From Sedimentisphaerales bacterium (lineage in GTDB: Bacteria; Planctomycetota; Phycisphaerae; Sedimentisphaerales; Anaerohalosphaeraceae), in contig JAFGPC010000090.1 in assembly GCA_016926155.1 (NCBI GenBank), forward strand, positions 1 through 64,000: a DNA stretch of 64,000 nucleotides, written 5' to 3'. A program made the position numbers and the translations under genes. Numbering within the stretch: position 1 is the first letter of the stretch; the number at the start of each line of letters is the position of its first letter. The notes beneath the pieces were generated by a model. It saw only the letters and a list, made by a program, of their open reading frames with translations, was not told the origin of the DNA and searched no databases. Below, one piece after another: positions 1 through 64,000 of this stretch.

Positions 1-2
1 AT

Positions 3-437
3 GCATTTCGCCAGCAACAGATTACCGATGTCGTGGAGGCTGTCGCCACGCAGACCCGTAAGGTCCGGCCTGGTGTGAAGATCTCGGCGGCGGTCTTTCG
101 CAACTGGCCTACCGACCGTTTCAGTATGGCCCAGGACTGGAAGCTGTGGTGTGATAAGGGGTATCTTGATTTTGTCTGCCCGATGGATTATACACCTTCC
201 AATGCCGTTTTTGAAACAATGGTCGCCAATCAATTGAAATGGGCCGGCAAGGTTCCCTGTTATCCCGGAATCGGGCTGAGTACCTGGGCCGATCCAACCG
301 ATGCAGCAAGTGTTATTGAACAGATCCAGATTACGAGGAAATACAAAACCGGAGGCTTTACGATTTTCAATTACGGACGAAACGAAGCACAACAGGTGCT
401 TGGCAATCTGGGGAAAGGAATCACGAAACCCAAATGA
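3..437 (+). CDS. GHL10-type family 10 glycosylhydrolase, C-terminal part
   Basis: The 3' end of a gene that begins before the window; the frame is open from base 3, so no start is visible. The piece holds the end of a TIM-barrel like that of the GHL10 (YngK-like) putative glycosylhydrolases: a strand with KISAAVF, then WCDKGYLDFVCPMDY, where the Asp and the PMDY stretch are typical of the last barrel strands, then a GIGLSTW strand and a GFTIFNYG strand near the end. The family is thought to act on extracellular or cell-wall glycans; the substrate cannot be read from this part. Its stop overlaps the start of the OPT transporter (ATGA), so the two are probably co-translated. The family assignment is fairly secure; the reaction is not. 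Confidence 0.7.
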   Translation, partial: AFRQQQITDVVEAVATQTRKVRPGVKISAAVFRNWPTDRFSMAQDWKLWCDKGYLDFVCPMDYTPSNAVFETMVANQLKWAGKVPCYPGIGLSTWADPTDAASVIEQIQITRKYKTGGFTIFNYGRNEAQQVLGNLGKGITKPK

Positions 438-2212
438 GCAAAGTCCAAACCTCACGAGATGAACGTGGAAGAATAATCCGTTATGGACCCTACCCGGAAC
501 TGACCCTGACCTCTGTGCTGGTCGGATATGGAATTGGTATTCTTATCGCGGTCAGCATCGGCTATGCCGCGTTGATTTTGGGTTTTTCTATTGAAGGCTC
601 AGAACTGGCGGCGATTCTTGGCTTTGGGATTCTGCGTGGATTGCTCGGGCGAAGCAGTATCATCGAAAATAATATCAACCAGACCATCGCCAGCGCTGTC
701 AATGGCGCCTCCTCCGGCTTGATGTTTACCGTGCCGGCCCTGTTTATCCTGGGGCAGACCGATTTCAATGCTGTATTAATGGTGTTTGCCTGCATTGCGG
801 GCGGCATCCTTGGTATCGCCTTCATTATCCCGTTACGCAAACAGATGATTGACTTTGAAAGGCTTACCTATCCCGGAGGAGTGGCTGTTGCTACAATTCT
901 AAAGAGTCCCGGTGCGGGAATCCGAAAAGCCCAACTCCTGCTCGTGGGAATAGCCGTTAGCGGACTGGTGCATTTCTTTTCACAATTGTGTGGATTTGAA
1001 TTGTGGAATCTGGGAGAACAGATTGGCATGCCCGACTATATGAACGGGATATGGTATGTTTCTCTCATGACGATTGGTGTTGGTTTCATCGCCGGTAAAG
1101 GAGGCGTGAGTTTCATCATTGGAGGCTTTGTCTGTTATTGGATTATCGCTCCTGCACTTGCTGCGTTCGATTTATTGCCGAGTCCTGAGGATCTGGCTGC
1201 GACGATGCAATTGGAGGAACACCTGCAGCGCAAGACAATGGCGGTCTATCTGCAAAAAGACTTGTTCCGCCCGGTCGGTATCGGCATGCTGATAGGGGGA
1301 GCGGTCACCGGGATTTTGCTGGCGTTTCCACTTATTACAAACGCCATCCGAAGCATGCAGAACGCCGCTCGAACAAAGACAACCCATTCACAGGATGAAA
1401 TGCCAATCAAGCTGCTCTATATCGGAATAGTGGGAGCCACCATCCTGTTGTTCGTTACGGCGATTGCCAGCGTCCAGGAGATGGGTTGGATTCGTGGTGG
1501 AATCATGGCCGTGCTCGGTACGTTGTGGATCTGGATAGCCGGAGTCGTATTATCCGAATGCATCGGTCGAACCAATTGGTCTCCGTTGAGTGGAATGACG
1601 CTGATCGCCGTAACTCTCCTGATTCTTATCGCCAAAGACCTCGGGGATACACCCGCGATCCTTTCCTCCATCGTTGTCGGAGCGGCAGCCTGTGTGGCAA
1701 TGAGCCAGGCCACCGATCTGATGCTGGACCTTAAAACGGGATATCTGGTCGGCGCATCACCGCGAAAACAGCAGATAGGACAGTTCCTGGCGACATGGCT
1801 GGGCCCCATTGTCGTGATGGGTCTCATTTTTGTCCTACATAAAGCGTACACGCTGGGCAGCGAGAAACTGCCGGCGCCGCAAGCTGGTGTATTGGCGGGC
1901 ATGATCCGTGGTATGCTGGATGGAGCAGCGCCTGTGCAGAAATACGCAGCCGGCGCAGGATTGGGGGCCCTGCTCAGCGCCAGCGGGATTGGCGGGCTAG
2001 GTATCCTTGTCGGTTTGGGTTTCTACCTGCCATTTCACACTGTTTTAACCTACAGCATTGGAACTGTGCTTCGAGTTGTTACCGACTGGCGAAAAGGAGT
2101 TCGATTCAGCGAAGAGATTGGGATTCCGATTGCTGCCGGATTTATTGTGGGAGAGGCGCTGGTGGGTGTTGGATTTGCATTATATCATATTATTAAAGGA
2201 ATGGTATCTTGA
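434..2212 (+). CDS. OPT-family oligopeptide transporter
   Basis: 592 residues with about fourteen hydrophobic segments spread over the whole length, the pattern of the OPT family, secondary carriers that import small peptides or metal chelates in symport with protons. The N-terminal part, with PELTLTSVLVGYGIGI and the ILGFGILRG and NNINQTIASA stretches, is characteristic of prokaryotic OPT proteins. The start ATG lies inside the stop of the glycosylhydrolase gene. A small membrane protein and an exported papain-like aminopeptidase follow directly, which suggests that peptides released outside are taken up here. Transported substrate is inferred from the family and neighbours only. Confidence 0.9.
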   Translation: MSKVQTSRDERGRIIRYGPYPELTLTSVLVGYGIGILIAVSIGYAALILGFSIEGSELAAILGFGILRGLLGRSSIIENNINQTIASAVNGASSGLMFTVPALFILGQTDFNAVLMVFACIAGGILGIAFIIPLRKQMIDFERLTYPGGVAVATILKSPGAGIRKAQLLLVGIAVSGLVHFFSQLCGFELWNLGEQIGMPDYMNGIWYVSLMTIGVGFIAGKGGVSFIIGGFVCYWIIAPALAAFDLLPSPEDLAATMQLEEHLQRKTMAVYLQKDLFRPVGIGMLIGGAVTGILLAFPLITNAIRSMQNAARTKTTHSQDEMPIKLLYIGIVGATILLFVTAIASVQEMGWIRGGIMAVLGTLWIWIAGVVLSECIGRTNWSPLSGMTLIAVTLLILIAKDLGDTPAILSSIVVGAAACVAMSQATDLMLDLKTGYLVGASPRKQQIGQFLATWLGPIVVMGLIFVLHKAYTLGSEKLPAPQAGVLAGMIRGMLDGAAPVQKYAAGAGLGALLSASGIGGLGILVGLGFYLPFHTVLTYSIGTVLRVVTDWRKGVRFSEEIGIPIAAGFIVGEALVGVGFALYHIIKGMVS

Positions 2213-2775
2213 AAATGACAGGTTTTCTGTTGATTGCTGCAGGATTTATCGGTGGAGCGATGGCTGCAGTGTGGAACAAGGATACAATCCAATGGTCTTA
2301 TTTTGCTCCGGTGGTGGGAATTGGTGTTTTGGGTGTAATCGTTGCTCGACTTGGTCACCGTCAAACCCATCGTAGTGAAGAACGGCTGACCGCCAACATA
2401 CAGGCCGTCCAAACGAGTCTGACCAATATTGTTTCACAGGTAGAGGCGATCCATAATCAGAAGGCGTCTGTCAGTCCGTATGATGTGCGTCACAGGATTG
2501 ATGAGATGGTTTCCATGGATCTTTCCGTCTTTGTGGAGGCCAGGCAGAGTATCGCTCATGTCCATGGCCTTGCGTCATATGCCGATGTGATGAGTGAATT
2601 CGCCGCCGCCGAACGCTACCTTAATCGTGTATGGAGCGCCTCGGCTGACGGGTATATTGACGAGGTCAATGAATATCTGGATCGCTCTCTGAATCAATTT
2701 CGGATCGCCCTGGAAAAACTTACACTTTTAAGGCAAAAAGATTATAATAGCATTGGAACAGTGGGTACTAAGTGA
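2209..2775 (+). CDS. small membrane-anchored protein with soluble helical tail
   Basis: Unrecognised. The protein has two hydrophobic segments (about residues 4-20 and 30-46) followed by a soluble, mostly helical region of about 130 residues with heptad-like spacing that may form a coiled coil. The likely start is TTG at 2209, eight bases after AAAGGA and overlapping the OPT stop; the next ATG at 2215 would sit about fourteen bases from that site. It lies between the OPT transporter and the peptidase and is translationally coupled to the former, so an accessory role for the transporter is possible. No function is claimed. Confidence 0.75.
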   Translation: MKMTGFLLIAAGFIGGAMAAVWNKDTIQWSYFAPVVGIGVLGVIVARLGHRQTHRSEERLTANIQAVQTSLTNIVSQVEAIHNQKASVSPYDVRHRIDEMVSMDLSVFVEARQSIAHVHGLASYADVMSEFAAAERYLNRVWSASADGYIDEVNEYLDRSLNQFRIALEKLTLLRQKDYNSIGTVGTK

Positions 2776-2794
2776 ATGTCTCGGAGGGTGTGAT

Positions 2795-4186
2795 ATGAAG
2801 TCGATACCGTATTCGATCATAGTTTTTTGTTTTATCGGTTCGGTTATTTATGCCGGTCCCGGGGGCCTCAGTGAAGAATTTCTCGACAAGACTCAGTCTT
2901 CCTATCGCATGGATCCGCATACCCGTGCGATGTACAACGCCATTACCAACAATAATATCACCGACCTGGCCCTGAATCGGGAATTGTTACGGGAGCATAA
3001 TGACCTATTCAGCCATAAGATCAAGACCAAGGGAATCACCAACCAGAAATCGTCCGGCCGGTGCTGGCTTTTTGCCGCTTTGAATACATTGCGTCCGAAA
3101 GTGATTAAAGAGCACAAATTCAAGGAATTTGAATTATCGCAAAACCACCTGGCTTTCTGGGACAAGCTGGAAAAGGCCAATGCCTTTCTAGAGCGTATCA
3201 TTGAGATGCGGGATCGGGATTGCCTGGATCGCGAAATGGAGATCCTGCTTCGAAATCCCGTCCCTGACGGTGGTTGGTGGGAAGGGGCTGTAGCCCTGAT
3301 CGAAAAATATGGAGTCGTACCCAAGGACATCATGCCCGAGACCAACAGTTCAGAGAGTACCTCGGCCATGAACCAACTCCTGAGTCAGAAACTCCGCTCG
3401 TCCGCATCCCGCCTGCGCAAATTCCATCAGCAGGGTAAAGAAGTTGCCGTCCTCCGCAACGAAAAGGAAAAGGTGTTGAAGGACGTATATCGCATGCTGG
3501 CGATGAACTTGGGCATGCCTCCCCAGAAGTTCGAATGGCGTTATGAAGATGCCAATTCCATCGTCACCGATGTCCGTACATTTACTCCGAAGGAATTCTA
3601 CAGTGAATTTGTCGGTCTCGAACTGGGTGAGTATGTTAATGTTTTCAGCGATCCATCCAAGGAATATGGCCGGTATTACCGCATGCGAATGACCAGTAAT
3701 ATGTACGACAAAGGCGATGTACATTTTGCCAATGTGTCTGTCAAGATTCTTAAAAAGATCGCTTACACCTGCGTGCTCGATGATGAGCCGATCTGGTTTG
3801 CCTGCGACATGGGTAAGGATCAGAACAGCAAACTGGGCATCATGGCGGCCAATCTCTATGATTACGACAGTATCTATCGTATGGATATGCGGCTAAGCAA
3901 GGCCGAAATGGCTTTGTATCGGCATGGTGTTCCCAATCATGCCATGGTTTTTGTCGGTGTGGATATTCAGGATGACAAGCCGGTCAAATGGCTTGTAGAG
4001 AACAGTTGGGGCTCTGATAAAGGGGCCAAAGGCTACTGGACGCTGTATGATGATTGGTTTGACAAACATGTCTACTGTGTGATCGCAAAAAGGAGCGATA
4101 TCCCGGAAAAAGTACAGAAGATTTACGATCAGGAGCCGATCGTTTTGCCTCCCTGGGATCCAATGTTTGCTGCATTCTGGAATTAA
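2795..4186 (+). CDS. exported bleomycin hydrolase / PepC-like C1 aminopeptidase
   Basis: 463 residues of the papain-fold bleomycin hydrolase family (peptidase C1B), which trims amino acids from peptide N-termini. The catalytic triad is visible: Cys90 in QKSSGRCW, His382 in PNHAMVFVG and Asn403 in VENSWG. Unlike most family members, which are cytosolic, it begins with a signal peptide: Lys3, a hydrophobic run IIVFCFIGSVIYA and a likely cut near residue 20. The ATG at 2795 is chosen because GGAGG lies eight bases before it and the signal peptide starts there; an in-frame ATG at 2753 lies inside the previous gene. It closes the OPT operon, consistent with periplasmic peptide trimming. A 189-base gap follows and holds the pilT promoter. 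Confidence 0.9.
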   Translation: MKSIPYSIIVFCFIGSVIYAGPGGLSEEFLDKTQSSYRMDPHTRAMYNAITNNNITDLALNRELLREHNDLFSHKIKTKGITNQKSSGRCWLFAALNTLRPKVIKEHKFKEFELSQNHLAFWDKLEKANAFLERIIEMRDRDCLDREMEILLRNPVPDGGWWEGAVALIEKYGVVPKDIMPETNSSESTSAMNQLLSQKLRSSASRLRKFHQQGKEVAVLRNEKEKVLKDVYRMLAMNLGMPPQKFEWRYEDANSIVTDVRTFTPKEFYSEFVGLELGEYVNVFSDPSKEYGRYYRMRMTSNMYDKGDVHFANVSVKILKKIAYTCVLDDEPIWFACDMGKDQNSKLGIMAANLYDYDSIYRMDMRLSKAEMALYRHGVPNHAMVFVGVDIQDDKPVKWLVENSWGSDKGAKGYWTLYDDWFDKHVYCVIAKRSDIPEKVQKIYDQEPIVLPPWDPMFAAFWN

Positions 4187-4321
4187 CGCTGGTTTTTCAG
4201 GCTTAAATATATCATCGACGGATTCTGCAAAAGCACGGCAGGTTTATCTCTATTTTTAACAAACAGTTCCCCTGCGCGTCTTATCTGCGCCGGAGTGATC
4301 GGTCCGGAAAAGAAAGGGATT

Positions 4322-4350
4322 TTGCCTTTTCCCAGGCGAGGTGGTACAAT
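4322..4350 (+). promoter_or_regulatory. sigma-70-type promoter of the pilT-like operon
   Basis: A -35 box TTGCCT (4322-4327), a spacer of exactly 17 bases and a -10 box TACAAT (4345-4350). Transcription would start near 4357, leaving a leader of about 28 bases before the ATG at 4385. Assigned by eye from the consensus. Confidence 0.6.
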
Positions 4351-4384
4351 CCTATAAAATCAAATTTCAGAAGGCGTGAAACGT

Positions 4385-5539
4385 ATGGAATCAAAATATT
4401 CTGTGGATGCCAAGGTATATCCTGCCGGAGGCGGGGTCAAGCTGAGCATGACTGACATGATGGCCTATTTTGAGAAGCAGGGTGCAATGCGTGTCTCGGA
4501 TCTGCATATCAAAATTGGGGCCGTCCCTGCTTATCGTATCGACGGTGATCTGGTCAAGCTCAAAGGGGAAATGATTACGCCGGAACTGGCCGAGCAGCTT
4601 CTATTTTCTCTGCTGACCGAGCCGGAGATTGAAAAGGTCCTGGCCCATGAAGATCTGGACTGTTCGTACCAGTTTGGCACACTCCAGTTCCGCATCAATA
4701 TCTTTCATGATAACGACGGGCTGGCCGGAGCCATCCGAGCCCTGGGGATGGATATCCCCCGTCCGCAGAATGTCGGATTTCCCAACGATGTATGGCGAGA
4801 TATTGTTCGTCGAAAACATGGATTGGTTCTTTTCACGGGGATCACCGGGGCGGGCAAGAGCACAACCATCGCCTCGCTCATCGAGCGGATCAATGAAGAT
4901 CGGGCCTGTCGGATCATTACCCTGGAAGATCCCATCGAATATATCTTCAAACAAAAAAACAGCATGATCAGTCAGCGTGAGGTCGGGCGGGATGTACCAC
5001 ATTTTGCGGATGGATTACGGGCGATGATGCGAGAGGATCCGGATGTGATCTTCGTCGGCGAAATGCGCGACTCGGAGACTGTTTCGATGACTCTGACGGC
5101 CGCCGAGACCGGCCATCTGGTCTTTTCCACCCTGCACACACGTGACTCGATCGGCTCGATTACACGTATCTTGGACTTTTTCCCTCCCGGCCGACAGGAG
5201 GAAGTCTCCAATCAGTTATCTCTTGGTCTGGCTTATGTGATCTCCCAGAAACTGATTCCTCGCAAAGATGGCAAAGGCCGTGTCGTGGCCATGGAAATTC
5301 TCAACAGTAACTATGCGGTTGCCAATTTAATTCGTAAGAGCAAGGTGGAGCAGATCTATTCGATCATTCAGACCAAAACCCGCAATCAGCCTGATGAAAA
5401 AATGATCACCTTGGAACGGCATCTGGCGCGACTGGTCAAAGGGGGTGTGATTGACCTGCTCGAAGCTCAGAAATGGGCCAACGATCTGAACAGTTTTGTT
5501 GATGCCATGAAAGGAGATGCCGATATAGCGGTTAGCTGA
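4385..5539 (+). CDS. pilT: PilT/PilU-type pilus retraction ATPase
   Basis: 384 residues of the PilT branch of secretion ATPases, hexameric motors that depolymerise type IV pili at the inner membrane. The Walker A motif GITGAGKST is at about residues 152-160. The Asp box RIITLEDPIEYI, the Walker B region DPDVIFVGEMRD and the His box FSTLHTRDS follow in the usual order. The N-terminal PAS-like domain contains SDLHIKIG, as in PilT. I chose ATG 4385, ten bases after AGAAGG, over GTG 4376, which touches that site. The first 25 residues extend beyond the usual N-terminus. Two zinc-ribbon membrane proteins and arfB follow closely. PilT and PilU cannot be told apart here; a prepilin gene lies at 18.0 kb. 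Confidence 0.9.
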   Translation: MESKYSVDAKVYPAGGGVKLSMTDMMAYFEKQGAMRVSDLHIKIGAVPAYRIDGDLVKLKGEMITPELAEQLLFSLLTEPEIEKVLAHEDLDCSYQFGTLQFRINIFHDNDGLAGAIRALGMDIPRPQNVGFPNDVWRDIVRRKHGLVLFTGITGAGKSTTIASLIERINEDRACRIITLEDPIEYIFKQKNSMISQREVGRDVPHFADGLRAMMREDPDVIFVGEMRDSETVSMTLTAAETGHLVFSTLHTRDSIGSITRILDFFPPGRQEEVSNQLSLGLAYVISQKLIPRKDGKGRVVAMEILNSNYAVANLIRKSKVEQIYSIIQTKTRNQPDEKMITLERHLARLVKGGVIDLLEAQKWANDLNSFVDAMKGDADIAVS

Positions 5540-5545
5540 TCAGCC

Positions 5546-6505
5546 ATGGCGACGATCACATTCGATTGTCCGGGTTGCGGGGGGATTTGCGGCTTTGACA
5601 GCAAGCACGCAGGTCGTCGTGCGCGATGTACCCGCTGTCAACAGCGTTTTATTGTCCCCGAGTTCAACGGACAGCCGGCGCAAAAGGTAAAATCCGATGA
5701 GGAAGAAGACCAGGCCGTCGGAGGTTTTTATCATGCGCTGTTTGTTGATAATATCAAAGCGTTTTTTCGTACATCCAGTACTACGCCTGTGGTATGGATA
5801 ACTGTACTTACAATTGTACGATTCACTGTCCGGCATATGAATTATTTCCTTTCGGTGTATGTGAAGGCCACGGGTAAGATGGCTACTCTGCCCCTGCCTT
5901 TCGGTTTGGCGGTATCGATCTTTCTGACCGGATGCATGCTTCGTTATTATATGGATCTGGCAAGAAGCGTTGCGTTTGAGGAAGATGCCATGCCCGATGC
6001 CGAGTTCAATTCTCCGGTCCGCTTTACGACTTCTACTTTTAGCGCCCTTTATTCTTTACTTGTGATTGTCTTTATCGTTTGCATTCCGATTCTAGTGGTC
6101 TATCTGGGGCTGCGGGGATTAGGATTTTTAAGCGGTGACGAAGATGGTTGGGTTTCGATTGTCAGTTGGATCGGTCTGGGAATCAGCGCTGTTCCCGGCT
6201 TGTTTCTTTTTGGGGTATTCTTTCTTGTGGCTGCTGTGATGGAGGATCTTACGATGGTTTTTGATCCGCGAGTTCTGTTTCGTCCGATTCGCAAGGCATT
6301 TGGCCCGTATCTGGTCCTGATGTTGACTGTTGTTCCGATTCTGGTATTGCATAGCTGGACCTTTGGTTTTGGGTGGAACCGTCAGGTTGAGCCGGTTACC
6401 CTCATCGTTCAAGCGGTCGGGGTGATCCTGTTGTCTGTCTGGACATTGGCCACAGCCCGTGGCATCGGATTGTTCTATCGACACTATGGATGTTACATGA
6501 CATGA
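5546..6505 (+). CDS. zinc-ribbon membrane protein (paralogue 1)
   Basis: 319 residues. Residues 8-36 form a four-cysteine zinc ribbon, CPGCGGICGF then ARCTRCQQRF, of the MJ0042 type frequent in planctomycetes. A charged linker follows, then about six membrane segments beginning near residue 80. The next gene encodes a clear paralogue with the same order of parts, and both keep a GGFYHA/GGFFSA motif after the linker and a RKAFGPY/YKAFGPY motif before the last segments. The start ATG is seven bases after the pilT stop, so the genes should be co-transcribed. Function unknown; position suggests a link to the pilus machine or simply to the envelope. Confidence 0.8.
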   Translation: MATITFDCPGCGGICGFDSKHAGRRARCTRCQQRFIVPEFNGQPAQKVKSDEEEDQAVGGFYHALFVDNIKAFFRTSSTTPVVWITVLTIVRFTVRHMNYFLSVYVKATGKMATLPLPFGLAVSIFLTGCMLRYYMDLARSVAFEEDAMPDAEFNSPVRFTTSTFSALYSLLVIVFIVCIPILVVYLGLRGLGFLSGDEDGWVSIVSWIGLGISAVPGLFLFGVFFLVAAVMEDLTMVFDPRVLFRPIRKAFGPYLVLMLTVVPILVLHSWTFGFGWNRQVEPVTLIVQAVGVILLSVWTLATARGIGLFYRHYGCYMT

Positions 6506-7437
6506 CAGACCGGGACCGACAAAGAGATACGATCACGTTTCATTGTCCGCACTGTGACAATCTATGTGCATTTCCGTCGGACTGTGCCGGTCGTCGGGCT
6601 CGATGCATGAAATGCGACCAACGTTTTTTTATTCCGGATCGAGACGATGCTATACCCAGTAAGGTCTCCAAGCGTCATGAAGAGCCGTTGGGGGGATTCT
6701 TTTCGGCTGTCTTTGTCCGAACGTGGAGCGTGTTCCTTCGACGTGGAAGTGTTACCATGCTTGTCTTTCTGCTCTTTCTGGTAACTGTGCGGCATTTTCT
6801 GGATGGGGCCGACTGGAGCATTCAACTGCCGGGTTTTACCCTCCACCTGCCGGTCGGCTGGATTGTCATATTCCTTACGTGGGGTATGCAGGCATGGTTT
6901 TATATGGAGGTGATAGGGACGACCTTTTTAGATGAGGATGAGCTGCTGGAAAGCGAGTTGGGCGGTGGATTGGACTTTCTCTGGACGGTCATCAAATCGA
7001 TCTACCTGTACATCTGTGCGTTTCTGGTGTCAGTAATGCCATTTGTCCTGCTGGCCAACGGGCTACGGATCATCGGATTGGACTGGAAGTGGCTGCTGTA
7101 TCCTCTGCCATGGCTGGGTTTGCTGACGTTGCCGCTGGTGCTTCTGATTTTATCGACCGGACAGGAATTGTATCAGGTCTTTCGTCTGGACCAGATCTTC
7201 GTGCCGATTTACAAAGCGTTCGGACCGTATATTGTGGTGGTGGTGCTGGTGCTGTTTGCTGTTGCAGTCGAATGGCTTACAAAAACCAAAGGTCGGCTGG
7301 TCGAACCTTCCAAATGGACCGTTTGGTTACATTTGGCCGGTAATATTGTCGCCGCCCTGCTGAATGTCTTCGCCATGCGGGCTATTGGCCTGTTTGGACG
7401 TCATTATGAGTGTTACCTGCCCTGGCTCAAGGAGTAA
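6502..7437 (+). CDS. zinc-ribbon membrane protein (paralogue 2)
   Basis: 311 residues with the same layout as the preceding gene: a four-cysteine ribbon (CPHCDNLCAF, then ARCMKCDQRF) and about six membrane helices. The ATG at 6502 overlaps the previous stop as ATGA and is preferred to the in-frame ATG at 6490. The pair probably arose by tandem duplication, but they have diverged a good deal outside the ribbon, the GG motif and the KAFGPY motif. Two such proteins in a row could form a heteromeric membrane unit; this is speculation. Confidence 0.8.
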   Translation: MTDRDRQRDTITFHCPHCDNLCAFPSDCAGRRARCMKCDQRFFIPDRDDAIPSKVSKRHEEPLGGFFSAVFVRTWSVFLRRGSVTMLVFLLFLVTVRHFLDGADWSIQLPGFTLHLPVGWIVIFLTWGMQAWFYMEVIGTTFLDEDELLESELGGGLDFLWTVIKSIYLYICAFLVSVMPFVLLANGLRIIGLDWKWLLYPLPWLGLLTLPLVLLILSTGQELYQVFRLDQIFVPIYKAFGPYIVVVVLVLFAVAVEWLTKTKGRLVEPSKWTVWLHLAGNIVAALLNVFAMRAIGLFGRHYECYLPWLKE

Positions 7438-7441
7438 TGGA

Positions 7442-7861
7442 ATGATACAACTGGGTAACGGCATTGTTATTGAAGAGCGTTGGCTTTCCTTTGCCTTTTC
7501 TCGTAGCTCCGGGCCGGGTGGCCAGAATGTCAATAAGGTCAATACTCGGGTGACCGTGCTGCTGGATTTGGAAGCTTGTCCTGTTTTTACCAATTCGCAA
7601 AAGAGCCGGATTCGCAGGCGACTGTCCACTCGGATCGACGGACGGGACCAATTGATGGTCTCCTCTCAAAAGTTTCGTACACAGAGGGCCAATCGTAATG
7701 CCGCCCTTGACCGACTTACCGAACTGCTGAACGAGGCCTTGAAAAAACGTGCCCCACGAAAAAAGACCCGACCTTCTCGATCCGCTATTGAAAGACGTTT
7801 GCAGGATAAAAAACACCGCGGTCAGATCAAGCAATCCCGTTCTTATCCGGGAAAAGAATAG
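7442..7861 (+). CDS. arfB: alternative ribosome-rescue factor / peptidyl-tRNA hydrolase ArfB
   Basis: 139 residues of the YaeJ/ArfB family, which enters stalled ribosomes lacking a stop codon and cuts the peptidyl-tRNA ester. The release-factor motif GGQ is at residues 26-28 in SSGPGGQNVNK, followed by NTRVTVLLDL. The C-terminal tail is very rich in Lys and Arg (KKRAPRKKTR and later), as needed to fill the empty mRNA channel. The ATG at 7442 follows AAGGAG and is just after the previous stop; a longer frame from 7364 would overlap the upstream gene. It converges on the MalY gene across 59 bases. Confidence 0.93.
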   Translation: MIQLGNGIVIEERWLSFAFSRSSGPGGQNVNKVNTRVTVLLDLEACPVFTNSQKSRIRRRLSTRIDGRDQLMVSSQKFRTQRANRNAALDRLTELLNEALKKRAPRKKTRPSRSAIERRLQDKKHRGQIKQSRSYPGKE

Positions 7862-7920
7862 ATCTCCCCTTTTCATTTCAATATCACAAGACAGCTATTT
7901 CCCATCCGCTTTGGATTCGG

Positions 7921-9066
7921 CTAAATCTTTGCGAGAGCGGATCGGATGCGGTGTAAACCTTCCTTCAACCTGCTTTGAGGGCAGCCGAAATTGAGCCGGA
8001 CATAACCCGGCCCGTCGAATTCGCTTCCGTCCTGCAGACCCACCCCGGCCTGTTCGAAGAATGCCATAGGATCGGGTAGATTCATCGCTTGCACATCAAT
8101 CCATGCCAGATATGTCGCTGCCGGAGCGATCATGGACAAGCCGGGGGTTTCCTTGACCGTTTTGACGATGAGGTCACGATTGGATCGTAGATAGGCCAAC
8201 AGTTCCTGACGCCATGGCTCGCAATCCCGATAAGCCGTAAGACAAGCTATATATCCCAGGGCATTGACATGCGGGACAATGCCGGCCCGAGCTGTGGAAA
8301 AACAGTGTCGCAGATCGGGGTTCGGGGTAATCGCAAAGCCACAATTAAGCCCCGGTAGATTAAACGTCTTGGCCGGTGACATGAGGGTTACGGTGTGAGC
8401 GGCGATTTCTTCACTGATCGAGGCAGTTGGTCTGTGGCGGATATCCTCTAAAATGAGGTCGCAGTGGATCTCATCCGAGCAGATCAGGATGTTGTTCTCG
8501 ATACAGATTCGGGCCAGAGATTCCAGCTTGTCTGGGGGAAAAACCGCTCCGACTGGATTGTGTGGATTACACAGAAGCAGAACTTTCGTCCGTGGCGTGA
8601 TTCGACTACGAAACGCATCCAGATCAAAGGTGTATTGACTGTCTTCCATCGTCAATGGACAGCGAACCAATTGGAGGTTTGACAGTTTCGGTGCTGACAG
8701 AAACGGCGGATACACCGGCGTGAAGGTGATTACTTCATCCCCGCTTTGTCCAAACGCCCGGCACATCACATGTAGAGCAGGCACCAGACCGGGCAGCCAG
8801 ACAATCCAGTCGGGCCGGATCGCCCAGTTATAGTGTTCTGCGCACCATTGAATAATGATATTGGAAAGGTCTTCCGGAGGCAGGGCGTACCCGAACACCT
8901 CATGTTCGATTCGCTTGTACAAGGCATCAATAATCGGTGGTGCGGAAGCAAAATCCATATCCGCCACCCACATCGGAATCACATCCTGCCCGCAATACTT
9001 TCCCCACTTGAGGCTGTCACTGTCTTGTCGATCAATCACTTTGTCAAAGTCATATCGTTTGCTCAT
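7921..9066 (-). CDS. MalY/PatB-family PLP-dependent C-S lyase or aminotransferase
   Basis: 381 residues, the usual length for MalY/PatB fold-type I PLP enzymes (cystathionine beta-lyase activity). The cofactor lysine is Lys233 in SPAKTFNLPGL; NPHNPVGAVF and SDEIHCDLIL are the conserved motifs that bind the cofactor ring. The start MSKRYDFDK matches the family N-terminus; the frame continues upstream as unconserved residues, so 9066 is preferred. It is divergent from the sodium:solute symporter. Cystathionine or cysteine lysis is the likely reaction, although some relatives are transaminases. Confidence 0.88.
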   Translation of the reverse strand: MSKRYDFDKVIDRQDSDSLKWGKYCGQDVIPMWVADMDFASAPPIIDALYKRIEHEVFGYALPPEDLSNIIIQWCAEHYNWAIRPDWIVWLPGLVPALHVMCRAFGQSGDEVITFTPVYPPFLSAPKLSNLQLVRCPLTMEDSQYTFDLDAFRSRITPRTKVLLLCNPHNPVGAVFPPDKLESLARICIENNILICSDEIHCDLILEDIRHRPTASISEEIAAHTVTLMSPAKTFNLPGLNCGFAITPNPDLRHCFSTARAGIVPHVNALGYIACLTAYRDCEPWRQELLAYLRSNRDLIVKTVKETPGLSMIAPAATYLAWIDVQAMNLPDPMAFFEQAGVGLQDGSEFDGPGYVRLNFGCPQSRLKEGLHRIRSALAKI

Positions 9067-9212
9067 GGCTAAGGAGACTACGCGGAATCGGCCGTAAATG
9101 CAACCACTCGAATCCAAAGAAGGCTTTGATTTCTCTTGCAGATACGTTAGAATTCCGCCCGGTACTACTAGGCCGATGTGATTGTTTAACCGGTTATAGG
9201 AAAGGTGAAACA

Positions 9213-10649
9213 TTGATCTATCTGGTAGCAGTTCTTGTATATCTGTTCGGTTTGGCGATTCTGGCAATGTCCCGGGCCGGCAAGGTGAAAACCGAGGACG
9301 ATTTCGCCGTGGCGGGCCGCTCGCTCTCACCATGGATCATGGTTTGCACGATGCTGGCCGTCTGGATCGGAACCGGCTCCATAGTCGGTAATGCTGAACG
9401 GACGTATAAAGATGGCATGGCCGCCCTGGTTCTTCCGACCGGCACTTTCATTGGTATGATTCTGCTGTCCCTCATTGCCGCCCGGGCTCGAAACATCGAG
9501 GCCAGCAGCGTCCCGGAAATCATCGGCGGTCGGTTTGGGCAGATTGCCCGTGCATTAGCCGTCATCTCCCTGATCATCGCCTATATGGTCATCGTCAGCT
9601 ATCAGTTCAATGCCGGAGGCGCCGTCCTCGAAGTCATCACGGAAGGCAAACTCGATGCCAAGGCCGCCACCATCATCGCCGCGGCCTTCATTATCCTGTT
9701 CACGATGCTTGCCGGATTGATGAGCCTGGCGTATATGGACATTGTCACCGGAATCATCATCATCGTAACACTACTGATTACCTTTCCGATGTACTGGTTC
9801 AGAGCCGGTGGTTGGAGCGGTATGCAAGACGCTTTTATGGCCCAGGGCCGGGCTGAACATATGCAGTTTTGGGGAGTGTATCCGCCGGTAACGCTGATTA
9901 ACTTCTGCCTGCCCGTATTTTTGCTGGTGCTGGGCGATGCCAATCAGTATCAGCGGATCTTCGCCAGCCGCAACGCCAAAGGGGCAACCACGGCGGTAAC
10001 TGTCATGATTTTTGCGGCTTTGGCCATCGAGTTGTTGATCATTGGATGCGCCTGGATTTCCTCAAGTATGACGCCCGATCCGGAAAACGGAAAGTATATT
10101 CTAATCTATGCCGCCCGGCATTATCTGCCCCTGCCGCTGGGCTGTCTGTTTATGATCACAGTCGTAGGAATAATTACATCGACGGCCAATTCCTTCCTTC
10201 TGGTGCCCTCGACCACATTTATTACGGATGTCTATTTGAATTATATCAATCCCAAGGCGAATGAAAAAAGAACAATCTTCCTAAGCCGGCTTCTGGTTGT
10301 AGTGTTCGGCATCATTGCCTATCTGGTTTCACTGGCGTTTTCCGAATCGACCGGTTTCTTTGAAAAGGCCCTTTATGCCTTTACCATCTATGGGGCATCG
10401 ATCACGCCCAGCCTGGTGGCCGCCATCGTCTGGCCGCGAGCGACCAAAGCCGGGGCAATCTCTTCGATTGTTTCCGGGACTGTGATGGCCCTGCTCTGGT
10501 CAGAGGCCGATGCCCTGCGGAATCAACTGCCCGGCGACTGGTCCGATCTGGATGCGGTCCTGCCCGCTATCACAGTATCGACTCTGTCCCTGATCGTTGT
10601 CAGCCTGCTGACCCGTCCGTCAACAGCGAAAACTCCAATGGCAGAATGA
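9213..10649 (+). CDS. sodium:solute symporter (SSS family)
   Basis: 478 residues with about thirteen membrane segments. The early motif EDDFAVAGRSLSPW is typical of the SSS family, as are WIGTGSIVG in the next helix and the VSYQFNAGG and LGDANQYQRIFASR stretches. These carriers import sugars, amino acids, carboxylates or vitamins with sodium. I take TTG 9213 as start because AGGAAAGG lies seven bases upstream and the first helix begins at once; the frame extends to 9126 without a good site. Substrate unknown. It is divergent from the MalY-like gene and converges on mscS with a 13-base gap. Confidence 0.88.
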   Translation: MIYLVAVLVYLFGLAILAMSRAGKVKTEDDFAVAGRSLSPWIMVCTMLAVWIGTGSIVGNAERTYKDGMAALVLPTGTFIGMILLSLIAARARNIEASSVPEIIGGRFGQIARALAVISLIIAYMVIVSYQFNAGGAVLEVITEGKLDAKAATIIAAAFIILFTMLAGLMSLAYMDIVTGIIIIVTLLITFPMYWFRAGGWSGMQDAFMAQGRAEHMQFWGVYPPVTLINFCLPVFLLVLGDANQYQRIFASRNAKGATTAVTVMIFAALAIELLIIGCAWISSSMTPDPENGKYILIYAARHYLPLPLGCLFMITVVGIITSTANSFLLVPSTTFITDVYLNYINPKANEKRTIFLSRLLVVVFGIIAYLVSLAFSESTGFFEKALYAFTIYGASITPSLVAAIVWPRATKAGAISSIVSGTVMALLWSEADALRNQLPGDWSDLDAVLPAITVSTLSLIVVSLLTRPSTAKTPMAE

Positions 10650-10662
10650 CGTTCGATATGGA

Positions 10663-11760
10663 TCACACCAGTTCCGGTCGTGCCTCGGTTCCGGGTGGAT
10701 TATGTTGCTCGACTTCAGCACGAAACCGCGGCAGCGAGCCGGGGTAATTCTGCTGCAGGAAGTCGATCAATTTCTCACGAACCAGGCATCGCAGTTCCCA
10801 CGCTCCCGAACTGTCGGCGGAGCTGATCAGAGCCCGCGCTTCGATGCACTTTTCCGTCGTATTGGTCACCTGTACCCCGCAAACCCGGCCGTCCCACCAC
10901 TCCGAGCCCTCGACAATCTCCCGCAGTCGTTTGCGAATCGCATCAATCGGGACGGAATGATCGACATACAGAAAGATAGTCCCCAGCATCTCAGCGCTGG
11001 TCCGCGTCCAATTCTGGAACGGCTTTTCGATAAAATAGGTGATCGGCACTACCAGCCGCCTTTGGTCCCAGATCCGGATCACCACATACGTCAGCGTGAT
11101 CTCTTCGATCCGACCCCATTCCCCTTCGACGATCACCACATCATCAAAACGGATCGGCTGGGTAAAAGCGATTTGCAATCCCGCCACGAACGTCGCCAAC
11201 GTTTTCTGTGCTGCAAAACCAATGACCAAACCCGCGATTCCCGCTGAAGCCAGCAATGACGTCCCAAGCTGTCTGACCCGCTCGAATGTCATCAGCATCG
11301 TACCCAATGCAATAATACTGACGACAATGATCACCAATCGCTTGAGCACGCTGAGCTGCGTCTGAATCCGTCGGGCCCGCAGATTGTCTTTGGCCCGGAT
11401 GTCATACCGAAAACGCACATAATCGTCTAGAACATACACACTCTTGATCAGCAGCCAGGACACCGAAGCGATCAAGGTCAGGCTGAATACCTGCTTGCAT
11501 GCGGTTAAAACATCCTCTGAAAGTGACAGAAGAGGCATCACCACTCGCAGGGCGATCAGGATAGTCACACAAAGCATAGGCGAGCGAAAATGCTTTACCA
11601 GGGATTCATCCAGCGGGGTGTCTGTCTCTTTGGCCATTCGTTTAAGGACAAAAAACAGTATAAAATGAACCACAAATGCAATCGCAACTGCGATGACAAC
11701 CGTTCCTGCCGGCCATAAAAACGATCCGGCCACTTCGACGATATCTGCTAATATCAACAT
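10663..11760 (-). CDS. MscS-family mechanosensitive ion channel
   Basis: 365 residues. Four or five N-terminal hydrophobic segments lead to the pore helix region LGTSLLASAGIAGLVIGFAAQ, with the Gly/Ala-rich packing of MscS TM3, then KTLATFVAGLQIAFTQPIRFDD and VEGEWGRIEEITL, which are hallmark MscS beta-domain sequences. It opens on membrane tension and releases small solutes. The C-terminal soluble domain is followed by a short Pro-rich end. The gene stands alone on the minus strand; 106 bases separate it from rodA on the same strand. Confidence 0.92.
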   Translation of the reverse strand: MLILADIVEVAGSFLWPAGTVVIAVAIAFVVHFILFFVLKRMAKETDTPLDESLVKHFRSPMLCVTILIALRVVMPLLSLSEDVLTACKQVFSLTLIASVSWLLIKSVYVLDDYVRFRYDIRAKDNLRARRIQTQLSVLKRLVIIVVSIIALGTMLMTFERVRQLGTSLLASAGIAGLVIGFAAQKTLATFVAGLQIAFTQPIRFDDVVIVEGEWGRIEEITLTYVVIRIWDQRRLVVPITYFIEKPFQNWTRTSAEMLGTIFLYVDHSVPIDAIRKRLREIVEGSEWWDGRVCGVQVTNTTEKCIEARALISSADSSGAWELRCLVREKLIDFLQQNYPGSLPRFRAEVEQHNPPGTEARPELV

Positions 11761-11866
11761 GATTATGCTCCCTCCAAATCGAAATTCTCATTCCATTATT
11801 AATACATGAACCGTAGGCTAAGACCCGTATCAATGCAAGAAGAAATCCGCACAGAGAAGGGAGTAC

Positions 11867-13204
11867 TTACTGTTCTTTGTCGTGCTCAAAGGGACTGGTG
11901 GCGATCGAGAAGGGGCGGTCGCGTCCGATGTTATTTAGCAGTCCGATGGCAATGAGACTTACCAGCAAAGAGGATCCTCCATAACTGACCAGCGGCAGCG
12001 TCAGTCCTGTTATCGGCATTAGTCCCAGTGTCATCGAGACATTTACAATCACCTCGACAACAAACATCGCCACGATTCCCACGGCCACCAGCCGACCGAA
12101 TGGTTCGGTATTCTGCCAGGCGATCTCAACGCCGCACAGTAGAAGAATCGTATACAACAGCAGTAAAATACCTCCCCCGACCAGCCCAAACTGATGCGCA
12201 ATAATGGCAAAGATAAAGTCATTCTGCCGCTCCGGCAGGCGAATCCGGTCCGGCAAGTTATGCTTAGTATTGATGTCATGCCGAATATAGGGACCTTTTC
12301 GATATCCCTGCCCCCAAAGCCCCCCGGATGCTATCGCCCGTTTGGAATGGGTAATCTGATATCCCTGATTCCGCTCCCAGTACTTGATGTTCTGTGTCGA
12401 ACCGGCCAGGATTTTGGCCAGCCTTTCATTATGATAGGCCTTGTTCCGAATCGTCTCATTCTGTAACAGCACACTGGAAAGCCGCATTCGCTGATAAGGA
12501 TGCATCTTCATCCACAGCAGGGGGCTTGCCAACACGGCCAGCACTACGATAATCAACAAATGCTTGATCCGTGCTCCGGCAACAAACAATACCGCAAAAA
12601 GCACCGGCATCATCAGCATTACCGTACCAAGGTCCGGCTCCAGAAGAATCAGCCCCATCGCCAGCAACGTCAGGGCGAAGGGCCCCACTAAACCTTTAAA
12701 ATGCCGGTAGTTACTGCGAAATCGAAGATACCATCCCAGGGCTAAAATAAAGGCAATCTTGCAGAATTCTGAAGGCTGCAACTGAAACGAAGATGAGCTG
12801 AATCCCACCCGGATCCATCGTCGTGTCCCGTTGATTACCGGCACAAAGGGAATATCGATGATTTTATCCAGCAAAAGGATCGCCAGAACGACCAGAATCG
12901 CCCCGTAAATCCAATAACTCAGCGGCCCTAGCCAGCGATAGCTGAACAGATTAACCGCCGCTGCACAAAATAAACCCGCTACAGCGAAAACAACCTGTTT
13001 TTTCCACAGCCCCGACGGTACCGAAAGCTTGGTATCCGGGTCCGGATTCAGCGGGTTCCCCGTCGCGTAAATGTTTAATATTCCTGCAGTTACGAGCATT
13101 ACAGTCGTTCCCAGCAGGATCATCCTGACCAGTAGTAATCGTCCTGAAAAAATCTTCATCATGACAGAGATAATATCGCCCGAAAGGCTTGAAAAAAACA
13201 GCAT
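11867..13204 (-). CDS. rodA: RodA/FtsW-family peptidoglycan glycosyltransferase
   Basis: 445 residues of the SEDS family, which polymerises lipid II into glycan strands. About ten membrane segments are visible. The C-terminal signature GLMPITGLTLPLVSYGGSS resembles RodA more than FtsW, and RLPERQNDFIFAI and QPSEFCKIAFIL are the other expected motifs. The large extracellular loop contains the usual LAKILAGST region. ATG 13204 is the longest start; ATG 13162 (MMKIF) would also leave the first helix intact. No mreBCD or penicillin-binding protein is next to it. RodA versus FtsW is decided on one motif only. Confidence 0.85.
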   Translation of the reverse strand: MLFFSSLSGDIISVMMKIFSGRLLLVRMILLGTTVMLVTAGILNIYATGNPLNPDPDTKLSVPSGLWKKQVVFAVAGLFCAAAVNLFSYRWLGPLSYWIYGAILVVLAILLLDKIIDIPFVPVINGTRRWIRVGFSSSSFQLQPSEFCKIAFILALGWYLRFRSNYRHFKGLVGPFALTLLAMGLILLEPDLGTVMLMMPVLFAVLFVAGARIKHLLIIVVLAVLASPLLWMKMHPYQRMRLSSVLLQNETIRNKAYHNERLAKILAGSTQNIKYWERNQGYQITHSKRAIASGGLWGQGYRKGPYIRHDINTKHNLPDRIRLPERQNDFIFAIIAHQFGLVGGGILLLLYTILLLCGVEIAWQNTEPFGRLVAVGIVAMFVVEVIVNVSMTLGLMPITGLTLPLVSYGGSSLLVSLIAIGLLNNIGRDRPFSIATSPFEHDKEQ

Positions 13205-13628
13205 TTTCCGATAAAATGAAGTTTGTCAGGATCACAGACGTGAGGATCAAGGGTAGGGATGGCCAAGGATGATTTTGGACAAGTCCGATAGTGATATGGG
13301 TAACAGGGCAGAAAATTTGCAGAAAAATCAAAAAATTTGGTTTTTTGCCTTGCCTTTTATGACCCTGTAAGGTACGATAACCCTTATAAGACGGGACCTG
13401 TTTTCGGGGTTCTGTGTCGTAAAATGTTGGATGGATGGTGATTTACGGAGGTACGCTGAAAAGCACAAGCAGGAGAGTCGGGGTGATACATACCGGCCAA
13501 CAATATCCAATAAGTTGATCCATCGTGTTTTTCGGACGTATGAAGTTTGCGTTATACTCTGCAGAGCGGATATCTGCAGGTGAGAAAAGTTAAGAAGAAG
13601 AGAAGAAGAAGAGAAAGGATGGTGTGAA
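13205..13628. other. non-coding gap between rodA and the dockerin cassette
   Basis: 424 bases with no plausible gene on either strand. It should hold the promoters of rodA (leftward) and of the first dockerin gene (rightward). A TATACT at 13553-13558 is a possible -10 box for the latter, but no convincing -35 partner lies 16-18 bases before it. The last 30 bases are purine-rich (AGAAGAAGAG repeats) up to the ribosome site. Confidence 0.5.
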
Positions 13629-14414
13629 ATGAGAAAGCTAGCATTGGTGCTCGTGTTAGCAATGGCGGTCCCGGCGATGGCAACCGTGACCTTCACCGCT
13701 GTGGACAATGGCGACCAGACGATCACGATTTCGTACTCGTCTGATGCGGGCGATGCCCCTCGTGGCGTAGGACTGCGTGTCGATGTAACGGCTCCGGTTG
13801 CAGTGCAACTGACCGAGTTCGCTGCGGATGCCGCCTACAACACGTTCATCGACTATGCCCACTCCAACCCCCTGAACTTTGCCGTTGGCGATGGTCATCC
13901 CTTTGCAGATGCCACCGCAGCGGGAGCGCTGGGAGAGGATGCCGTAACGAGCTTCTCGATCAGCATGGGTGTGCTGGATGAAGAAGGCGGACAGGCCGCC
14001 GGTCCTGATGCAGCCGATTTGATCACGTTCAAGCTGTGTGGCGAGGGCACAGTGGATGTCACGATCAGTGCCGACACCCTGCGTGGCCCGGCCAGCGGCG
14101 TGGTAGGCAGTGTGATCGCCAGCAATCTGGAGACCGCGCCTATTACTCTGACAGGTGTCAACGTGGTTTGTGGTGGCGAGCCGGCATGCTGGTCTTATGA
14201 CTGCCATGGTTTCGGTGATTCGGATGGTGATTGCGATGTGGACGCTGCCGATGTTGGTGTGGCCGTGGGTGGCTGGAACAACTACGAAGGCACGACCAAC
14301 GACATCCCCAATAAGTGTGCTGATACCGACAGTGACGGGGACGTCGATGCCGCCGACATTGGAAACCTGGTAACAGGCTGGAATAATGGTTGTGGGGAAT
14401 GCACCCCCAAGTAA
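13629..14414 (+). CDS. exported dockerin-type EF-hand protein (copy 1)
   Basis: 261 residues. A signal peptide (residues 1-18, cut after AMA) leads to a beta-rich domain (about 20-175) with GDAPRGVGLRVDV and DAADLITFKLC. The C-terminus (185-261) holds two calcium-loop motifs of dockerin type: DSDGDCDVDAAD at 197-208 and DTDSDGDVDAAD at 232-243, each followed by a helix ending in GWNN. Several cysteines flank them, including the CGEC near the end. Dockerins bind cohesins in cellulosomes; in planctomycetes such domains are common on secreted proteins of unknown role. A close copy lies at 15374. The beta domain could be cohesin-like, which is inference. Start ATG follows a purine-rich ribosome site. 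Confidence 0.85.
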   Translation: MRKLALVLVLAMAVPAMATVTFTAVDNGDQTITISYSSDAGDAPRGVGLRVDVTAPVAVQLTEFAADAAYNTFIDYAHSNPLNFAVGDGHPFADATAAGALGEDAVTSFSISMGVLDEEGGQAAGPDAADLITFKLCGEGTVDVTISADTLRGPASGVVGSVIASNLETAPITLTGVNVVCGGEPACWSYDCHGFGDSDGDCDVDAADVGVAVGGWNNYEGTTNDIPNKCADTDSDGDVDAADIGNLVTGWNNGCGECTPK

Positions 14415-14438
14415 TTAATTTGAGTTTAGACACACACA

Positions 14439-14473
14439 CTTCACTAGTGAAGAAATAGGAATTGTTCGAACAA
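14439..14473. repeat. two perfect palindromes between dockerin and PEP-CTERM genes
   Basis: CTTCACTAGTGAAG at 14439-14452 and TTGTTCGAACAA at 14462-14473 are both perfect palindromes without a loop, nine bases apart and just upstream of the ribosome site of the next gene. Short, loopless and AT-rich at the ends, they look more like protein-binding sites than transcription terminators. No counterpart is seen in the second cassette. Confidence 0.5.
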
Positions 14474-14494
14474 GAGTGTTCTGAAAGGAGAACG

Positions 14495-14968
14495 ATGATG
14501 AAGAAGCTGTTAGTCTTAGCTCTGGTTCTAGGCGTTACTGGCCTGTCCAGTGCGGGGCTCATGTTCACAGTCGAAGACAGCTCGATTACAATCGACGGTG
14601 AAAACGTGTTCGGCCTGCTGCTTTCAGCAGAATTAGTAGTCGAATCCGGAGACCTGGCATTGGACCTCAGTGGCGTCGAATTCCCGACAGGATTTGATCT
14701 GCCGGGGAAAAAGCAGAATGAAGCAGGGAATTATGCCGAATTGACGATTTCCAACATCTTCGGCGCACCGAAGACTGGGCCGATGGTGACCGGGATCAGT
14801 TGGACCGGCACGGGTGTTGGCGACCTGATTATTTCGGCAGTAGGTGGTGGAAATACTTGGGACGGGGAAGCACAGCCTAATGGCCAACTGTTTGCCCATC
14901 ATATTCCCGAGCCGATGACCCTCGGTCTTCTGGGACTGGGTGCCCTGTTTCTGCGTCGCCGCAAATAA
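14495..14968 (+). CDS. PEP-CTERM sorting-signal protein (copy A)
   Basis: 157 residues. A signal peptide (about 1-18) leads to a beta-rich region with SGVEFPTGFDLPGK and AELTISNIFGAPKTGPMV, and the C-terminus is a PEP-CTERM tripartite signal: IPEP, a hydrophobic stretch (TLGLLGLGALF) and a basic end LRRRK. Proteins with this signal are processed by exosortase (EpsH/XrtA type) and placed outside the cell or in the outer envelope; no exosortase is in the window. ATG 14495 follows AAAGGAG. It is a paralogue of the protein at 16776. Expression is probably with the preceding dockerin gene; a strong terminator follows. Confidence 0.88.
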   Translation: MMKKLLVLALVLGVTGLSSAGLMFTVEDSSITIDGENVFGLLLSAELVVESGDLALDLSGVEFPTGFDLPGKKQNEAGNYAELTISNIFGAPKTGPMVTGISWTGTGVGDLIISAVGGGNTWDGEAQPNGQLFAHHIPEPMTLGLLGLGALFLRRRK

Positions 14969-14995
14969 GACGGCCAGAAAACAAGCTTAAAAAAG

Positions 14996-15029
14996 AAAAG
15001 AGCGTTTCTGTGTGGAACGCTCTTTTTTT
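14996..15029 (+). terminator. Rho-independent terminator closing cassette 1
   Basis: AAAAGAGCGTT (14996-15006) pairs perfectly with AACGCTCTTTT (15016-15026) around a nine-base loop, and the T run continues to 15029. The A run on the left arm means it could also work leftward. Confidence 0.9.
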
Positions 15030-15057
15030 GCGCACACCAAGTATTACCATGACTCTC

Positions 15058-15172
15058 TTGTCATCCCGGACTTGATCCGGGATCTAGTTGTGTACAGGAA
15101 GACTATACGATTTCATTAATTTCAGCAAGTTCAGTCCAGGTGGGATGACGGGTCTGGAGCCCAGTATGACAA
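15058..15172. repeat. 115-base MITE-like or REP-type palindromic element
   Basis: The ends are imperfect inverted repeats: TTGTCATCCCGG at the left and, in reverse complement, TTGTCATACTGG at the right (10 of 12 match). Inside the left end, ATCCCGGA (15063-15070) and TCCGGGAT (15076-15083) form a perfect hairpin with five unpaired bases. Repeats beginning GTCATCCCGG and containing ACTTGATCCGGG are widespread intergenic elements in bacteria. It lies between the two cassettes. No coding capacity. Whether it is repeated elsewhere in the genome cannot be seen here. Confidence 0.55.
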
Positions 15173-15286
15173 TACATGGCTATATGTCTCCTATCTCCCT
15201 GAAAAGGGGGGACAGATACAACCGTCCAGGAGGACGAACATGCCAACCCCACTTTTAACAAACAGGAAAAAGCTCTATCCACAATC

Positions 15287-15315
15287 TTGACATAATGGCC
15301 GTTCTCCATTACAAT
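15287..15315 (+). promoter_or_regulatory. near-consensus sigma-70-type promoter of cassette 2
   Basis: A perfect -35 box TTGACA (15287-15292), a 17-base spacer and a -10 box TACAAT (15310-15315). Transcription would begin near 15322, about 52 bases before the second dockerin gene. Confidence 0.75.
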
Positions 15316-15373
15316 TGATTTAAGCATGAGAGTTTTTGTAAAGCAAATGATCATTGCCAAGGGAGGATCGATC

Positions 15374-16150
15374 ATGCGAACGTGGAATCTTCTTTTTCTC
15401 ACCCTTATCACTACATCTGCTTTTGGAACTATAACCTTTACTGCTGTTGACAATGGTGATCAGAGGATCACGATTTCGTACTCATCTGATGCGGGTGATG
15501 CTCCGCGTGGTATAGCCCTGCGTGTGGATGTGTCGGCTCCGGTTACTGTGCGACTGGCCGAATTCACCGTGGATTCTGCATTCAATACCTATATGGATTA
15601 TGCCCACTCCAATCCCCTGAACTTTGCTGTCGGTGATGGTCATCCGTTTGCAGATGCAACCGAAGCAGGAGCGCTGGGAGAGGATGACGTAACGAGCTTC
15701 TCAATCAGCATGGGAGTGTTGGATGAGGCAGGTGAACAAGCCGCGGGCCCTGAGGCTGCCGACCTGATCACATTCAGGCTGTGCTGTGCAGGTACGGTTC
15801 ATATCACGATTTGTGGCGACACACTGCGCGGACCCGACAGCGACGTGGTTGGTGCCGATGGACAGATCGATAGCAACCTGCAGGTCGGGTGTATCGAAAT
15901 GGATGTGAGGCTTGACCTTATTGAAAGCTGTTCTGATTGCCCTGGAGATGTGGATGGGGATTGCGATTGTGATGCGGCCGACGTTGGTGTTGCCGTAGGT
16001 GGCTGGAACGACTACAATGGTATGACTGGTGGTATCCCCAATAGGTGTGCCGATACCGATTGGGATGGGGATGTCGATGCCGCCGACATTGGAAACCTCA
16101 TTCACTGTTGGAACAACGGCTGCGGTGAATGCACGCCGATCAGCCGTTGA
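15374..16150 (+). CDS. exported dockerin-type EF-hand protein (copy 2)
   Basis: 258 residues, a paralogue of the protein at 13629 with roughly four of five positions identical over the beta domain (for example DYAHSNPLNFAVGDGHPFAD is shared). It has a signal peptide (about 1-18), then the same domain, a divergent linker, a CPGDVDGDCDCDAADVG first calcium loop and a DTDWDGDVDAAD second loop, ending CGECTPISR. The start ATG 15374 follows GGGAGG; the frame continues upstream to 15326 but lacks a ribosome site. It has its own strong promoter and two PEP-CTERM genes follow. Similarity at DNA level is also high, so the duplication is fairly recent. Confidence 0.85.
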   Translation: MRTWNLLFLTLITTSAFGTITFTAVDNGDQRITISYSSDAGDAPRGIALRVDVSAPVTVRLAEFTVDSAFNTYMDYAHSNPLNFAVGDGHPFADATEAGALGEDDVTSFSISMGVLDEAGEQAAGPEAADLITFRLCCAGTVHITICGDTLRGPDSDVVGADGQIDSNLQVGCIEMDVRLDLIESCSDCPGDVDGDCDCDAADVGVAVGGWNDYNGMTGGIPNRCADTDWDGDVDAADIGNLIHCWNNGCGECTPISR

Positions 16151-16205
16151 TCGTATGATCAACAAATGTACCAAGATAAGGGAGTGTTATTAAGGGAGCG
16201 GTATC

Positions 16206-16757
16206 ATGAAAAACAAGACAGTATTGATTGTCCTTTATGTTGTATCGATCTGGTCTTCCGTACAGGCAGGATTATACTTTACTCTCGAACCCACAGAAAT
16301 CCCTCAAGTAAGCGAATTAAGCATGCTTCTTGATGAGGCCTCCAATATCTGGGGCTTTCTGGTCTCTATTGAAGTACTGAGTGATCAAGCAATCCTGGAT
16401 CGTCAGGACATCATCTTTCCCGCTGAATTCGATTTACCGGGGAAAATCAGCAGAGTTGAGAAACAGGGGCAATACATCCATATCACGGCAGCCCAGGGTG
16501 GACTTAAACGAACCGTTTCCGGTCCGGCTGTGTTAATGGAGGGCTTGAAAATCCATTGGCAGGAGGTACAAGTTCCTTTTGAGATAATAGCAATGGTACC
16601 GCCAGAGAGTATGCCCGGTATAAGCGGCACGATTGTCAATGGCCAGGTAGTTCCCGGTGAAACAGTACTCTTTCAGCAAACGATCCCGGAACCGGCTACG
16701 TTCGTATTGCTGGGGCTGGGCGGGCTTTTGATTCGTCGAAAAAAGGGTATTTTTTAA
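16206..16757 (+). CDS. PEP-CTERM sorting-signal protein (copy B, divergent)
   Basis: 183 residues with a signal peptide (about 1-20), an FPAEFDLPGK motif that matches FPTGFDLPGK of the 14495 protein, and a C-terminal PEP-CTERM signal: IPEPATFVLLGLGGLLI followed by RRKKG. The middle part is more diverged than between the other two copies. GGGAGC precedes the ATG. It lies 55 bases after the dockerin gene and 18 bases before the next PEP-CTERM gene, so the three form one transcription unit. Biochemical role unknown. Confidence 0.85.
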   Translation: MKNKTVLIVLYVVSIWSSVQAGLYFTLEPTEIPQVSELSMLLDEASNIWGFLVSIEVLSDQAILDRQDIIFPAEFDLPGKISRVEKQGQYIHITAAQGGLKRTVSGPAVLMEGLKIHWQEVQVPFEIIAMVPPESMPGISGTIVNGQVVPGETVLFQQTIPEPATFVLLGLGGLLIRRKKGIF

Positions 16758-16775
16758 ATCTCAAAGGAGGGAGAG

Positions 16776-17267
16776 ATGAAAAAACAGATTATACCTTTAT
16801 TCATGCTAAGTTTAGTGGTTCCGGTGGGCGCCGAATTAATCTGTTTTGTTGAAGGGAATGAAGTAGCGGTGGAAGGGACAAACGTTTTCAAATTTTTCCT
16901 GACGGTAGAAATCCAGGAAGATACGGGTGCCGATCTGGATTCGCTGTCTTTGGATCTTAGTCATGTTGAATTTCCCACTCAATTTGATCTTCCCGGCAAG
17001 ATTCAGAATGTGTCCGCGGATGGTTTATATGCGGAATTGACACAGTCTAATATTTTCGGTGATCCTAAGACCGGGCCGATGGTAAACGGCTTATGCTGGA
17101 CAGGCGAAGGGCAAGGTTGGCTTGTTATTACTTCCCTCTTCTATGATCACTACTCACAGCCCGATGGTGAACTGCTTCGATATTTTATTCCTGAGCCGGC
17201 GACAATGGCGATACTTGCTCTGGGCGGATTGGCTGTGTTGCGGCATCGAAAACCCTCGCGTATCTGA
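16776..17267 (+). CDS. PEP-CTERM sorting-signal protein (copy C)
   Basis: 163 residues, closest to the 14495 protein: both have a DLSxVEFPT-FDLPGK segment and an AELT-SNIFG-PKTGPMV segment. A short signal peptide (about 1-19) is followed by the beta-rich region, and the end is a PEP-CTERM signal, IPEPATMAILALGGLAV with RHRKPSR. AAAGGAGGGAGAG gives an excellent ribosome site. It is the last gene of the second cassette. Exosortase processing is inferred from the signal. Confidence 0.87.
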   Translation: MKKQIIPLFMLSLVVPVGAELICFVEGNEVAVEGTNVFKFFLTVEIQEDTGADLDSLSLDLSHVEFPTQFDLPGKIQNVSADGLYAELTQSNIFGDPKTGPMVNGLCWTGEGQGWLVITSLFYDHYSQPDGELLRYFIPEPATMAILALGGLAVLRHRKPSRI

Positions 17268-17404
17268 TCGCTTTTGATGGTCATCAATGACCTCTGCATG
17301 GAGAAAAGGCAGAAAATATCGGCTACGGTTTTACCGTTGTAAATCCGCCGCAAAGACACTAAGATAAACCAAACAGAGGATTTTTGAATCAGGAGCAGTG
17401 TCTT

Positions 17405-17989
17405 ATGAGAACGATATTTTATGTGTTTTGTACCGGACTGTTTTTGACCCTGGTCGGTTGCCAGGATGACCAGAAATCTTCCGATCCGACCAGCACCATC
17501 GATCGGATGGATGTGATTATCGAAGAAGAGGGGTCTTTTCCGGCTTCTCTGGCGGGACGATGGAAAGCCGACAAACATCGTTGGCAGATCGTCTTTGCTC
17601 CTGACGGTTCTATTACAGAACTGATTCACAATTTCGGGGGCAATCTTTACAGGCCTATGCATCGTACAACGATTCCATTAAAACAAGGGGGAACCAGCTA
17701 CTATGACTGTGGGCGTTGGCGCTTGGAGTATTCACCGGCAACACGCGAACTGGTCATCGAAATAACTGTGGATGATTTTCGTCTGGAGATGCAAGGAGTG
17801 TCTATGGAGGGTAAAATGCGAGACCTGTTTGTAGGCAAAATCGACCCGGATGGACAGGGCTGGAGTGCTGATTGGTACAGCTTCCCGGATTATTGGATGC
17901 TTTCACCGCAGAAAAAACAGGTTACCCATGATCCCGATAACGCCTTTGTATGCAAACTGCGTTTTACACGAGCTGAAGACGAAAAATGA
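17405..17989 (+). CDS. lipoprotein of unknown function
   Basis: 194 residues. The N-terminus is a lipoprotein signal: MRTIFYVFCTGLFLTLVGC, with the lipid-modified cysteine at residue 19 (LVGC). The rest is soluble, with SLAGRWKADKHRWQIVFAPD suggesting a small beta-barrel or lipocalin-like fold in which a strand carries the GRW motif. I do not recognise the family. ATG 17405 lies nine bases after AGGAG and gives a complete lipobox. It converges on the prepilin gene across 15 bases. Confidence 0.75.
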   Translation: MRTIFYVFCTGLFLTLVGCQDDQKSSDPTSTIDRMDVIIEEEGSFPASLAGRWKADKHRWQIVFAPDGSITELIHNFGGNLYRPMHRTTIPLKQGGTSYYDCGRWRLEYSPATRELVIEITVDDFRLEMQGVSMEGKMRDLFVGKIDPDGQGWSADWYSFPDYWMLSPQKKQVTHDPDNAFVCKLRFTRAEDEK

Positions 17990-18004
17990 TATGACTGGCT
18001 CGTC

Positions 18005-18499
18005 TCAGTATTCCGAATAGGGGTTGTTATGGCTGTCGGTACCGGGATAATCAATACGGAGTTGTCGAGTGGCAGGCTTATAATACCAGCCGTCATCTCC
18101 GGGCATGGGATCGGGAAATGTTCCAACATCGCTGAGTATTACGATGGCATTATTTCCGTTAAAGCTATTCTTAGGTATAGCTGTCAGATAAGGGCCTAAG
18201 TAGTGTTCGGCTGATTTCACTCCGGCAGAATTTCCAGTAATACTGGTATAGGCGGTTAGTTGTGTAATAAGAAGTGATTGAGGATCGACGATTGCTCCAC
18301 CAAAATAACCAGGCGCCAATCCGTTATGCTGGACGGTATACCGTTCAATGGCTTCGCGCATAATGCGCAGGTTGTCTTTGGCGGCAGCCTCGGCGGCCTG
18401 TTGCGAGTGATTCTGAAATTCGGGAATCACTATGGCCGCCAGGATCCCGATGATCGAGACGACGATCAAAAGCTCAATAAGTGTAAATGCCTTTTTCAT
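18005..18499 (-). CDS. type IV prepilin / type II pseudopilin-like protein
   Basis: 164 residues. The N-terminus is a classic class III signal: short leader MKKA, then FTLIELLIVVSIIGILAAI with the conserved Glu five residues into the mature protein, all within the first helix. Cleavage by prepilin peptidase after Ala4 would expose Phe5. The C-terminal globular part has PKNSFNGNNAIVI and a long polar tail, similar to GspG/H-type proteins of planctomycetes. It stands alone; no assembly genes are adjacent, though a PilT-type ATPase is at 4.4 kb. It may be a minor pilin or a pseudopilin. Confidence 0.88.
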   Translation of the reverse strand: MKKAFTLIELLIVVSIIGILAAIVIPEFQNHSQQAAEAAAKDNLRIMREAIERYTVQHNGLAPGYFGGAIVDPQSLLITQLTAYTSITGNSAGVKSAEHYLGPYLTAIPKNSFNGNNAIVILSDVGTFPDPMPGDDGWYYKPATRQLRIDYPGTDSHNNPYSEY

Positions 18500-18658
18500 A
18501 TCCTGATATATACCTATAATTCATTCCCAAAACCTCTCTTAAAGTCTTCGAAACGTTGATATGTCGGTCAAATAAGGATTTTGATTTGCCTTCCGCTTCA
18601 AGATAATGCATCATAATGCAACAAAAACAGTGAAAAATAAGAATCAGTGAGGTTTTCC

Positions 18659-19924
18659 ATGAACGTACTACTTATCGGAAGCGGTGGTCGTGAACACGCC
18701 ATTGCATGGAAACTACGCCAATCAAAGGACTTAGGGCAATTGTACACCGCCCCGGGAAATCCCGGAACCGCCCGCTGCGGTAAAAATATTCCCATCGATG
18801 TCAATGATACCCAGGCTCTTGTCGATTTTGCCCGGCAGCGTGATATCGGACTTGTTGTTATCGGGCCGGAAGATCCGTTGGCCGGAGGAATTGTCGATGC
18901 GTTTGAGGCGGCCGGGATCAAGGCATTCGGGCCCAATCAGGCAGCCGCCCAGCTTGAGGCCGATAAGGCCTTTGCCAAGCAGATTATGCGAGCCAATTCC
19001 GTACCGACTGCCGAAAGTCGCACTTTCGATACATTTGAGGATGCCAAGGCCTACATCGCCAGCCGGGATGAGGCCGTTGTCATTAAGGCGGTCGGCTTGG
19101 CCAAGGGAAAAGGCGTCTTTGTATGTAATGATCCATCGGATGGAATCCTGGCGGCTGAGAAAATCATGTGCGACCGTATTTTCGGCGAAGCCGGGGCACA
19201 AATCCTGGTCGAAGACAAGCTGCTTGGGCAGGAGGCCTCGATCCTGGCGTTTGTCGATGGGCGAAGCATTTATGTCATGGAGCCGTCCCAGGACCACAAA
19301 CCAGTCGGAGACGGAGACACCGGAGCCAATACTGGTGGGATGGGTGCTTATTGCCCGGCACCAATCGTGACGGACAAGCTGATGGACCATATTATCAAAG
19401 AGATTCTTGTCCCCACGGTTGATGGAATGAACCGCAACGGTACACCCTATAAAGGAGTGCTTTATGCCGGCCTGATGATGACGCAGGGCGGTCCAAGGGT
19501 ACTGGAGTATAATGTTCGATTTGGCGATCCGGAAACCCAGCCGATCCTGATACGACTCCAGGGCGATCTACTGGAGATCCTCCTGGCGGTCTGTGACGGT
19601 CGTCTTGATGAAGTGGACTTATCCTGGGATGAGAAAGCGGCGGTCTGTGTGGTCATGGCCTCAGGCGGGTATCCGGACGCATATGAGAAAGGTAAGGTTA
19701 TCTCCGGAATCGACAAGGCCGAGGCGATTGAGGGAGTAACCGTATTTCACGCCGGTACGTCCGAAAAAGAAGGCCGACTAGTAACATCCGGCGGGCGTGT
19801 ACTTGGTGTTACAGGTGTTGGGGCTACGATTACCGACGCCAAAGCAAAAGCCTATGAGGGAGTAGAAAAGATTTCGTTTGAGGGGGCAACTTATCGAAGG
19901 GATATTGCCGATAAGGCATTATAG
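18659..19924 (+). CDS. purD: phosphoribosylamine-glycine ligase
   Basis: 421 residues, standard length. It joins phosphoribosylamine and glycine with ATP in purine synthesis. The N-terminal MNVLLIGSGGREHAIAWKL, GPEDPLAGGIVD, the ATP-grasp lysine in VIKAVGLAKGKGV, the NTGGMGAY loop and EYNVRFGDPE are all conserved PurD motifs. ATG 18659 begins exactly at the family N-terminus and follows GAGG; the frame opens four codons earlier. The AsmA-like gene starts 17 bases after the stop and may be co-transcribed, though functionally unrelated. Confidence 0.97.
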   Translation: MNVLLIGSGGREHAIAWKLRQSKDLGQLYTAPGNPGTARCGKNIPIDVNDTQALVDFARQRDIGLVVIGPEDPLAGGIVDAFEAAGIKAFGPNQAAAQLEADKAFAKQIMRANSVPTAESRTFDTFEDAKAYIASRDEAVVIKAVGLAKGKGVFVCNDPSDGILAAEKIMCDRIFGEAGAQILVEDKLLGQEASILAFVDGRSIYVMEPSQDHKPVGDGDTGANTGGMGAYCPAPIVTDKLMDHIIKEILVPTVDGMNRNGTPYKGVLYAGLMMTQGGPRVLEYNVRFGDPETQPILIRLQGDLLEILLAVCDGRLDEVDLSWDEKAAVCVVMASGGYPDAYEKGKVISGIDKAEAIEGVTVFHAGTSEKEGRLVTSGGRVLGVTGVGATITDAKAKAYEGVEKISFEGATYRRDIADKAL

Positions 19925-19941
19925 AATGAAATCCTGACATA

Positions 19942-22900
19942 ATGAGTATGTCGAACAAGCGAACCAGAACAAGGTTGAGGCGTCTAGTCCGTCGGCGGTT
20001 TCTACGGCGTTTGATGTGGATAGGTATTTTGGGGTTCCTTTGCTGGGTGCTCTATCGCGAGGTAGGATATCGTATCCTGCTTCCCATCGCTGAACGTCAG
20101 ATTCGCGGACTGACCGGTGCACAGGTTACGATTGGGAATTTGGAATTTTCCAGCAATGCCGTGGCGCGCATTCATAATCTGACCCTTCGCTCTCAGCAGG
20201 ACGAACATTATGGCGGAGAGATTCTTAAAGCCGATGAGGTGGAGGGGAGATTTTCCTTCTGGAGTGTCCTGCGACTCCGACCCCGACTGAAGTATGTGAC
20301 GCTGCGACAGTTTGAGGTTAGCGCCCAATATAATGCCGATGCTCGAGAGTGGAATCTTGCGGATTTGGATATTACACGTTCCTCTTCTCGGGCGCCACTT
20401 CCCATTGTCAATGCGGAAAATGGTGTGCTGAAACTGCAGGTGGTTCGCAACAACGTAGTCCGTCCTCTGGCGATTGCCGGTATCCGCGGGATGTTCTCAC
20501 AGGTTCATCATGTCGAAAACACATACAGTTTCTATCTCAGCACAGACAATTCCCTGGGATATGTGGGAAGTGAGCTTAGAGGCATCTGGCAAGCCGGCCC
20601 CGAGGGGAAAATTACCGTTAGCGGACAGGTCTTGATGGGTAACACCCCCATCTATGGAAATAGTTGGGACATGCGAAATCTGAACTTGCAGGTTTCTTAT
20701 ACGAAAGAGGAATTTTCCATCGACAAGCTTGATTTTACGGCAGGAGCAAGCGGATATGTTTCATTAACTGGTGTGGTACGTGATTTTCGTAATGAAGGTG
20801 AGTTTGAACTGGATCTGGAGGTAATTGACTGGTACCTGGTTCGAGGCAAAGGGCATAATGTCCTGGCATATAACGATGACATCCTTGCTCCTTTTACAAA
20901 GGTCAAGGAATTGATGAATCAGTATCAGCCGGAAGGTCGTGGCGACATAGAACTTTCCTTAAAGGGGCGATTGGATAATCCGGCGGCCGGCAGGCTGACA
21001 GGATTGGTCCGATGTCGCGATATGACCGTTCGGAATACAAGATTTCCTTATCCACTTGAACACATTACCGGTTTGTTGGAAGTAACCGAGAACAGCCTGA
21101 ATCTGACCAATCTGAGGGGACGGCATGGTGAGGTGGAGGTGCTGATTGAAGGCCACTCGCGAAAAACGAGCGATGGTATGGAACGTCAACTCCGAATGGT
21201 CAGTGAAAATATGCGATTGGATGAAGACCTGTATAAGGCTCTCAACGACCGGCAGAAAAGTCTGTGGTATATCTTTTCTCCGACAGGACGCGCCAGGATC
21301 GATTATTGTTTACAGCAGATGCCGGGTGAAGATGCTTATGGCAAAGTGGACGTGGAACTGCTCGATGTCGATGCTGTGTTTCAGCACTTCCCGTATCCGT
21401 TGACCCATTTGACCGGTTTGCTGATACTGGACCCAAACCGCGTTGAATTAAGGGATGTTGTCTCCCGGAAAGAAGACCGAGCCATTCATCTCAATGGAGC
21501 AGTAACTGAGATCAAATCCGAAAATCCCCGATTTAATATTGTCATTGACGCCAACAACATCCCCATCGATGACACTCTGAAAGCGGCCCTGCCGACCCGG
21601 CAACGTGAGTTCTATGAAAGTTTTCAGGTTGATGCCAAAACAAATGTGCGGATCAAGATATTTCCGAATGAGGTCGGCCGCCGTCCGGTTGAGTATATTG
21701 CCTGGGCAACCATTAATGATGCATCGCTGGTGTATGAAAAGTTCCCTCTGCCTTTGATCCATGTATATGCCAGGGCTCAGATAACCCCGGATGTCGTGAT
21801 CTTGGAAGAAATGAAAGGTCGAAACGGAGAGGGGACGGTACAGGTATCAGGGTATGTCTGGCCGATTAATGATCGTCGCGACCAGACCGGTTTTTGTTTA
21901 CAGATTAATGCCCAGCAACTGGAACTGAAAGAACAATGGCTTGGCTCACTACCTGAAAAAACTGCCAAAGTAATCGAACAGGTTCATCCGACCGGCCATG
22001 TGAATATTGATGCGCAGTTGAATCGAAATGCTCCGCAAGATGCCTGTCATGACAATCGTGTGGTTGTGGAGTGTCTGGGGAATGGTTTTACCTATGAACA
22101 ATTCCCTTACCCGGTCGAGAACCTTACTGGTCAACTTACGGTTGTCGATAGGCGTGTTACTTTGGAAAACATAACGATCCCGGAGATGGTGATTACCCCG
22201 GAGCTTGCCGATGCATTGACTGGTGCGGCCCGGCAATTTGTTCTTGGCCTTGAGCCGAATGGAACTCTGGAGGTTCGGATCGATCATGCCGTGTATGAAT
22301 ATGGCCCGGACGATCCTGGTCAGGTGGATTTTGGGGGAGAGGTCCGATTTCATGATTGCGGTATCGGCCGCAGTCAGGTCGTTACCAACCTTTATGGCCG
22401 TTCCTCCGGAACCGGTCGTTATGTCATAGGGCAAGGTCTGTTTGCTGCGGCTGGCATTGTGGAAGCCTCCACATTGAGGATCAAAGGGCGAGAGGTAACC
22501 CGGCTGCGGGCGGATGTTGTATATGATCCGAATGACGGTACATTTATCAGTCGGAATTTTGGTGCGCGGTGTTATGAAGGGAAGGTTCTGGGAGATATGA
22601 CGGTGCATCGGCCGACAAGAGAAGGGATGGCTTATGCTTTGGATGTTTTATTTGATGAGGTTGCCTTTCGTGGACTGGCAACCGAACAGATGGTGACCAG
22701 CGGCCAGACCAGTCCACAGCGACCCGGCTGGGCCAGCGGGGCGTTGCAGGTTCGAGGTGTGTTAGGATCGGAAGATTCACTTGTGGGTCGGCTTAGCGCG
22801 GGAGTGGTGGATGTCGAAGTGGCGCGCCGTTCCATGCTGGGAAAAGTATTGACCGCACTGCAGATGAGTGAGCCTACCGATTATATGTTCCATACCGTTA

Positions 22901-23199
22901 CAGCGGATGCATATCTTCAAGGTAATGAGGTGATTTTCGAACGTGTAACCATGATGGGGCGATCGCTTGTGCTGGAAGGCACCGGCCGGCTGGATCTGGA
23001 AAATCTGGATGTACATCTGACGTTCAGAGCCGGTCGGACGACTCCGGAAGGGCCTTCTTTCCTTGAATCTCTGGCGGCGGCGTTGGGAAGCGCTATGGTG
23101 AAAGTGGAAGTGCAAGGAAATATCGACGATCCCAAAATTGCGACCGATGCACTACCCGCCATGTCACGTCCTTTGTATATATTCAAAGACGGAAAATAA
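19942..23199 (+). CDS. large AsmA-like envelope protein
   Basis: 1085 residues. A basic N-terminus (TRTRLRRLVRRRFLRRL) leads to one membrane helix (about 24-42). Most of the rest is a long, mainly beta-strand periplasmic region with repeated EQFPYPVENLTGQL-like units (compare FPYPLEHITGLLE and FPYPLTHLTGLLI), about four of them spaced 170-360 residues apart. The end has an AsmA C-terminal type region with MMGRSLVLEGTGRLDLENLD. AsmA-type proteins are thought to form grooves that move phospholipid between the two membranes; here the role is inferred. No good ribosome site; ATG 19942 or 19948. Lies after purD. Confidence 0.75.
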   Translation: MSMSNKRTRTRLRRLVRRRFLRRLMWIGILGFLCWVLYREVGYRILLPIAERQIRGLTGAQVTIGNLEFSSNAVARIHNLTLRSQQDEHYGGEILKADEVEGRFSFWSVLRLRPRLKYVTLRQFEVSAQYNADAREWNLADLDITRSSSRAPLPIVNAENGVLKLQVVRNNVVRPLAIAGIRGMFSQVHHVENTYSFYLSTDNSLGYVGSELRGIWQAGPEGKITVSGQVLMGNTPIYGNSWDMRNLNLQVSYTKEEFSIDKLDFTAGASGYVSLTGVVRDFRNEGEFELDLEVIDWYLVRGKGHNVLAYNDDILAPFTKVKELMNQYQPEGRGDIELSLKGRLDNPAAGRLTGLVRCRDMTVRNTRFPYPLEHITGLLEVTENSLNLTNLRGRHGEVEVLIEGHSRKTSDGMERQLRMVSENMRLDEDLYKALNDRQKSLWYIFSPTGRARIDYCLQQMPGEDAYGKVDVELLDVDAVFQHFPYPLTHLTGLLILDPNRVELRDVVSRKEDRAIHLNGAVTEIKSENPRFNIVIDANNIPIDDTLKAALPTRQREFYESFQVDAKTNVRIKIFPNEVGRRPVEYIAWATINDASLVYEKFPLPLIHVYARAQITPDVVILEEMKGRNGEGTVQVSGYVWPINDRRDQTGFCLQINAQQLELKEQWLGSLPEKTAKVIEQVHPTGHVNIDAQLNRNAPQDACHDNRVVVECLGNGFTYEQFPYPVENLTGQLTVVDRRVTLENITIPEMVITPELADALTGAARQFVLGLEPNGTLEVRIDHAVYEYGPDDPGQVDFGGEVRFHDCGIGRSQVVTNLYGRSSGTGRYVIGQGLFAAAGIVEASTLRIKGREVTRLRADVVYDPNDGTFISRNFGARCYEGKVLGDMTVHRPTREGMAYALDVLFDEVAFRGLATEQMVTSGQTSPQRPGWASGALQVRGVLGSEDSLVGRLSAGVVDVEVARRSMLGKVLTALQMSEPTDYMFHTVTADAYLQGNEVIFERVTMMGRSLVLEGTGRLDLENLDVHLTFRAGRTTPEGPSFLESLAAALGSAMVKVEVQGNIDDPKIATDALPAMSRPLYIFKDGK

Positions 23200-23201
23200 A
23201 A

Positions 23202-23240
23202 AACCACTACCCAATCGAGGTTTGGCGATGGTTATTTTTT
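23202..23240. terminator. imperfect hairpin with T run after the AsmA-like gene
   Basis: AACCACTACCC (23202-23212) pairs imperfectly with GGCGATGGTT (23224-23233) and is followed by a run of six T (23235-23240). It sits between convergent genes and probably ends transcription of the AsmA-like gene. Mismatches in the stem lower confidence. Confidence 0.4.
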
Positions 23241-23262
23241 CGATTTCGTTGAGAAAGGCTGC

Positions 23263-24600
23263 TTATTTCTTTGTGGCTGTACTTTCCGTTTTGATGGGCA
23301 CAGGTTCAACCTGTGTGAACTGGATCAGGGTTACGGGATTGTTCGGATCTTGAACAATCGTACCCACCAACCCGACCTTTTGTCCGATCAAATTGGTTAA
23401 AGACAGTTCCACGAGGCGATCTGCCGGTACCGCATAGGCGATGATTCTGCCCGCATCGTTTGTGATCGTGTATCGTTTTTGGCCTGTCTTGGCGGTATAG
23501 ATGCTTGAAGGCCTGATCGTACCCTGCAGAATGAATTTGCCTCGATCCGGTACTTCCTGCAGTTTTGACTGAAATTCCTGTTGAATCTTTTGTCTGGCTT
23601 TCTTCAGCTCGTTTTCGATGTTCGTAAGGTCGTCACTGGTCTTCTTCACTAATTCATATGCAGCGATTCGTTGAAGATAGAAATCCGCATATGTTTTGGC
23701 GGCACCGGCGTTGGGATTATTGGCAATCTCCGTAAGCGCTTCCTTGAATGTGGTATAATCCTGTTCGGCAAGGGGCTTTTCCAGTTCCTTGGTTATTTGT
23801 TCGCCGATTTCCGTGCATTGAACAGCGAGTTTTTTTGCCAGGGCCAGATCACCAATTTCCGGAACTGGAGTCGTTTGTTCTCCGTTGGTTACGGTTTCCG
23901 TTGCAGTTGGAGTGTCCTCGGTTTTTGGGGGTATCGACGAGTCTGTTTTTTCGGGCTGTGTTACATCTACTTTGGGTGGAGTGGTTTTCTCTGTTGTTAC
24001 AGGAGTTGAGGAGTCAGTTTTTTCCGTGCCGGGCCGAGGCGGCAGAACCACGGGTTCGGCCTTGATCGGTCCGATGTATTTAAGGTATTCCCTGCTGATG
24101 TACAAACGAGCACTGATAGGCGGCTGGATTTTATAATAATCACCTTCGGCGTCCGCCGGATCAATCAACTGTACAAAATCGCCGGTATTCAATTTAGCCT
24201 GCATAGAGGAAGAATTAGCCGGTGCAATCTTTTCGGCGCCCGCCCAGATACGTACGTTATCACCGGTCACGGTCCCGATTTTGGGATTGGAAGGATCCAA
24301 TTTGACGTAGTTTTTGTAAATCCATGAAAAGCTTCCTTCGGGGGGGAGAATCACGGCCCAGCTAAATTTATGATCAACTACTGTAACCCTTGTGGGGGCA
24401 TTGAGTTTTGTAGTGAAATAGTAAGCTGTGCCTGCCCCGGAACGAACGTAGATATCCTGACCAGTAACCTCGGCGATATAAGGCATCTGAGGTGTTTTTT
24501 CCTGATCCTGACCGGTTTTCACGAGAGTATCATTCTGAGCCCAGCCGCACGAGGCGATCCATACCAGTACAATAATGAGTATATTGTTTCGTGAAGTCAT
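23263..24600 (-). CDS. exported protein with two SH3-like domains and coiled-coil part
   Basis: 445 residues. A signal peptide (1-21, cut after GWA) leads to two bacterial SH3-type domains (about 37-90 with DIYVRSGAGTAYYF, and about 97-160 with DNVRIWAGAEKI). A Pro/Thr-rich linker of about 65 residues with repeated EKTDSS units follows, then a helical region (about 240-350) and a small beta domain. SH3b domains usually bind cell-wall peptides. ATG 24600 is preferred because GGGAG lies nine bases upstream and the signal peptide starts there. The linker repeats EKTDSSTPV and EKTDSSIPP. Function not known beyond envelope binding. Confidence 0.8.
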   Translation of the reverse strand: MTSRNNILIIVLVWIASCGWAQNDTLVKTGQDQEKTPQMPYIAEVTGQDIYVRSGAGTAYYFTTKLNAPTRVTVVDHKFSWAVILPPEGSFSWIYKNYVKLDPSNPKIGTVTGDNVRIWAGAEKIAPANSSSMQAKLNTGDFVQLIDPADAEGDYYKIQPPISARLYISREYLKYIGPIKAEPVVLPPRPGTEKTDSSTPVTTEKTTPPKVDVTQPEKTDSSIPPKTEDTPTATETVTNGEQTTPVPEIGDLALAKKLAVQCTEIGEQITKELEKPLAEQDYTTFKEALTEIANNPNAGAAKTYADFYLQRIAAYELVKKTSDDLTNIENELKKARQKIQQEFQSKLQEVPDRGKFILQGTIRPSSIYTAKTGQKRYTITNDAGRIIAYAVPADRLVELSLTNLIGQKVGLVGTIVQDPNNPVTLIQFTQVEPVPIKTESTATKK

Positions 24601-24719
24601 TTTGGCATCTCCCAAAAAGGTCCTTCTTTTCCGTTCGAAATGTGACAAGACCTGTTATCCTTAACATAGTAAATTATCATCAGCTCTAACGATTGTCAAA
24701 TGCTTTTACACAATCGATC

Positions 24720-25913
24720 TCATTGTTTGAGTCGATCCAGTTCCTCCTGGCACATACGGATTTGTCCCGGATCCGTCAGTTCGGTACGAGCCAGTTTCAA
24801 ATACTTGTTTGCCTCATCGGGCTTATCTAGATATCGGCAGTAAAGAATTCCGAGCATCAGATGAATCTGTTCTATATGGGAATACCTTGGATACTGGTTT
24901 AAAAACGCCTCGTAGGCATGGGCGGATTCTGCCCAGCGGCTTGTAGACATGAGTTGATTGGCTATGTCGAGCTGATACTGCTGGGGGAGCACTTGACTGG
25001 GATCCAATTCGGTTAAATCGACGTATTTCTCGGCGGCAGAGGTGAGATTGCGATCATTGATTAAATTGACGATTTCGCCACGGATACGAAGGATTTGATC
25101 ATTTATAGCTTGTTGTTCCGGTGAGGTCGTAATCCTGGCCGAGACATGTTTAGCCACTTTTTTACCGGAAAATGGATCGTAACCATCCGAAACCGAATCC
25201 CGAAACCTGCGGCGCCGATTCCATTGACGGATCATATACCATAGATCGGTATAACTACGATTGATCAGGCCAAAAGCCAATAGAAGGAACGAGGCAGCGA
25301 TTCCATAGGCGTATCCTGCCAGATGGGCTTCGTAGGCAACCGCTTGCCGGGCAAAGTTAGGCTCGAAGATATTATCCCAGACAATTAATTTGAAAGCGAT
25401 GAAATAGAGTGCTGACAATTCCAGAGTTCCGATGATGTAAAACCAGTAGACAATTGTAATTAACGTCCTGGGAAATAATACCAGATAGGCCCCGGTAACT
25501 GTGGCAACAGCACCACTGGCGCCCAGGACGGGCGCTACGTGATTAAACAGCATATGCCCGATGCCGGAAAAAACCCCCCCGGCTAGATACAGGCATACAT
25601 AACCTATATTCCCCAGTTTATCATTGACATTGTTACCGAATAGATAGAGGAAATACATGTTTCCCAGGATATGCATCAGACTACCGTGAAGAAAGGCATA
25701 GGTGACAAACTGCCATAGATAGGCATTGGCCGGATGCAGCATAAGCTGTTGTGCCCAGTCCCGCAGGGGCTCAGTATACGTCATTCCAGGACGTAGACCT
25801 ACACGATGCGGCCAGTAGGAAACCAGGAAAACGAGGATGTTTAGGGCGATCAGTACGTAATTGGCATACGGTGTTCGCCGCGGCTGAATGCTGGTTCGTA
25901 TCGGTAATAGCAT
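24720..25913 (-). CDS. rhomboid-family intramembrane protease with TPR-like tail
   Basis: 397 residues. The N-terminal rhomboid domain (about 15-225) has the catalytic Ser133 in LGASGAVATVTG and His197 in EAHLAGYAYG, with the HGSLMHILGNMYFL helix that forms the active-site wall. Six membrane segments are visible. The C-terminal region (about 255-397) is soluble and has TPR-like helices such as RWAESAHAYEAFLNQYPRY and PDEANKYLKLAR. Rhomboids cut membrane proteins within the bilayer; the tail may bind partners. ATG 25913 is preferred; the longer frame would start with TTG 25919. Confidence 0.88.
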   Translation of the reverse strand: MLLPIRTSIQPRRTPYANYVLIALNILVFLVSYWPHRVGLRPGMTYTEPLRDWAQQLMLHPANAYLWQFVTYAFLHGSLMHILGNMYFLYLFGNNVNDKLGNIGYVCLYLAGGVFSGIGHMLFNHVAPVLGASGAVATVTGAYLVLFPRTLITIVYWFYIIGTLELSALYFIAFKLIVWDNIFEPNFARQAVAYEAHLAGYAYGIAASFLLLAFGLINRSYTDLWYMIRQWNRRRRFRDSVSDGYDPFSGKKVAKHVSARITTSPEQQAINDQILRIRGEIVNLINDRNLTSAAEKYVDLTELDPSQVLPQQYQLDIANQLMSTSRWAESAHAYEAFLNQYPRYSHIEQIHLMLGILYCRYLDKPDEANKYLKLARTELTDPGQIRMCQEELDRLKQ

Positions 25914-26164
25914 AATCAATCATTCCATAGTATAGAAGTTCGTTGGGGGGCATTGTACCGGTTAAGACCTGCGTGTACAAGTTCAAACGCTACGAACCTG
26001 ACAACCTCTTCCGAACAATGTAAAATCTGTATTCGTATACCTTTAGGTTATTTGAGAAAAGGCTTGTTGTTTCTTAATTATCGACCAACCGGTATGTTTT
26101 TTGCTCGAAATCATATCGGAGTAAAAATCAGTCATTTTGTGTAAGAATACCACTGACATCGGCG

Positions 26165-26183
26165 TCTATTCTGTCAGAATAGA
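26165..26183. promoter_or_regulatory. inverted repeat just upstream of the ECF sigma gene
   Basis: TCTATTCT (26165-26172) and AGAATAGA (26176-26183) form a perfect inverted repeat with a three-base centre, ending eight bases before the sigma-factor ATG. It could be an operator or a hairpin that hides the start. No other site of this kind is seen nearby. Confidence 0.5.
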
Positions 26184-26191
26184 GTCAAGAA

Positions 26192-26764
26192 ATGAATCAG
26201 CCCAATGTTCTAAATGAATCAGCACTGGTTTGTGGGGCTCAGCGGGGAGACCGCAGTGCCCTTAAGACATTGTTGCTGCGTAACTGGGGTTGGATGAAGG
26301 GATTAGTGCGTTCGATTTTATCGGACTGTAATGATGTTGACGACGTACTTCAAAATATCTGCGTCCGTGTAATCGGGAAGATCGAAACCTTGCGTGAGCC
26401 CGAGCGATTCCGACCTTGGCTTGTGAGTCTGGCCCGCAATGAAGCGATCAGTTTTCAGCGAAAGAAAAAACGTCAGCCGATCCGGTTGGAACCGGATCAG
26501 TTTGTCCGACAATCCGATCAAAAGGCTTTCGAGGAAACTGAGCGAGCCGAGCAGCAGCGACGGTTGACCGAAGCCATTGACAGGCTGCCGGAAAAATATC
26601 GCCAAGCTCTACTGTTGCAGTTGATGGGAAATATGAGTTACAACGACATCGCCCAGCTTCTGGAGATTCCCGTCACAACCCTACAGGTTCGTTTGGTGCG
26701 GGCGCGCCGGATGGTACAGGATATGATGCTGGGAAAAGAAGTGATAAGGGTACCAAGAACATGA
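26192..26764 (+). CDS. ECF-type RNA polymerase sigma factor
   Basis: 190 residues, the size of an extracytoplasmic-function sigma factor. Region 2 has DVDDVLQNICVRV and FRPWLVSLARNEAISF, which bind core polymerase and melt the -10 box. Region 4 has LPEKYRQALLLQLMGNMSYN and the recognition helix IPVTTLQVRLVRARRMV. The next gene overlaps by four bases (ATGA) and encodes a membrane protein with the form of an anti-sigma factor, followed by a PDZ protein. An inverted repeat lies just before the start. Recognised promoters are not evident. Confidence 0.93.
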   Translation: MNQPNVLNESALVCGAQRGDRSALKTLLLRNWGWMKGLVRSILSDCNDVDDVLQNICVRVIGKIETLREPERFRPWLVSLARNEAISFQRKKKRQPIRLEPDQFVRQSDQKAFEETERAEQQRRLTEAIDRLPEKYRQALLLQLMGNMSYNDIAQLLEIPVTTLQVRLVRARRMVQDMMLGKEVIRVPRT

Positions 26765-27324
26765 GTCAGGAATTGCTGGAAGTTTTGATTGGAAAATTTC
26801 TGGATGGGGAAATCACCCCGGCGGAAAAAAAGATGTTGGATGAGCAGCTTGCCTGTGACGAATCGGCAGGTCGCCTTTTCGAACAGTTACAACGGCTTCA
26901 TCAAAAGATGCAACAGGCTGCTGATGTGCAACTGTCTACAGGGAGAAGTGCGGAAGAGATTTTTGATCGGGCGTGGATTCAGAGCAAGTATTCGATAGGG
27001 GAAAGAGCTATTCGGTTTTTGCAGCGGATGCGGTTTGTCACCGGCATGGCCGCTGGTTTACTCCTTGGATTGGGAGTTCATTTTGTTCTGGAACGTGTTC
27101 AGGAAGAGCCCCTCAGTGTGGATACTATTCAGACGATAGCGGATGCGAATCCTACTGAGATCATGGGACAAACGGATGGATTACCTGCGTGGGAAACGTC
27201 TTCGGTCCAGCCGGTAACGCGTCGGGTGGACTGGTATAACTTTACCGACAGCTCCGGCAATGAATGGGTAGTCGAAGGATATCGTTATCGTGAAAAACCT
27301 AATTTGATCAATTGTGGGTTGTAA
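26761..27324 (+). CDS. probable membrane anti-sigma factor
   Basis: 187 residues. The N-terminal about 80 residues are helical and soluble (FLDGEITPAEKKMLDEQLA is the typical first part of the anti-sigma/zinc-finger-like domain but lacks the HxxxCxxC motif). One membrane helix (about 93-112, GMAAGLLLGLGVHFV) and a periplasmic tail of about 75 residues follow. Start overlaps the sigma gene as ATGA, so production is coupled. By position and layout it should hold the sigma factor inactive at the membrane; the absence of zinc ligands is a difference from ZAS-type anti-sigmas. Confidence 0.78.
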   Translation: MSQELLEVLIGKFLDGEITPAEKKMLDEQLACDESAGRLFEQLQRLHQKMQQAADVQLSTGRSAEEIFDRAWIQSKYSIGERAIRFLQRMRFVTGMAAGLLLGLGVHFVLERVQEEPLSVDTIQTIADANPTEIMGQTDGLPAWETSSVQPVTRRVDWYNFTDSSGNEWVVEGYRYREKPNLINCGL

Positions 27325-27407
27325 GTTTTATACCACAGAGTCGGTGGTCGTCTTTCTTGAATCAGGCCTGACTGTTTTTGAAAAACGTATTTTGAAAGGA
27401 TACAGTC

Positions 27408-28628
27408 ATGAAAGCACGGATTTTATACTCATTGTTGATAGTATTTCTACCTTGCTTAGCGTATGGAATAGAGGTGATCACTCCATCACAATCTGAAACC
27501 GTTCATATGACTTCCAGGGTTCAATATCCACCTGCAACGGTTCGGTATGTTCAAATGACACAGAAAGATCAGCCCCGTATTGGGGTACAGCTTGATCCGG
27601 CGCCGCTGCCCGAATTGCTTTCTAAACACCTGCGTCTGGAGCCGGGCAGTGGATTGCGGATTTTAAACGTAGCAGTAGACAGTCCAGCCGATCACGCCGG
27701 TCTGGAACGGGATGATATTATTATCCAGTTCCAGGATGATCCTGTTCGGGAAATGGAACCATTCGTCGATGCCATTCGCAAGTTCGAAGTGGGACAGGAA
27801 GTAACTCTTCAGATCATTCATCTGGGAGAGAAAAAAACAGTTACTCTGGAATTGGGAAAGGCACAGGACCAGGTGGAATGGAAGTATCCCTTCGAATCGG
27901 AAGTGGACGCCTGGCAACCCGGCCGAATCTTTCGATTACCTCCCGGAGAGCAGAACTGGATGGAGATTCCATTTGAGCAACTGCCCAATATCGACACTGA
28001 TGTCCATAAATTTTTCAAGGAAATCCGAACGTATCATCATGTAGATGATCAAGGCAGCCTGGATGTGACGATTGAAGGAAATCCTCGCAGTGAAGATTCA
28101 CAAGTCACAGTGAAAACGGAGGGCACGACCTTTACGACGACGGTGGGCAATATAGATAAACTGCCCGAAGAATACCGTGATCGGGTAGCTGATATTGTGA
28201 AGAAAACTGCCAAGGAAAATGACCAGCAAATACTGCGGAACTTTAAATTAACACCGCGGATTGATGCTTTGGACGATCTTCTACGCCATCAAGAGCAGAT
28301 GCAGGAAAAGCTGCATCGTTGGGTAGTTCCGCCGCAACCTGATGTCAGAATTCCGCTTAATGCACCTTCTCTGCAGCATTTACAGGAACAGATTGAGCAA
28401 TTGCGTGAGCAACTCGAACAGATGAATCAAAAACAAGAAGAAAGGATGGAAGAGTTGCTCCAGAAATTCAAGAATGATTTGAGGATAGACAAGGAAGACG
28501 AAGACGTCCAAATTGAAGAGTACGAACAACACGAGAAAGAACACGAAATGGAGGAGATGGAAACGGGAGGTGATTCGACTCCACCGACAGTTGAGGCAGG
28601 CGGGGGGCCCGCGATGATGTCTGTTTAA
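27408..28628 (+). CDS. exported PDZ-domain protein with coiled-coil tail
   Basis: 406 residues. A signal peptide (1-20, cut after AYG) is followed by a PDZ domain (about 45-150): PRIGVQLDP, LRILNVAVDSPADHAGL and DDIIIQFQDD are PDZ strand motifs. The middle is polar, and the end has a long coiled coil (about 310-370, LQEQIEQLREQLEQMNQKQE) with an acidic tail. No protease domain is present, so it is not a DegP-type enzyme. It follows the sigma/anti-sigma pair by 83 bases and may be the output or the sensor of that system; a terminator follows. AAAGGA precedes the ATG. Confidence 0.82.
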   Translation: MKARILYSLLIVFLPCLAYGIEVITPSQSETVHMTSRVQYPPATVRYVQMTQKDQPRIGVQLDPAPLPELLSKHLRLEPGSGLRILNVAVDSPADHAGLERDDIIIQFQDDPVREMEPFVDAIRKFEVGQEVTLQIIHLGEKKTVTLELGKAQDQVEWKYPFESEVDAWQPGRIFRLPPGEQNWMEIPFEQLPNIDTDVHKFFKEIRTYHHVDDQGSLDVTIEGNPRSEDSQVTVKTEGTTFTTTVGNIDKLPEEYRDRVADIVKKTAKENDQQILRNFKLTPRIDALDDLLRHQEQMQEKLHRWVVPPQPDVRIPLNAPSLQHLQEQIEQLREQLEQMNQKQEERMEELLQKFKNDLRIDKEDEDVQIEEYEQHEKEHEMEEMETGGDSTPPTVEAGGGPAMMSV

Positions 28629-28652
28629 TCTAAAATGCGGAGAGACGATAAT

Positions 28653-28686
28653 CGAGGACGACCTTATAGAAAGGTGTCCTCTTTTT
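28653..28686 (+). terminator. Rho-independent terminator after the PDZ gene
   Basis: GAGGACG...CCTT (28653-28664, one bulged A) pairs with AAGGTGTCCTC (28670-28680) around a five-base loop and is followed by six T (28681-28686). It closes the sigma-factor operon. Confidence 0.85.
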
Positions 28687-28750
28687 TGCGTTTATTTTTA
28701 CGATATGGGCCGCAATACTTTACGAATGAAATTGTCTGATCGGTCGGTTC

Positions 28751-28778
28751 TTGACTCATTTCTGATTCCATGTACGAT
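28751..28778 (+). promoter_or_regulatory. promoter of the Nudix gene
   Basis: TTGACT (28751-28756), a 16-base spacer and TACGAT (28773-28778). Transcription would begin near 28785, thirty bases before the Nudix ATG. By-eye match to the sigma-70 consensus. Confidence 0.55.
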
Positions 28779-28814
28779 CTGGGCACAGAAAATACTTGAA
28801 AGGAACAGCGACAC

Positions 28815-29435
28815 ATGGAACCAGAATGGATGCGGTGGGCCAAAGAACTGGCGGCGATCGCCCAGAACGGATTAACTTACACTGAGAGTCATTATGAGCG
28901 GGAGCGGTATGAGAAAGTCCGACAGATCGCGACAGAGATGATTTCAGCAGGGACAGGAATCCGGAGCCGTGAGCTGCTTTCTCTATATGCCGGGGAAAAC
29001 GGATATGCGACACCAAAGGTGGATGTGCGGGGCGTCGTATTCCGGGACGATAAGATTCTGCTGGTCAAGGAAGCCGTGGATAATGGATGGACATTACCGG
29101 GGGGATGGGCCGATCCGTGTCAGTCTCCCACCGAAGCGGTTGTTCGCGAAGTCTGGGAGGAATCGGGATTTGAAGTCCGGGCTACTCGATTGCTGGCTGT
29201 ATATGATCGCAGTAAGCACGCCCATCGGCCGCTGATGCCTTTCCATATCTATAAGATTTTTATTCTGTGCGAGATCATCGGTGGCGGGCCTCAAACAAGT
29301 CATGAGACCCTCGATGTCGATTTCTTTGCAGAAGACAATATCCCGGAATTGAGTATCAGCCGGACATTGCCCGAGCAGATCCATCGCATGTTCGAGTATT
29401 ATCGTGATCCGATTTTGCCCGTGGATTTCGATTAA
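28815..29435 (+). CDS. Nudix hydrolase with N-terminal accessory domain
   Basis: 206 residues. Residues 1-60 match the Nudix N-terminal accessory domain type (WAKELAAIAQNGLTYTESHY). The Nudix box runs from GGWADPCQSPTEAVVREVWE to EESGF, giving the metal-binding glutamates of the REVWEESG helix. These enzymes hydrolyse nucleoside diphosphates linked to another group, such as ADP-ribose or sugar nucleotides; the substrate is not clear. It has its own promoter and lies after a terminator. The next gene is on the other strand and overlaps nothing. Confidence 0.92.
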   Translation: MEPEWMRWAKELAAIAQNGLTYTESHYERERYEKVRQIATEMISAGTGIRSRELLSLYAGENGYATPKVDVRGVVFRDDKILLVKEAVDNGWTLPGGWADPCQSPTEAVVREVWEESGFEVRATRLLAVYDRSKHAHRPLMPFHIYKIFILCEIIGGGPQTSHETLDVDFFAEDNIPELSISRTLPEQIHRMFEYYRDPILPVDFD

Positions 29436-29453
29436 TGATCAGTAGAAAACATG

Positions 29454-29945
29454 TCAGTTATTCCGCTTGATTTGTGATTGAATTGCCCAGGTCAGTTCAT
29501 CCGGCTCATCAGTGCCGATACGGGCATGTTTTCCATTGCGAAATGTCAGCTCAACAGCGTCAAAACCGGCGATGTTGTAGAGCCAACCGAAACTGCCCCA
29601 GTGGACGCCCCAGCCATACAACCAGTGATTGCGAACCGGCCGGGCTGAAACGATTTCAAGCAGATCAAACCGTTTTCGCCAAACACCGCCGCCGAAGCGA
29701 ACCAGAATTTGCCTATCGTCGACACGTACGGTCAGGGAATGCATCATAGTGGCAGCAGCTCCCAAGAGAACGACAGAAAATATTTCGATTCCCAGTAAAA
29801 TCCAGTAAACAACCACCTCATCCTGATCTCCGGAGGATGTCGTGGCCAACAATGAAGTAAACATTACGGCTATAGAGACCGTTGCTGCTACAACCGCCCA
29901 GAATGCCCAACCACCTCTTTGAGTGTGTTCATAGATGGCCATCAT
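29454..29945 (-). CDS. small membrane protein, unknown
   Basis: 163 residues. Two membrane helices (about 13-34 and 44-68) are followed by a compact soluble domain of about 90 residues with VELTFRNGKHARIGTDEPDE, resembling bacterial PH-like domains. Frame extends upstream to 30056, but GGAAAGGG lies just before ATG 29945 and the extra residues are unconvincing. It is divergent from the sulfatase gene across 95 bases. No function is claimed. Confidence 0.7.
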   Translation of the reverse strand: MMAIYEHTQRGGWAFWAVVAATVSIAVMFTSLLATTSSGDQDEVVVYWILLGIEIFSVVLLGAAATMMHSLTVRVDDRQILVRFGGGVWRKRFDLLEIVSARPVRNHWLYGWGVHWGSFGWLYNIAGFDAVELTFRNGKHARIGTDEPDELTWAIQSQIKRNN

Positions 29946-30040
29946 GATTTTCCCTTTCCAGTACATGGTTGATTTCTCTATAATAAACACATTAGTCATA
30001 AAAAAATGCAAAATTTTCTTACAGGAACAGGAAAGGAGGC

Positions 30041-31447
30041 ATGGTGGGAACCACAATCACACGAAGGCAATTTCTGGCAGGGATAGCGACATCAATGGCC
30101 GCCTGGCATTTGCCATATCTTTTTGCAGGGCAAAAAGGAAAGCGCTCCCCTAATTTTGTGATCATTTTCCTGGATGATTCGGGATGGGGCGATTTTCGAC
30201 CGTTTGGCGAACCGAAATACAAAACGCCGAATGTTGAACAACTTGCATCCGAAGGCTGCCGGTTTGATAATTTTTATGTCCCGCAGGCGGTATGTTCGGC
30301 TTCACGGTCGGCATTGATGACCGGGTGTTATCCGGGCCGGACCAAGGTCTTCGGAGCCCATCCACCACGCGCGCGGGGGCTCGATCCCAGATTTGCCACG
30401 ATGGGACAGGTACTACAAAAACGAGGGTATCGGACGGCAGTATTCGGCAAATGGCATCTGGGTGATCAGCCCGAGACACGTCCACCGGCGAGGGGTTTTG
30501 ATGAATCGTGCGGCTTGATGTATTCCAATGATATGTGGAAGCACCATCCGGGTAATCCGAAATATTGGAGTCAGTGGCCGCTGCAATACTGGGACAATGG
30601 GAAAATTACAATTGAGCCGGTCACTAAAGAACATCAGCGAATGCTGACTACATGGTATACCGAACATGCGGTGGATTTTATCCATCGCAATGCAGACAAA
30701 CCCTTCCTTTTGTATGTGCCGCATTCCATGCCGCATGTGCCGCTGTTCGTCAGTGATAAGTTTCAAGGTAAATCCGGTGCCGGGCTTTATGGCGATGTGA
30801 TGATGGAGGTTGACTGGTCGGTCGGACAGATCAATAAGACGCTTAAGGAAAGCGGTGTCGAGGATAACACGGTTGTACTATTCAGTTCCGACAATGGACC
30901 GTGGATTTCTTATGGCAATCACGCCGGTGTAACGCCGTTTCGCGAGGCTAAAGGTACCAGCTTTGACGGCGGGACACGCAGCGCATGTATTATCAAATAT
31001 CCTCCGCAGATCAAAGCAAAAAGCCGGTCGGATCGGGCCTTCTGTACGCTGGACATCCTGCCTACGTTTGCTGCTCTGGCCGGTGCCTCACTTCCGGACA
31101 ATCCAATCGATGGTAAAAATGTTTGGGACCTGATCATCGGCAAGGAAGGAGCGACAAATCCGCACGAGTACTACCCATTCAGTACGGGCGGTACATTTGA
31201 AGGCATCATCAGTGGAGATGGACGATGGAAACTGCACTTACCCCACAAGTACCGCACACTTATGTCGCCGGGTAAAGACGGTCTACCCGGGCCGTATCGA
31301 CAGGAGAGTATTGGTTTGAGTCTGTTCGATATGAAAAATGACCCGTACGAGACGACCAACGTGATCAACACATATCCCGAGATTTCCAAAAGACTCCAAT
31401 ATCTGGCCGAACAGCACAAACAACGCTTTTATGAGAAACAGAAGTGA
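30041..31447 (+). CDS. Tat-exported sulfatase (formylglycine type)
   Basis: 468 residues. The N-terminus is a twin-arginine signal (TRRQFLAGIA) ending near residue 30. The sulfatase signature CSASRSALMTG begins at Cys85 in the C-x-S/A-x-R form, converted to formylglycine by FGE in known enzymes. Metal ligands are the two Asp at 45-46 (FLDDSGWG) and SSDNGPW. GKWHLGD and the last domain match arylsulfatase A-type proteins. It would remove sulfate from glycans outside the cytoplasm. A GH29 fucosidase lies 9 kb away. No FGE gene is in the window. The ribosome site AGGAAAGGAGG is close to the ATG. Confidence 0.93.
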   Translation: MVGTTITRRQFLAGIATSMAAWHLPYLFAGQKGKRSPNFVIIFLDDSGWGDFRPFGEPKYKTPNVEQLASEGCRFDNFYVPQAVCSASRSALMTGCYPGRTKVFGAHPPRARGLDPRFATMGQVLQKRGYRTAVFGKWHLGDQPETRPPARGFDESCGLMYSNDMWKHHPGNPKYWSQWPLQYWDNGKITIEPVTKEHQRMLTTWYTEHAVDFIHRNADKPFLLYVPHSMPHVPLFVSDKFQGKSGAGLYGDVMMEVDWSVGQINKTLKESGVEDNTVVLFSSDNGPWISYGNHAGVTPFREAKGTSFDGGTRSACIIKYPPQIKAKSRSDRAFCTLDILPTFAALAGASLPDNPIDGKNVWDLIIGKEGATNPHEYYPFSTGGTFEGIISGDGRWKLHLPHKYRTLMSPGKDGLPGPYRQESIGLSLFDMKNDPYETTNVINTYPEISKRLQYLAEQHKQRFYEKQK

Positions 31448-31457
31448 TTCTTGATGA

Positions 31458-31497
31458 AGAAAAAAAGTGCGCCGGATTTGACTGGCCGACGCACTTT
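31458..31497 (-). terminator. Rho-independent terminator, mainly for the minus strand
   Basis: AAAGTGCG (31464-31471) pairs with CGCACTTT (31490-31497). On the minus strand the hairpin is followed by a run of T, so it ends the three-repeat gene; on the plus strand only three T follow, so the sulfatase is less certain. Confidence 0.75.
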
Positions 31498-31514
31498 CAA
31501 ATTCTTCGGAGTAC

Positions 31515-32525
31515 TTATTGTTCTTGTTGCGGGCGTGGCCTGCGCATGAACTGTCGTCTTGTACCGACAAATTTACTTGTACCCATTGAGGTCTTAAATT
31601 CGCCGACCAGTTTGCCTTCTTCGAGCTTGCCGGCAAAGTTCATCTCGAACTCACGATCGCCGAACTGCATCTTGACAACGAAACTGAGCTGACCGTCTTC
31701 GAGTTTGAGCTTGACGGGCATGGCGCCATAACGGCCGCTGAGGTCCGGGTATACAACCAGGCGTTGTTTACGTTCACCTTGTTCGGAGGTCATCACGAGA
31801 TCCCACTGGCCGATCAGGTCGGCACCTTCACGAACGCCCTTGACCGTGATCTCACCTCGCTCTGATTTGAGTGTACCTTCAAGTCCTTCTCGACCAACTG
31901 TACCCTCAAAGGTCGATTCTCGCTGTTGATCGTTGAAAGTGCTGGTGCGTTTGAAGGTCAGGGTTCGATTTTCATATTGCAGATCACTGATTGTACTTTC
32001 ACCCCATCGGCTTTCCCACTTGGCTTGAATCTGGCCTTCCTTGTCAGTGGAGACGACCAGTACGGACGGGAATTCCCGCTCTCCCATGGTCAACGTCAGG
32101 TTCCATGTGCCAACGATGGACGGGACACGTTGCATCCGTTTTCCTTCTATGGACCTTTCCCCGTTTTCACTGGTCAGTGTGCCGGTGAGAACACCCTTTT
32201 CCAGGTCGAAAGTTCCTTTGAATTTGCTTGTGCGTTCCTGGTCACCGAAACGCATGACCTGCGTAAAGCTCAACTCATTTTCCTCCAGTGTAACATCCTG
32301 CAGATCATTGACCCCAAACAGGCTGATCCATTGGGCGGTTATGTTGCGTTCCTGGTCCCGTCCGAATGATAGAATGGAGACAAACTCGCGATCATTGAAG
32401 GTCTGTTTTATCTCCCAGTCACCATACACGCCCCTTTGTCGAGGCTGGGCATGACAAAAGCTGCCGGCAAGAACGAGCAGGCAAAGAAATGATAGACTCA
32501 GGATTTTTCCGTGTGATACCTTCAT
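31515..32525 (-). CDS. exported protein of three tandem repeats
   Basis: 336 residues. A signal peptide (about 1-26) leads to three repeats of about 85-95 residues, each starting GDWEI, GTWNL or GQWDL, with a beta pattern and ending in a conserved Lys/Thr-rich strand (EGKRM, KGVRE, VGTRR). Each unit looks like a small beta-barrel or lipocalin-like sandwich. The last ends with MRRPRPQQEQ. ATG 32525 lies seven bases after GGAGG; the frame starts five codons earlier. I do not know the family. Confidence 0.78.
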   Translation of the reverse strand: MKVSHGKILSLSFLCLLVLAGSFCHAQPRQRGVYGDWEIKQTFNDREFVSILSFGRDQERNITAQWISLFGVNDLQDVTLEENELSFTQVMRFGDQERTSKFKGTFDLEKGVLTGTLTSENGERSIEGKRMQRVPSIVGTWNLTLTMGEREFPSVLVVSTDKEGQIQAKWESRWGESTISDLQYENRTLTFKRTSTFNDQQRESTFEGTVGREGLEGTLKSERGEITVKGVREGADLIGQWDLVMTSEQGERKQRLVVYPDLSGRYGAMPVKLKLEDGQLSFVVKMQFGDREFEMNFAGKLEEGKLVGEFKTSMGTSKFVGTRRQFMRRPRPQQEQ

Positions 32526-32756
32526 GTTACTTTCCTCCAAAAAATGAAAACCAAAATTTCCCCATCCGCTGCTACCCTATAGTTCCATCTGGGTTGGCGG
32601 TATTGATAATTCCACTATAGCATATATGTTGGCGGGTGGTCAACTTCTCTTCCATTCTTATTGCAGCGGAATTTGATCTTGTCGGAGATGAGGCAGGGGC
32701 GGTTTTTCTTGGTTTTTAGTGTTGAAACAAGGGATTAGATTCGGTACACTCTTAGG
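32526..32756. other. gap between the three-repeat gene and ffh
   Basis: About 230 bases without a gene on either strand. The right part carries the ffh promoter; the rest is featureless apart from A/T-rich runs. Confidence 0.5.
32722..32750 (+). promoter_or_regulatory. promoter of the ffh operon
   Basis: TTGAAA (32722-32727), a 17-base spacer and TACACT (32745-32750). Transcription would start near 32757, giving a leader of about 118 bases before ffh. Confidence 0.7.
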
Positions 32757-32874
32757 TTTTCCGCAGGAAGTCCCTGCGCTGTTTCAGAGGAAGCAGAGCA
32801 GATAATGTACGGCCCATATGGGCCGGACATCGTTGGGAATGACTGTAAGTGTTTGTATTTATGGAAGTTAGAGA
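32757..32874 (+). ncRNA. structured 5' leader of ffh with three hairpins
   Basis: Three hairpins follow one another. CGCAGG and CCTGCG (32762-32778) pair with five unpaired bases. CTGTTTC and GAAGCAG (32779-32796) pair fully, one T-G included, around AGAG. The palindrome CGGCCCATATGGGCCG (32810-32825) can fold on itself or dimerise. The last sits about 50 bases before the TTG start. Not a terminator (no T run). No known riboswitch recognised. Confidence 0.5.
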
Positions 32875-34299
32875 TTGTTTGACGCATTAACAGACAAGTT
32901 TAATGGGATTTTCCGTTCCCTTTCGGGTCGGGGCCGAATCACCGAGGCAAACGTTTCGGACGCGATGCGCGAGGTCCGCAAGGCCCTGCTGGAAGCGGAT
33001 GTGAACTACCATGTTGTCAAACAGTTCACGAAAGACTGCCTGGAAGCGGCCAAGGGCGCCGAGGTTATTAAAAGCCTGCATCCGGGGCAGGTGATGGTCA
33101 AAATCGTCCACGACGAGCTTGTTCGGCTGATGGGGCCGGTCGATACACGGATTTATTTCGTCTCACCGGGACCGACAGTCGTTATGCTGGCGGGCCTACA
33201 GGGTAGCGGTAAAACCACAACGGCGGCCAAACTGGGAAAATATCTTATCAGCAAGGGACGTAAGCCACTGATGATTGCCGACGATTTGCAACGTCCGGCG
33301 GCTATCGATCAGTTGATCACACTGGGTGAACAGCTCAACATCCCGGTCTACAGCGACCGAATCAAAGATGCCGTAAAGGTTGCCAGGGACGGGATCAAAT
33401 TTGCCAAGTCAAACGGCCATGACGTGGTCGTTCTGGATACGGCCGGTCGGCTGCATATCGACGAAGAGATGATGAGCGAAATCGCCGATGTTGCCAAGGC
33501 GGTTACTCCGCAGCAGATCTACCTGGTCTGTGATGCGATGACCGGTCAGGATGCCGTCAACAGTGCTAAAGAATTCAATGAGCGGCTGGAGCTGGATGGA
33601 GTGATTCTGACCAAGCTCGACGGCGATGCCCGGGGTGGTGCTGCATTAAGCGTCAAAGCCGTAACCGGCAAGCCTATTAAGTTTATCGGGGTAGGGGAAA
33701 AGCTCGATAAGCTCGAAGAATTTCATCCGGACCGGATGGCCAGTCGTATTCTGGGCATGGGCGATGTAGTAACCTTGGTGGAAAAGGCCCAGGAGCAGTT
33801 TGACGCCGACGAAGCCGCCAAGATGCAGGCCAAGATGGCCAAGGGAACCTTCGGCTTCGATGACTTTCTCAAGCAGATGGATGCCGTCAGAAAGATGGGC
33901 GGCATGGCCAGCATGCTCAAACTGTTGCCGGGTGTGGGATCGCAATTGAAGGATTTACAGGTCGACGAGCGTGAGCTGGATCAGATGAAGGGCATCGTCC
34001 ATTCCATGACGACCGAAGAACGGCAGGATCCGGATATTATTGATTCTTCCCGACGTCGCAGGATCGCCCGAGGATGTGGAAGGGATGTGCAGGATGTGGC
34101 GAGCCTGATCAAGACGTTTCGCCGCAGTCGGGATATGATGAAATCACTCAGCGGCGGAGGGATGGGTGGTCTAAAGAGCATGTTGAGCGGCAAGATGGAC
34201 CTGTTCGGCGCGATGGCGGGGGGGCGTGTGCCTAAGGTTAAACAACGTTCTAAACGAAAGCGGGTACCTCGCAGAAAAGGAGGCAAAAAACGGCGATAG
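32875..34299 (+). CDS. ffh: signal recognition particle GTPase Ffh
   Basis: 474 residues. The N domain has the ALLEADVNYHVVK motif. The G domain shows GLQGSGKTTTAAKL (G1), DDLQRPAAIDQL (G2 region), DTAGR (G3) and TKLDGDARGG. The C-terminal M domain holds the signal-binding groove and the SRP-RNA-binding helix-turn-helix, here RIARGCGRDVQDV where most Ffh have GSG. The Met-rich end is replaced by a basic tail. Start is TTG 32875, seven bases after GGAAG. It heads an operon with rpsP, trmD and rplS and binds signal sequences as they leave the ribosome. Confidence 0.97.
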   Translation: MFDALTDKFNGIFRSLSGRGRITEANVSDAMREVRKALLEADVNYHVVKQFTKDCLEAAKGAEVIKSLHPGQVMVKIVHDELVRLMGPVDTRIYFVSPGPTVVMLAGLQGSGKTTTAAKLGKYLISKGRKPLMIADDLQRPAAIDQLITLGEQLNIPVYSDRIKDAVKVARDGIKFAKSNGHDVVVLDTAGRLHIDEEMMSEIADVAKAVTPQQIYLVCDAMTGQDAVNSAKEFNERLELDGVILTKLDGDARGGAALSVKAVTGKPIKFIGVGEKLDKLEEFHPDRMASRILGMGDVVTLVEKAQEQFDADEAAKMQAKMAKGTFGFDDFLKQMDAVRKMGGMASMLKLLPGVGSQLKDLQVDERELDQMKGIVHSMTTEERQDPDIIDSSRRRRIARGCGRDVQDVASLIKTFRRSRDMMKSLSGGGMGGLKSMLSGKMDLFGAMAGGRVPKVKQRSKRKRVPRRKGGKKRR

Positions 34300-34370
34300 A
34301 TAAATCCATCTCACTGGCAGCGTATCTGGAGCAGGTAGCGACTTTTACCAACGACGAGTTCGGCTCCCGA

Positions 34371-34655
34371 ATGCGGACGCAGTTTGCCGATCACAAAGGC
34401 TGGTCTGATTTGTCGATGCTCAAGGCGCCGAGTAAGGCGGAAATCGATCAGCTCAGTCGTGCTGTGGCGATTATGACCCCCTCGGAGAAAAATCAAGCGG
34501 TGGAACTGACGGATGAGCAGGTGAGACGGATCGCCGATGATGCCCGAGTGGATCCGGCATTGTTTGCGATTTTTATCAATGGCTACGTCCTGGCCTGTCG
34601 CAACGGCGGCAAATTAGAGGATGAGGAATCAAAAGCCAGGAGGGAAAAACAATAA
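34371..34655 (+). CDS. small unrecognised protein between ffh and rpsP
   Basis: 94 residues from the ATG, all polar and helical, with KAEIDQLSRAVAIMTPSEKN. Not recognised. The reading frame is open and looks coding well upstream of 34371 (for instance LAAYLEQVATFTNDEFGSR), and AGGAGG at 34278-34283, inside the end of ffh, would suit a start near 34290-34296, where only ATA (34296) exists, overlapping the ffh stop. The true start may therefore be non-standard. KhpA or a YlxM-type protein is common in this place, but this is neither. Operon position suggests a link with translation. Confidence 0.6.
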   Translation: MRTQFADHKGWSDLSMLKAPSKAEIDQLSRAVAIMTPSEKNQAVELTDEQVRRIADDARVDPALFAIFINGYVLACRNGGKLEDEESKARREKQ

Positions 34656-34750
34656 TTATCCCTATGTAAGGGAATGTACGGTAAACGTGTTTCGCGATCC
34701 GAATGGTAGGGACGCGAATCTTCATAATAAATCTTTCGAAAGGAAATGAT

Positions 34751-35125
34751 ATGGCAGTACGAATTCGATTGGCGCGACTGGGCCGGCGACATCGCCCGTT
34801 TTTCCGCATCAATGCAGTGGACGCCCGCACGCCACGGGATGGACGCATCCTGGAAAAATTGGGACATTATGATCCGTTGGAAAAGGATACCGGCAAGCAG
34901 GTTGTGCTGGATTTGCATAAGACACAGGCATGGTTGGAAAAGGGAGCGATCCCTTCGGATGGAGTAATCCCGATCCTCAAGCGGCTTGGTTTAACCTGCA
35001 AATATATGGAAGAAAAAGAAAAGCGGCATATCAAGGCGCGAATCCTTGCCCGCAAGCAAGGCAAGCCCTTCACCAAAGCCGAAAAAATCGTTGCCGGACA
35101 TCTTCCGTCGGAAGAGAAGAAGTAA
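34751..35125 (+). CDS. rpsP: 30S ribosomal protein S16
   Basis: 124 residues with MAVRIRLARLGRRHRPFFRI at the start and the GHYDPLEKDTGKQV segment typical of S16. The protein is longer than E. coli S16 (about 82), with a basic C-terminal extension, KARILARKQGKPFTKAEK. ATG 34751 follows GAAAGGA at the right distance; the frame opens at 34703. In many bacteria rimM lies between rpsP and trmD; here trmD follows directly, 30 bases on. Confidence 0.97.
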   Translation: MAVRIRLARLGRRHRPFFRINAVDARTPRDGRILEKLGHYDPLEKDTGKQVVLDLHKTQAWLEKGAIPSDGVIPILKRLGLTCKYMEEKEKRHIKARILARKQGKPFTKAEKIVAGHLPSEEKK

Positions 35126-35155
35126 CTGCGGGTAGGGCGAAGAAGGTGCAGGACC

Positions 35156-35833
35156 ATGCGGATCGATGTGTTGACATTGTTTCCCGATATGTTCACCTCA
35201 CCGTTGAACTACTCGATCCTCAAGCGGGCTCAGGAATCGGGCCTGGTTGAGATTGTTCTTTCGAATATCAGGGATTTTGCTATCGGTCGTTACCGTCAGG
35301 TGGACGACAAGCCGTATGGCGGTGGGCCGGGTATGGTGATGATGTGTCAGCCGGTGTTCGAGTGTTATGAGCATCTGCTGAACGAATCATCGCAGCCGGG
35401 ACGAACGATCCTGCTTACGCCACAGGGCCGGCCGTTTGATCAAAACCTGGCGATGGAGCTGAGCCGTGAACAACGGCTCATTCTGATTGCTGGGCGGTAT
35501 GAAGGTTTCGATGAGCGGATTCGCACAGGGCTGGGCGCTGAACAGATTTCGATCGGGGACTATGTGCTCAGTGGCGGAGAGTTGCCTGCCATGGTCATGA
35601 TCGATGCTGTAGTGCGACTGCTGGAAGGGGCCCTTGGTGATGAGGATTCGGCCGAGGATGATTCTTTCCGTGAGGGATTGCTTGAATATCCCCAGTACAC
35701 TCGGCCGGAAGTATATCGCGGGATGACTGTGCCTGAGATTCTTCTTTCGGGTGATCATGCCCGGATTGCAGCCTGGCGAAAAGCCCGATCCATCGAGCGG
35801 ACGAAACGATGGAGACCGGATTTGATGGAGTAA
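35156..35833 (+). CDS. trmD: tRNA (guanine-N1)-methyltransferase
   Basis: 225 residues. This SPOUT enzyme methylates G37 of tRNAs next to the anticodon, preventing frameshifts. N-terminal MRIDVLTLFPDMF, the catalytic-site region DDKPYGGGPGMVM, the knotted SAM site with AGRYEGFDERI and YVLSGGELPAMVMIDAV are all in place. RBS AGGA lies four bases before the ATG. Lies between rpsP and rplS as in most bacteria. Confidence 0.97.
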   Translation: MRIDVLTLFPDMFTSPLNYSILKRAQESGLVEIVLSNIRDFAIGRYRQVDDKPYGGGPGMVMMCQPVFECYEHLLNESSQPGRTILLTPQGRPFDQNLAMELSREQRLILIAGRYEGFDERIRTGLGAEQISIGDYVLSGGELPAMVMIDAVVRLLEGALGDEDSAEDDSFREGLLEYPQYTRPEVYRGMTVPEILLSGDHARIAAWRKARSIERTKRWRPDLME

Positions 35834-35875
35834 TTAAACGATAAAACAAATGAAAATGAAACGGGAGTATAGATC

Positions 35876-36244
35876 GTGAAAACGAAACTATTGGATTTTG
35901 TGGAAAGCGCCAGCCTGAAGAAGGAGATGCCGCATTTTGAGATTGGGGATACGGTGGATGTGCACTGTCGTATCCAGGAAGGCAACAAGACCCGTGTGCA
36001 GATTTTTAATGGAACCGTGATTGCACGAGGCGGTCGAGGCATCAATGAAACCTTTACTGTCCGCCGGATGGTGGGGGATGAGGGTGTGGAGCGGATTTTC
36101 CCGCTTAACTCGCCGAATGTGGTCGATATTCGCCCGATACGAAGCGGCAAGGCCCGAAGAGCCAAATTGTACTATCTGCGTAACCGCAGCGGCAAGGGTG
36201 TACGCCTTTCGCATCGGCACAGTACGCATACAGTCAGCAAGTAG
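35876..36244 (+). CDS. rplS: 50S ribosomal protein L19
   Basis: 122 residues with the L19 motifs PHFEIGDTVDVHCRI and GRGINETFTVRR, and the SGKARRAKLYYLRNRSGK tail. GTG start at 35876 after GGGAG, ten bases away. Forms a bridge between the subunits. Fourth ribosome-linked gene of the operon. Confidence 0.97.
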   Translation: MKTKLLDFVESASLKKEMPHFEIGDTVDVHCRIQEGNKTRVQIFNGTVIARGGRGINETFTVRRMVGDEGVERIFPLNSPNVVDIRPIRSGKARRAKLYYLRNRSGKGVRLSHRHSTHTVSK

Positions 36245-36255
36245 CCGGATCGGCT

Positions 36256-36660
36256 GTGTGGCTTCCGCGTTTTTACCGTCGCTATCTGCGTGCCGATACA
36301 AAGCGCCTGGGTCGATGGGGGGAACGGCAGGCCTTGCGGCGTTTACGGCGCAAGGGCTATACGGTTATCGCACGGAACTGGCGATGCGAAGCAGGCGAGG
36401 TCGATCTGGTGATGGCCGATCCGAATGGGACAGTGGCGTTTGTAGAGGTCAAAACCCGGCGCGATGAGATCTGGGCGGCTGCACAGGATGCGGTAGGATA
36501 TGCCAAGCGCAAACATATCAGCAGTGTAGCTCGCTACTTTGTACAAAGGTATGGCATTAAAGATCGACCGTTACGATTCGACATTGTGGCTGTCATACTT
36601 ACGGAAAAAGACCCGGTGGAGATTCGACATTATGAAAATGCGTTTCGAGTCACGCAGTGA
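36256..36660 (+). CDS. yraN: UPF0102 (YraN-type) protein
   Basis: 134 residues. The restriction-endonuclease-like core has LGRWGERQALRRLRRKGY, EVDLVMADPNGTVAFVEVK and TRRDEIWAAAQDAV, with the Asp, Glu and Lys of the PD-(D/E)XK fold (Asp in EVDLV; Glu-Val-Lys in VEVKTR). Function in bacteria is unsettled; a nuclease role is likely from the fold. Start GTG 36256, eleven bases after the rplS stop, with a weak ribosome site. A terminator closes the operon. Confidence 0.9.
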   Translation: MWLPRFYRRYLRADTKRLGRWGERQALRRLRRKGYTVIARNWRCEAGEVDLVMADPNGTVAFVEVKTRRDEIWAAAQDAVGYAKRKHISSVARYFVQRYGIKDRPLRFDIVAVILTEKDPVEIRHYENAFRVTQ

Positions 36661-36680
36661 ACGGAAAAGACATAAGAAAG

Positions 36681-36713
36681 AAACGGACAGGTTGGAAACG
36701 CCTGTCCGTTTTT
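36681..36713 (+). terminator. Rho-independent terminator of the ffh operon
   Basis: AAACGGACAGG (36681-36691) pairs perfectly with CCTGTCCGTTT (36701-36711), with TTGGAAACG as loop that contains a GAAA tetraloop closed by G-C, followed by a T-rich run. Confidence 0.92.
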
Positions 36714-36729
36714 ATTTTAGGTAACTCCG

Positions 36730-37503
36730 ATGGAACTGATTGATACACATGCCCACTTGACATTTGATGAGTTAGTTGCCGATGTGGATCAGGTGCTGTC
36801 GCGCAGCCGGTTGGTCGGTGTGCGAAAATGGATTACGGTTGGTACCGATAGCGAGCATAATCGTAAAGCCGTCGAATTGACCAGAATGCACGAGGGAATT
36901 TTTGCGGCGGTGGGAATCCACCCCCACCACGCCAAAGATGTTACGTCCGACGATATGGCTCTGCTGCGGGAATTGGCACAAGAAGAGAAGGTGGTGGCCA
37001 TTGGGGAGACTGGGCTTGATTTTCACTACAACTTCAGCAGGCAGGATGCCCAACGGCAGATATTTCGAGCCCAATTGGACATGGCGGCTGAATTTAATCT
37101 GCCGGTTGTGGTGCATTGTCGAAATGCTTTCGAGGAGACGCTGGCGATTCTGACCGACTTTACTGGCAAACTCAAAGGGGTTGTGTTTCACTGCTATAGC
37201 GAAGGCGCTCCGCAAGCTGAGGCGCTTCTGGAACGAGGCTATTTTCTTTCCTTTACAGGAATCGTGACGTTTAACAGCGGTAATCAAGTGCGAGAAGCGG
37301 CCGCGATTGTTCCAACCGACCGGATGATGATCGAAACGGATTGTCCTTACATTTCGCCGGTTCCGGTGCGGAACCAGCGTCCGTGTGAGCCGGCCCTGCT
37401 GATTCACACCGCCCAAAAAATTGCGGAAATCAAACAAATCCCATTGGACAGACTAGCCTTAGAACTATCCAATACCAGCAAAACTTTTTTTGGAATTTCT
37501 TAA
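36730..37503 (+). CDS. TatD-family metal-dependent DNase
   Basis: 257 residues. Metal-binding residues of the TIM barrel are visible: HAH in IDTHAHLTFD (residues 6-8), Glu in GETGLDF, His in HCRNAF and HCYSEG, and Asp in ETDCPYISPVP. TatD-family enzymes are 3'-5' exonucleases or other metal-dependent hydrolases. ATG 36730 starts just downstream of the ffh terminator, so it has its own promoter or reads through. The PhoD-like gene overlaps its end. Confidence 0.92.
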   Translation: MELIDTHAHLTFDELVADVDQVLSRSRLVGVRKWITVGTDSEHNRKAVELTRMHEGIFAAVGIHPHHAKDVTSDDMALLRELAQEEKVVAIGETGLDFHYNFSRQDAQRQIFRAQLDMAAEFNLPVVVHCRNAFEETLAILTDFTGKLKGVVFHCYSEGAPQAEALLERGYFLSFTGIVTFNSGNQVREAAAIVPTDRMMIETDCPYISPVPVRNQRPCEPALLIHTAQKIAEIKQIPLDRLALELSNTSKTFFGIS

Positions 37504-37532
37504 TGATGGTTTGCTTTTCAGGGAGGATGTAT

Positions 37533-39140
37533 ATGTCCAAGGCAAAACGTTCATTCCTTACACTGATTTTTATTATTCTGAATTCCAGTGTTCTTGCCGT
37601 TCAATACCAACATGAGCAGTACAAGCGGCAAGGTCTGAATGTGATAGCCGCTGCTGTTGATGGAAAAGGCATTCCATACATTGAGCCAATTCTACGGTAT
37701 CTTGAGGAACACCCCGATGATCTTGAATCGATGTATCTGCTTACAGTTCTCTATACGCAGCAAGGTGAGCAGGATAAAGCCATGGAATGGATGAAGCGGG
37801 CCCTTGATAAGGGCCTTCCCATCGGACGTTTTATTGCCGGTCCTCGCGATTTGCTTAGACCCCTTCATGAGTCTAAGACATTCCGTGAAGTTGTTGACAT
37901 GCATATGGATTCCCATGCCTGGGACAAAGTGATACATGGTCCACTACTTGGAAATGTTACCGATACGAGTGCCCAATTCTGGATTCGGACAGACCAAGAA
38001 GTAACCATCCGACTTGAAGGAATCTGTGTTGGATCACCCTTTGACAGATTGGAAACCATCCCACCAGAGGCGACCACTCTGTCAGAAAACGATTATACGA
38101 CAGTTCTTACATTGCAAAACCTCCGGCCGGGGAAACAGTACTTGTATTATGTGTTTGTGGATGAGATCTTTTGCAGGGGAGGACTATTTCGTACATTCCC
38201 ATCCGCTGGGAAAGGAGCGATATTTTCCATCGGCTTTGGCGGCGGAGCAGGCTACACTCCACAGCATGAACGGATGTGGAGTACAATTTCCTCACACAAC
38301 CTGACGGCATTTCTGTTTCTCGGCGATAATGTGTATATTGACCAGCCGGAAAAACCGGCCGCCCAGAAGTACTGTTACTATCGAAGGCAGTCACAGCCCT
38401 GGTATCGTGAGTTTGTTTCGCGAACACCGATTTATGCCATCTGGGATGATCACGACTTCGTAGATGATGATGGTCGGGGCGGACCACAAATTGAGATTCC
38501 CGCATGGAAACGGAAGGTATGGGAGGTTTTCAAACAGAACTGGGCCAATCCATCTTATGGCAGAGGTCGGACGTATCCGGGCTGTTGGTTCGATTTCATG
38601 ATTGCGGATGTGCACTTTATTATGCTGGACGGGCGATACTACCGCGAAAATCCCAAAGGAAACAATCCTTCCATGCTGGGTCCTTTTCAAAAAAAATGGC
38701 TTAAGGAGACTCTAAAGAAGAGCAGTAGCGCATTCAAAATCCTCGTCTCTCCCGTTCCTTGGGCCATGAACACCAAACCCGGCAGTCTTGATACATGGGA
38801 TGGATATGCGACCGAACGGAAAGAAATATTTACCTTCATCGAGCAAAACAAGATCGAAGGAATCCTCCTGCTCAGCGCTGATCGCCATCGCAGCGATCTT
38901 TGGAAAATCGAAAGACCCAACGGCTATGATTTCTATGAATTCGAAAGTTCACGGTTAACCAATATCCATAAACATGGACCGCAAAAGGGAAGCCTGTTCA
39001 GTTATAACGAGAAATGCTCTTTCGGCAAGCTGACATTTGATACAGTACAAAGCAATCCCCAGGTCAACTATGAAATCTACAATATCGACAATCAGCGAGT
39101 CTATACTTTCACGATAAAGCACAGCCAGCTTGAATTGTAA
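37533..39140 (+). CDS. exported PhoD-like phosphatase with TPR-like N-terminus
   Basis: 535 residues. A signal peptide (about 1-22, cut after LAV) is followed by a helical, TPR-like part (about 45-90, LEEHPDDLESMYLLTVLYTQ), a fibronectin-like N-terminal PhoD domain (VTDTSAQFWIRTDQEV) and the metallophosphatase domain: FLFLGDNVYID, IWDDHDFVDDD, LLLSADRHRS. The Asp, His and Asn of these motifs bind metal. PhoD enzymes act as phosphodi- or monoesterases outside the cell. ATG 37533 is six bases after GGGAGG; the frame begins earlier but overlaps tatD. TPR-like part is unusual for PhoD. Confidence 0.85.
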   Translation: MSKAKRSFLTLIFIILNSSVLAVQYQHEQYKRQGLNVIAAAVDGKGIPYIEPILRYLEEHPDDLESMYLLTVLYTQQGEQDKAMEWMKRALDKGLPIGRFIAGPRDLLRPLHESKTFREVVDMHMDSHAWDKVIHGPLLGNVTDTSAQFWIRTDQEVTIRLEGICVGSPFDRLETIPPEATTLSENDYTTVLTLQNLRPGKQYLYYVFVDEIFCRGGLFRTFPSAGKGAIFSIGFGGGAGYTPQHERMWSTISSHNLTAFLFLGDNVYIDQPEKPAAQKYCYYRRQSQPWYREFVSRTPIYAIWDDHDFVDDDGRGGPQIEIPAWKRKVWEVFKQNWANPSYGRGRTYPGCWFDFMIADVHFIMLDGRYYRENPKGNNPSMLGPFQKKWLKETLKKSSSAFKILVSPVPWAMNTKPGSLDTWDGYATERKEIFTFIEQNKIEGILLLSADRHRSDLWKIERPNGYDFYEFESSRLTNIHKHGPQKGSLFSYNEKCSFGKLTFDTVQSNPQVNYEIYNIDNQRVYTFTIKHSQLEL

Positions 39141-39164
39141 CCAGTTCCCCCAAAGTTACCACGA

Positions 39165-40691
39165 CTATTGAGACAGGATCTCTTGGATCGGTTTCTGATA
39201 GAACAGGCCGAAATTGCTTAAGGTTATAACGAGACGCGATTTGTCAATTCTTAGCCGTACCTTTTGCGTCGTTACCGGTTCGATCCGCAACAGCCGCTTG
39301 TATCCTACAGTGGTCCCTTCTGTGATGTTTCGCCATTGCCCACCCAGCCAGGCCTCGATCGAAAATTGTTCGATGTGCTGACCTTTTGCGATATACTCCT
39401 GCAACATTATTACGTTAAAGGTCTTAGCCTGCTTCAGGTTAAATTCAATGGTTGCTGTGGTTATCCCATTTGGGGTAGCCCAATACGTATCATCCTTTCC
39501 ATCCACGATTTTAACGGCGGAATGAAATCCCAATGATCCGCGCTGCTCTGAGGCCCAGGCCTCAGTTCCTTTTGCCAGATTTACAGCAAATGTACTACGG
39601 ATCACCTTACCGAAATCCCGCAGGCGATGGGCGTCGGTTTCATGGATCAGGCCGCGCCGGTCGGGTGGAATATTCAAGAGCAATAACGAGTTTCGTCCCA
39701 CCGAACTGTAATAGATATCCAGCAGTTTTTCGAGACTCTTGACCTTATCGTCCTCGGCAGGGTGGTAAAACCATCCCGGCCGAACCGAAACATCCGTCTC
39801 AGCCGGATACCATACGATGTAGTTAGCCTTACGGATTGCTTCAAAACTGCCCAAATTCTTTGCTTGGGGATTGATCTTGTATTCCAGCACATCCAGTGCA
39901 TTGACTCCAATCGGGCTCCACTCCGTCTCTCGAGCGTATCCCGCTTCATTCCCGACCCACCGCACATCGGGCCCGTTAAAAATCACTGCATCCGGCTGCA
40001 GACGACGTACCGTTGCAAAATAACTGGGCCAGTCGTATTCCTGTCGTTTTCCATTGGGTCCTTCTCCGCAGGCGCCGTCCATCCAGACTTCGGCTACCGG
40101 TCCGTATTGGGTTAAAAGCTCCTCAAGCTGGTTGATGTAATATTGATTATATTTTGGGGAATTCCCATACGTTGATTCATGACGATCCCATGGCGACAGA
40201 TATAATCCCAGTTCCAGGCCTTCGTCTCTGCAGGCCCGGGCCAGTTCGGCGACCACATCGCCTTTGCCCCCTTGCCAGGAACTGCCCGCGACCGTATGAT
40301 CGGTATACTTGCTTGGCCACAGACAAAAACCGTCATGATGTTTGGCCGTTAGAATAATCATCTTCATTCCCGCCTCTTTACATACCTTTACCCATTGACG
40401 ACAGTCCAGTTCGGAAGGATTGAAAATCGATGGGTTCTCGGTGCCATCGCCCCATTCTTTATTGGTAAAGGTATTCACGGTAAAATGGATGAATCCGATC
40501 AATTCCCGCTGCTGCCATTGGAGTTGCCTCGGATGTGGGAGTGCATTCGCCGCTTTCAGTAGGAGTTGCTCATTGGTATCCTCTGGAGAAACCGGAATGG
40601 CCCTCCAGGCAGAAGGAGCACTGTTACAGGAACACACCGGTAGTAATAGGAGAACGAAAGTGATTTGCCCTAGAAAATGTCGCATTGTCAT
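39165..40691 (-). CDS. lipoprotein alpha-L-fucosidase (GH29)
   Basis: 508 residues. The N-terminus is a lipoprotein signal (LLLLPVCSC; lipid on Cys20 or Cys22). The GH29 domain has HFTVNTFTNKEWGDG, ILTAKHHDGFCLWPS and the nucleophile Asp in EVWMDGACG. The acid/base residue is less clear. A C-terminal beta region (about 390-500) looks like a carbohydrate-binding or F5/8-type domain. The enzyme releases terminal fucose. ATG 40691 follows AAAGGATAGGAACC; the longer frame to 40805 would start before the signal. Convergent with the PhoD-like gene. Confidence 0.93.
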   Translation of the reverse strand: MTMRHFLGQITFVLLLLPVCSCNSAPSAWRAIPVSPEDTNEQLLLKAANALPHPRQLQWQQRELIGFIHFTVNTFTNKEWGDGTENPSIFNPSELDCRQWVKVCKEAGMKMIILTAKHHDGFCLWPSKYTDHTVAGSSWQGGKGDVVAELARACRDEGLELGLYLSPWDRHESTYGNSPKYNQYYINQLEELLTQYGPVAEVWMDGACGEGPNGKRQEYDWPSYFATVRRLQPDAVIFNGPDVRWVGNEAGYARETEWSPIGVNALDVLEYKINPQAKNLGSFEAIRKANYIVWYPAETDVSVRPGWFYHPAEDDKVKSLEKLLDIYYSSVGRNSLLLLNIPPDRRGLIHETDAHRLRDFGKVIRSTFAVNLAKGTEAWASEQRGSLGFHSAVKIVDGKDDTYWATPNGITTATIEFNLKQAKTFNVIMLQEYIAKGQHIEQFSIEAWLGGQWRNITEGTTVGYKRLLRIEPVTTQKVRLRIDKSRLVITLSNFGLFYQKPIQEILSQ

Positions 40692-41245
40692 GGTTCCTAT
40701 CCTTTCAAAAATAACGAAATTGTCATCAAATTTGCAGTAGGTATTTGTGAGATCAAATACATCCTTCTGCTCTTTTATGGTATCTTCTTGGCCTTTTCCT
40801 AACAAGATTTTTTAGAAATCGAGGATTTTTTACTTGTTACCCTCGGATTTAGGTACATACAATAGAATGTTGTCCGAAAGTGATTGACAATGAGTTTTCT
40901 CGTTTGACGTGCGACATTCGCCCCAAGGCGCCGGAAAGTATCAGGGCTTGGCGGCAATGCCCGATCGTTATTGTCTTCTCCCTTTCCCGGACAGTTTGAC
41001 AATGACAATAATGGACTGGCATATGCCTTTGCAATGAGGAGTTTAAGAATTCTTCCAGGCCCGGGTCGCTTTTCGATTTGCTTATTTGCAAGCTATCTAC
41101 AGCATGTTTCCCCATGGCCACATCGGAAAAGGTATATTCCATAATATGTTATTAGGCAGATGGATGTGTGTAACGGCCTACTCCCCCCAAGAGGGAAAGG
41201 CCTGAAATTCTTTTCTGTTAGATTTATTATGAGCGAAGGACAGGT
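40692..41245. other. non-coding gap upstream of the RRM gene
   Basis: 554 bases. Two TTGACA hexamers (40884-40889 and 40996-41001) have no -10 box 16-18 bases downstream. Short minus-strand frames here have no plausible ribosome site or composition. I see no tRNA or repeat. Confidence 0.5.
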
Positions 41246-41572
41246 ATGAGTAAGAAACTGTATGTGGGCAATCTGGCTTACGGGATTACCGAAGCACAAT
41301 TGCAGGAACTGTTTGCCGAATACGGCAGCGTGGCCAGTGTCAAGATCATCACCGACCGCGAAACAAACCGCAGCAAAGGTTTTGCCTTTGTGGAATTCGC
41401 CGACGATGGCGATGTCGAGGGAGCAATCTCGGCCCTCGATGGAACGGATTTCCAGGGTCGCGCCCTTCGCGTAGCCGAAGCTCGTCCCCAGCAACAGTCC
41501 CGTGGTGGACGTGGGGGCGGCGGTCGGTTCCGTGGTGGTTCCGGTGGCGGTGGCGGCAGAGGCCGTTATTAA
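41246..41572 (+). CDS. small RRM RNA-binding protein with glycine-rich tail
   Basis: 108 residues. One RRM domain (1-78) with RNP2 LYVGNL and RNP1 KGFAFVEF, followed by a tail of Gly-Arg repeats (GGRGGGGRFRGG). Similar to cyanobacterial Rbp and other bacterial RRM proteins; binds single-stranded RNA and is often linked to cold response. AAGGACAGG precedes the ATG. It stands alone, with a terminator downstream. Confidence 0.95.
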   Translation: MSKKLYVGNLAYGITEAQLQELFAEYGSVASVKIITDRETNRSKGFAFVEFADDGDVEGAISALDGTDFQGRALRVAEARPQQQSRGGRGGGGRFRGGSGGGGGRGRY

Positions 41573-41737
41573 ACCAAAGATTCGATAATTCGGTTCAGAG
41601 GATCTGAAGCCGTTATCGCTACCTAGTGAATGGCTCAACGTTTTTATATCAGCTTAGTTTCATAGGCTGAAAAGAGGGTAGTGTACGAAAGGTTTTTTCG
41701 CATTATCCGATATTGTGGCATTCAATAAAAACCATAA

Positions 41738-41776
41738 AATACCTTGATTTCCCTGCGGGAACAGGGTATTTTTTTT
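41738..41776 (+). terminator. Rho-independent terminator after the RRM gene
   Basis: AATACCTTG (41738-41746) pairs with CAGGGTATT (41762-41770) and the inner CCC and GGG extend the stem around TGC; eight T follow (41769-41776). Confidence 0.88.
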
Positions 41777-41853
41777 GGTATCGACTAGCATTGAAGCGGA
41801 AGTTTCCCTTCTTGATCGAAATGGAAGCAAATCTGTACGCAAGGGGGATCCAC

Positions 41854-42696
41854 ATGAATACAAATCCTTTAAGGACCGTTTATTTTTTTGTTTTATATTT
41901 GGCTTTTCCATTTCTGCCTGGAGGCTTCTTATTGGCTCAGCAAGATCGTTTGGATACAGATCCGGTCCGAAAAGAATCAGTCATAAAGCAGCCCTCCTTT
42001 ATCAAAGACGGAAAACTTGATCTGCCCGCGGCTGTCAAATATTTCGAGGATCTGTACCGATCCAGGAGCAGTATTTCCATAGCCGAGTTGAAGGTGATTC
42101 GTCCCCGTTACGAGCGAACTGTCCGTATGAAAATCTGGACTCGGGGAGAAGATCGGGCCTTGATTATTATTCAAGAACCGGCTCGTGAAAAGGGTACCGC
42201 CACTTTGAAAGTGGATAAAAATCTTTGGAATTACCTTCCCAAAATCCGTCGCACCATCCGAATTCCGCCTTCCATGATGCTCGCTTCCTGGATGGGCAGC
42301 GATTTTACCAATGATGATCTGGTCCAGGAATCGTCCTATAGTAAAGATTATACCTACGAATTGGTCGGTCCGAATGAAGATCCGAATGGCTGGCTCATAC
42401 GGTTTACCGCCAAGCCTGACATTGTCGGATTATGGAATCAGTTTGAACTTGTTGTCAATAAAGAGGGAACCATCCCTCTCATGGCCCGATATTTTGATCG
42501 GAAAGATCGTTTATCCCGAACGATTGCCTGGGATCAAATTAAGACCTTCAGCGGCCGAAGAATTCCTTCACGTATGACTCTGATTCCCCTCGATCAGCCG
42601 GATAATAAGACTTTAATGACCTATCTGGAAATCGAATTCGATGTGGAAGTATCTGAAGGTACCTTTAGCCTATCACGACTCGAACAAAAACGCTGA
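41854..42696 (+). CDS. LolA-like outer membrane lipoprotein-sorting protein
   Basis: 280 residues. A signal peptide (about 1-28) leads to the PF17131-type LolA-like domain: AVKYFEDLYRSRSSISIAEL, KIWTRGEDRALIIIQEPARE, LWNYLPKIRRTIRIP and SWMGSDFTNDDLV are the hallmark motifs. These periplasmic carriers move hydrophobic cargo to the outer membrane. ATG 41854 lies six bases after AAGGGGG; the frame starts far upstream but those residues overlap the terminator. First gene of an operon with two FtsX-type permeases, an ATPase and a beta-barrel. Cargo unknown. Confidence 0.88.
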   Translation: MNTNPLRTVYFFVLYLAFPFLPGGFLLAQQDRLDTDPVRKESVIKQPSFIKDGKLDLPAAVKYFEDLYRSRSSISIAELKVIRPRYERTVRMKIWTRGEDRALIIIQEPAREKGTATLKVDKNLWNYLPKIRRTIRIPPSMMLASWMGSDFTNDDLVQESSYSKDYTYELVGPNEDPNGWLIRFTAKPDIVGLWNQFELVVNKEGTIPLMARYFDRKDRLSRTIAWDQIKTFSGRRIPSRMTLIPLDQPDNKTLMTYLEIEFDVEVSEGTFSLSRLEQKR

Positions 42697-42758
42697 CCCA
42701 ATTGTCACAAAAGCGTTGTCGAATGGTCTATAAACATAAATCATAAGGCTTTCAGCGC

Positions 42759-43994
42759 ATGTTGCATTGGAGCACAATTCGCATTGCCTGGCGCAATCTG
42801 GGTCGGAACCGAAAACGCACAGCCCTGGCGCTGCTGGCGATCGCAGTGGGCCAATTTGCCCTGTTGGCCGCCAACGGCATGATGCATGGCTATGCCGATA
42901 ACATCCGCCTGGCGATCACCGGTCCCATGATCGGCCACGTACAAATGTATACTCCGGGTTGGCGTGATGAGCAGGCGATGGATCTGGTTGTGACGGGTGT
43001 CTCTTCTAAGCTTTCGATTATCCGAGCTGATCCGGCCGTAATGAATGCCGGAGCGCGAATCTATGCACCTGTCCTGGCCGCTCCGGAGCATGATGCTTTT
43101 GCTGCTGTCGTTGTCGGTCTGGATATTCCTGTCGAATCACAGGAATATGGCATGCTCTCAAATATGAAAGAGCCTTTAGGCTTGAAAGAAGTGCTGATCG
43201 GATACCGTTTGGCCCGTCGTATTAAGGCGGAACGTGGACAGAAAATAGCGATTGTCGGTCAGGGTACCGATGGTTCCATTGCCAATGATCTCTATACCAT
43301 ACGGGACATCATCAAAAGTCCGGCTGATATTGTGAATCAAGCCGGAATCGTAATGTCTCTGGCCGAAGCCCAGCAATTGTTTGTCATGCCCGACAGTGTT
43401 CATAATATTGTTATTCGCACCAAGGAATCCGATCAGGCAGACGAACTGGCCGAGCGTCTTCGGAAACAAGCGATTCTGTCCAGTCTGAAAATCCTTACCT
43501 GGAAAGAAGCCATCCCCGAAGTGGTTCAGCTTCTCAATGTAATGGATTATACCGGCTATATCGTGCTGGTTCTGGTGATGATCGCCGCCGTGGCCGGGAT
43601 TGCCAACACTCTCATGATGTCTACCTTCGAGCGAATGCATGAATTCGGCATGCTTCTGGCCTTGGGATCCCGGCCGGGACGTTTGGTTGGAATGATCATG
43701 GTAGAAGCTATCCTGATTGGAGTTCTTGGCGTAATCATCGGTTCATTACTGGGTTTCGGATTCGTTCTGGGAACCTCCCAATCGGGAGTCAATATGGCTT
43801 CCTGGGGCGGGCAGGGAGAGATGGAAGATCTGGCCTATATGGGTCTGAATCTGCCTCTGCATGTTTACCCTCGCCTGGAAGGAGATGACATCGTGGCCGG
43901 CCTGGTCGCCGTAGCTCTGGTCTCGCTGATTGCATCTCTCTGGCCGGCTTCCGTAGCCGCACGATTGGAACCTATGGAGGCGATGCGTACATGA
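42759..43994 (+). CDS. FtsX-family ABC transporter permease (first)
   Basis: 411 residues with the FtsX/MacB/LolC layout: one N-terminal helix (about 20-42), a large periplasmic domain (about 45-265) and three C-terminal helices with ANTLMMSTFERMHEFGMLLA and LEPMEAMRT at the end. Begins 62 bases after the LolA-like gene. The next permease overlaps as ATGA. Couples ATP hydrolysis to movement of substrate in the periplasm. Confidence 0.93.
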   Translation: MLHWSTIRIAWRNLGRNRKRTALALLAIAVGQFALLAANGMMHGYADNIRLAITGPMIGHVQMYTPGWRDEQAMDLVVTGVSSKLSIIRADPAVMNAGARIYAPVLAAPEHDAFAAVVVGLDIPVESQEYGMLSNMKEPLGLKEVLIGYRLARRIKAERGQKIAIVGQGTDGSIANDLYTIRDIIKSPADIVNQAGIVMSLAEAQQLFVMPDSVHNIVIRTKESDQADELAERLRKQAILSSLKILTWKEAIPEVVQLLNVMDYTGYIVLVLVMIAAVAGIANTLMMSTFERMHEFGMLLALGSRPGRLVGMIMVEAILIGVLGVIIGSLLGFGFVLGTSQSGVNMASWGGQGEMEDLAYMGLNLPLHVYPRLEGDDIVAGLVAVALVSLIASLWPASVAARLEPMEAMRT

Positions 43995-45232
43995 AAATCA
44001 ATCTTTCCGCAAGATATGCCTTTCGTAGTCTAAGCCGCCATTTGCGCCGGACCACTCTGTCTATTCTGGGCGTAGGCGTAGGCTGTGGATTGTGTTTGTT
44101 CACAATCGCATTTATTCGCGGAGAGAAAAAAATGATGGTTCGTGCCGCCGCCGAAAGCGGTGCCGGCCACCTTACGGTTGTGCCCAACGCATGGATCAAT
44201 ACTCGTGACAATGACTTGCGACTGGATAATTGGGAATCGAAACGTCAGGAGATTGGTGATATCGAGGGGATTCGGATCGTCACTCCTCGTGCCGAGACGG
44301 ACGCCTTGCTGGCTTTTGGTACGCGGATGCGGGGTATTCAGATGACCGGCGTCGATCCGCAGACCGAACCTGTCGCCAATCGCCTGGTTCAAAAGCTGGT
44401 TGAAGGGCGATATCTTACCTCTGGAGAAACCGGTAGAGTAGTTATTGGACGTACGGTAACCAAACGGCTCGATGTGGCCCTGGATGATGATCTGATGGTG
44501 ACCGTGGCAGGTATTGACGGCCGGATGAGCAGCGCCATGTTGCGTATTGTCGGCATCATTGAGACAGGTAGTCGGGAGCTGGACGGAACGATCTGCCATG
44601 CGACTCTGGAACAGATTCAGGAATTGACCGGCCGATCAGGCGCAACACAATTGACCATTCTTCTCGAAAAACCCGAAAATTTAGTGCATATGGAGAAACA
44701 ATTGCAGAATCATATGGGGGATTCCGCCTCGGTTCTGGATTGGGAGGAGTTATTGCCTGAAATGGCAGCGGGTGTCGAAGGGGATAAGACCTGGACTCGG
44801 ATGATCGTAATAATCATTATGACAGTCGTATTTCTGGGGATCGCCAGCGCACAACTGGCGGCAGTGTTGGAACGGCGACGTGAATTCGCCGTCCTATCGG
44901 CTCTGGGTATGAAAAGTGGAAGGCTTGTCTTAATCATGCTCATCGAGGGCGTTGTATTAGGTTTTGCAGGTGCCTTACTGGGCTTGGTGCTGGGAGTACC
45001 GACAGCCTATTATGTCGCTACTCGAGGAATTGATTTCAGCGGGCTTTATGGTGAGGTGGAAATGTCCATGTCCAACATCCTGTTTGATCCGATTTTCTAT
45101 GGCGATTTTGGATGGTGGCTTGTTCCCCTGTCTTTTGTACTGGCACTGGTCGCAACCAGTTTAAGCAGTCTTTATCCGGCGTGGTATGCGGCCCGGACCG
45201 ATCCGGCCGGGGCTTTGCGTGTGGAGCAGTAA
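43991..45232 (+). CDS. FtsX-family ABC transporter permease (second)
   Basis: 413 residues, same layout as the upstream permease but diverged: helix 1 at about 20-42, a periplasmic domain, and three C-terminal helices with SAQLAAVLERRREFAVLSAL and TDPAGALRVEQ. A pair of unlike permeases points to a LolC/LolE-type heterodimer. Starts within the previous stop and ends next to the ATPase. Confidence 0.93.
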   Translation: MKINLSARYAFRSLSRHLRRTTLSILGVGVGCGLCLFTIAFIRGEKKMMVRAAAESGAGHLTVVPNAWINTRDNDLRLDNWESKRQEIGDIEGIRIVTPRAETDALLAFGTRMRGIQMTGVDPQTEPVANRLVQKLVEGRYLTSGETGRVVIGRTVTKRLDVALDDDLMVTVAGIDGRMSSAMLRIVGIIETGSRELDGTICHATLEQIQELTGRSGATQLTILLEKPENLVHMEKQLQNHMGDSASVLDWEELLPEMAAGVEGDKTWTRMIVIIIMTVVFLGIASAQLAAVLERRREFAVLSALGMKSGRLVLIMLIEGVVLGFAGALLGLVLGVPTAYYVATRGIDFSGLYGEVEMSMSNILFDPIFYGDFGWWLVPLSFVLALVATSLSSLYPAWYAARTDPAGALRVEQ

Positions 45233-45265
45233 ATGAACGAAGCATATGAAAACAGGAGATCGTCC

Positions 45266-45967
45266 ATGACCGTTCCAGTGATCGAAGCACAGGAGTTGAG
45301 CAAGATCTACGATGCCGGCAGGATGGAAGTTCAAGCCCTTCACGATGTTAACATGACAATCAACAAGGGAGAATTTACCGCCATTGTCGGTCCCAGCGGC
45401 AGTGGGAAAACTACGTTGCTGAACCTGTTCGGTGGTCTGGACACCGCCACTTCCGGTTCGTTATCCGTTGTCGATCGCGATATCGCCTTACTGAGTAAGC
45501 GACAACGGGCCGATATGCGGCTACATTATCTTGGTTTCGTTTTTCAGGCATACAACCTTGTACCGGTTTTGACTGTTCGCGAAAATGTGGAATTCGTTCT
45601 GGAGCTGCAAGGGGTCGGCAACGAACGGTCCCAAAGAGCCAGGGAAGTTTTGGATGAGTTGGGATTAAGTGAATTCGCCGACCGTCGCCCCAATGAACTC
45701 TCCGGGGGCCAGCAGCAGCGTGTCGCCGTCGCACGAGCCATTGCCTCTCGACCTCAACTGGTTCTGGCGGATGAACCAACGGCCAATCTTGATGGGGAAA
45801 ATGCAGAGATCCTTCTTACGATGATGCGACGATTAAATACAGAACATGATATTACATTTGTCTTTTCCACCCATGATCCACGTGTTGTTGCTTATGCGCA
45901 ACGTGTGATTACACTGGTTGACGGCTGTGTGGACAAGGACGAAACCAAGAGCATCGATTCCTGTTGA
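45266..45967 (+). CDS. ABC transporter ATP-binding protein (LolD/MacB type)
   Basis: 233 residues. Walker A GPSGSGKTTLL, the Q-loop FQAYNLVPVL, the signature LSGGQQQRVAVARA and Walker B LVLADEPTANLD are all present. AVHxxN-like sequence QALHDVNMTI at the start fits the LolD/MacB branch. Start ATG 45266 has AGGAG eight bases upstream; an in-frame ATG at 45233, next to the permease stop, has GGAG as well. Powers the two permeases. Confidence 0.95.
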   Translation: MTVPVIEAQELSKIYDAGRMEVQALHDVNMTINKGEFTAIVGPSGSGKTTLLNLFGGLDTATSGSLSVVDRDIALLSKRQRADMRLHYLGFVFQAYNLVPVLTVRENVEFVLELQGVGNERSQRAREVLDELGLSEFADRRPNELSGGQQQRVAVARAIASRPQLVLADEPTANLDGENAEILLTMMRRLNTEHDITFVFSTHDPRVVAYAQRVITLVDGCVDKDETKSIDSC

Positions 45968-45968
45968 A

Positions 45969-47255
45969 ATGAGAAGTCTTACTGTCCGATATCAATGGCT
46001 ATGTCTCTGTGTACTTCTGTGCATGATGGGTCGTGTTGTCCCGGCAGTGGAAGTCTGGTCAGATAAGGAAAATGAGGATCGTTACGCCACGTTAAACACC
46101 ACCGGCAAATGGACCTCGCTGGTGGCTCGAGCGCCGGACAATCCTATTCTTTACCCCGAACATTGTACCCTCACCGAATTATTCCGACTTCGTCTGGCTC
46201 TCAACATCCATTGGAGTGAGGTTGTCAATTCTGAAGTTGCGTATGAACAGCGTGCCCGGTGGATCTCTACAAGTAATGCAGGAATTGTCGGAACGGGGTT
46301 TTTGCCTTCCACTACCGAAGCCCCCTTCCGTATCCGACAATGGGATTGGGAAATTACGCATCATGATAACCGATTTACTTATAATCATGAGATTGATCGA
46401 ATGTTGGTTGCAATGCATCCTGAATGGGGTGAGGTAACCCTCGGAAGACAAGCCATTGGTCTGGGGCGAGGAGTCCTGTTCGGTGCAGTCGATTTATTTT
46501 CTCCCTTTTCGCCGCTGGAGGTGGATCGGGAATGGCGGCGCGGGGTGGACGCCGCCCGAGTGGAATATCATCTTTCCGATACCAGCTCCGCCGAGGTGCT
46601 TGGCGTCTTCGATGAGACGTGGGAACAATCAGCCCTTCTTGGGCGAATTCGCGGTTATATCGGTGAGATGGACGCGGAATTGATCGCCGGAAAACGTGCT
46701 GAGGATACGTTGGTTGGTGCTGTCGTTTCCGGTGTGGTTGCTGATGCCGAAGTCCATGCCGAATTGGCACTTTTTGAGACTCCGGAAAAAGTTGAGGATG
46801 GCGGCCTTTTCGGCAACGATCATTTACCTGTTAAAGCGGTTGTAGGGGGATCTTATACCTTTGATATCGGTAACGGTTTAACGGTTCTGCAGGAATACCA
46901 CTACTGTGGATTTGGTGTTCAAGATACAAGTGATATTACTTGGCAGTTACTCGATCCGGATTTTCAACGGCGTCTTCTTCGCGGCGATATGCAGATTCTT
47001 GGACGACATGCTTTGGCTACTCAATTGAGCTATCCTTTCAATGAGGCTATAACCGGAGGTTTTCTGGTCCTCAATAATCCTACGGATGGCTCCGGCGTAC
47101 TGTCTCCCTCCCTTATCTGGGATATGAACAATAACACGACCATCAGTGTCAGTGGCTTTCTTCCCTGGGGCGAAGAACCGAAAGGCCTGATGATTCAGAG
47201 CGAATATGGGATGATCTCCACCAGCCTTTTTGCCCAGATCACGATGTACTTTTAA
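45969..47255 (+). CDS. probable outer-membrane beta-barrel protein of the transport operon
   Basis: 428 residues. A signal peptide (about 1-25, cut after VPA) is followed by a region rich in alternating hydrophobic residues and aromatic turns typical of outer-membrane beta-barrels, ending with Tyr-Phe (ITMYF), a usual barrel C-terminus. GRQAIGLGRGVLFGAVDLF resembles alginate-export or DUF1302-type porins. ATG begins two bases after the ATPase stop. It probably provides the exit or acceptor in the outer membrane; there is no biochemical proof here. Confidence 0.78.
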   Translation: MRSLTVRYQWLCLCVLLCMMGRVVPAVEVWSDKENEDRYATLNTTGKWTSLVARAPDNPILYPEHCTLTELFRLRLALNIHWSEVVNSEVAYEQRARWISTSNAGIVGTGFLPSTTEAPFRIRQWDWEITHHDNRFTYNHEIDRMLVAMHPEWGEVTLGRQAIGLGRGVLFGAVDLFSPFSPLEVDREWRRGVDAARVEYHLSDTSSAEVLGVFDETWEQSALLGRIRGYIGEMDAELIAGKRAEDTLVGAVVSGVVADAEVHAELALFETPEKVEDGGLFGNDHLPVKAVVGGSYTFDIGNGLTVLQEYHYCGFGVQDTSDITWQLLDPDFQRRLLRGDMQILGRHALATQLSYPFNEAITGGFLVLNNPTDGSGVLSPSLIWDMNNNTTISVSGFLPWGEEPKGLMIQSEYGMISTSLFAQITMYF

Positions 47256-47292
47256 CTGTACAATGGCTTTACAGGGATGTTTAACAGGCATC

Positions 47293-47321
47293 TTGCCAAT
47301 CGTCTCCAGACTCGGTATGCT
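47293..47321 (+). promoter_or_regulatory. promoter overlapping the psd start
   Basis: TTGCCA (47293-47298), a 17-base spacer and TATGCT (47316-47321). Transcription would start near 47328, within a few bases of the ATG at 47330. Confidence 0.55.
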
Positions 47322-47329
47322 GTTGTAAT

Positions 47330-48040
47330 ATGAGAATACCACTGACAAAATATGGAATGCCGCAGGTAGCCGTATTTCCTGCAGTATTATTACTGTTGAT
47401 GGCCGTATTGTGGTTTTTCGGTTTGTATCGGCTGCCGGATTGGGTTGTGATAGTTAGCGAGCTGGTGTTTCTGGTCGTGTTGGTGTGGTGCCTGTCGTTC
47501 TTTCGTGATCCGGCTCGTCATGTCCCCCAGGATGGGATGGTTCTACTGGCTCCAGCCGATGGCAAAGTCACGGATATTACCGTTCTTGAAAGTTTTCCGG
47601 GCTTTGACGGCCCGGTGCAGCGGATCGGGATTTTTCTAAGCATCTTTGACGTCCATATCAACCGTTGTCCCTGTATGGCTCGAGTGGATAAAATCACCTA
47701 TAAACCCGGCCAATTCCGTAATGCCATGAGTGCCGAATCGGGCCGTGTGAACGAGTCCAATGATCTGGAAATGACCCGTTTAATAGAGCCGAACGATCGG
47801 ATTATAGTCCGTCAAATCAGCGGAGCGATCGCCCGTCGAATTGTGTGTGCCGTTGCAGAGGGAGGAGAATTAGCTGGCGGAGAACCGTTCGGTATGATAA
47901 AATTCGGCTCTCGGACGGAATTGGTTGTGCCGTATCGTCCGGACGTCACATGCACAATCAAGGTGGGTGAAAAGGTTAAGGCAGGCCTGACAATTATGGT
48001 GCAATATATAAAGGCCGATTCTGCGGGGGCAGATTCATAG
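47330..48040 (+). CDS. psd: phosphatidylserine decarboxylase, short type
   Basis: 236 residues, the short PSD-B-like form. Two N-terminal helices (about 12-30 and 38-56), then FFRDPARHVP, APADGKVTDI, FLSIFDVHINRCP and the self-cleavage site FGS in MIKFGSRTEL, where the Ser forms the pyruvoyl group. Makes phosphatidylethanolamine from phosphatidylserine. No ribosome site precedes ATG 47330. The pssA gene follows 19 bases downstream. Confidence 0.95.
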   Translation: MRIPLTKYGMPQVAVFPAVLLLLMAVLWFFGLYRLPDWVVIVSELVFLVVLVWCLSFFRDPARHVPQDGMVLLAPADGKVTDITVLESFPGFDGPVQRIGIFLSIFDVHINRCPCMARVDKITYKPGQFRNAMSAESGRVNESNDLEMTRLIEPNDRIIVRQISGAIARRIVCAVAEGGELAGGEPFGMIKFGSRTELVVPYRPDVTCTIKVGEKVKAGLTIMVQYIKADSAGADS

Positions 48041-48059
48041 TCCAGCAGGATAAAAATGC

Positions 48060-49010
48060 ATGAGCAATGAAAAAAGAAATAGTTTTAGAAGGCGGGAGTT
48101 GTTACGCCGGGTTCGAAGACAACGCCTCAGGACGGTTACCATCCTGCCGTCTCTGATCACGCTGATTAACGGAATCAGCGGATTTGCAGCGATCTGTTTT
48201 GCCAGTCGTGGCGCCGCTCAATTTACTTTCCATCGTCTTGATTTTTCCTCCAGTTTTGCGGTGGCCGGATATTTAATTTTTATCGCCATGATCGCAGATA
48301 TGCTCGATGGCCGAGTCGCGCGGATGAGTCACACGACCAGTAGCTTCGGCGGCCAGCTTGACAGCTTATGTGATATGATCAGTTTTGGAGTGGCGCCGGC
48401 CTTTCTTGTACTCAAGGTACTTGAACACGAATTCATTCAACATCTTTCTGCGTCAGGGATGTTCAGCGGATTGATTGTGCGATTCATCTGGCTTTCGGGC
48501 GGTTTGTATATGGTATGTGCTGCTATTCGACTGGCTCGCTTCAATGTCGAGAACGTCGAGGATGAAACGGCTCATATGAGCTTTATTGGATTACCCACCC
48601 CCGGGGCGGCCGGAGTCCTGGCAAGCCTGATCGTTTTTTATCAGGATATCGTGCTTGATATAGATCCAAACAGTCTTCTCTTTGCCGTCGTGGAACCCAC
48701 TATCCTTTATGTTCTTCCGTTTGCCGCGATCTTCGCAGGGATCCTTATGATCAGCCGAATTCGTTATCCCCATCTGGTGAACCAGTATTTGAAGGGAAGA
48801 AAACCGATTACGCATCTGACCTGGCTTTTGACCATCATTGCGATGATCTGGCTATGCAAACTGCAAAGTGCTCTGGTCATTTCCTTTTGCGGTTTTGCCC
48901 TTGTTGGATTCGTGCGATGGTTCTATTTCCGCATCCTCCGGCCTCATTTTATTTCCACCGAACAACCTGAACCGCCCGTGCTAACTGTAACCACAACGAG
49001 TAATCAATAA
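48060..49010 (+). CDS. pssA: CDP-diacylglycerol-serine O-phosphatidyltransferase
   Basis: 316 residues with about eight membrane helices. The CDP-alcohol signature DGRVARMSHTTSSFGGQLDS then LCD, the D-G-x2-A-R-x8-G-x3-D-x3-D motif, is complete. Makes phosphatidylserine, the substrate of the preceding enzyme, so the two genes work in order. AGGA lies near the ATG. A basic N-terminus (FRRRELLRRVRRQRLR) is unusually long and should stay in the cytoplasm. Confidence 0.95.
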   Translation: MSNEKRNSFRRRELLRRVRRQRLRTVTILPSLITLINGISGFAAICFASRGAAQFTFHRLDFSSSFAVAGYLIFIAMIADMLDGRVARMSHTTSSFGGQLDSLCDMISFGVAPAFLVLKVLEHEFIQHLSASGMFSGLIVRFIWLSGGLYMVCAAIRLARFNVENVEDETAHMSFIGLPTPGAAGVLASLIVFYQDIVLDIDPNSLLFAVVEPTILYVLPFAAIFAGILMISRIRYPHLVNQYLKGRKPITHLTWLLTIIAMIWLCKLQSALVISFCGFALVGFVRWFYFRILRPHFISTEQPEPPVLTVTTTSNQ

Positions 49011-49071
49011 GTTTTGACATTGCCTATACTGAGACGAAACAAAAATGTGTAAACCATCAGAGGGTATTTGT

Positions 49072-50496
49072 ATGTACCGAAAGTTATTTGTAACCATACT
49101 ATTGGCTTTTTTCACTGCTATAATGCAGGCCCAGGATAATTCTCCCAAACCGATTCGTGTGGGTAATGTGTTCCCGAATCTGACTGTAATGGCCGAAGGT
49201 GTCGGTAGTGACAGCGAAGCGGGGATCGGCGCATTGATACCGTGGGCCAACAAACTGTGGATGATTGGCTATGTGGCCCATATCCGGGGCGAGGGTTTGG
49301 GCTTATATGAAATCAGCGAAGATATGACCATGAAAAAACATCCGGCTTCGGTGACCGGGACCTTCACCAATCGCATGGTCCACTGGCCCAGCAAACAGGT
49401 ATTCATCGGACCGTATGCGATTGATCCGAATAGTAATGTTCGAATAATTGAATCCCTCAAGGGCTATCGGCTTACGTCCACAATCCGGCATTTAACTGAT
49501 CCAAAGAACAAGGTATATATGCTGGGAATGGAGGGTCATTTCTGGGAACTGGATGTCAATACGCTGGAATCCAAACTGCTATTTGAACTGGTTAAGGAAC
49601 TGGAGATCCGGCCGGCCAAGGAACACTTTAAAAGCGCTTTTACCGCGCAGGATCGGGTAATCGTAGCCAACAATACCTATGATGAAAAGGAATTTCTGGG
49701 CCGGCAGGCCGGCGGCCGGTTGGCGGAATGGGACGGAAAGCAATGGCGAATCATCGAGCGCAATCCGTTTGTTGAAGTGCATGGCGGGGGCAGCAGTTCG
49801 TATGGAGATTATGCTGCCTTTGCAACGGGCTGGACTAAATCATCCGTTGTATTACGGGTGCTCCATAACGGCATCTGGCATCGCTACCTTCTGCCCAAGG
49901 CCGGTCAATCCTGGGACCACGCCTGGAATACCGAATGGATGCGGATTCGACATGCTCAAACCGAGCGTTTTCTCATGGATATTCATGGTATGTTTTACGA
50001 TCTCCCGCCATTCACGTATGGCGGTAAGGTCTGGGGGATACGGCCGATCTGTTCCCATCTGCGGATCATTCCGGATTTCTGCTACTGGCGGGGAATGCTG
50101 GTATTGGCCGGAGATCAGATCGATCACGATCAAGGTCAGCCGCAATCGGGCTTGTGGTTTGGAAACATCGATGATCTATGGAACTGGGGCAAACCGGCAG
50201 GCTGGGGCGGGCCCTGGTGGGATGAATCTGTCGAAGCCGGAACGACTTCCGATCCTTTTTTGATGACAGGATTTGATAAAAAAGTTATTCATCTGGCACA
50301 TGATGCGGAAGGGGATGTCTTCTTTAAAATTGAGGTGGATTTCCTGGGGGATGGCTCATGGAAAGAGTATAAAACCATCGGAGTTCCCACCCGCGGATAT
50401 GTGCATCATGAATTCCCGGATGCATTCAGTGCCCACTGGGTTCGTGTTACAGCGAACAGGGACTGCAAAGCGATGGTGTATTTCATGTATAACTGA
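49072..50496 (+). CDS. large secreted protein, possible beta-propeller, unrecognised
   Basis: 474 residues with a signal peptide (about 1-21, cut after MQA). The body is beta-rich and contains many Trp and Gly near turns (for example LVLAGDQ, DLWNWGKPAGWGGPWW), compatible with a beta-propeller, and the end is a small beta domain. I do not know the family; relatives of this type occur in planctomycete and Bacteroidetes genomes but I cannot name one. ATG 49072 follows AGAGGG at seven bases; the frame extends a little upstream. Stands alone after pssA. Confidence 0.72.
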   Translation: MYRKLFVTILLAFFTAIMQAQDNSPKPIRVGNVFPNLTVMAEGVGSDSEAGIGALIPWANKLWMIGYVAHIRGEGLGLYEISEDMTMKKHPASVTGTFTNRMVHWPSKQVFIGPYAIDPNSNVRIIESLKGYRLTSTIRHLTDPKNKVYMLGMEGHFWELDVNTLESKLLFELVKELEIRPAKEHFKSAFTAQDRVIVANNTYDEKEFLGRQAGGRLAEWDGKQWRIIERNPFVEVHGGGSSSYGDYAAFATGWTKSSVVLRVLHNGIWHRYLLPKAGQSWDHAWNTEWMRIRHAQTERFLMDIHGMFYDLPPFTYGGKVWGIRPICSHLRIIPDFCYWRGMLVLAGDQIDHDQGQPQSGLWFGNIDDLWNWGKPAGWGGPWWDESVEAGTTSDPFLMTGFDKKVIHLAHDAEGDVFFKIEVDFLGDGSWKEYKTIGVPTRGYVHHEFPDAFSAHWVRVTANRDCKAMVYFMYN

Positions 50497-50630
50497 TGAT
50501 TCCGGTTTTGCCCTAAAGGAAAATTCGAATTTTTTGCAGAAACGGTTCTCCCGTCTTAGCGTAGTGGTCCGGACAATATGGTATTATTATAGCGACCATG
50601 GCGGATTGAAATAAAGGCTCCTATACAAGC

Positions 50631-51764
50631 ATGAATGTTTCTAGCCCAGTTTCGTTATATGTGCATATCCCTTTTTGCAGCAGGAGATGCCGATATTGTG
50701 CCTTTGCCAGTGAGCCGATGGATCTGCATGATCCCAAACCTGTGATCGATGCGTTGATTCAGGAAGCTGCCCGGTATGATCTGGGTTCGACTATTCAAAC
50801 TATTTACATCGGGGGCGGTTCCCCCACATCTTTGCCGGAAAAGCTTTTGTTTGGGCTTATCGAGTATCTGGCTTATATCTGTTACGATGTCAGCGAATTT
50901 ACGGTGGAGGCCAATCCCGGGCAAGTCAACGAGCCAATATTGAAGTCTTTGTACTCCCTTGGTGTAAATCGATTGTCGATTGGGGTGCAGTCCTTTAATT
51001 GGAAAGAGCTGGAATTATTAGGGCGACAGCATACGGCTGTTGATGTCGCTAAATCTGTCTATGCAGCACGAACCGTAGGCTTTACGAATATTTCACTCGA
51101 TCTGATAAGCGCTATACCTGAATCAGGAATCAAGGACTTTGAACACAGCCTCCTCTGTGCAACCGATCTGGATGTGGAGCATATATCGGTGTATAGTTTG
51201 TCGTATGAAGACGGTACGTCCATGAAAGAGATGCTCGATTCGGGACGAATTCAAGCGGTCGATGAGGAAACCGACCGTGCCATGTACGAGATGGCGATAG
51301 AAGTTCTCGAGCAGGCCGGATTACGTCAATACGAAATTTCCAATTTTGCCGTGCCGGGTCTGGAGTGCGCCCACAATCTGACCTACTGGGCAAATCGATC
51401 CTGGATCGGAGTAGGTCCATCAGCGGCTTCCTGGTATCAGGGTAAAAGAACCGTTAACGTGGCAGATGTACGGGACTATGTAAGAAGGATTCAGGAAGGC
51501 AACGATCCGACCCTGGAAGTTCAAAATCCCACTCTGCTGGAAAGGGCCTGTGAAACTGCCGTACTGAACCTGCGACGACGAGTAGGAATTGACTTATCCG
51601 AGTTTCAGCAGCAAACCGGCTTTGACGCGTTGAACTTGTTCGCGGAATCCATCCAAAACCACGTTTCCAATGGATTCTTGGAAATTACCGACAAATCCGT
51701 TCGTTTGACTTGCAAAGCTCTGCCGATTGCCGATCAGATTCTTTGTGATTTTTCGACATTATGA
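50631..51764 (+). CDS. hemW: radical SAM heme chaperone HemW
   Basis: 377 residues. The radical-SAM cluster motif CSRRCRYC (C-x3-C-x2-C) is at about residues 17-24, then YIGGGSPTSLP and EANPG. The C-terminal HemW domain has EISNFAVPGLECAHNLTYW and a winged-helix-like end. HemW is a heme chaperone related to coproporphyrinogen dehydrogenase HemN; the length, about 375 residues, fits HemW and not HemN. It converges on a zinc-ribbon gene across seven bases. Confidence 0.93.
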   Translation: MNVSSPVSLYVHIPFCSRRCRYCAFASEPMDLHDPKPVIDALIQEAARYDLGSTIQTIYIGGGSPTSLPEKLLFGLIEYLAYICYDVSEFTVEANPGQVNEPILKSLYSLGVNRLSIGVQSFNWKELELLGRQHTAVDVAKSVYAARTVGFTNISLDLISAIPESGIKDFEHSLLCATDLDVEHISVYSLSYEDGTSMKEMLDSGRIQAVDEETDRAMYEMAIEVLEQAGLRQYEISNFAVPGLECAHNLTYWANRSWIGVGPSAASWYQGKRTVNVADVRDYVRRIQEGNDPTLEVQNPTLLERACETAVLNLRRRVGIDLSEFQQQTGFDALNLFAESIQNHVSNGFLEITDKSVRLTCKALPIADQILCDFSTL

Positions 51765-51771
51765 GTTGGTA

Positions 51772-52320
51772 TTATTTGTATTTATGCCCGCAATTGTCGC
51801 AAAATTTGGCATCGGGATCATTCAATTCGTTGCACTCAGGACATAGTTTAGTCTTTACGACAGGAGCCCCACATTGATCGCAGAATCGGGCGTGTTCATC
51901 TGCTACACTATTGCACTTGTGACAGCGCACTTTGGTTTCCATCCCTTCTGCCTTGGTTAATGGAACTCCGCCTTCGGCCAGGCCTTCGGCAAAAGCCCTG
52001 GCAGTGGTTTTAACTCCTTGTCGGGTACCTTCTGCCATGTAATTAATCGTGTCCTTGGCCACAGGGGCCATTTCATCGGCCATATAGCGGGAAATCCGCC
52101 CCATGTAGCCAAGCTTGATCATCATACTTCCGATGCCTATTAAGGGTAATCCGACAAAGGCGCACCAGAAGAGCCTGGGTATACCACTTCCAAAGGACAG
52201 GAAGGAACTCGCAACCCCGACGATTGTAAAAAGAATGCCCATTATCAGCACTATCGGGCCTATAGTTCGCAAAATCGCTCGTATTGCACTATGTTGCGGA
52301 TCGATTTTGTTCTGGTCCAT
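51772..52320 (-). CDS. membrane protein with double zinc ribbon
   Basis: 182 residues. Two membrane helices (about 17-41 and 50-70), then a helical part and two zinc ribbons at the C-terminus: CHKCNSVADEHARFCDQCG and CPECNELNDPDAKFCDNCG. Ends in HKYK. ATG 52320 is five bases after AAGGAGG; a TTG one codon earlier is too close. Divergent from lepA. Function unknown. Confidence 0.82.
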   Translation of the reverse strand: MDQNKIDPQHSAIRAILRTIGPIVLIMGILFTIVGVASSFLSFGSGIPRLFWCAFVGLPLIGIGSMMIKLGYMGRISRYMADEMAPVAKDTINYMAEGTRQGVKTTARAFAEGLAEGGVPLTKAEGMETKVRCHKCNSVADEHARFCDQCGAPVVKTKLCPECNELNDPDAKFCDNCGHKYK

Positions 52321-52410
52321 CAAAACCTCCTTATTTCTCTTTAAACTTCCAATATATCGAATCCCCGCTGTTCTTCAAAGAGTTTCATCCCTGAATTCAA
52401 CGATGCTATA

Positions 52411-52439
52411 TTGCTCCAACTTTTCTATTATGATATACT
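52411..52439 (+). promoter_or_regulatory. promoter of lepA
   Basis: TTGCTC (52411-52416), a 17-base spacer and TATACT (52434-52439). Transcription would begin near 52446, giving a 33-base leader. Confidence 0.6.
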
Positions 52440-52478
52440 CGCTAGTTTGTCAAATAGTCAGGTTTTTAGGTAGTCCTT

Positions 52479-54278
52479 ATGGGAACCGAACATATACGGA
52501 ATTTTTCGATTGTCGCTCATATCGATCACGGAAAGAGCACGCTGGCCGACCGCCTGCTCGATCTGACCGGAGCTGTCGATGAGCGTGAGAAGATGGATCA
52601 GTTGCTTGACAGCATGGACATCGAGCGCGAACGGGGAATCACTATCAAGGCCTCGGCAGTGACGATGTACCATGAATTTCAGGGAATCCGCTACATGTTG
52701 AACCTGATTGACACTCCCGGGCATGTCGATTTTCATTATGAGGTATCCCGAGCGTTGGCGGCGTGCGAGGGGGCCCTTCTGGTTGTCGATGCCAGCCAGG
52801 GTGTGGAGGCCCAGACTGTGGCCAATGCCTATCTGGCGGTTGAAACGCACAATGAGATCCTGCCGGTCATCAATAAAGTGGATCTGCCTGCCGCCCAGCC
52901 CGACCTGGTTGCTGAGGAAATCGAACATATCTTTGGCATCAGCAAAAATCATTGCTTTCAGATCAGCGCCAAGAGCGGATTAGGAGTAGCGGATTTGCTG
53001 GAAGGGATCATTACGCTTTTACCGCCGCCGAAAGACCGTTCAATCGAACCGACAGCAGCGCTGATTTTTGACAGCCACTGCGATGAATACCGCGGCGTGA
53101 TCTGTTATGTTCGGGTGTTTGCCGGCTCTCTGCGGACTAGAACCAAGATTCGCCTGATGGGCAGCGGCCGGACCTATATGGTCACCGAACTGGGTAAATT
53201 CATGCCGGAAATGACACCGGTTGCTGAACTGGGATGCGGCGAGGTGGGGTATGTCATCGCCAATATCCGTCAACTGGCCGACGTGACTATTGGTGATACA
53301 ATTACTGAGGATTCCCGGCCTGCTGTTAAGGCCCTGCCCGGCTATCAACCGCCGATGCAGATGGTGTTTTCAGATTTCTACCCCGGTAACAACACCGATT
53401 ATCCAAAGCTTCGTGCTGCCTTCGAAAAACTGACCCTGAACGATGCGAGTTTTTCCTTTACGCCGCAGAGCAGCCCGGCTCTTGGATTTGGATTTCGTTG
53501 TGGTTTTCTGGGCCTGCTGCACATGGAGATCATCCAGGAACGGCTGGAGCGGGAAAATGACATTGATGTTGTGCAAACCGCCCCGACCGTAAGTTATGAA
53601 GTCGTAACCACCGATGGAGTGGCTCGCAGGATCGATTCTCCCAGCGAGCTGCCCGACCGGACGAAAATCGAAGAACTGTGGGAACCGTTCGTCCGGCTGG
53701 AAATCCTTACCGGCACCGATACCATCGGCGGGATTATGAAACTGGCTGAGCAGCGGCGATGTCAGATGATCAAGACCGACTATCTGGGGCCGACGCGTGT
53801 CATGTTCGAGTATAAAGCTCCCCTGGCCGAGATCGTGTATGATTTTTACGATCAACTGAAGGGTATCAGCCATGGATATGCGACAATGGACTATGAGTTC
53901 ATCGGATTTGAGGCCAGCGACCTGGTCAAAATCGATATTCTGGTTAACAAGCAACCGGTCGATGCGTTGTCTCTGATTATACACCGTTCGGTTGCTGAAA
54001 CACGGGGTCGTCGGGTGCTTGTGCGTCTGCGGCAGGCGATTCCCCGTCACCAGTTCGATGTACCGCTGCAGGTAGCTGTTGGCGGAAAAATCATTGCCCG
54101 GGAAACGATCAAAGCGTATCGTAAGGATGTGACCGCCAAGTTATATGGCGGAGACGTAACCCGTAAGATGAAGGTCCTAAAGAAGCAGAAGGAAGGCAAA
54201 AAACGCATGAAATCCATCGGACAAGTGCAAATCCCGCAGGAGGCATTTATGAGTATCCTTGACAGTAGCGATAATTAG
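52479..54278 (+). CDS. lepA: elongation factor 4 (back-translocase LepA)
   Basis: 599 residues, the usual length. GTPase motifs: AHIDHGKSTLADRL (P-loop), ERERGITIKASAV (switch I), DTPGHVDFHYEV and NKVDLP. The LepA-specific C-terminal domain has GGDVTRKMKVLKKQKEGKKR, which is diagnostic. Helps stalled ribosomes in stress. Has its own promoter; no ribosome site stronger than AGG at nine bases. Confidence 0.97.
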   Translation: MGTEHIRNFSIVAHIDHGKSTLADRLLDLTGAVDEREKMDQLLDSMDIERERGITIKASAVTMYHEFQGIRYMLNLIDTPGHVDFHYEVSRALAACEGALLVVDASQGVEAQTVANAYLAVETHNEILPVINKVDLPAAQPDLVAEEIEHIFGISKNHCFQISAKSGLGVADLLEGIITLLPPPKDRSIEPTAALIFDSHCDEYRGVICYVRVFAGSLRTRTKIRLMGSGRTYMVTELGKFMPEMTPVAELGCGEVGYVIANIRQLADVTIGDTITEDSRPAVKALPGYQPPMQMVFSDFYPGNNTDYPKLRAAFEKLTLNDASFSFTPQSSPALGFGFRCGFLGLLHMEIIQERLERENDIDVVQTAPTVSYEVVTTDGVARRIDSPSELPDRTKIEELWEPFVRLEILTGTDTIGGIMKLAEQRRCQMIKTDYLGPTRVMFEYKAPLAEIVYDFYDQLKGISHGYATMDYEFIGFEASDLVKIDILVNKQPVDALSLIIHRSVAETRGRRVLVRLRQAIPRHQFDVPLQVAVGGKIIARETIKAYRKDVTAKLYGGDVTRKMKVLKKQKEGKKRMKSIGQVQIPQEAFMSILDSSDN

Positions 54279-54302
54279 GATATCGTAATAACGAGCTTTT
54301 CT

Positions 54303-55256
54303 ATGTGTAAGAAGAGTTGGACTGTCTTTACGTTTTTTCTCATTGAAACAATGTTGCCCTGTGTTTTCGGGGTAAACATTGAATTGATCCATGATCCTCG
54401 CTTTGAACAAGGCCTGGCGGTTCTGTCGCCTGTGCACGGCAAAAAGGTCGTGGTTGGAACCCTTGCTACAATTGAGCAGGACACGTTGATTTGGCAGCTT
54501 GCGCAATGGCACAGTCAGTATTGCATTACCGGAGTACAGCGGGAGAATCTACCGGACGGGGGTGTACGGTTCTCCAATGTTGCCAAGAGTATTACGATTG
54601 GCCTGGGAGCTCTAAAACATCGTGACATCACCCTGGCAATGGATTCTCGTCTTGAGTACGACGGTAAACTTCGTACCCAGGGCCAGCCCTGGCCTCATCT
54701 TCTCGTGGAACAATCCATTACGAACTGTCCATCCGTTGCGGATCTTGCGGGATTGCACTTTCATATCGAATCGCGACTACTGTATGCAGAGATATTTCGT
54801 CCAAAGGGGTACACACGAACATTACATTGCGCACAGGTCCCATTCGTTTTGACAATTCAGAATAGGAATCCTGAATCTAAAGGGTATGGCGATTTCCTGT
54901 GGTTTATCGTGCCGATCTATGATGATCGTGATCGAATTCCACAACCGCATATTGCACAGGACACGGCCGATCCCTCAGCCAAGCTCATTTACAATCCCGG
55001 TGGAGCAGCCTATACCGACCAAAGTTGCCATGACGGTCAATGGATTACGATTAATTGCGATCTTCTGCCATTTGTAACGAGGGCGATTGAAACCGCCTGG
55101 CAGAAAGGGTATCTTACAGACTCACGAGACCTGAATGACTATCTTATCAGCAGTATGAGTCTGGGCTGGGAGGTAACGGGTTTGGCCCGAGTGGCGATTC
55201 AATTTCGCGCTCTAAGCTTGATGGCTTCGACGGAAGGAGAAATCTATGAAAATTAG
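54303..55256 (+). CDS. secreted protein of unknown function
   Basis: 317 residues with a signal peptide (about 1-23, cut after VFG). The rest is beta-rich with GDFLWFIVPIYDDRDRIP and a helical end. I do not recognise it. It follows lepA by 24 bases and shares an overlap with a small membrane protein. Weak ribosome site. A short repeat or duplication is not visible. A catalytic motif is not obvious. Confidence 0.68.
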   Translation: MCKKSWTVFTFFLIETMLPCVFGVNIELIHDPRFEQGLAVLSPVHGKKVVVGTLATIEQDTLIWQLAQWHSQYCITGVQRENLPDGGVRFSNVAKSITIGLGALKHRDITLAMDSRLEYDGKLRTQGQPWPHLLVEQSITNCPSVADLAGLHFHIESRLLYAEIFRPKGYTRTLHCAQVPFVLTIQNRNPESKGYGDFLWFIVPIYDDRDRIPQPHIAQDTADPSAKLIYNPGGAAYTDQSCHDGQWITINCDLLPFVTRAIETAWQKGYLTDSRDLNDYLISSMSLGWEVTGLARVAIQFRALSLMASTEGEIYEN

Positions 55257-55497
55257 AGATGCCGCCAATATTGGCAAGGCTTTGGTCATTGTGCACCTGG
55301 CGTTAACCGTATTTCTCAACGTTATGTATTTGATCCAATATTTACCGGCCTTAAGGGCTGGGAGTACTATTCGATATCTGCTTACCATGCCGATAAGTTT
55401 TCTGGCTTCCATTCTTCTGGATGTGGCACTGCTGCTGGTGTTTAGTTCCCTGACAAGAACAATGGAAGACATCCTTCGTGACACACCGGAAGTCTAA
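55246..55497 (+). CDS. small two-helix membrane protein
   Basis: 83 residues. Two membrane helices (about 10-32 and 48-68). Start overlaps the end of the secreted protein by 11 bases, with AAGGAG just upstream, so it is probably made with it. Function unknown. It converges on the esterase gene across seven bases. Confidence 0.72.
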   Translation: MKIRDAANIGKALVIVHLALTVFLNVMYLIQYLPALRAGSTIRYLLTMPISFLASILLDVALLLVFSSLTRTMEDILRDTPEV

Positions 55498-55504
55498 CAA
55501 GTAA

Positions 55505-57286
55505 CTAACGGCTTTTCAGGTTTTTTTCAAAGAATTCATGGACCAATTGATCGACCTGTTCATCTCGAAAACCGTGTCCACCGCCTTTGACCGTATGGAA
55601 CAATACCGGCACTCCTGCTTTTTTCAGAGCTTCCGTCAGGATTTCACTCTGGTTGTGCGGTACGAGTGGATCCTTGTCACCATGACAGATCAGAAACGGG
55701 GGATCGTTTTTGCTGATATACGTGATCGGATTGGCCCTGGCACAGGCGGCCTTATTTTCCTGAATCGGACTGCCCACAAGTTTTGATTCGGGCGAATCGG
55801 CGGCATCGTGGTCCATCTGACTGTCAAAAGCGCTCATTTTCGTAAAATCGGTCGGCCCGAAAAAGTCACAAACAGCCTGGACCTTGCTTGAGACATGCAG
55901 GTTCGGGCCTTTGTCGAACTCTTTTACGTCGCCGGTTGTACCCAGCAGAGCGACCAGATGTCCACCGGCTGAAGATCCCCAGACACCGATCTGATCCGGG
56001 TTGAGGTTATATTTTTGTGCATTCGCTCGTATATATCGAATAGCAGCCTTGCAGTCTTCAATTTGGGCTGGGAAAATGGCATGTTGACTGAGTCGGTAAT
56101 TGATGCTGGCCGCTGCGTATCCCTGTTTCAGGAAGTTACGTGCAGGACAATTATTTTTATTTCCCGCAAGCCAGGCTCCTCCATGAATCCAGACAATGAT
56201 CGGCAGCGGTTTGGCCTTCTCATAATCGGCGGGTAAATACAAATCCAGCTTCTGCCTTTCATGACCTCCGGACACATATTCCACATCACGGATTGCAATG
56301 GTACCGTCCGGCAGGACAGATCGGTTTCCTTCCTGGGCAGGGTTAGAGGATATTTTAAGGTGCTTATCGAAGAAATCATCGACCATTTTATTAATCTCAG
56401 CCCCTCCGAAACCGTGTCCTGCTCCTTGCACCACATGCAAGGTCGACTCGACATTGGCGTTTTTGAGCCTTTTATGAAGCAGTTGGCTTTGCCTGAGAGG
56501 AACGAGGTCGTCTTTATCTCCATGCAGGATCAGGAACGGCGCATCTTTGGAGTCGACGTGCCGGGCAGGTGAGGCGGCAACTGCCAAGTCATGCTTTTCC
56601 TTTAATGAGCCTCCAAACAACTCGATTATCACGGAGGAGGTAAAATCAGTTGGGGGATTATCCATGAAATAGTCGGGAAATTCCGTTGGCCCGAAGTAAT
56701 CACAGACGGCCTGGACACGGCTGGAATATTCCAGATTCCCTCCGACGGTTCCTTCCAGGTCTTTGTCATCCCCGGTGGTGCCCAGCAAGGCGACCAGATG
56801 CCCGCCGGCCGAACCTCCCCATACGCCGATACGATTGGGATCAATATTATATTTTGCGGCATTTGCACGGAGATATCGGATCGCTGCTTTGCAGTCATAG
56901 ATTTGGGCGGGGAATATAGCGTGTTGGGTAAGACGATAATTAATACTAACCACTGCATAATCCCGGCGGGTAAAGCGGATGGCCGGGCACCAGTCCTTGC
57001 TCCCCGCCTTCCAGGCGCCGCCGTGAATCCAGACGATGGCGGGTAGTTGATCCGAAGATTTACGATCTTTTGGAAGATACACATCCAATCTCTGCCTTTC
57101 ATGCCCGCCGGACACATATTCCACATCCCGCAGAATATCCAAGTGCTCCAGCGCCCGGTCGACTTGTTGCTGCCGGGGTTCATTTGGTTGGGCCCAGACA
57201 GGATTGGAAAGGATAAAAAGCCCGAACAAGACAAATAAGAACATCGCAATTCGCCCCGTTCTTATAGGACCATACGTTGCGTTCAT
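55505..57286 (-). CDS. exported esterase with two tandem alpha/beta-hydrolase domains
   Basis: 593 residues. A signal peptide (about 1-32, cut after VWA) is followed by two copies of a BD-FAE-like carbohydrate-esterase domain. Each has HGGAWKAG or HGGAWLAG (oxyanion hole), the nucleophile GGSAGG (Ser159) or GSSAGG (Ser439), HGDKD and the catalytic His (His291, His571). Corresponding residues are exactly 280 positions apart, and large blocks are identical (for example RDVEYVSGGHERQ). So it arose from an in-frame duplication. Would remove acetyl or feruloyl groups from plant-like polysaccharides. ATG 57286 lies seven bases after GGAGGG. Confidence 0.9.
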   Translation of the reverse strand: MNATYGPIRTGRIAMFLFVLFGLFILSNPVWAQPNEPRQQQVDRALEHLDILRDVEYVSGGHERQRLDVYLPKDRKSSDQLPAIVWIHGGAWKAGSKDWCPAIRFTRRDYAVVSINYRLTQHAIFPAQIYDCKAAIRYLRANAAKYNIDPNRIGVWGGSAGGHLVALLGTTGDDKDLEGTVGGNLEYSSRVQAVCDYFGPTEFPDYFMDNPPTDFTSSVIIELFGGSLKEKHDLAVAASPARHVDSKDAPFLILHGDKDDLVPLRQSQLLHKRLKNANVESTLHVVQGAGHGFGGAEINKMVDDFFDKHLKISSNPAQEGNRSVLPDGTIAIRDVEYVSGGHERQKLDLYLPADYEKAKPLPIIVWIHGGAWLAGNKNNCPARNFLKQGYAAASINYRLSQHAIFPAQIEDCKAAIRYIRANAQKYNLNPDQIGVWGSSAGGHLVALLGTTGDVKEFDKGPNLHVSSKVQAVCDFFGPTDFTKMSAFDSQMDHDAADSPESKLVGSPIQENKAACARANPITYISKNDPPFLICHGDKDPLVPHNQSEILTEALKKAGVPVLFHTVKGGGHGFRDEQVDQLVHEFFEKNLKSR

Positions 57287-57381
57287 ATCAATACCCTCCA
57301 TTTTCTGTGGTTACATGATCCCGATTCCTGTCGATTCAATGCGTTTTGACAAATATGCCCCTGTATGGGCAGGATTTCAAC

Positions 57382-58578
57382 TCAGGTTAGCTCAGTTTCG
57401 AGGGTTTGATCCTGAATCTGACGATCCGGGTGATCAAGCATCTCCCATGCCATCAGGGCGACTTCATCGGAAGCCCAGCTCTGCATCAGCGGCGCCACCA
57501 GTTCTTTCAATTCCATACTGATCTTGACCAGAATGGATTTATTGCCGATCAGGGTTCCGCAACGTTCGACAATCGGCCGTACGGATGTAAAATAGGGCAT
57601 AAATTCGGTAACAAGCTCGCGTCCTGCCAGAATATTGATCAATGATAAGAATCGGGTTCGAATCAGCCAACGCCCCATCAGATGCCATAACAGGCGGCTG
57701 GATTGATACAGGATTACCATAGGACATCCTGCGGCAGCCACTTGTAGGGTGGCGCTGCCGCTGGCGACCAGGGCAAAATCCGATTGGTCGGCGATATCGA
57801 TTACATTGGCGACCGTATATTCGCATTTGAAACCGGTGATTTTTCGCTGTTTAAGAAGTTGCAATTTCTCCTCGTTTGGGGCTGTCGCCACAAATTGAGC
57901 CTGGGGCCACTTTTGCAGGAGTTGGATTGCCACTTTTTGCATTGCCGGCCAGAGCGACTTGATTTCAGCGGTTCGGGATCCAGGCAGAAGGGCTATACGC
58001 ACCTTTCGTGGTTCATAATTGGAATAGTCTTTAACTCGCCGGGTAAGGTCGATAGAGACGTCATCGAACAGTGGATTGCCGATGAATTGGGCGTCGATGT
58101 TTCGACTGCAGAACCAGTCCTCTTCAAAAGGAAGGATACAGGCCAATTTATCGCAGTTTCTACGAAGCTTGCCAATCCTCCAGGGAGCCCAGGCCCATAA
58201 TTGAGGAGCGACATAGAAGAGTGTGGGAATACCGTATCGTTTAGCAGCCTTGGCGACATGGAAATTGAAGGCCGGGGAATCACAGAGAATCACTAGATCA
58301 ACCGGATTTTGCCGAAAATAGGATTTGATATGCCGCAGAACCTTCCAAAAGAAGCCAGCTTGGCCGATGGCGTTGTAAATCATGGCTGCCCGGCGGACCG
58401 TGTCCTCCAGAACCTGACAACCAGTAGACCGCATCTGGTCCCCGCCGACACCGACCCATTCGATGTACTGGTTAAAGCCGCGGGCTTCGGCGGCGCGGAC
58501 CAAATGGGCACAGTGCTGTTCGGCGCTGGGCTCGCAGGCGCTGATAAAGATCCGTTTTCTAACTCTTGGCTCCGTCAC
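57382..58578 (-). CDS. lpxB: lipid-A-disaccharide synthase
   Basis: 398 residues of GT19. RKRIFISACEPSAEQH at the N-terminus, DSPAFNFHVAKAAKRYG, YYVAPQLWAW-like FYVAPQLWAWAPWR and LLPGSRTAEIKSLWP, and the C-terminal SGSATLQVAAAGCPMVILYQ are family motifs. It condenses UDP-2,3-diacylglucosamine and lipid X to make the disaccharide of lipid A, so the organism has an outer membrane with lipid A. GTG start with AGGGG eight bases upstream. No other lpx genes are adjacent. Confidence 0.95.
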   Translation of the reverse strand: MTEPRVRKRIFISACEPSAEQHCAHLVRAAEARGFNQYIEWVGVGGDQMRSTGCQVLEDTVRRAAMIYNAIGQAGFFWKVLRHIKSYFRQNPVDLVILCDSPAFNFHVAKAAKRYGIPTLFYVAPQLWAWAPWRIGKLRRNCDKLACILPFEEDWFCSRNIDAQFIGNPLFDDVSIDLTRRVKDYSNYEPRKVRIALLPGSRTAEIKSLWPAMQKVAIQLLQKWPQAQFVATAPNEEKLQLLKQRKITGFKCEYTVANVIDIADQSDFALVASGSATLQVAAAGCPMVILYQSSRLLWHLMGRWLIRTRFLSLINILAGRELVTEFMPYFTSVRPIVERCGTLIGNKSILVKISMELKELVAPLMQSWASDEVALMAWEMLDHPDRQIQDQTLETELT

Positions 58579-58976
58579 GGTATTGACCCCTGATGTCCAG
58601 AGTCGGGCGATTATAAACGAGACGACGTAGAGTGCAAAGGCTAATTTTGAGCATGAAGAATAGAAAATCGTTTAGCTAGGGTGATCTATAATCTTGGCGA
58701 CAGGAAATACCCTTCCAATATTTTTATAATAAACAGGAAAATAAGTCTATAATGCCTTGAAAAATAAATCCTAATCTGATGAAAATAACAGTAGAAATAA
58801 TCCCAGTAATAAACTGGGGATATGATAATGGGATGGGAATTCCAAGAGTCGAAAAACTCCTTGTTAAGTGTATATATATAAAGATCTTATGATTTAATTG
58901 GGGGGTGTTTAAATTGCCGGCTTATACATTCTTTTTAAAGACCGAAAATATTTTTATGAAAAAAGTAAAAAAATCC
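58579..58976. other. AT-rich gap upstream of the candidate RNA
   Basis: About 400 bases, clearly more AT-rich than the genes. It holds CCCAGT and ACTGGG as a hairpin (58802-58818) and a 17-codon frame (ATG 58829) with no good support. No real gene is seen. Confidence 0.5.
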
Positions 58977-59004
58977 TTGCTATAGGACCGATACGGAGTA
59001 TAAT
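58977..59004 (+). promoter_or_regulatory. promoter of the candidate non-coding RNA
   Basis: TTGCTA (58977-58982), a 16-base spacer and a perfect TATAAT (58999-59004). Transcription would begin near 59011. Confidence 0.7.
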
Positions 59005-59010
59005 TAAGTA

Positions 59011-59145
59011 GGATAGATAACGCTCTTTTTCTTCTTATAACTAACTTTTCTCACAACCGCTGAGGCGGATAATACGTTTGATATTGTTTCTTAATTCTGT
59101 AAAGCCTCAGCAAAGCCGGTGTGGAAACGCACCGGCTTTTTCTTT
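59011..59145 (+). ncRNA. candidate non-coding RNA with alternative helices and terminator
   Basis: About 135 bases between a promoter and a terminator with no ATG and no reading frame. CCGC-TGAG-GCGG (59058-59069) can form a small hairpin, but GCTGAGGC (59060-59067) also pairs perfectly with GCCTCAGC (59104-59111), so the two pairings exclude each other. It ends with the strong terminator below. The next gene is on the other strand, so it is not an ordinary leader. I do not recognise 6S, tmRNA, RNase P or SRP RNA. Confidence 0.6.
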
Positions 59146-59146
59146 T
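59112..59146 (+). terminator. Rho-independent terminator of the candidate RNA
   Basis: AAAGCCGGTG (59112-59121) pairs perfectly with CACCGGCTTT (59130-59139); the loop closes further to a GAAA tetraloop (TGGAAACG). A T-rich run follows. Confidence 0.93.
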
Positions 59147-59185
59147 GGTATTTATGGATTTTTTCCTTTTTTTTGCAGGCTACGC

Positions 59186-59380
59186 TCAATTGTGATTGTG
59201 AGTGACCATAGCGGCTAACAGGATATGTCGAAGGCGATCCGTACTGAGTCCGTCGAGGTAACTTTCTGTAAAGTCCAGTCGAGGGCGACCCTGGAAGTGA
59301 AGCAGACGATCCTTCACCTGAGATTTGCTCAGGGTTGCAATCATAGAAACAATCTCTTCGACCGACTTACACTGCCTCAT
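59186..59380 (-). CDS. small helical protein, unrecognised
   Basis: 64 residues, mainly helical, with KSQVKDRLLHFQGRPRLDF and LSTDRLRHILLAAMVTHNHN. The even spread of charged residues and a GGGAG six bases before ATG 59380 suggest a real gene; the frame extends to 59467, but those residues look random. Such short proteins with RLRHILLAA ends seem common in planctomycetes (impression, not checked). Function unknown. Confidence 0.6.
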   Translation of the reverse strand: MRQCKSVEEIVSMIATLSKSQVKDRLLHFQGRPRLDFTESYLDGLSTDRLRHILLAAMVTHNHN

Positions 59381-59568
59381 TTCTGACTCCCATCTGTAAC
59401 ACACGACATCTTGATTGCGACTTTGTGTTCTTCGTATCGGAAAAGCCATTAAGGTGGTTAACTCCACGAAAGGAAGCGACCGATGAATTCCGAAAATTTT
59501 TTCTATCTCATGGGGTGTGTCAGTTCAGCCTGTAGCGATTATGATATAAGCGAAAGGTTTGGGATTGG

Positions 59569-59597
59569 TTGAATTCCTTTGCAAATCCTGCTACTCT
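59569..59597 (+). promoter_or_regulatory. possible promoter touching the queA start
   Basis: TTGAAT (59569-59574), a 17-base spacer and TACTCT (59592-59597). The start point would coincide with the ATG at 59604. The -10 box is weak. Confidence 0.4.
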
Positions 59598-59603
59598 CTG
59601 ATT

Positions 59604-60659
59604 ATGCGTACGGATGAATTAAATTATGAATTGCCGTTGGAATTGATCGCTCAACATCCGCCGGATCGGCGAGACCGATCTCAGCTTTTGGTGTTAGAGC
59701 GGATCTCAGGGAAGCTGACGGATCGTTTGTTTATCGATATTGGAGACTATCTTTGTGAGGGGGATTGTCTGGTATTGAACAATACTCGAGTGCTGCCGGC
59801 GCGGTTTTTTGCCCACCGACCGACAGGCGCCCGAATCGAAGGGCTCTATTTGAACAGTCCTCAGCCGGGGCGATGGGAGGTGATGCTCAAGAATGCTCGC
59901 AGAATCAAACCGGGGCAATCGCTGGTATTATTGGATCGAGAGGGAAGAGAGATTGTTGAAGTCCAAATTGGACAGGATTTAGGGCAGGGATACTGGTTTC
60001 TGGATTTACCGAATAAATGGGAATCTTTTGCCCTGTTGGAGCAAATCGGCTTTGCCCCTCTGCCCCCTTACATCAAGCGAACCGAACGGGACCGGGTACA
60101 ACGGGCGAGACGGGATCTGGAAAGGTATCAGACTGTGTTCGCTAAGACCGATGGGGCTGTTGCGGCGCCGACGGCTGGTTTGCATTTTACCGAAACTTTA
60201 CTGGACGATTTGAAAAAGCGGGGAGTGAAACTGGCCTATATTACATTGCATGTTGGAGCCGGTACATTCAAGCCGGTTACAACTGAGTATCTGGAGCAGC
60301 ATGACATCCATGAGGAGTGGTATCAACTGGATGCAGGCAATGCTGAAATCCTCAATACCTGTATTGAAAACGGGGGTAGGATCATCCCGGTCGGTACTAC
60401 CTCGGTTCGAACACTGGAAACCGTCGCGAAAGGACGTCAATTTCATCCCGAAACGGGAAAAACTCGGTTGTTTATCCTGCCGGGCTATCAGTTTCAGATC
60501 GTTGATGCCATGATTACGAATTTTCATCTGCCCAGGTCTACTTTGCTGGCGCTGGTCGGGGCTTTTGCCGGTCTGGAGACAATTCACAATGCCTATCGTC
60601 ATGCGATTCAGCAACAGTATCGTTTTTATTCGTATGGGGATGCAATGCTGATCCTGTAG
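59604..60659 (+). CDS. queA: S-adenosylmethionine:tRNA ribosyltransferase-isomerase
   Basis: 351 residues. Typical QueA: ELPLELIAQHPPDRRDRSQL at the start, NNTRVLPARF, KTDGAVAAPTAGLHFT and TFKPVTTEYLEQHDIHEEW, with THFHLPRST-like ITNFHLPRSTLLALV near the end. It transfers ribose from SAM to preQ1 in tRNA to make epoxyqueuosine. ATG 59604 begins at the family N-terminus, but no ribosome site is present. The frame starts upstream at 59559. Converges on the MazG-like gene. Confidence 0.96.
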   Translation: MRTDELNYELPLELIAQHPPDRRDRSQLLVLERISGKLTDRLFIDIGDYLCEGDCLVLNNTRVLPARFFAHRPTGARIEGLYLNSPQPGRWEVMLKNARRIKPGQSLVLLDREGREIVEVQIGQDLGQGYWFLDLPNKWESFALLEQIGFAPLPPYIKRTERDRVQRARRDLERYQTVFAKTDGAVAAPTAGLHFTETLLDDLKKRGVKLAYITLHVGAGTFKPVTTEYLEQHDIHEEWYQLDAGNAEILNTCIENGGRIIPVGTTSVRTLETVAKGRQFHPETGKTRLFILPGYQFQIVDAMITNFHLPRSTLLALVGAFAGLETIHNAYRHAIQQQYRFYSYGDAMLIL

Positions 60660-60669
60660 GACGGGAGGA

Positions 60670-61020
60670 TTAGAGATCGGTATATTTCTTGTGGCTTCCC
60701 TTGGCTTTGTGCAGGGGGTACTTTTTTGCGTTGTGTTCGATCTTTTTTACGGTCTCCTCGAACAGATCCACTTCCAATTCCTCACAGAGGTAGATCAGGA
60801 AGACAAAGATATCAGCCAGCTCTGGCTTGATTCTGGCCTTCTTTTCCTCGCTAAGATTCCGTGATTGTTCTGGACTGATCCAGAGAAAATTTTCTAACAG
60901 TTCGGCCGCTTCGACACTGAGCCCCTCGGCCAGGTTTTTCGGGCTATGGTACTGTTGCCAGTCCCTCTTGTTGCGAAAGGAAAGCGCCTTTTCCTTCAAT
61001 TCTTCATATCGGTCTGCCAT
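60670..61020 (-). CDS. MazG-like nucleotide pyrophosphohydrolase
   Basis: 116 residues. All-alpha NTP pyrophosphatase fold: LAEGLSVEAAELLENFLW with the metal-binding ExxE (EAAE) and LADIFVFLIYLCEEL with ExxD (ELADIF). These enzymes hydrolyse unusual or damaged dNTPs. It overlaps nothing; the start lies three bases from the stop of the UDP-sugar pyrophosphorylase gene, so the two are in one transcript. Confidence 0.9.
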   Translation of the reverse strand: MADRYEELKEKALSFRNKRDWQQYHSPKNLAEGLSVEAAELLENFLWISPEQSRNLSEEKKARIKPELADIFVFLIYLCEELEVDLFEETVKKIEHNAKKYPLHKAKGSHKKYTDL

Positions 61021-61023
61021 GAT

Positions 61024-62448
61024 TTATTCGAAGTAAATCCGATCTCCCGGTCGAATTGGTGGGATCTGGTCGATTTTGTTCTTCACGTCTTCCGGATACA
61101 GGGCAAAGCTCGGAGCTATTTCGATAATACAGTCCGGCTTGCCATCCTTCGTGCGGGGGAGGGCGATTCCGGCGCGTTGAAGCCAGTCGGCGGCCCGATC
61201 AATCATCATTTGATACGTTGCTTCGGCGCTGTCGGTCCCGGTGGCATTTTTGACGGGGGCAAATTCCTGATTTCGAATTGTTTCCAGGATAATCGATTTT
61301 TTTGACATAGGCAGGGCATCAAAGACGAAGGTCTCCAGCTTTACTCCATTGGGTTTGTCCGGTTCAATAAAGTTTGCCTCTCCATTCAGATAGGGGATCT
61401 TTTTAATCGCCTTATGAACAGGCAGGGCAAAACCGTGTTGGTTAAGCTTTTCCACGAAGGCCACACTGATCATATGAATGGCGATCGAACCCAGTTCAAA
61501 AACCAGTGATCCATCCGGATTGGTTCGATGGGATTGTTCATCAGGCAGGTCACTGTATTCGATTACAGTTACGCGTCCATCCACTAGGCAGAAATTACCG
61601 ACCTTTTCCAGGGGGCCGGATTTCTTAAGCGTCTTGGAACTCATCCCCGCGCCGGCCTGGGCATGCAGGCCGATAAATAACGGATCCATTAAATGAATCA
61701 ATGGATTATCGACCTGCCAGTAACTGATTTGTTCTATGCCTCTGTCACGCATGTCGGAAATTGCGCCGGAAGCATATAAAGCTTTCAGGCTGCCCCCATG
61801 CCCATCGGGACTTTTGGCGATTGTGTGTTTATCGGAAAGAAAAATACGCCCTTCGAAATCAAAATTCGGATTGGTTCCCTGCTGGAAAATGAGGACATCT
61901 TCCTTGGGCAGTCCGTAATATTGATTCGCCTCAAAAATCTCGATGGTCTGAGCATTGTTTAACGGGCTGGTCATAACATACCAGGGAATTTCAGCCTGGA
62001 ATCGTTCCCGAGCGGCCAAAAGGATTTCAGCGAAGATTTGAAAAAGCGTCTTTTTCTTAATCGGGCTGATGGGGAAATTGCCTTTAGGCCCGTCGAAACC
62101 CAGTCGAGTGCCCTGTCCTCCTGCCACGACGAAACCTGCAACTTTCCCTTCTCGCAGCAGTTGTTCGCCTAAGGCGTGTGCCCGATTATATTCTTCCATT
62201 TGTTCCGGAGGCGTCTGAGCAGGATAAAACGGAGCCGGTTCGAAATCATGGGGGATTTCGATGATCCCTTCTCCCATGACATATGTTTCGATCCATTTGG
62301 GAATCAGCTCTGTTTCCAGCCGATCAACTTGACGCAACAGGTCGGTCTTCTGGGTATCGTTCAGTTCGTCCCAGAACCGCAGTAAATGTCCCTGGTTAAT
62401 TTTTTCCAGTCTTTTTTTGGCTTCCTGATGCCATTGCTGTATGTCCAT
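61024..62448 (-). CDS. UDP-N-acetylglucosamine pyrophosphorylase, eukaryote-type
   Basis: 474 residues of the UDPGP/UAP1 family. The nucleotide motif VVAGGQGTRLGFDGPKGNFP is at about residues 105-124; SPDGHGGSLKALYASG, QVDNPLIHLMDPLFIG and KKIPYLNGEANF are the substrate motifs. It makes UDP-GlcNAc or UDP-GalNAc from the sugar phosphate. The family differs from bacterial GlmU and resembles eukaryotic UAP1, though it is found in several bacterial phyla. ATG 62448 is preferred to TTG 62469; weak ribosome site. Supply for lipid A or exopolysaccharide synthesis. Confidence 0.92.
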   Translation of the reverse strand: MDIQQWHQEAKKRLEKINQGHLLRFWDELNDTQKTDLLRQVDRLETELIPKWIETYVMGEGIIEIPHDFEPAPFYPAQTPPEQMEEYNRAHALGEQLLREGKVAGFVVAGGQGTRLGFDGPKGNFPISPIKKKTLFQIFAEILLAARERFQAEIPWYVMTSPLNNAQTIEIFEANQYYGLPKEDVLIFQQGTNPNFDFEGRIFLSDKHTIAKSPDGHGGSLKALYASGAISDMRDRGIEQISYWQVDNPLIHLMDPLFIGLHAQAGAGMSSKTLKKSGPLEKVGNFCLVDGRVTVIEYSDLPDEQSHRTNPDGSLVFELGSIAIHMISVAFVEKLNQHGFALPVHKAIKKIPYLNGEANFIEPDKPNGVKLETFVFDALPMSKKSIILETIRNQEFAPVKNATGTDSAEATYQMMIDRAADWLQRAGIALPRTKDGKPDCIIEIAPSFALYPEDVKNKIDQIPPIRPGDRIYFE

Positions 62449-62605
62449 GTTTTTAGCCCGTAAAGTCAATAATTCTTATTCTAATATCAGAAAATGATAG
62501 TGGAATTGATCTCAGAGTTCAACTGTCTAGTGGAAACTATACAAAGCATTTCCTGTTTTTAGAAAGAGAAGATTTCAAACATTGGCTGGTGTGCTTGTTT
62601 GGGTG

Positions 62606-62614
62606 TGCTATAAT
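62606..62614 (+). promoter_or_regulatory. extended -10 promoter for the MscK-like gene
   Basis: TG-C-TATAAT (62606-62614): a perfect -10 with the extended TG. No good -35 is seen. Transcription would start near 62621, 74 bases before the ATG. Confidence 0.5.
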
Positions 62615-62694
62615 GTTCTGTAAGTAATTAAGAAGTTTTGGTGTGGTTGAAAATTCCTGCCAAATTTGTGCGATATTGGGTGGAGAATCGTATT

Positions 62695-64000
62695 ATGAGC
62701 CTGAATAGGGCGCTTGTTGTCCAGATATTTATGTGGATAAAAGTTATGATATTTGTAATTTTCCTTTCAAGCTTTGTTCTTCCGATACCATTAGGTATTG
62801 GACAGGATATTTCCGGTCCACCTGCAGCCGTTTCAGAAAAACCCGCCGATCTTGAAGTGCTGCCCGTAGAACCAACCGCGGCCAATAGTGTCAAGCTTAC
62901 CATAGAAAGTCTTGAATCTTTCAAAAAAACCGTAACGGATTCTTCCAATCTTGAGCAGGAACAGAAGACAAAGCTTCTTGAGATATATGATCAGGCCATT
63001 GCTCAGTTAAAAGCAGCAGAAGAATCTCTCGTCAAGAAAGAACAATATCTTCAGGTTCGTCAGGCCGTACCGAGTGAATTGGAACGAATCAAAGGATTAT
63101 TGGCTGAGCCCATGCCGGAGCAGGTGGCGAGCGCACCGACGGATATGACTTTGCAGGATATGGAACAGGCCCGTACCCAGGCCAAAGTACAGTATGATGA
63201 AGCCAAGAAAAATTCCGATACGCTTGAGAATGAGCCGCGTCGTCGTGCCGAACGGCGAACCAAGATTCCTGAAGAGGTCAATGCGGCTCAGGAGCAATTG
63301 ACCCAATTGCGAGAAAAACTTACGACAGTTATCACAGATCCGAAACCTACGGAGATTCCGACTGCGAATCGATACCTGCAGCAGACGCAGGTCCGCTCTT
63401 TGGAAGCGCGTATTGAATCCATTACAGAGGAACGTCTCTTTTATGATGCTGCTCCCAATCTTCTGGCCGCCCGACGGGATTTAGCCACTCGTCAGTTAAC
63501 GCTGGCAGAGAAACGTATACAATTCTGGGAGCAGAAAGTCAGTGAGAAACAGAGGTCTCTCGCGCAGGAAGCTCAGAAAAAGGCCATACAGGCCGTAAAA
63601 GAAACAAAACAGGCGGACCCGGTTGTTCAGATCCTTGCCGAGGAGAACGCCGGATTGGCCAAGCTGCAGACCGAATTAATTGTAAAAATCGACACGGCAA
63701 AAAAATATCAGACCGGCCTGGTGCAGCAGGTTACACAATTGGAAAAGACGTTTCAGGACACCAAGGACAATGTCGAACGTGCGGGCGGAGTGACCAATGT
63801 ACTGGGCATGTTTCTGCTGGGCAAACGCAATGAACTGCCAGAAGTGTCTGCCAGTCGGCAACGGATTCGTGAGTGGACGTTGGAAATCGCCCAGGCCCAA
63901 TTGGGAGTCAATGAATATGATCGTAAATGGGTAGAAATGGCGAACCTGGACAACCAGGTCGATGAGATTCTATCCAGAGTGGATCCTTCGGTTTCGACCG
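62695..64000 (+). CDS. MscK/MscS-porin-like channel, N-terminal part (truncated by window)
   Basis: 435 codons are open and run off the window edge, so this is a partial gene. Signal-like N-terminus with a hydrophobic run (about 14-36), then a long helical periplasmic region with the coiled-coil heptads of MscK-type channels (EQARTQAKVQYDEAKKN, LTQLREKLT, ATRQLTLAEKRIQFWEQKV). The pore domain must lie beyond the window. ATG 62695 lies nine bases after GGAG. Large MscS relatives release solutes on osmotic shock. Channel assignment is inferred from the N-terminal part only. Confidence 0.72.
   Translation, partial: MSLNRALVVQIFMWIKVMIFVIFLSSFVLPIPLGIGQDISGPPAAVSEKPADLEVLPVEPTAANSVKLTIESLESFKKTVTDSSNLEQEQKTKLLEIYDQAIAQLKAAEESLVKKEQYLQVRQAVPSELERIKGLLAEPMPEQVASAPTDMTLQDMEQARTQAKVQYDEAKKNSDTLENEPRRRAERRTKIPEEVNAAQEQLTQLREKLTTVITDPKPTEIPTANRYLQQTQVRSLEARIESITEERLFYDAAPNLLAARRDLATRQLTLAEKRIQFWEQKVSEKQRSLAQEAQKKAIQAVKETKQADPVVQILAEENAGLAKLQTELIVKIDTAKKYQTGLVQQVTQLEKTFQDTKDNVERAGGVTNVLGMFLLGKRNELPEVSASRQRIREWTLEIAQAQLGVNEYDRKWVEMANLDNQVDEILSRVDPSVST

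Follow-up and report, generated by a model that had tools for sequence, protein, structure and literature searches.

A candidate single-copy structured RNA with an unpaired 5′ pyrimidine tract, kept through most of the order Sedimentisphaerales

Described small RNAs and the new locus

Enterobacterial small RNAs of the RybB and MicA type carry their seed at the 5′ end and depend on Hfq. The RNA considered in the present study resembles them in having a conserved unpaired 5′ end, a structured body, an intrinsic terminator and its own promoter, but they need Hfq, which was undetected here, and there is no homology. In Listeria, a CU-rich single-stranded element of the small RNA LhrC pairs with an AG-rich Shine-Dalgarno region, and LhrC has three CU-rich regions (loop, single strand and terminator loop) and several copies (PMC5880928). 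By analogy, the mode of action of the present RNA would come closest to that of LhrC and other CU-rich sRNAs, being likewise that of a small RNA with a single-stranded CU-rich element and an intrinsic terminator, but it has one 5′ tract, one copy and hypothetical targets, and neither sequence homology nor a relationship is claimed. 6S RNA (RF00013) is also a nearly ubiquitous, single-copy small RNA of the same genomes, but it occupies a separate locus, and the present RNA lacks its long closing stem with a central bubble. The L20 leader (RF00558) shares an A/U-rich region followed by a terminator, but no infC-rpmI-rplT operon lies downstream of the present RNA. The Rhodopirellula-1 motif is a candidate structured RNA reported from Proteobacteria and Planctomycetes (PMC2864571); the present RNA is likewise a candidate structured RNA of Planctomycetes but is set apart by that reported range, as it was not convincingly found outside one order of the Phycisphaerae. 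No small RNA described for Sedimentisphaerales was found in the open-licence literature, and the present RNA adds a new family to a kind of RNA that is already known.

In the window (the whole stretch of 64,000 nt that was analysed), the initial annotation had picked out a stand-alone non-coding RNA, neither a leader nor a UTR, pointing to a perfect TATAAT with a TTGCTA partner, about 135 transcribed bases without an ATG, a strong GAAA-capped terminator and a next gene on the opposite strand. This description held up well. Both hexamers are present, separated by a spacer of 16 nt, and the promoter is conserved in 84 relatives; the terminator, a stem of 12 pairs with a GAAA cap (59112-59139) followed by TTCTTT, covaries in relatives; 59011-59145 contains no ATG; and the next open reading frame is indeed on the minus strand (Table 1). 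Among the 84 relatives, each position of the -35 TTG is retained in at least 78, the 22 nt upstream of the -35 average 74% A+T (against 50% for the loci), and the -10 usually lies 15–17 nt upstream of the 5′ motif. Taken alone, promoter-like and terminator-like patterns in the region are close to chance (5 against 2.6 expected, and 2 against 0.8, respectively), so the reality of the RNA gene is settled by the conservation of the whole unit. The genes adjoining homologous loci differ (comM/yifB, lpxB, queA or pseudopilin genes), as do their strands, while the promoter–RNA–terminator unit is retained, and no same-strand gene keeps a constant position near the RNA. Since its neighbours vary, the RNA does not qualify as a cis element and, as expected of an sRNA, it has its own promoter and terminator outside any mRNA. 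Its fold has an energy of -37.8 kcal/mol (z = -4.6), equalled by none of 200 shuffles. Positions 59011-59145 almost certainly represent a genuine stand-alone structured RNA.

Some features of the surroundings were also recorded. The small minus-strand gene that lies beyond the RNA specifies a protein of about 60–90 aa with the motif LDFTxxYLxxLSxDRLRHILLAA and no Pfam match; it occurs in the window and at 33 of the 84 homologous loci, often between the RNA and queA. In one sister family (L046, L047, L049, L054, L058, L060) the RNA is followed by tandem pseudopilin-like genes, up to five, with product N-termini like MNKQKAFTLIELLVVIAI. The sequence TGCG often follows the terminator T-run in the clade (e.g., L009, L043, L046 and most homologues, and also the loci L176-L235 of genome G006); in 1.2 Mb of G006 it was found in 20 of 67 cases, against 10% after random T-runs, as if belonging to the termination signal.

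Table 1. Positions of the RNA gene, its elements and the neighbouring genes in the window
Feature	Position	Strand	Basis
lpxB, upstream of the RNA gene	57382-58578	-	
UP-like A-tract, immediately preceding the -35	58946-58976	+	sequence; A+T-rich in relatives
-35 hexamer TTGCTA (family consensus TTGCAA)	58977-58982	+	sequence, conservation
-10 hexamer TATAAT	58999-59004	+	consensus TATAAT in 84 relatives
Non-coding RNA, ~135 nt	59011-59145	+	ends placed by the -10 (5′) and the terminator (3′)
5′ pyrimidine tract GCTCTTTTTCTTCTTATA, unpaired; putative functional element (seed or protein-binding)	59022-59039	+	near-invariant
Alternative local pairing CCGC-TGAG-GCGG (hairpin), at most transient	59057-59068	+	not conserved
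P1 5′ strand, GCTGAGGC	59059-59066	+	covariation
Loop motif ATACGTTTGATAT, inside P1 (family form ATA..tTtG.taTat)	59072-59084	+	conserved
P1 3′ strand, GCCTCAGC	59104-59111	+	covariation
Intrinsic terminator, GAAA loop, T-rich tail	59112-59145	+	sequence; 11 pairs covary in 84 relatives
Small conserved ORF (93 aa), downstream of the RNA gene	59186-59467	-	
queA, beyond the small ORF	about 59604-60659	+	

Distribution and structure of the RNA

A plain DNA comparison against 59 genomes found seven homologues, all in the window's family, which share the order A-tract, TTG-type -35, TATAAT-like -10, about 16 nt and the near-invariant GCTCTTTTTCTTCTTAT, followed by a helix of 8–9 bp with a long loop and then a GC-rich terminator. 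Covariance models were built successively from 8, 30 and 84 sequences. The first gave matches in 33 of the 39 genomes of the window's family, the second in 104 of the 161 genomes of the order (59 of 84 genera, 6 of 7 families), nearly always one per genome, and the third gained further genera, so that the check proposed in the initial annotation, a covariance search and an alignment of relatives, returned a conserved RNA. No copy was found in the six genomes of family f5, a laxer search included, and the single weak match there was rejected as it does not resemble the RNA; G037 has a diverged but recognisable copy. Genome G040 carries two nearly identical copies (L124, L125) on different contigs. 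Beyond the order there was no match in 397 genomes of the class, and 246 genomes of the phylum gave just two marginal matches outside it (E about 0.004). The exact promoter-plus-tract pattern matched 16 times in 84,980 genomes; 14 of these are Planctomycetota and the two others (Roseivirga, Vibrio) are probably due to chance. As read from these comparisons, 59011-59145 is a single-copy non-coding RNA, independently promoted and terminated, that has been kept through most of a bacterial order.

The comparisons also show that the RNA has three parts, namely an unpaired 5′ pyrimidine tract, a long-range helix (P1) with a loop motif, and an intrinsic terminator. P1 corresponds to the pairing with a segment 37 bases further that had been noticed in the initial annotation; its strands GCTGAGGC and GCCTCAGC are exact complements, 37 nt apart, and the helix covaries at every pair. 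When RNAalifold was applied to a structure-free MAFFT alignment of 8 sequences, P1 and the terminator were recovered with eight pairs compensated. In the alignment of 84 sequences, which was fitted to the covariance model and is hence biased towards the structure, all 9 pairs of P1 (GCUGAGGC/GCCUCAGC) have two-sided changes and 95.6% of cells are paired, while for the whole structure all 20 pairs have two-sided changes and 94.7% of cells are paired, against 38–43% for slid structures. The 5′ strand of P1 pairs with its own 3′ strand at -11.4 kcal/mol, compared with -7.4 kcal/mol for that of a stranger from the same group, and P1 closes a loop of 30–45 nt.

Conservation is highest in the promoter, in the pyrimidine tract at the 5′ side (GCUCUUUUUCUUCUUAUA) and in the AUA..UUUG.UAU motif of the loop. 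The tract is unpaired in the MFE, centroid and consensus folds; its leading G is found in 80 of the 84 relatives, and several positions are conserved in at least 92%. From family to family its U-run varies in length and its inner C residues shift (CUUUUUCUUCU, CUUUUCUUCU, CUUUUUUUUCU), and sister families have an extra conserved, unpaired UUUUGG just before P1. A pseudoknot between CUUAUA at the 5′ side and UAUAAG in the loop was considered and rejected, as own pairs did not outdo swapped or shuffled pairs.

The local hairpin and other alternative readings

The initial annotation had drawn attention to two exclusive pairings of the 5′ strand of P1, which it regarded as switch-like, and had proposed that compensatory changes be sought in both helices. 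Both pairings do exist in the window, where the local hairpin joins CCGC (59057-59060) to GCGG (59065-59068), but the local one is not conserved, with all four pairs of its register present in just 10 of the 84 relatives, and compensatory changes are seen in P1 and not in the hairpin. A bistable switch, with GCUGAGGC alternating between the hairpin and P1, would be expected to conserve both; P1 alone covaries. Forcing the hairpin in the window gives -28.8 against -38.2 kcal/mol, a cost of 9.4 kcal/mol, and its probability in the full-length RNA is about 1e-6. It is favoured solely in nascent transcripts that end before about 59108-59109, where the 3′ strand of P1 emerges, and this dominance in truncated transcripts speaks for a switch, as does a slight excess for the P1 strand with its 5′ flank (own -3.53 against swapped -2.98 kcal/mol) in families other than the window's. 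Against it, the P1 strand with its 3′ flank shows no coevolution (own -0.58, species-swapped -0.67 kcal/mol), the P1 strand folds locally with its real flanks no better than with shuffled flanks (mean z -0.12), and, since P1 and the terminator stem do not overlap, no termination switch that could serve as a readout is apparent. An attenuator or antiterminator was rejected for the same lack of overlap. The switch is thus largely refuted and must be considered very improbable, and since the local form arises before the P1 3′ strand emerges, the hairpin would be at most a transient folding intermediate.

Known RNA classes fare no better. In the window Rfam gave no family at gathering score, and in 15 homologous loci the sole matches were two tRNAs, with nothing at the RNA itself, in agreement with the initial annotation, which had recognised no family. 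The best sub-threshold match, L20_leader with 27.2 bits against a gathering score of 58.7, could be taken as a hint of an L20 leader, but what aligns is the terminator together with A/U-rich sequence, and the neighbours are lpxB and queA, not infC, rpmI and rplT. A diverged housekeeping RNA such as 6S RNA is opposed by the finding of Rfam 6S at separate loci in 38 of 40 genomes searched, and the RF00013 covariance model had no match at the RNA locus; both identities are scarcely credible. The window's own genome has no Rfam 6S match, unlike those 38, which may reflect an assembly gap or a diverged copy. A Phe-rich leader peptide (MLFFFL) or attenuator, read as NTG CTC TTT TTC TTC TTA and a stop before the terminator, finds an ATG, GTG or TTG ahead of CTCTTTTTCTTC in 38 of the 84 relatives, but the start codon is replaced by TAG in 16 of the 84 and by ACG in the window, the leader is too short for a ribosome site, tract length shifts the frame between families, and no gene is constantly placed on the same strand. 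The in-frame stops and frame drift refute the peptide, leaving this reading exceedingly improbable.

Possible roles of the 5′ tract

Target complementarity of the tract showed no excess over controls; for long sites the scan covered one complete genome, and for translation starts it covered 1.2 Mb of G006, a relative. A small regulon may still exist. When the window's own genome was scanned in full with the 17-nt antiseed, no other site was found at 1–2 mismatches, and at up to 3 mismatches there were 24 sites (itself included) against 35 for the reversed control. With a 13-mer antiseed, in the own genome and the family, no common gene recurs among the matches listed. Antisense action on one gene was rejected on these two negative results. 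At the translation starts of G006 (941 regions called, 700 used for energies) the tract gave -8.16 kcal/mol compared with -8.18 kcal/mol for dinucleotide shuffles, and 12 strong sites compared with 10.3; a generic blocking of Shine-Dalgarno sequences was rejected, there being no more than for shuffled pyrimidine tracts.

Since none of the target tests rose above chance, the function of the RNA is one that we infer. The best explanation, given about even confidence, is a constitutive, Hfq-independent, trans-acting sRNA that acts through the 5′ tract. A strong promoter, with its A-tract and near-consensus hexamers, would provide an abundant, constitutive RNA, while P1 and the terminator would hold the tract single-stranded and protect the RNA, the local hairpin being a passing co-transcriptional intermediate displaced by P1. 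The tract could then act in trans, most likely by pairing, without Hfq, with a limited number of mRNAs at their purine-rich translation-start regions. In favour of this, the tract hardly varies and is left unpaired, which would be expected of a seed and makes it a conserved candidate for one. No Hfq was detected among 59 genomes, by a search that gave a match in five control genomes; this counts for Hfq-independent action, and an Hfq-dependent sRNA, which presupposes Hfq in the genome, does not fit. The target searches without signal and the drift of the tract between families count against an sRNA.

That drift is as compatible with a pyrimidine-binding protein as with an antisense seed, and it is possible, though on the unlikely side, that the RNA is a protein-binding RNA, decoy or scaffold whose 5′ tract binds such a protein (e.g., a cold-shock protein, ribosomal protein S1 or Rho, with UUUUGG as a further site in sister families), the protein being titrated or guided by the abundant RNA. 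The retention of pyrimidine composition while tract length drifts, the lack of pairing specificity beyond composition, the absence of detected Hfq and the second unpaired motif of the sister families would all fit, but GC/GU-UCUU and CUUCUUAUA are kept more exactly than composition alone requires, and the protein partner is hypothetical. What does the work is probably the unstructured, pyrimidine-rich front end. It is more doubtful, and put forward only tentatively, that the RNA is an abundant core RNA spanning an order of planctomycetes that lack Hfq, and that it works via a protein dedicated to binding pyrimidine tracts or via another sRNA chaperone; if true, this would be a regulatory RNA–protein system not known from model bacteria.

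The small RNAs of Planctomycetota are almost uncharted, and a survey that counts 345 distinct sRNA families for Proteobacteria has 8 for the PVC group as a whole (PMC9029176). The alignments made in the present study suffice for submission as a new Rfam family, and a strongly covarying, order-wide family from genomes in which Hfq is not detectable would offer a handle on post-transcriptional control in these bacteria.
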